Assembly (NCBI GenBank): GCA_016844365.1
Contig: JAENIT010000009.1
Location: forward strand, 1-10,626
DNA length: 10,626 nucleotides
Direction of reading: 5' to 3'
Origin: Dehalococcoidia bacterium
GTDB lineage: Bacteria > Chloroflexota > Dehalococcoidia > SHYD01 > SHYC01
Both the position numbers and the translations under genes were made by a program. Shown piece by piece: positions 1-10,626 of the stretch (the first letter of the stretch is position 1; each line of letters starts with the position of its first letter). The notes below the pieces were generated by a model. It saw nothing but the letters and a program-made list of their open reading frames with translations, was not told the origin of the DNA and searched no databases.

Positions 1-251
1 TGGGCGGACTCATAGCCGCACCCACTATCGCCGTGCCCACCAGTTTCGGCTACGGAACCAGCTTCGGGGGGCTGGCAGCGCTCCTGGCGATGCTGAATAG
101 CTGCGCACCGGGAGTATGCGTGGTGAACATAGATAACGGATTTGGCGCTGGATACCTGGCGGCAACCATAAACGCCATCGCCAACCGAGATGTTAATAAC
201 GATGCCGAAGCCTTAAAAGCGACAGGTGTGGTAGAAAAGGGGAACGGTTAA
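1..251 (+). CDS. larB: LarB, nickel-pincer cofactor biosynthesis protein (3' end only)
   Basis: Only the last 82 codons are visible; the frame is open to the left edge (first full codon at 3), so the real start lies outside the window. The stretch around residues 10-46, with [20 protein letters not shown] followed by [20 protein letters not shown], is the typical C-terminal part of LarB, which carries a PurE-like AIR-carboxylase domain. In the known pathway LarB carboxylates and hydrolyses nicotinic acid adenine dinucleotide, giving the dicarboxylated mononucleotide that LarE then thiolates. The stop codon is 6 bp before the larE start, which supports one transcript with larE and larC. Identification rests on motif recognition and the larE/larC context. 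An unrelated PurE homologue is unlikely here. Confidence 0.9.
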
Positions 252-257
252 ATATTT

Positions 258-1115
258 ATGGAACATGGAGCTAGCCCTCAGGAGAAACTGTCCCAGTTGC
301 GAGCTATTCTGGAGGAGATGGGGTCTGTCCTGGTTGCATACTCGGGGGGGGTAGATAGCAGTTTTCTGGCTGCAGTAGCCCACCAAGTCCTGGGGGAGAG
401 GGCCTTGGCCGTGACCGCCGTGTCCCCCAGCTATCCCCACCGAGAGAGGGCCGAGGCTCTGGCCGTAGCCAATGAGATAGGCATACGCCAGATGTTTCTG
501 GAAACCAACGAGGTAGAAGACCCCAACTACGCGGCTAACGCCTCCAGTCGATGCTACTTCTGTAAGGTGGAGCTTTACGACCGGATGGAGGAGGTGGCGT
601 CTAAGGAGGGTCTAAGGTGGGTGGCCGATGGCTTTAACCTGGACGACCTCATGGACTTCCGCCCCGGACACAAGGCTGGAGCGCAACGCAATGTCCGCAG
701 CCCCCTGCACGAAGCCAAGATGACCAAAGCGGACATCCGCTCTCTATCGCAAGAGATGGGGCTTTCCACGTGGGATAAGCCCGCGATGGCCTGTCTCTCC
801 TCCAGGATCCCCTACGGCACCCCGGTTACGGCAGAGCTTCTGCGCCGCATCGACGAGGCGGAGGAGTACATCTACAACCTTGGCCTACGCCAGTTCCGAG
901 TCCGCCATCACGACTCCATAGCCCGCATTGAGGTCAGCCCCCAGGACATGATCCTCATGGTAGATGACGACGTAAGGGCCAAAGTCGTGGCTAAACTTCA
1001 CTCCCTGGGCTACGCCTACGTAACCCTAGACCTGGTAGGGTACAGAACGGGGAGTCTTAACGAAGTCCTCCCCCTCGCTTCTCGTCCTAAAGACTCCGCC
1101 CTCACCTTGCGGTAG
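258..1115 (+). CDS. larE: LarE, ATP-dependent sulfur transferase of NPN cofactor synthesis
   Basis: This 285-residue protein is a PP-loop ATP pyrophosphatase family member. The ATP-binding loop SGGVDSS is at residues 29-35. Later conserved blocks include DGFNLDDLMDFRPG (about 124-137) and ACLSSRIPYG (178-187). LarE activates the carboxylates of the LarB product by adenylation and replaces them with thiocarboxylates, supplying the two sulfurs that bind nickel. Cys179 matches the sacrificial cysteine of Lactobacillus plantarum LarE (Cys176). In addition there is a CxxC pair (Cys99, Cys102 in SSRCYFCK). Three-cysteine LarE proteins of this kind are known to hold a [4Fe-4S] cluster and may transfer sulfur without consuming the enzyme's own cysteine. 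The ATG at 258 follows the larB stop by 6 bp, with an AAGGGGA stretch upstream as a somewhat distant ribosome site. The length fits the family. Confidence 0.95.
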   Translation: MEHGASPQEKLSQLRAILEEMGSVLVAYSGGVDSSFLAAVAHQVLGERALAVTAVSPSYPHRERAEALAVANEIGIRQMFLETNEVEDPNYAANASSRCYFCKVELYDRMEEVASKEGLRWVADGFNLDDLMDFRPGHKAGAQRNVRSPLHEAKMTKADIRSLSQEMGLSTWDKPAMACLSSRIPYGTPVTAELLRRIDEAEEYIYNLGLRQFRVRHHDSIARIEVSPQDMILMVDDDVRAKVVAKLHSLGYAYVTLDLVGYRTGSLNEVLPLASRPKDSALTLR

Positions 1116-1124
1116 ACTTGTAGT

Positions 1125-1157
1125 GTCCGCCTTGCGGACTCCGTGCGCGGAGAGTCC
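1125..1157 (+). promoter_or_regulatory. Overlapping alternative hairpins between larE and larC
   Basis: In the 99-bp larE-larC gap, GTCCGC (1125-1130) and GCGGAC (1134-1139) form a perfect 6-bp stem with a 3-nt loop. A second stem uses GGACTCCG (1136-1143) with CGG (1148-1150) and AGTCC (1153-1157), with an AG bulge and a TGCG loop. The two compete for bases 1136-1139, so only one can form. No U-run follows, so this is not a simple intrinsic terminator. It could be an mRNA switch, a processing or stability element within the operon, or a small dispersed palindromic repeat. The structure is seen in the sequence; the function is inferred. Confidence 0.4.
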
Positions 1158-1214
1158 GATAAGTCGTACAGGACAAGCTTGTTGAACTATTTGTAGGAGT
1201 TGGTCTAACTATTC

Positions 1215-2420
1215 ATGAAAGTTGCCTACTTTGATTGCTTCGCCGGAGCCAGCGGCGATATGCTCTTGGGCGCTCTCGTGGATGCCGGGCTCCCCCTGGA
1301 TGCCCTGAAGGAGGAGTTGAGCAAGCTCTCACTGAGGGGATACACCCTGCTGGCGCAGGGGGGCAAAAGAGGGCCCATAGCCGGGACCAAGGTAACCGTA
1401 GAACTTGATCCATCTCACGGTCAGCAGCCCCAGCGCACTATAAACGACATTTATGAGATCATCGATGGCAGCGCTATACCATCGGAGCTGGCCCACCAGG
1501 GAAAGGATATCTTCCTACGCCTGGCAGAGGCAGAGGCCAAGATCCATGGCATATCGCCGCAAGAGGTGCACTTTCACGAAGTGGGGGCGGTGGACTCTAT
1601 CGTGGACATCATGGGAACCCTTCTGGGCCTCCGACTACTGGGGGTAGCAAAGGTGTACTGCTCTCCTCTGCCCCTGGGCGACGGCTACGTTAACGCCCAG
1701 CACGGGCTGCTTCCCGTTCCCGCTCCGGCCACTCTGGAGCTGATCGCTCGCGCCAAGGCTCCAACCCGTCCCAACCCTGAAACCGGCCACCCCTTAGGAG
1801 AGATGCTCACCCCAACGGCTGCGGCTATCCTCACAACGTTAGCCACCTTTCATCGGCCAGCCCTTGCCCTAGATCGAGTGGGCTACGGGCTGGGAACCAG
1901 AGACAATCCCCGGCTGCCCAACGCCCTGCGCCTGTGGCTGGGCGAAGAGAGTGGGGTGGCACAGCGTGAAGTGCTCCTTCTAGAGACCAACATAGACGAC
2001 ATGAACCCTGAGATCTACGGCTACGTCTTGGAGCGACTTTTCTCCGCAGGCGCATACGATGTGTGGTTCACTCCTATCCAGATGAAGAAGAACCGCCCTG
2101 GCACCATGATGAGCGTCCTAGCGCCCCCTGAGGCCGAGGCTACAGTGGCGGAGTTGGTCCTGCGAGAGACCTCGACTCTAGGAGTGCGGGTGCAGCTCCT
2201 CAGCCGGTATGAGGCCGAGCGCCAGGTGGTAACCGTGGAGACCGAGCTAGGCGCGGCCGTTGTAAAGGCGAAAAGCCTCCACGGTCACGTCATCAGCATA
2301 TCTCCTGAGTACGAGGACTGCCGGCGGTTGGCCCTTGAGCACAACATTCCCATCGGCCAGGTGTACCAGATAGTGGAAAAGGAGGCCTGGGCTCACCTGC
2401 CTACAGTGGGTACGCCCTGA
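1215..2420 (+). CDS. larC: LarC, nickel insertase of NPN cofactor synthesis
   Basis: This 401-residue protein is a LarC (DUF111) family member. Family signatures are DCFAGASGDMLLGALVDAG near the N-terminus (7-25), HFHEVGAVDSIVDI (119-132) and LLETNIDDMNPEIYGYVLE (255-273), followed by MKKNRPGTMMSVL (290-302). LarC inserts nickel into the thiolated mononucleotide in a CTP-dependent reaction, completing the nickel-pincer cofactor used by LarA-type racemases and epimerases. In L. plantarum the protein is encoded as larC1/larC2 joined by a programmed frameshift; here the whole protein is one uninterrupted frame. The ATG at 1215 has AGGAG at 1195-1199, a long spacing of 15 nt. A TTG nearer the site runs into a stop at once, so 1215 is the best start. 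It lies downstream of larB and larE and 12 bp upstream of the diguanylate cyclase gene. Confidence 0.95.
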   Translation: MKVAYFDCFAGASGDMLLGALVDAGLPLDALKEELSKLSLRGYTLLAQGGKRGPIAGTKVTVELDPSHGQQPQRTINDIYEIIDGSAIPSELAHQGKDIFLRLAEAEAKIHGISPQEVHFHEVGAVDSIVDIMGTLLGLRLLGVAKVYCSPLPLGDGYVNAQHGLLPVPAPATLELIARAKAPTRPNPETGHPLGEMLTPTAAAILTTLATFHRPALALDRVGYGLGTRDNPRLPNALRLWLGEESGVAQREVLLLETNIDDMNPEIYGYVLERLFSAGAYDVWFTPIQMKKNRPGTMMSVLAPPEAEATVAELVLRETSTLGVRVQLLSRYEAERQVVTVETELGAAVVKAKSLHGHVISISPEYEDCRRLALEHNIPIGQVYQIVEKEAWAHLPTVGTP

Positions 2421-2432
2421 GGTATAACTAAT

Positions 2433-3455
2433 ATGCTCCGATGGGGATTAGTCCGCCTCCTCCTTATAGCTCTCTCCTTCGCATCGGTCTCAATAGCCCT
2501 TGCCACAGTGCCGGATCGGGCTATACGCTATTGGTACCTTTATTACTCCCCGGTCATCATAACCGCAGTTAGCTTCGGGCTAAGGGGCGCTCTTGCCGGG
2601 TGCAGTATCGCCATACTTTGTATCATCATCTTTTTTGATCGAGTCAGTCCCCTGCTTCAGGATGTAAGGGAAGGAGTCCTTATGAAGGTTTCCCTGGTTA
2701 CCGGCGCCCCCGCAGCGGAAGTGGCGGCTCTGTTATCGCAGGTCGCGGGCACTCCCTTAGCAGACGCTATCCATAATCTCGCAGCTCCTTTCGATGTATC
2801 GGCTGATCTTCCCATCATAGTGGCAGGGATGATCGTCCTGACCCTCATCAGCACCGTCGTGGGCTGGCTGGTGGATGAAAACAAGCGGAAAGAGTGGCTT
2901 CTGGAGGAGAGGGCCGACAAGGACGGCATGACCGGTCTCTGGAACCACCGCCGGTTCCACGAACTGCTAGAGCAGGAGGTGGCCCGAAGCCAGCGTTATG
3001 GACGCACAGTGGGGCTCCTTTTTATGGACATCGACGATCTAAAGCAATACAACGACAAATACGGCCACCAGGCTGGAGACGGTTTGATCAAATATGTGGC
3101 CAGCGCCCTTTGTAAGACAGTGCGAGCAGTGGATGTCGTATCCCGCTACGGGGGAGACGAGTTTGCCGTGATTCTGCCGGAGACCGGGGCTCGCGAGGCA
3201 AAAACTGCGGCCGATAGAATAAGGAGCTACGTAGTAGAGAATCCATATCTCAATGATCACGATTCACCCATAGGGTTAACCCTGAGCATTGGAGTGGCAG
3301 TGTGCCCGGACCACGCTAAGGACAAAGACACCCTTATCAGGGTTGCCGACATCGCTCTGTACGAAGCAAAAAGCTCGGGGGGAAACAAGGTGTGCGCTTA
3401 CGAGATACCAGATGAAGGAGGCGCCCAACAGAGCTACGCTTCCAGCTCCGGTTAA
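2433..3455 (+). CDS. Membrane diguanylate cyclase (GGDEF domain)
   Basis: This 340-residue protein makes cyclic di-GMP from two GTP. The N-terminal part has hydrophobic segments at about 5-25, 36-69 and 125-147, with a polar insert at about 72-122, giving a small membrane sensor resembling but not clearly assignable to the DUF4118/MASE types. A short helix (148-161) leads to the GGDEF domain (about 162-325), which opens with DKDGMTGLWNHRRF and has the active-site GGDEF exactly at 240-244. The inhibitory I-site RxxD is present as RAVD (231-234), five residues upstream as in product-inhibited cyclases. It should therefore be catalytically active and feedback controlled. The ATG at 2433 follows the larC stop by 12 bp, with GAGG overlapping that stop, so it is probably translated from the lar transcript. 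No EAL or HD-GYP phosphodiesterase domain is in the window. Confidence 0.92.
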   Translation: MLRWGLVRLLLIALSFASVSIALATVPDRAIRYWYLYYSPVIITAVSFGLRGALAGCSIAILCIIIFFDRVSPLLQDVREGVLMKVSLVTGAPAAEVAALLSQVAGTPLADAIHNLAAPFDVSADLPIIVAGMIVLTLISTVVGWLVDENKRKEWLLEERADKDGMTGLWNHRRFHELLEQEVARSQRYGRTVGLLFMDIDDLKQYNDKYGHQAGDGLIKYVASALCKTVRAVDVVSRYGGDEFAVILPETGAREAKTAADRIRSYVVENPYLNDHDSPIGLTLSIGVAVCPDHAKDKDTLIRVADIALYEAKSSGGNKVCAYEIPDEGGAQQSYASSSG

Positions 3456-3464
3456 ATCTATGCA

Positions 3465-3481
3465 GGCCAAGCGGCATGGCC
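3465..3481. terminator. Weak hairpin between convergent genes
   Basis: GGCCA (3465-3469) and TGGCC (3477-3481) form a 5-bp stem with a 7-nt loop in the 53-bp gap between the diguanylate cyclase stop and the stop of the convergent membrane protein gene. Its position fits a transcript end for either strand. There is no clear U-run on either side, so an intrinsic terminator is only a possibility. Confidence 0.2.
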
Positions 3482-3508
3482 CGTCGCTAAACTGTCAGCG
3501 CGTTTCCG

Positions 3509-3916
3509 TCACAAAATCATCGGGGCCAGCCCGAAGAATTCGGCTAGCAACTGATGGGGCCAGGAGAGGCAAAAACGAATAAAGGTTGAGTCGAAGAAAA
3601 GGCCGAAGCTAAGTGTCCCATGGGTGCTGACAACGCCTAGCACACCAAACAGGACAGAGGCCGCAATATACATCAAAAAGCCCAGCAGTATCCTCTCCGT
3701 CATCCCATCCACATTGATAATCCCCCCGGAGAGAAGAACGAACCCAACCATGAAAATAGAAGTGAAGGCTAGAGCTATCTCCCGTGGGTCAAGGTTAAAA
3801 TAGGGGAGGCCGCCCCTGGCCAGGGTAACTCGCCCCAGAGGGCTGCCCATGAAAAGCACGACCAGTGCGAAAACTACCAGGAAAATCCCGCCTATAAAAA
3901 AATGCTTCCTCTCCAT
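3509..3916 (-). CDS. Small hypothetical membrane protein
   Basis: I do not recognise this protein. From the ATG at 3916 it has 135 residues, starting MERKHFFIGG. It has three clear hydrophobic helices, at about 5-24, 46-67 and 75-97, and an aromatic-rich, partly hydrophobic C-terminal stretch ending LAEFFGLAPMIL. There is no signal-peptide cleavage motif and no charged catalytic motif. The frame opens further upstream at a GTG (3943), but that codon has no ribosome site and would lie at the predicted transcription start. The ATG at 3916 has GGAAGGGTGG just upstream, so I prefer it. The gene is transcribed towards the diguanylate cyclase gene and stands alone on its strand. The helical pattern and start signals suggest a real gene. 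Confidence 0.6.
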   Translation of the reverse strand: MERKHFFIGGIFLVVFALVVLFMGSPLGRVTLARGGLPYFNLDPREIALAFTSIFMVGFVLLSGGIINVDGMTERILLGFLMYIAASVLFGVLGVVSTHGTLSFGLFFDSTFIRFCLSWPHQLLAEFFGLAPMIL

Positions 3917-3951
3917 CTTTAGCCACCCTTCCAGGGAAGTCACGCGCTAAA

Positions 3952-3979
3952 AGTATATAACAAGGCGTTAGGCTGTGAA
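3952..3979 (-). promoter_or_regulatory. Sigma70-like promoter of the small membrane protein gene
   Basis: Read on the - strand, TTCACA (3979-3974) is a five-of-six match to the -35 consensus. It is followed after a 16-bp spacer by TATACT (3957-3952), a five-of-six match to the -10 consensus. Transcription would start near 3945, about 29 nt upstream of the ATG at 3916. This is a sequence match only, but the placement is good. Confidence 0.45.
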
Positions 3980-4083
3980 AAGCTATCGACAGTTTAAGGG
4001 AAGAATGCCAATAATCGAAGAGGTGTTGACTGGTGAGGGTGCTCGTTAAGCCCGCTCCTTGTGTACCAGAGGTGATCGATTTT

Positions 4084-4186
4084 CCCCTCCCTTGCAGGGA
4101 GGGGCTAGGGGAGGGTCGACCGCCCACCAAAGCCGACCGCCCACCAAAGCCGACCGCCCACCTAGCCTCCCCCTTCTAGGGGGAGG
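4084..4186. repeat. REP/BIME-like element with two inverted hairpin arms
   Basis: The left arm is CCCCTCCC (4084-4091), a 5-nt loop and GGGAGGGG (4097-4104), then CTAGG and a G-rich stretch ending GGTCG (to 4118). The right arm, read on the - strand, has the same plan: an 8-bp hairpin (4186-4179 with 4173-4166, 5-nt loop), then CTAGG and TGGGCGGTCG (to 4151). The arms are thus diverged inverted copies around a tandem repeat core. This layout matches palindromic intergenic repeats (REP/BIME or small MITEs) found in many copies in some genomes. No target-site duplication is evident and no transposase is nearby. The copy number elsewhere cannot be seen here. Confidence 0.65.
4117..4162. repeat. 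17-bp tandem repeat, 2.7 copies
   Basis: The unit CGACCGCCCACCAAAGC occurs at 4117-4133 and 4134-4150 without mismatch, then for its first 12 bases at 4151-4162. It forms the core between the two hairpin arms of the surrounding element. Copies are contiguous with no spacers, so this is not a CRISPR array. Copy number may vary between strains by slippage. Confidence 0.85.
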
Positions 4187-4287
4187 GAGAGCTATCGCGC
4201 CCCGGTTCTCATTGAACCCGACTGCTAATTAGGTTACAATTGCTGTGATAGTTACTTGGGTGTGACTCGCTTCCAAATACTATATAC

Positions 4288-4345
4288 ACCCCAGAAATCC
4301 TGTAACCATCAAACCCCTACATAGCTGTCCGCAATGGACTGGGGT
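4288..4345 (+). promoter_or_regulatory. Possible structured leader upstream of the 4380 gene
   Basis: ACCCCAG (4288-4294) is perfectly complementary to CTGGGGT (4339-4345) and could close a stem around a 44-nt interior. A smaller hairpin, GTCC-GCAAT-GGAC (4327-4339), overlaps the 3' strand by one base. The element ends 34 nt before the TTG start. It matches no riboswitch family I know, and chance pairing is possible. Confidence 0.25.
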
Positions 4346-4379
4346 AATCCGCCGGAAACTAGACTAGAGGTGAAAAAAG

Positions 4380-5183
4380 TTGGGCAAGTTTGTCGAACAG
4401 CTTAAGCGTGTTGGCCAGCGAAGGGCAGCCACTGTGGGATTTGCGCGAGCTGCGGCTCAGAATCAGAGTACCAACATGCTCGTGGCCGTGTACCTGGAGG
4501 AGCTGGACGCATCCCTTATAAAGAAGGCTTCTAGCCAGGGAGCCAACGCCATCATGGTAGCGCCACCGAATAAAATCGAGGAAAGTGTTGCCACCAAGTT
4601 CTCGGGATCCCTGAGCGATGTCCCGTGGGGCATAACCCTGACCCCAGGAGATCTTGGCGACTCCCACCCGCTGGGCGAGCCGGACTTCGTTGTCTTAAAG
4701 GACTTGGCCACTCCCGCTAACGTCCTGGGCTCAGATAAGCGCGATGTTCTCCTGGCGCTGGATACTGCGCTACCCGACGCTGCCATCCGGGCGGCAGACG
4801 CGTTGGCAGTGGGGGCGCTGGTGATCGAGTTAGCTCCTTCAGACGTATTGACCATTGAGCACCTGATTGCCTGTCAGCGGGTGGCTCTCCTCACCCAGAA
4901 GCCCGTTATCGCCTCAATCCCCAGCGCCTGGGGCGCCGATGTGCTACCCCACCTACGAGACGTAGGGATTAAATGCGTGCTCCTGAATCTAGCAGGGGCT
5001 GAAGTAGGCAAGGTGGCCGAGTTCTGCGAGGCGGCTCGTGCCTTAGGTCCCCCTCGATCTCCCTTCAAAGAGCTTGACGCGATGGTGCCCGCAAGCGCGT
5101 TCAGGCCCTCGTATCAGAAGAAGGAGGAGGAGGACGAAGAAGAAGAGGACAGTCTTCACGCGAATCACTTTCGACACCACTGA
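4380..5183 (+). CDS. Hypothetical alpha/beta protein with acidic and His-rich tail
   Basis: I do not recognise this 267-residue protein. It shows regular beta-alpha alternation, for example LVAVYLEEL (34-42), ANAIMVAPP (55-63), PDFVVLKDL (101-109), DVLLALDT (122-129), ALVIELAP (146-153), KPVIASIPS (174-182) and IKCVLLNLAG (197-206). This suggests a TIM-barrel-like or related alpha/beta fold. It has no signal peptide or membrane helix, so it is probably cytoplasmic. After a Pro-rich hinge the C-terminus has an almost purely acidic run (249-257) and a tail with His260, His263, His266 and His267, which could bind a divalent metal. The TTG start at 4380 is supported by AGAGGT at 4366-4371 with 8-nt spacing; no better start exists. 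The DUF5678-like gene follows after 54 bp and may be co-transcribed. Confidence 0.75.
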   Translation: MGKFVEQLKRVGQRRAATVGFARAAAQNQSTNMLVAVYLEELDASLIKKASSQGANAIMVAPPNKIEESVATKFSGSLSDVPWGITLTPGDLGDSHPLGEPDFVVLKDLATPANVLGSDKRDVLLALDTALPDAAIRAADALAVGALVIELAPSDVLTIEHLIACQRVALLTQKPVIASIPSAWGADVLPHLRDVGIKCVLLNLAGAEVGKVAEFCEAARALGPPRSPFKELDAMVPASAFRPSYQKKEEEDEEEEDSLHANHFRHH

Positions 5184-5237
5184 CATCGGTACCGAACCGG
5201 TAAGAATTCGCTATCTTTCAAGGTAGGGAGGTATATA

Positions 5238-5504
5238 GTGAGTAAGGAAGGCCTAGACAGGGAGGCTGTAGCTGGCCTTCACCGTTTCGATCAGGATTCC
5301 ATACTTCTAGAACGTCAATACCCAGAATTGCTCAAACAGTATCCAAACCACTGGGTGGCGGTGTACAAGGGGAAAGTGTACATTGAACCTACCCATCAGG
5401 ATCTTGACAAGACCTTGAGGAAGCACAAGGTTCCACTAAATAGGGCCGCTGAGACTTTCCTTTCGACCATTGATAAGAATAGGATAGTTACGCGATTCGC
5501 TTAA
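5238..5504 (+). CDS. Small DUF5678-like protein
   Basis: This 88-residue protein contains the stretch YPELLKQYPNHWVAVYKGKV (29-48), which resembles the core of DUF5678, a short domain of unknown function whose members typically show a 'pelLkkYpgkWVAvvdgkV' pattern. The assignment is by pattern only. The part before it is polar and partly acidic, and the part after it is basic (DKTLRKHKVPLNRA) and probably helical. There is no membrane segment or signal peptide. The start is GTG at 5238 with an excellent GGGAGG (5226-5231) six bases upstream, which argues for efficient translation. It lies 54 bp after the alpha/beta protein gene and about 95 bp before alr. No partner such as a toxin or a retroviral-type aspartyl protease is recognisable next to it. 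Confidence 0.75.
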   Translation: MSKEGLDREAVAGLHRFDQDSILLERQYPELLKQYPNHWVAVYKGKVYIEPTHQDLDKTLRKHKVPLNRAAETFLSTIDKNRIVTRFA

Positions 5505-5599
5505 CCGTAGGGGAAAAGCAACGATACACACAGAATATTCAATCCTCAGCCAAATAGAGAATTACTGAACGCGTTCTGGGTGATAATTGAGGTGATTTT

Positions 5600-6775
5600 A
5601 TGTGGCGCGGCAGGCCCCTTTGGGCAGAGATAGACCTTGATGCTATTGCCCACAACATCAAAGAGATCCAGCGAAGAGTTGGGGGAAATCGGGAGATATT
5701 GGCCGTTGTTAAAGCCAACGGCTACGGCCATGGAGCCGTACAAGTGGCCAAGGAGGCTCTCAGGTCGGGGGCCCGACGTCTGGGTGTAGCCTGCGCCGAC
5801 GAGGGGGTGCAGTTGCGCCAGGCGGGGATAACCGCCCCCGTACTGGTCATGGGATATACGCCAGAGTGGGAGGCCGTCAAGCTCATCGCCAACGACCTCA
5901 CCCCTACGGTTACCACCAGGAAGCTGGCCCTAGCCCTGGCCGCGGCCTCATCGCAAAAGGGCAGGGTCACGCCCGTTCATATCAAGATAGACACCGGCAT
6001 GAACCGCCTTGGCGTCTCCCCTGGAGAGGCAGAGGAGCTAGTCTCCCTCATCCGCTCTTTGCCATCCCTGAGTGCAGAGGGCCTATACACCCACTTCGCC
6101 TCCGCCGATGAGCTAGATAAGGAGTTCACCTACCAGCAGTTCAAGGTGTTTCTACAAACAGCGGAACGGCTCCCGGCAATCCCCTACCGTCACGCCGCCA
6201 ACAGCGCTGCGATCCTGGACTTACCGGAGATGGGGCTAGAGATTGTGCGCCCTGGGGTTAGCGTATACGGGTGTTACCCCTCAAACTCCGTTGGTCGTTC
6301 CGTAGAGCTAAGGCCGGCTCTCACCCTGAAGAGCAGAGTAGCCAGGTTGCAGTGGCTGGCTCCAGGAGAGACCGTCAGTTACGGGCGGACATGGATGGCT
6401 AAGGAGAGATGTAGAATAGCGCTGGTAAGCTGCGGCTATGCCGATGGCCTGCCTCGCCTCCTATCCAACGTCGGCCACATGCTCGTCCGTGGGGTAAGGG
6501 TCCCTATAGTGGGCAGGATATGCATGGACCAGTGTATTGTGGACGTGACCCACGTGCCGGGGATTGAGCTGGATGATGAGGTAGTTATTATCGGGCGACA
6601 GGGCGAGGAGGAGATAACGGCGGGAGACGTAGCACAAGAGGCCCAGACCATAAGTTACGAGATCCTCTGCGGAATCTCAGCCCGAGTTCCACGGCTCTAC
6701 ATCAAAGGCGGGGAAGTGGTCGCCTGCCAGACTCTGGTGGATGAAGAGGAGTTCTCTCCATCTCCGATACCCTAG
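5600..6775 (+). CDS. alr: Alanine racemase
   Basis: This 391-residue PLP enzyme interconverts L- and D-alanine, supplying D-alanine for peptidoglycan. The PLP lysine is Lys38 in AVVKANGYGHG (35-45). The second catalytic base is Tyr261 in VSYGRTW (259-265). Arg217 in VRPGVSVYG contacts the PLP ring nitrogen in family structures, and Arg136 in GMNRLG and the MDQ block (309-311) are also conserved. Domain order is the usual N-terminal TIM barrel (to about 235) and C-terminal beta domain, and the length is normal. The ATG at 5600 has GAGGTGA (5589-5595) at good spacing. The short tail after the domain (380-391) is acidic then Pro/Ser-rich. The stop TAG lies in a CTAG shared with the stop of the convergent regulator gene. 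All active-site residues I could check are present, so it should be active. Confidence 0.97.
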   Translation: MWRGRPLWAEIDLDAIAHNIKEIQRRVGGNREILAVVKANGYGHGAVQVAKEALRSGARRLGVACADEGVQLRQAGITAPVLVMGYTPEWEAVKLIANDLTPTVTTRKLALALAAASSQKGRVTPVHIKIDTGMNRLGVSPGEAEELVSLIRSLPSLSAEGLYTHFASADELDKEFTYQQFKVFLQTAERLPAIPYRHAANSAAILDLPEMGLEIVRPGVSVYGCYPSNSVGRSVELRPALTLKSRVARLQWLAPGETVSYGRTWMAKERCRIALVSCGYADGLPRLLSNVGHMLVRGVRVPIVGRICMDQCIVDVTHVPGIELDDEVVIIGRQGEEEITAGDVAQEAQTISYEILCGISARVPRLYIKGGEVVACQTLVDEEEFSPSPIP

Positions 6776-8202
6776 TTGTCCGACAGCTTATAGCCAGCGC
6801 CCCTCACGGTGAGGATACGCTTGGGAGATGACGCGTCTTCCTCCAGCTTTCTGCGCAAACGGTGGATATATACGTCTACCACGTTTGTCTGTCCTTTGTA
6901 AACGTCCCCCCAGGTCTTACGAAAGAGATGCTCCTGGCTCACAGGGGTGCCCGCCGTTTCAGCCAGAGCTTTCAGAAGCCGGTACTCTGTTGGGGAAAGG
7001 TCTACAGGCCTGCCCAGCAGACTGACTTTCTGGGCGGTGGTATCTATCTGAAGCCCATTGACGCTCATAACCGTTCTTCGCCGGGGCTCTCGCATCCGCT
7101 CTAAGCGAGTCACTGTAGCCTCGAGCTCCGTCAGTAAACTGGCGATCCTCTCTTGGGACGCTTGATACAGCCTGGCGTTAGAAACGGCCATGGCTGTCAG
7201 ATCTCCGTAGCCTTTGGCCAATCTGAGTTCAGTCTCCGTAAAAACCCGGCCTCCATCATCGTCAAAGCAGTAAAGGACGCCTGCGGGTCTACCTCCTGAG
7301 ATCAAGGGTACCGCCATTACACTCCCATGACCAAAGCTACTCACATCGGTGAAGCTGCTATCCGGCCCCTCGGAACTATTTGACAGCACCACTGGATCCC
7401 CTGAAACCCAAGAACGCCGGGCCAGGGAGTTCCCCGTAGGAACCTCGACAATGTCCTCTATCCTCTCAACCCCCAACTCTTTCACGTCCACGTTGCTCGC
7501 TCTGCCAACAAGCTTGCCATTGCCCTCGTCGAGCAATAGGGCCACGCACTTGGAGAGGCCGGTGATCCTGGGGGACAACTGGGTGATGTCCTGGAGAAGG
7601 AGGTCTAGGTCCAAGGTGCTGTTCAGAGTCTTTGCCACATCAAGCAGGCTCCGCGCCCCGCTTTCCACGTTCAACAGGTCTTGGAGGGCCTCTTTCTCAG
7701 CCTGCTCCCTTATGCTCTTCTGCCCAAGATAGCCGCTGAAGGCTGCAACGATGTAGAACAGTATGGCTTGAACGGGGAGAATCCGCTCTATGTCAGGACC
7801 AAGGCCATTGAGCAGGGCAAAGGCCACAAGTCCTACTGCGGCTGTGGTAGCAGCAAAGAGGCTGCCTACATACCCCAGGTGAATAGAGTAGTAGATAATG
7901 AATACCGGGAACAGGATAACCAGTGCTGTGTTGAGGGTTCCGGTAACAAAGAGAGTGCTTATGAGGGCCGCGGTATCCACCAGGATCATACCGTAAATGA
8001 GATAGACGGAGGAGAATTTGGGCAGAATATAGTACCGAAGGACCAGGGAGTAGATTACGTAAAGAACGTAGGCTATGGACAACACAAGGGCCATCGGGAT
8101 AGAGAGCGTGTGTTGATGGAAATAAAGGCCTGCTGTAGCGCCCAAAGCTGCCACAAGCCTGAGTTTAAGGGTCTCTTTCTCCGTCCTTAGAAAGCGCTCC
8201 AC
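6772..8202 (-). CDS. Membrane-anchored GAF and winged-helix transcription regulator
   Basis: This 476-residue protein has an unusual order of parts. Residues 13-160 hold about six membrane helices. A helical linker (162-195, including NVESGARSLLDVAKTLN) leads to a GAF domain (about 190-345; GSVMAVPLISGGRPAGVLYCFDD at 293-315 is typical). A coiled-coil stretch (345-372) follows. The C-terminus (378-475) is an OmpR/PhoB-type winged helix, with LSPTEYRLLKALAE, recognition helix TNVVDVYIHRLRRKLE (439-454) and the wing VRGAGYKL (466-473). The input half looks like a sensor kinase, but there is no HisKA/HATPase and no receiver domain, so I infer a one-component regulator acting from the membrane. 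The start is GTG at 8202 with GGGAG upstream; an ATG at 8215 is out of frame. It follows the TPR paralogue by 34 bp, probably on the same transcript. Ligand and targets are unknown. Confidence 0.85.
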   Translation of the reverse strand: MERFLRTEKETLKLRLVAALGATAGLYFHQHTLSIPMALVLSIAYVLYVIYSLVLRYYILPKFSSVYLIYGMILVDTAALISTLFVTGTLNTALVILFPVFIIYYSIHLGYVGSLFAATTAAVGLVAFALLNGLGPDIERILPVQAILFYIVAAFSGYLGQKSIREQAEKEALQDLLNVESGARSLLDVAKTLNSTLDLDLLLQDITQLSPRITGLSKCVALLLDEGNGKLVGRASNVDVKELGVERIEDIVEVPTGNSLARRSWVSGDPVVLSNSSEGPDSSFTDVSSFGHGSVMAVPLISGGRPAGVLYCFDDDGGRVFTETELRLAKGYGDLTAMAVSNARLYQASQERIASLLTELEATVTRLERMREPRRRTVMSVNGLQIDTTAQKVSLLGRPVDLSPTEYRLLKALAETAGTPVSQEHLFRKTWGDVYKGQTNVVDVYIHRLRRKLEEDASSPKRILTVRGAGYKLSDN

Positions 8203-8236
8203 ACCCTACTCCCATAGATCTCAAAGACTGACCAGG

Positions 8237-9292
8237 CTATCGTTGAGCAGCCTCGCCCCACATCCGACTAAAAAAGATGCGGAGAGCCTCCCTATCATCG
8301 CCGGAGCTAAGGGTCAGAGCTCTCTCTCCTGCGGAACGGCTCTCCTCCTCCCTACCCAGCTCTGAGTATATGACAGCCAGGTTCTGATAGGCCTCCCATT
8401 CCTGTTGGGAGGCTTCGGCAAACCTCTCGGCGGGATCAAGTGCCGCCTCAAAGCGGCCCTGCCTGACCAAAACCTCGCTCAACCCTCTTTGCGCCTCTAT
8501 CAGATTGGGGTCTAAGGTCGTCGCTCTCGTGTAAACCTCAACCGCTCGATTGAGCTGACCGGTCTCAGCATACACCCGGCCGAAGGCGTAGTGGGCCAAG
8601 GCGTACTGGGAGTCAATGCTCAGAGAGAATTGGAGCTTCTCTATCGCCTCTTTTTCCGGTGTCTGGTTGAGGTAGCCGGCAGACCAATCCTCGTACAGAT
8701 CAATGGCCCTGTTGATAACATTCACTATCTCTCTCAGTCCCCTGGTCCCGCTCTCTATGCGGATCAGCTCCTGAAGGGTCTCCCGCTTCTCCTTCTCCTG
8801 CGTTGCCCTCTTAGCAAGGAACCCGCTGAAGTAGGCCAGCAGGAAAAAGAGGGGGACTTGAAAGGCCACCATCGTCCCTCTGGAGACGCCTATAGGCTCT
8901 GTAAAAACAGCGTATCCCACCAGGGCAAAGGAGAGGACTATGGCAGCAAAGAAACTGCTAAAGTAGTCTAAATAGATGGCGTAGAAGATGATAAAAACAG
9001 GGAAAAGGACGAAGAGGTTACTCTCCAGCCCTCCCGCCATATCCATGAACAGCACCAACACAGCGGCATCGATAACGATCATCCCGTAGACTAGATACCT
9101 GGTCCTGATTACAGGGATGATAAAACGTTTTAAGGAAAGGGCGTAGACCAGGTAGACCAGGATGAGACCCGCAAACAGGAGGAGAGTGTCCCCCAGATCC
9201 TGTCTCCTGGTGTAGAGGCCGAAGGCGATGGCAGCTATAGCCAGAAGCCTAAGTTTTAAGGTCTCGCGCTCTGCCTCTAGGATAACGGCCAT
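8237..9292 (-). CDS. Six-helix membrane protein with TPR repeats, paralogue of the regulator
   Basis: From the ATG at 9292 the protein has 351 residues. The first 160 or so form about six membrane helices homologous to those of the next gene, with shared blocks ETLKLRL, YGMI, LFPVFII and YFSGFL/AFSGYL and the same linker pattern (IESGTRGLREIVNVIN). After about residue 195 it diverges: instead of GAF there are roughly three TPR-like repeats (about 212-325), such as ALAHYAFGRVYAETGQLNRA and EAYQNLAVIYSELGREEESR, which usually mediate protein contacts. The frame also opens at an ATG at 9337, but that codon has no ribosome site and sits at the predicted transcription start. The ATG at 9292 has GGAGG upstream and puts the ESG linker motif at residues 180-182 in both paralogues. 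Probably a partner or anchor in the same signalling system; no enzymatic motif is seen. Confidence 0.8.
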   Translation of the reverse strand: MAVILEAERETLKLRLLAIAAIAFGLYTRRQDLGDTLLLFAGLILVYLVYALSLKRFIIPVIRTRYLVYGMIVIDAAVLVLFMDMAGGLESNLFVLFPVFIIFYAIYLDYFSSFFAAIVLSFALVGYAVFTEPIGVSRGTMVAFQVPLFFLLAYFSGFLAKRATQEKEKRETLQELIRIESGTRGLREIVNVINRAIDLYEDWSAGYLNQTPEKEAIEKLQFSLSIDSQYALAHYAFGRVYAETGQLNRAVEVYTRATTLDPNLIEAQRGLSEVLVRQGRFEAALDPAERFAEASQQEWEAYQNLAVIYSELGREEESRSAGERALTLSSGDDREALRIFFSRMWGEAAQR

Positions 9293-9343
9293 TCCGAGTG
9301 TACCTCCACCTAGGAATAACGTAATCCGCGCAAACATGGCTAA

Positions 9344-9372
9344 ATTATAACAGATTGTAATCTCTTAGTCAG
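9344..9372 (-). promoter_or_regulatory. Sigma70-like promoter of the TPR/regulator pair
   Basis: On the - strand, a perfect -10 TATAAT (9349-9344) is preceded by a 17-bp spacer and CTGACT (9372-9367), a four-of-six -35 match that overlaps the stop of the upstream gene. Transcription would start near 9337, leaving a leader of about 45 nt before the ATG at 9292. It suggests that the two paralogous membrane genes can be transcribed independently of the DUF2723-like gene. Confidence 0.5.
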
Positions 9373-10626
9373 CATTCGGGCTCTGTGGAGAGGTTACGTT
9401 TATTTCTACCAATGGTATACGGCTGTATGGCCCTGAATCGCCATTGAACACGGATACCACTCTGTTCCTGTCATTCTCTACGAGAGAGAGGAAAATGGTG
9501 TACGCTCCTGCCCTAGCGGACTCCGGCACATACAGGTTGTAAGACTCCTCCACCAGGTGGTTTGGAGGCCAATGGGAAGATGGGAACTCACCGTACCCTT
9601 GAGGCACCCTGTAGCTGAAGCTATGCTTGTTGGAAAGGATGCTCGCCGCCTCCGCCAAGGAGGTGCCTTGAAAGTAGAAATCAAGATCATAGTTACCCTG
9701 GACCGTATCCTCTACTATCCAGGAGATGTGAACCAGGACCAGTTCACCGGGACGGACTGTCGATGGCTCTATTTTGGCGCTCCGCAGTCGCAGGCTGCCT
9801 CCAAAGATGGGACCCTGCCTCAATGCGCTATCGTCCAACGCCTCCGCCCTGGGCGAATCTTTCCTACTGAGCTTATAGAGATCTCCTACGGCCTCAAAGG
9901 ACCATGCTGTCGCCACGAAATGATCGTAGAGAACGCTGTACAGGGGCCGGTCACCGTATCGCTCCAGCTCACGGTTCAGCGCTGGCACCCACTGCTCTCC
10001 CGCCGTCATGCCTGAGAAAATCCATCGACCCGCCAGAAACAGCCTGGGATCCATAACTGAAACATCGGGTCTGAGGCCCTCCACTATCTGCGCGTACCAC
10101 ACAGGCCACCCCGGATACTGGGCTAGAATGACGGCGTCGGAGGGCAAAGCAGCCAAAGTGTCTCTTGCAAAAGATTCGGGACCTCGGGCCTCACTGTAAT
10201 TCAGATATCTGAAGTTATAGATGAGCGCGATTAGTGGTAGACAGGCTAAGGCAAGAATAGGGAGCGCCATCTTAAAATGACCCGGAACAACCAGGGCTCG
10301 AGAACTATGGGTCAGCGCTCGAGAGAGCCATTCCCGCACGGCCTCAGCGCCGACAGCAAACCACACCGTTGAAAGCAGAGTGAGAAAGACCGCGAAGTCC
10401 TCTATATCTGCAACACGATAAAGGGATACAAACAGCAGGTTCGGCACGAAAAACAATAGGATTAGGATAAGGGTTTGGGGATCTCTCTTATATTGAAGTA
10501 TGGCCCCCAGATAAACCAGCAGCGCGCCCCCTATTACATAATCCATAGCCATAGCGCCCAAGGCCACGCCCGCCTGATTGTAAGCTGTACCTAAACTCGA
10601 AGCGGTCAGAGCCGAACGGTAAAAGT
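9365..10626 (-). CDS. DUF2723-like polytopic membrane protein (5' end missing)
   Basis: The frame is open through the right edge; 419 residues of the C-terminal part are visible, and an internal GTG at 10567 is not taken as a start. Four membrane helices lie at about visible residues 20-43, 51-69, 75-95 and 119-137. After them comes PSDAVILAQYPGWPVWYAQIVEGLRPDVSVMDPRLF, which matches the pattern in DUF2723 (GT-C-like, GT117) proteins of a soluble segment after the last helices with 'WYaqevegiRPDV'. The final 150 or so residues look like a beta-sandwich (SAKIEPSTVRPGELVLVHISW onward), probably outside the cytoplasm. Family members are thought to be membrane glycosyltransferases; the catalytic N-terminal loops are outside the window. 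The stop is 72 bp before the start of the TPR gene. The family call is by pattern and moderately sure. Confidence 0.7.
   Translation of the reverse strand, partial: FYRSALTASSLGTAYNQAGVALGAMAMDYVIGGALLVYLGAILQYKRDPQTLILILLFFVPNLLFVSLYRVADIEDFAVFLTLLSTVWFAVGAEAVREWLSRALTHSSRALVVPGHFKMALPILALACLPLIALIYNFRYLNYSEARGPESFARDTLAALPSDAVILAQYPGWPVWYAQIVEGLRPDVSVMDPRLFLAGRWIFSGMTAGEQWVPALNRELERYGDRPLYSVLYDHFVATAWSFEAVGDLYKLSRKDSPRAEALDDSALRQGPIFGGSLRLRSAKIEPSTVRPGELVLVHISWIVEDTVQGNYDLDFYFQGTSLAEAASILSNKHSFSYRVPQGYGEFPSSHWPPNHLVEESYNLYVPESARAGAYTIFLSLVENDRNRVVSVFNGDSGPYSRIPLVEINVTSPQSPNAD

Follow-up and report, generated by a model that had tools for sequence, protein, structure and literature searches.

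The window, that is, the whole stretch of DNA analysed (10,626 nt), contains a regulator gene convergent with alr (Table 1). Its reading frame is open over the full 476 aa, and GGGAG stands ahead of the GTG start. A first-pass annotation of this DNA had described the product as laid out like a sensor kinase at its front (membrane helices, signalling linker, GAF, coiled coil), with a full OmpR/PhoB winged helix where the kinase would be expected and no phosphorylation-site domain. Pfam bears out this description: GAF is found at approximately residues 198-342 (E 3e-14), Trans_reg_C (PF00486) at 397-473 (E 1e-26), and no kinase or receiver family is present among the six families reported at E<=1. 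The winged helix of OmpR/PhoB response regulators is thus present by Pfam, while their N-terminal receiver is not. The gap between GAF and winged helix is about 35 residues, mostly helix, with no kinase or receiver found in it.

In the AlphaFold2 model (22-row alignment, mean pLDDT 82, pTM 0.46), helices span residues 2-28, 35-62, 66-87, 93-109, 111-132 and 136-194, followed by the GAF domain, a further helix at 323-371 and the winged helix at 378-473. The annotated six-helix membrane sensor is seen in the model, but simple hydropathy marks only five windows above 1.5, helix 1 being weakly hydrophobic. In Foldseek comparisons the winged helix resembles solved OmpR-family DNA-binding domains including YycF (best E 8e-8, TMt 0.92), and the GAF fold resembles solved GAF domains such as 5w10, with a cAMP-bound one among the matches. 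From sequence and model, the protein is predicted to combine a transmembrane region and a DNA-binding domain in one chain, as a one-component transmembrane transcription regulator.

Table 1. Features of the regulator locus, in window coordinates
Feature	Position	Strand	Remarks
Alanine racemase, alr	5600..6775	plus	TIGR00492; convergent, overlaps regulator by 4 bases
One-component regulator, 6TM(PilS-type)-GAF-OmpR winged helix	6772..8202	minus	476 aa, GTG start
OmpR/PhoB winged helix, residues 378-476	6775..7071	minus	PF00486 E 1e-26; solved relatives
Linking helix, putative coiled coil, residues 343-377	7072..7176	minus	Pfam and AlphaFold2 model
GAF domain, residues 198-342	7177..7611	minus	PF13492/PF13185/PF01590
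Signalling helix, continuous from TM6 towards GAF, residues 161-197	7612..7722	minus	Helix 136-194 in AlphaFold2 model
Six-helix membrane sensor module, PilS-type, residues 1-160	7723..8202	minus	Profile-profile match; invariant R15, D76
Sister protein, same 6TM module plus TPR repeats	8237..9292	minus	351 aa; ATG at 9292; longest ORF from 9337
C-terminal part of TMEM260-like membrane glycosyltransferase homologue	9365..10624	minus	Upstream gene cut by window end; similarity to L022

The next gene upstream encodes a sister of the regulator, 38% identical to it over 200 aa, with TPR repeats at its C-terminal end (Pfam). The sister, modelled with a mean pLDDT of 73, shows six helices at its N-terminus and a stack of TPRs; the region between these is of low confidence. 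The sister family comprises ten proteins including itself (P0050-P0059), and a precomputed PF25323 assignment is found on three of the ten. The longest contig is 20,900 bases both for P0052 of this family and for P0002 of the regulator family, suggesting a conserved pair. The product of the truncated gene beyond the sister is 31% identical to residues 327-684 of L022:4411-6477, of which residues 59-209 are PF11028 (E 1e-32), and has no Pfam family of its own. The three genes lie on one strand, with gaps of 72 bases between glycosyltransferase and sister and 34 bases between sister and regulator, and probably form an operon.

On the alr side, the order hypothetical gene, alr, convergent regulator is shared with L021 of genome G055, which places the window near the G055 group. 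Window ORF 4380-5183 recurs beside alr in L021 (33% identity); like ORFs 3509-3943 and 5238-5504, it has no Pfam family above the curated cut-off. Additionally, larE and larC, for nickel pincer cofactor synthesis, are adjacent genes at 258-2420, directly followed by a diguanylate cyclase (GGDEF) at 2433-3455, whose N-terminal part is hydrophobic by reading and which has no similarity to the regulator by BLASTP. A lar neighbourhood recurs elsewhere: in L018, L019 and L020 the gene convergent with the regulator encodes LarB; the L019 regulator comes after rpoB-rpoC.

Domain order and membrane module in the family

A search of 5.8 billion proteins, in which 7996 candidates were scored, gave 49 matches. 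The best 22 of the 49, window protein included, are full-length relatives, and the remaining matches are partial. The 21 other clusters are 38-64% identical to the window regulator and share its order of GAF and winged helix; both domains are detected in all 22 aligned proteins. The HisKA and HATPase core of the PilS sensor kinase is absent by Pfam from the 22 members, the window protein included. The membrane part is shortened, with GAF kept, in three of the 22 (P0017, P0019 and P0021), which form one subclade.

Among genomes, a regulator-type gene is found in 11 of 393 from one class, that of a Chloroflexota groundwater genome, and in two of 400 from a phylum sample, both of which are also within the class sample; these scans scored up to four candidates per genome, and the membrane-module scan up to eight, so misses are possible. 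The order of G055 has the gene in one of five genomes, namely G055, and a scan of genome contigs gave three loci, one of them full-length. The protein and genome sets overlap (P0013 is the G001 copy and P0021 the G055 copy). A profile search at E<=1e-30 returned at least 23 proteins, 21 of them already known; it was incomplete, as the known member P0022 was not returned. Its new proteins are P0071 and P0072, the latter a kinase by its listed domains. In a plasmid collection, none of 1791 matching records had a single place covering 80% of the regulator query, and among the matches listed (20) the similarity is to the C-terminal part, query 292 onwards.

If the protein were an artefact, it would be either two genes joined by a frameshift or assembly error, or a decayed kinase. 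A join is ruled out because 21 full-length clusters and the loci in 11 of 393 genomes keep the same domain order, and a decayed kinase because no kinase or receiver is found by Pfam. Nothing was found in favour of either, the probability of an artefact is negligible, and the single gene of the first-pass annotation stands.

By hhalign, the membrane part aligns with PF25323-type domains over 172 columns at Prob 98.4 and E 5e-15; reversed-profile controls reach Prob 2.0 and 0.9. The PilS-type side comprised 21 of 28 PF25323 loci from Chloroflexota genomes, matches shorter than 150 residues having been dropped. The family side comprised 29 of 34 rows (28 regulators and the sister); left out were one duplicate row, the three shortened-membrane proteins and the copy of one of these from its genome. 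PF25323 (6TM_PilS) is matched at E<=5 by ten of 22 members (best 8e-5), and the window regulator alone has no match to it at E<=5 (Pfam). On the strength of the family profiles, the membrane part is assigned to the PF25323 superfamily as a PilS-type 6TM domain. This identity refines the annotated six-helix sensor; it had been missed by the first-pass annotation, and so had the 6TM-TPR sister, the link of relatives to pilus genes and the Rsp precedent (see below).

R15, at the start of helix 1, is kept in 29/29 family rows and aligned with R in 19/21 PilS-type rows, and D76, in helix 3, is kept in 29/29 family rows with a matching D in 16/21, the 21 rows including near-identical groups. Contact between PilS and pilin was reportedly described by Kilmury and Burrows in 2016. 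PilS has six TM segments, which contact PilA (PMC6058289), and its arginine 24 matters for pilin contact (PMC6528607). R15 of the regulator would correspond to PilS R24. The conserved arginine also occurs in PilS-type domains that have other outputs, and is therefore not diagnostic of pilin sensing.

Such domains in Chloroflexota also precede kinases and, by reading, HD-GYP and GGDEF parts. The Chloroflexota kinase L035 comprises 6TM_PilS, a weak GAF match below the cut-off, HisKA_3 and HATPase; a 6TM_PilS-HisKA_3 kinase of this type is a plausible kind of ancestor, in which the kinase would have been swapped for a winged helix. In P0061, whose match to PF25323 (E 5e-4) does not reach the curated cut-off, the same membrane module leads into sequence that by reading resembles a kinase dimerisation helix, although Pfam reported none. 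By reading, a related six-helix sensor precedes HD-GYP/GAF/GGDEF-like sequence in L029 and GGDEF in L081, and the sensor appears to have been reused within the phylum. With the membrane module alone as query, it was found in 18 of 393 genomes. It is joined to a winged helix without GAF in G342 (L075, by Pfam) and in G276 (L076, by reading).

These GAF-less proteins bear on what the regulator senses, for which the first-pass annotation had proposed a GAF ligand or a membrane signal. Were a cytoplasmic ligand of GAF the main signal, the six helices would serve only as an anchor. GAF is present in 22/22 close members, it is similar in fold to ligand-binding GAFs, 5w10 among them, and the shortened-membrane clade (P0017, P0019, P0021) keeps it. 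However, conservation within the regulator is lowest in GAF, if only slightly: its mean top-residue frequency is 0.51, compared with 0.55 in the membrane part and 0.67 in the winged helix. Only two GAF residues are invariant in the 22 rows, against six in the membrane part (R15, L16, Y48, D76, Y105 and S114). As GAF-less relatives exist and GAF is the least conserved part, the core input is more likely to enter through the membrane module. Of the two annotated inputs the membrane signal is therefore favoured, and GAF ligand binding as the main one is weakened and unlikely.

Type IV pilus genes near relatives

A prepilin gene lies 59-2758 bases from the regulator in six of the 11 genomes, where 0.13 would be expected within 4 kb (P 4e-10, ignoring kinship and with the 4 kb threshold chosen after the positions had been seen). 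Prepilin genes were called as N_methyl at E<=0.01, and the expectation was taken from genome coverage at 4 kb, genome completeness not being stated. Regulator and prepilin genes are on the same strand in 6/6 linked genomes, and chosen neighbours match T2SSE, T2SSF, PilM_2 and N_methyl, with PilN just below the cut-off (Pfam). The GAF-less 6TM-winged-helix gene of G342 is followed 3 bases on by a prepilin peptidase gene (A24_N_bact, E 1.5e-29), and that of G276 by a prepilin-peptidase-like but split ORF, by reading only.

The other five of the 11 relatives are without visible pilus linkage, two of their contigs being only about 5 kb. G041 and G055 have no prepilin match at all, the G055 contig also being one of the two of about 5 kb. 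In the tree, all pilus-linked members fall outside the window clade, with several branches long or weakly supported. No pilin gene is seen for the window clade, with its alr context; the glycosyltransferase-like neighbour in the window (31% identity) is common to the pilus-linked L022.

Just upstream of the regulator, L001:5757-7871 and L018:246-2513 encode an O-antigen ligase (Wzy_C) with C-terminal TPRs; that of L001 follows prepilin genes and is possibly a pilin glycosylation ligase. Divergent family members (L077-L080) each have a divergently transcribed neighbour, a DEAD-box helicase by Pfam in L078 and L079 and alike by reading in L077 and L080.

Sigma54 activators gave no match at E<=1e-10 in 13/13 genomes tested, and 5/14 control genomes were positive. 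A PilR-type partner is therefore unlikely in the 13. This absence holds only at the stricter limit, because one AAA protein, encoded near the regulator of G038, exceeds the PF00158 cut-off (23.1 bits, E 6e-5), with AAA_5 scoring better.

The neighbourhoods can also be read in terms of the envelope. DesK belongs to the HisKA_3 class of kinases. A sensor of membrane or envelope stress (bilayer, temperature, cell-wall or glycan status), using its 6TM domain in a similar way to DesK-type sensors, would control envelope genes such as the co-directional glycosyltransferase, with pilus linkage as one use only. Neighbouring genes speak for it: the window and L021 have alr, the window and L022 the putative glycosyltransferase, L001 and L018 O-antigen ligases, L023 a group 1 glycosyltransferase, and L078 and L079 the DEAD-box helicases; the similarly laid out kinase L035 is moreover of the HisKA_3 class. 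Nothing direct was found for such a signal, however, and the pilus linkage is far above expectation; this reading is possible but doubtful for the family. Preferred, and judged somewhat probable, is a membrane-embedded one-component PilS-like regulator that reads pilin or pilus state in the pilus-linked relatives.

Proposed signal path and known systems

Sequence evidence shows the architecture and its conservation, the PilS-type homology, the sister gene and the pilus linkage of relatives. The signal, dimerisation, targets and direction of control in the family are what we infer. Signalling would run from the PilS-type six-helix sensor through the signalling helix to GAF, and through the second helix to the OmpR-type winged helix. 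The helices of a regulator dimer would be altered by an event at or close to the membrane (or in GAF). Helices 136-194 and 323-371 would pass the change to the winged helices, which in the model lie only about six residues beyond, and DNA binding by the tethered winged helices would shift without phosphorylation.

For the pilus-linked relatives, the most economical signal is pilin or pilus state; what is sensed would probably be type IV pilin pooled in the membrane, or the state of pilus assembly, and these regulators would be one-component counterparts of PilS-PilR. The shortened membrane part of P0017, P0019 and P0021 makes a change of signal within the family probable. For the window clade pilin is an improbable signal, with an envelope state as the main alternative. 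The signal there may have shifted to such a state, read jointly with the sister 6TM-TPR protein, which carries no DNA-binding domain and could be a partner or competitor of the regulator. A more far-reaching version, held only tentatively and more doubtful than not, is that a conserved Chloroflexota lineage replaced the PilS-PilR phosphorelay and sigma54 by one membrane protein that reads bilayer pilin and itself binds pilus promoters, the output in the window clade being set by hetero-pairing with the TPR sister that shares its sensor.

One protein may do a job that usually needs two, a sensor and a gene switch. As the family joins a PilS-type sensor to a DNA-binding domain without a kinase, it offers a test of whether the pilin signal is carried by the six-helix domain on its own. 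This bears on type IV pilus control in bacteria where no sigma54 activator was found. The sensor in common with the TPR sister additionally offers a way to test pairing between membrane sensor modules.

No description of a 6TM-GAF-winged helix architecture was found among the titles and abstract openings listed in searches of open literature. With the transmembrane transcription regulators ToxR, CadC, TcpP and TfoS the family shares a membrane-tethered DNA-binding domain in one chain. ToxR and CadC have an N-terminal winged helix, one TM helix and a periplasmic sensor. The window regulator does not have this layout; its winged helix is C-terminal, after six helices, and the reversed order that had been annotated is confirmed. 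Such regulators number 50,302 in one survey, approximately 56% of them single-pass; some of those it lists control pilins, WmpR, PypB and ArnR being named in connection with pilin expression, and GAF is nowhere mentioned in its main text (PMC10269533).

The Chloroflexota 6TM_PilS kinases (L035) have the membrane module, helix and weak GAF match in the same order, but end in HisKA_3 and HATPase where the regulator ends in a winged helix. PilS-PilR is similar in its six-helix PilS-type sensor and in the type IV pilus gene linkage seen for relatives of the regulator. The regulator differs in having no kinase, receiver or sigma54 domain, and its DNA-binding domain is of another family; PilR uses an HTH class other than Trans_reg_C.

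The closest precedent in layout is Rsp of Neisseria gonorrhoeae, described as a PilS-PilR fusion (PMC10269533), with an N-terminal PilS-type membrane receptor and a C-terminal DNA-binding domain in one chain (PMC10269533; PMC6528607). Rsp represses pilA according to one source (PMC10269533), whereas another states that it apparently has no action on pilE transcription (PMC6528607), and the introduction of the survey cites it on the possible evolution of transmembrane regulators from two-component systems (PMC10269533). Set against the present family by description, Rsp unites the neighbouring genes npa and nps of one genus in a fusion, whereas the regulators here carry GAF and an OmpR winged helix (Trans_reg_C by Pfam, not PilR-derived as in Rsp) and form a conserved Chloroflexota clade. 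The family is thus a conserved and differently built case among known membrane-tethered regulators, distinct from the single-genus Rsp fusion.
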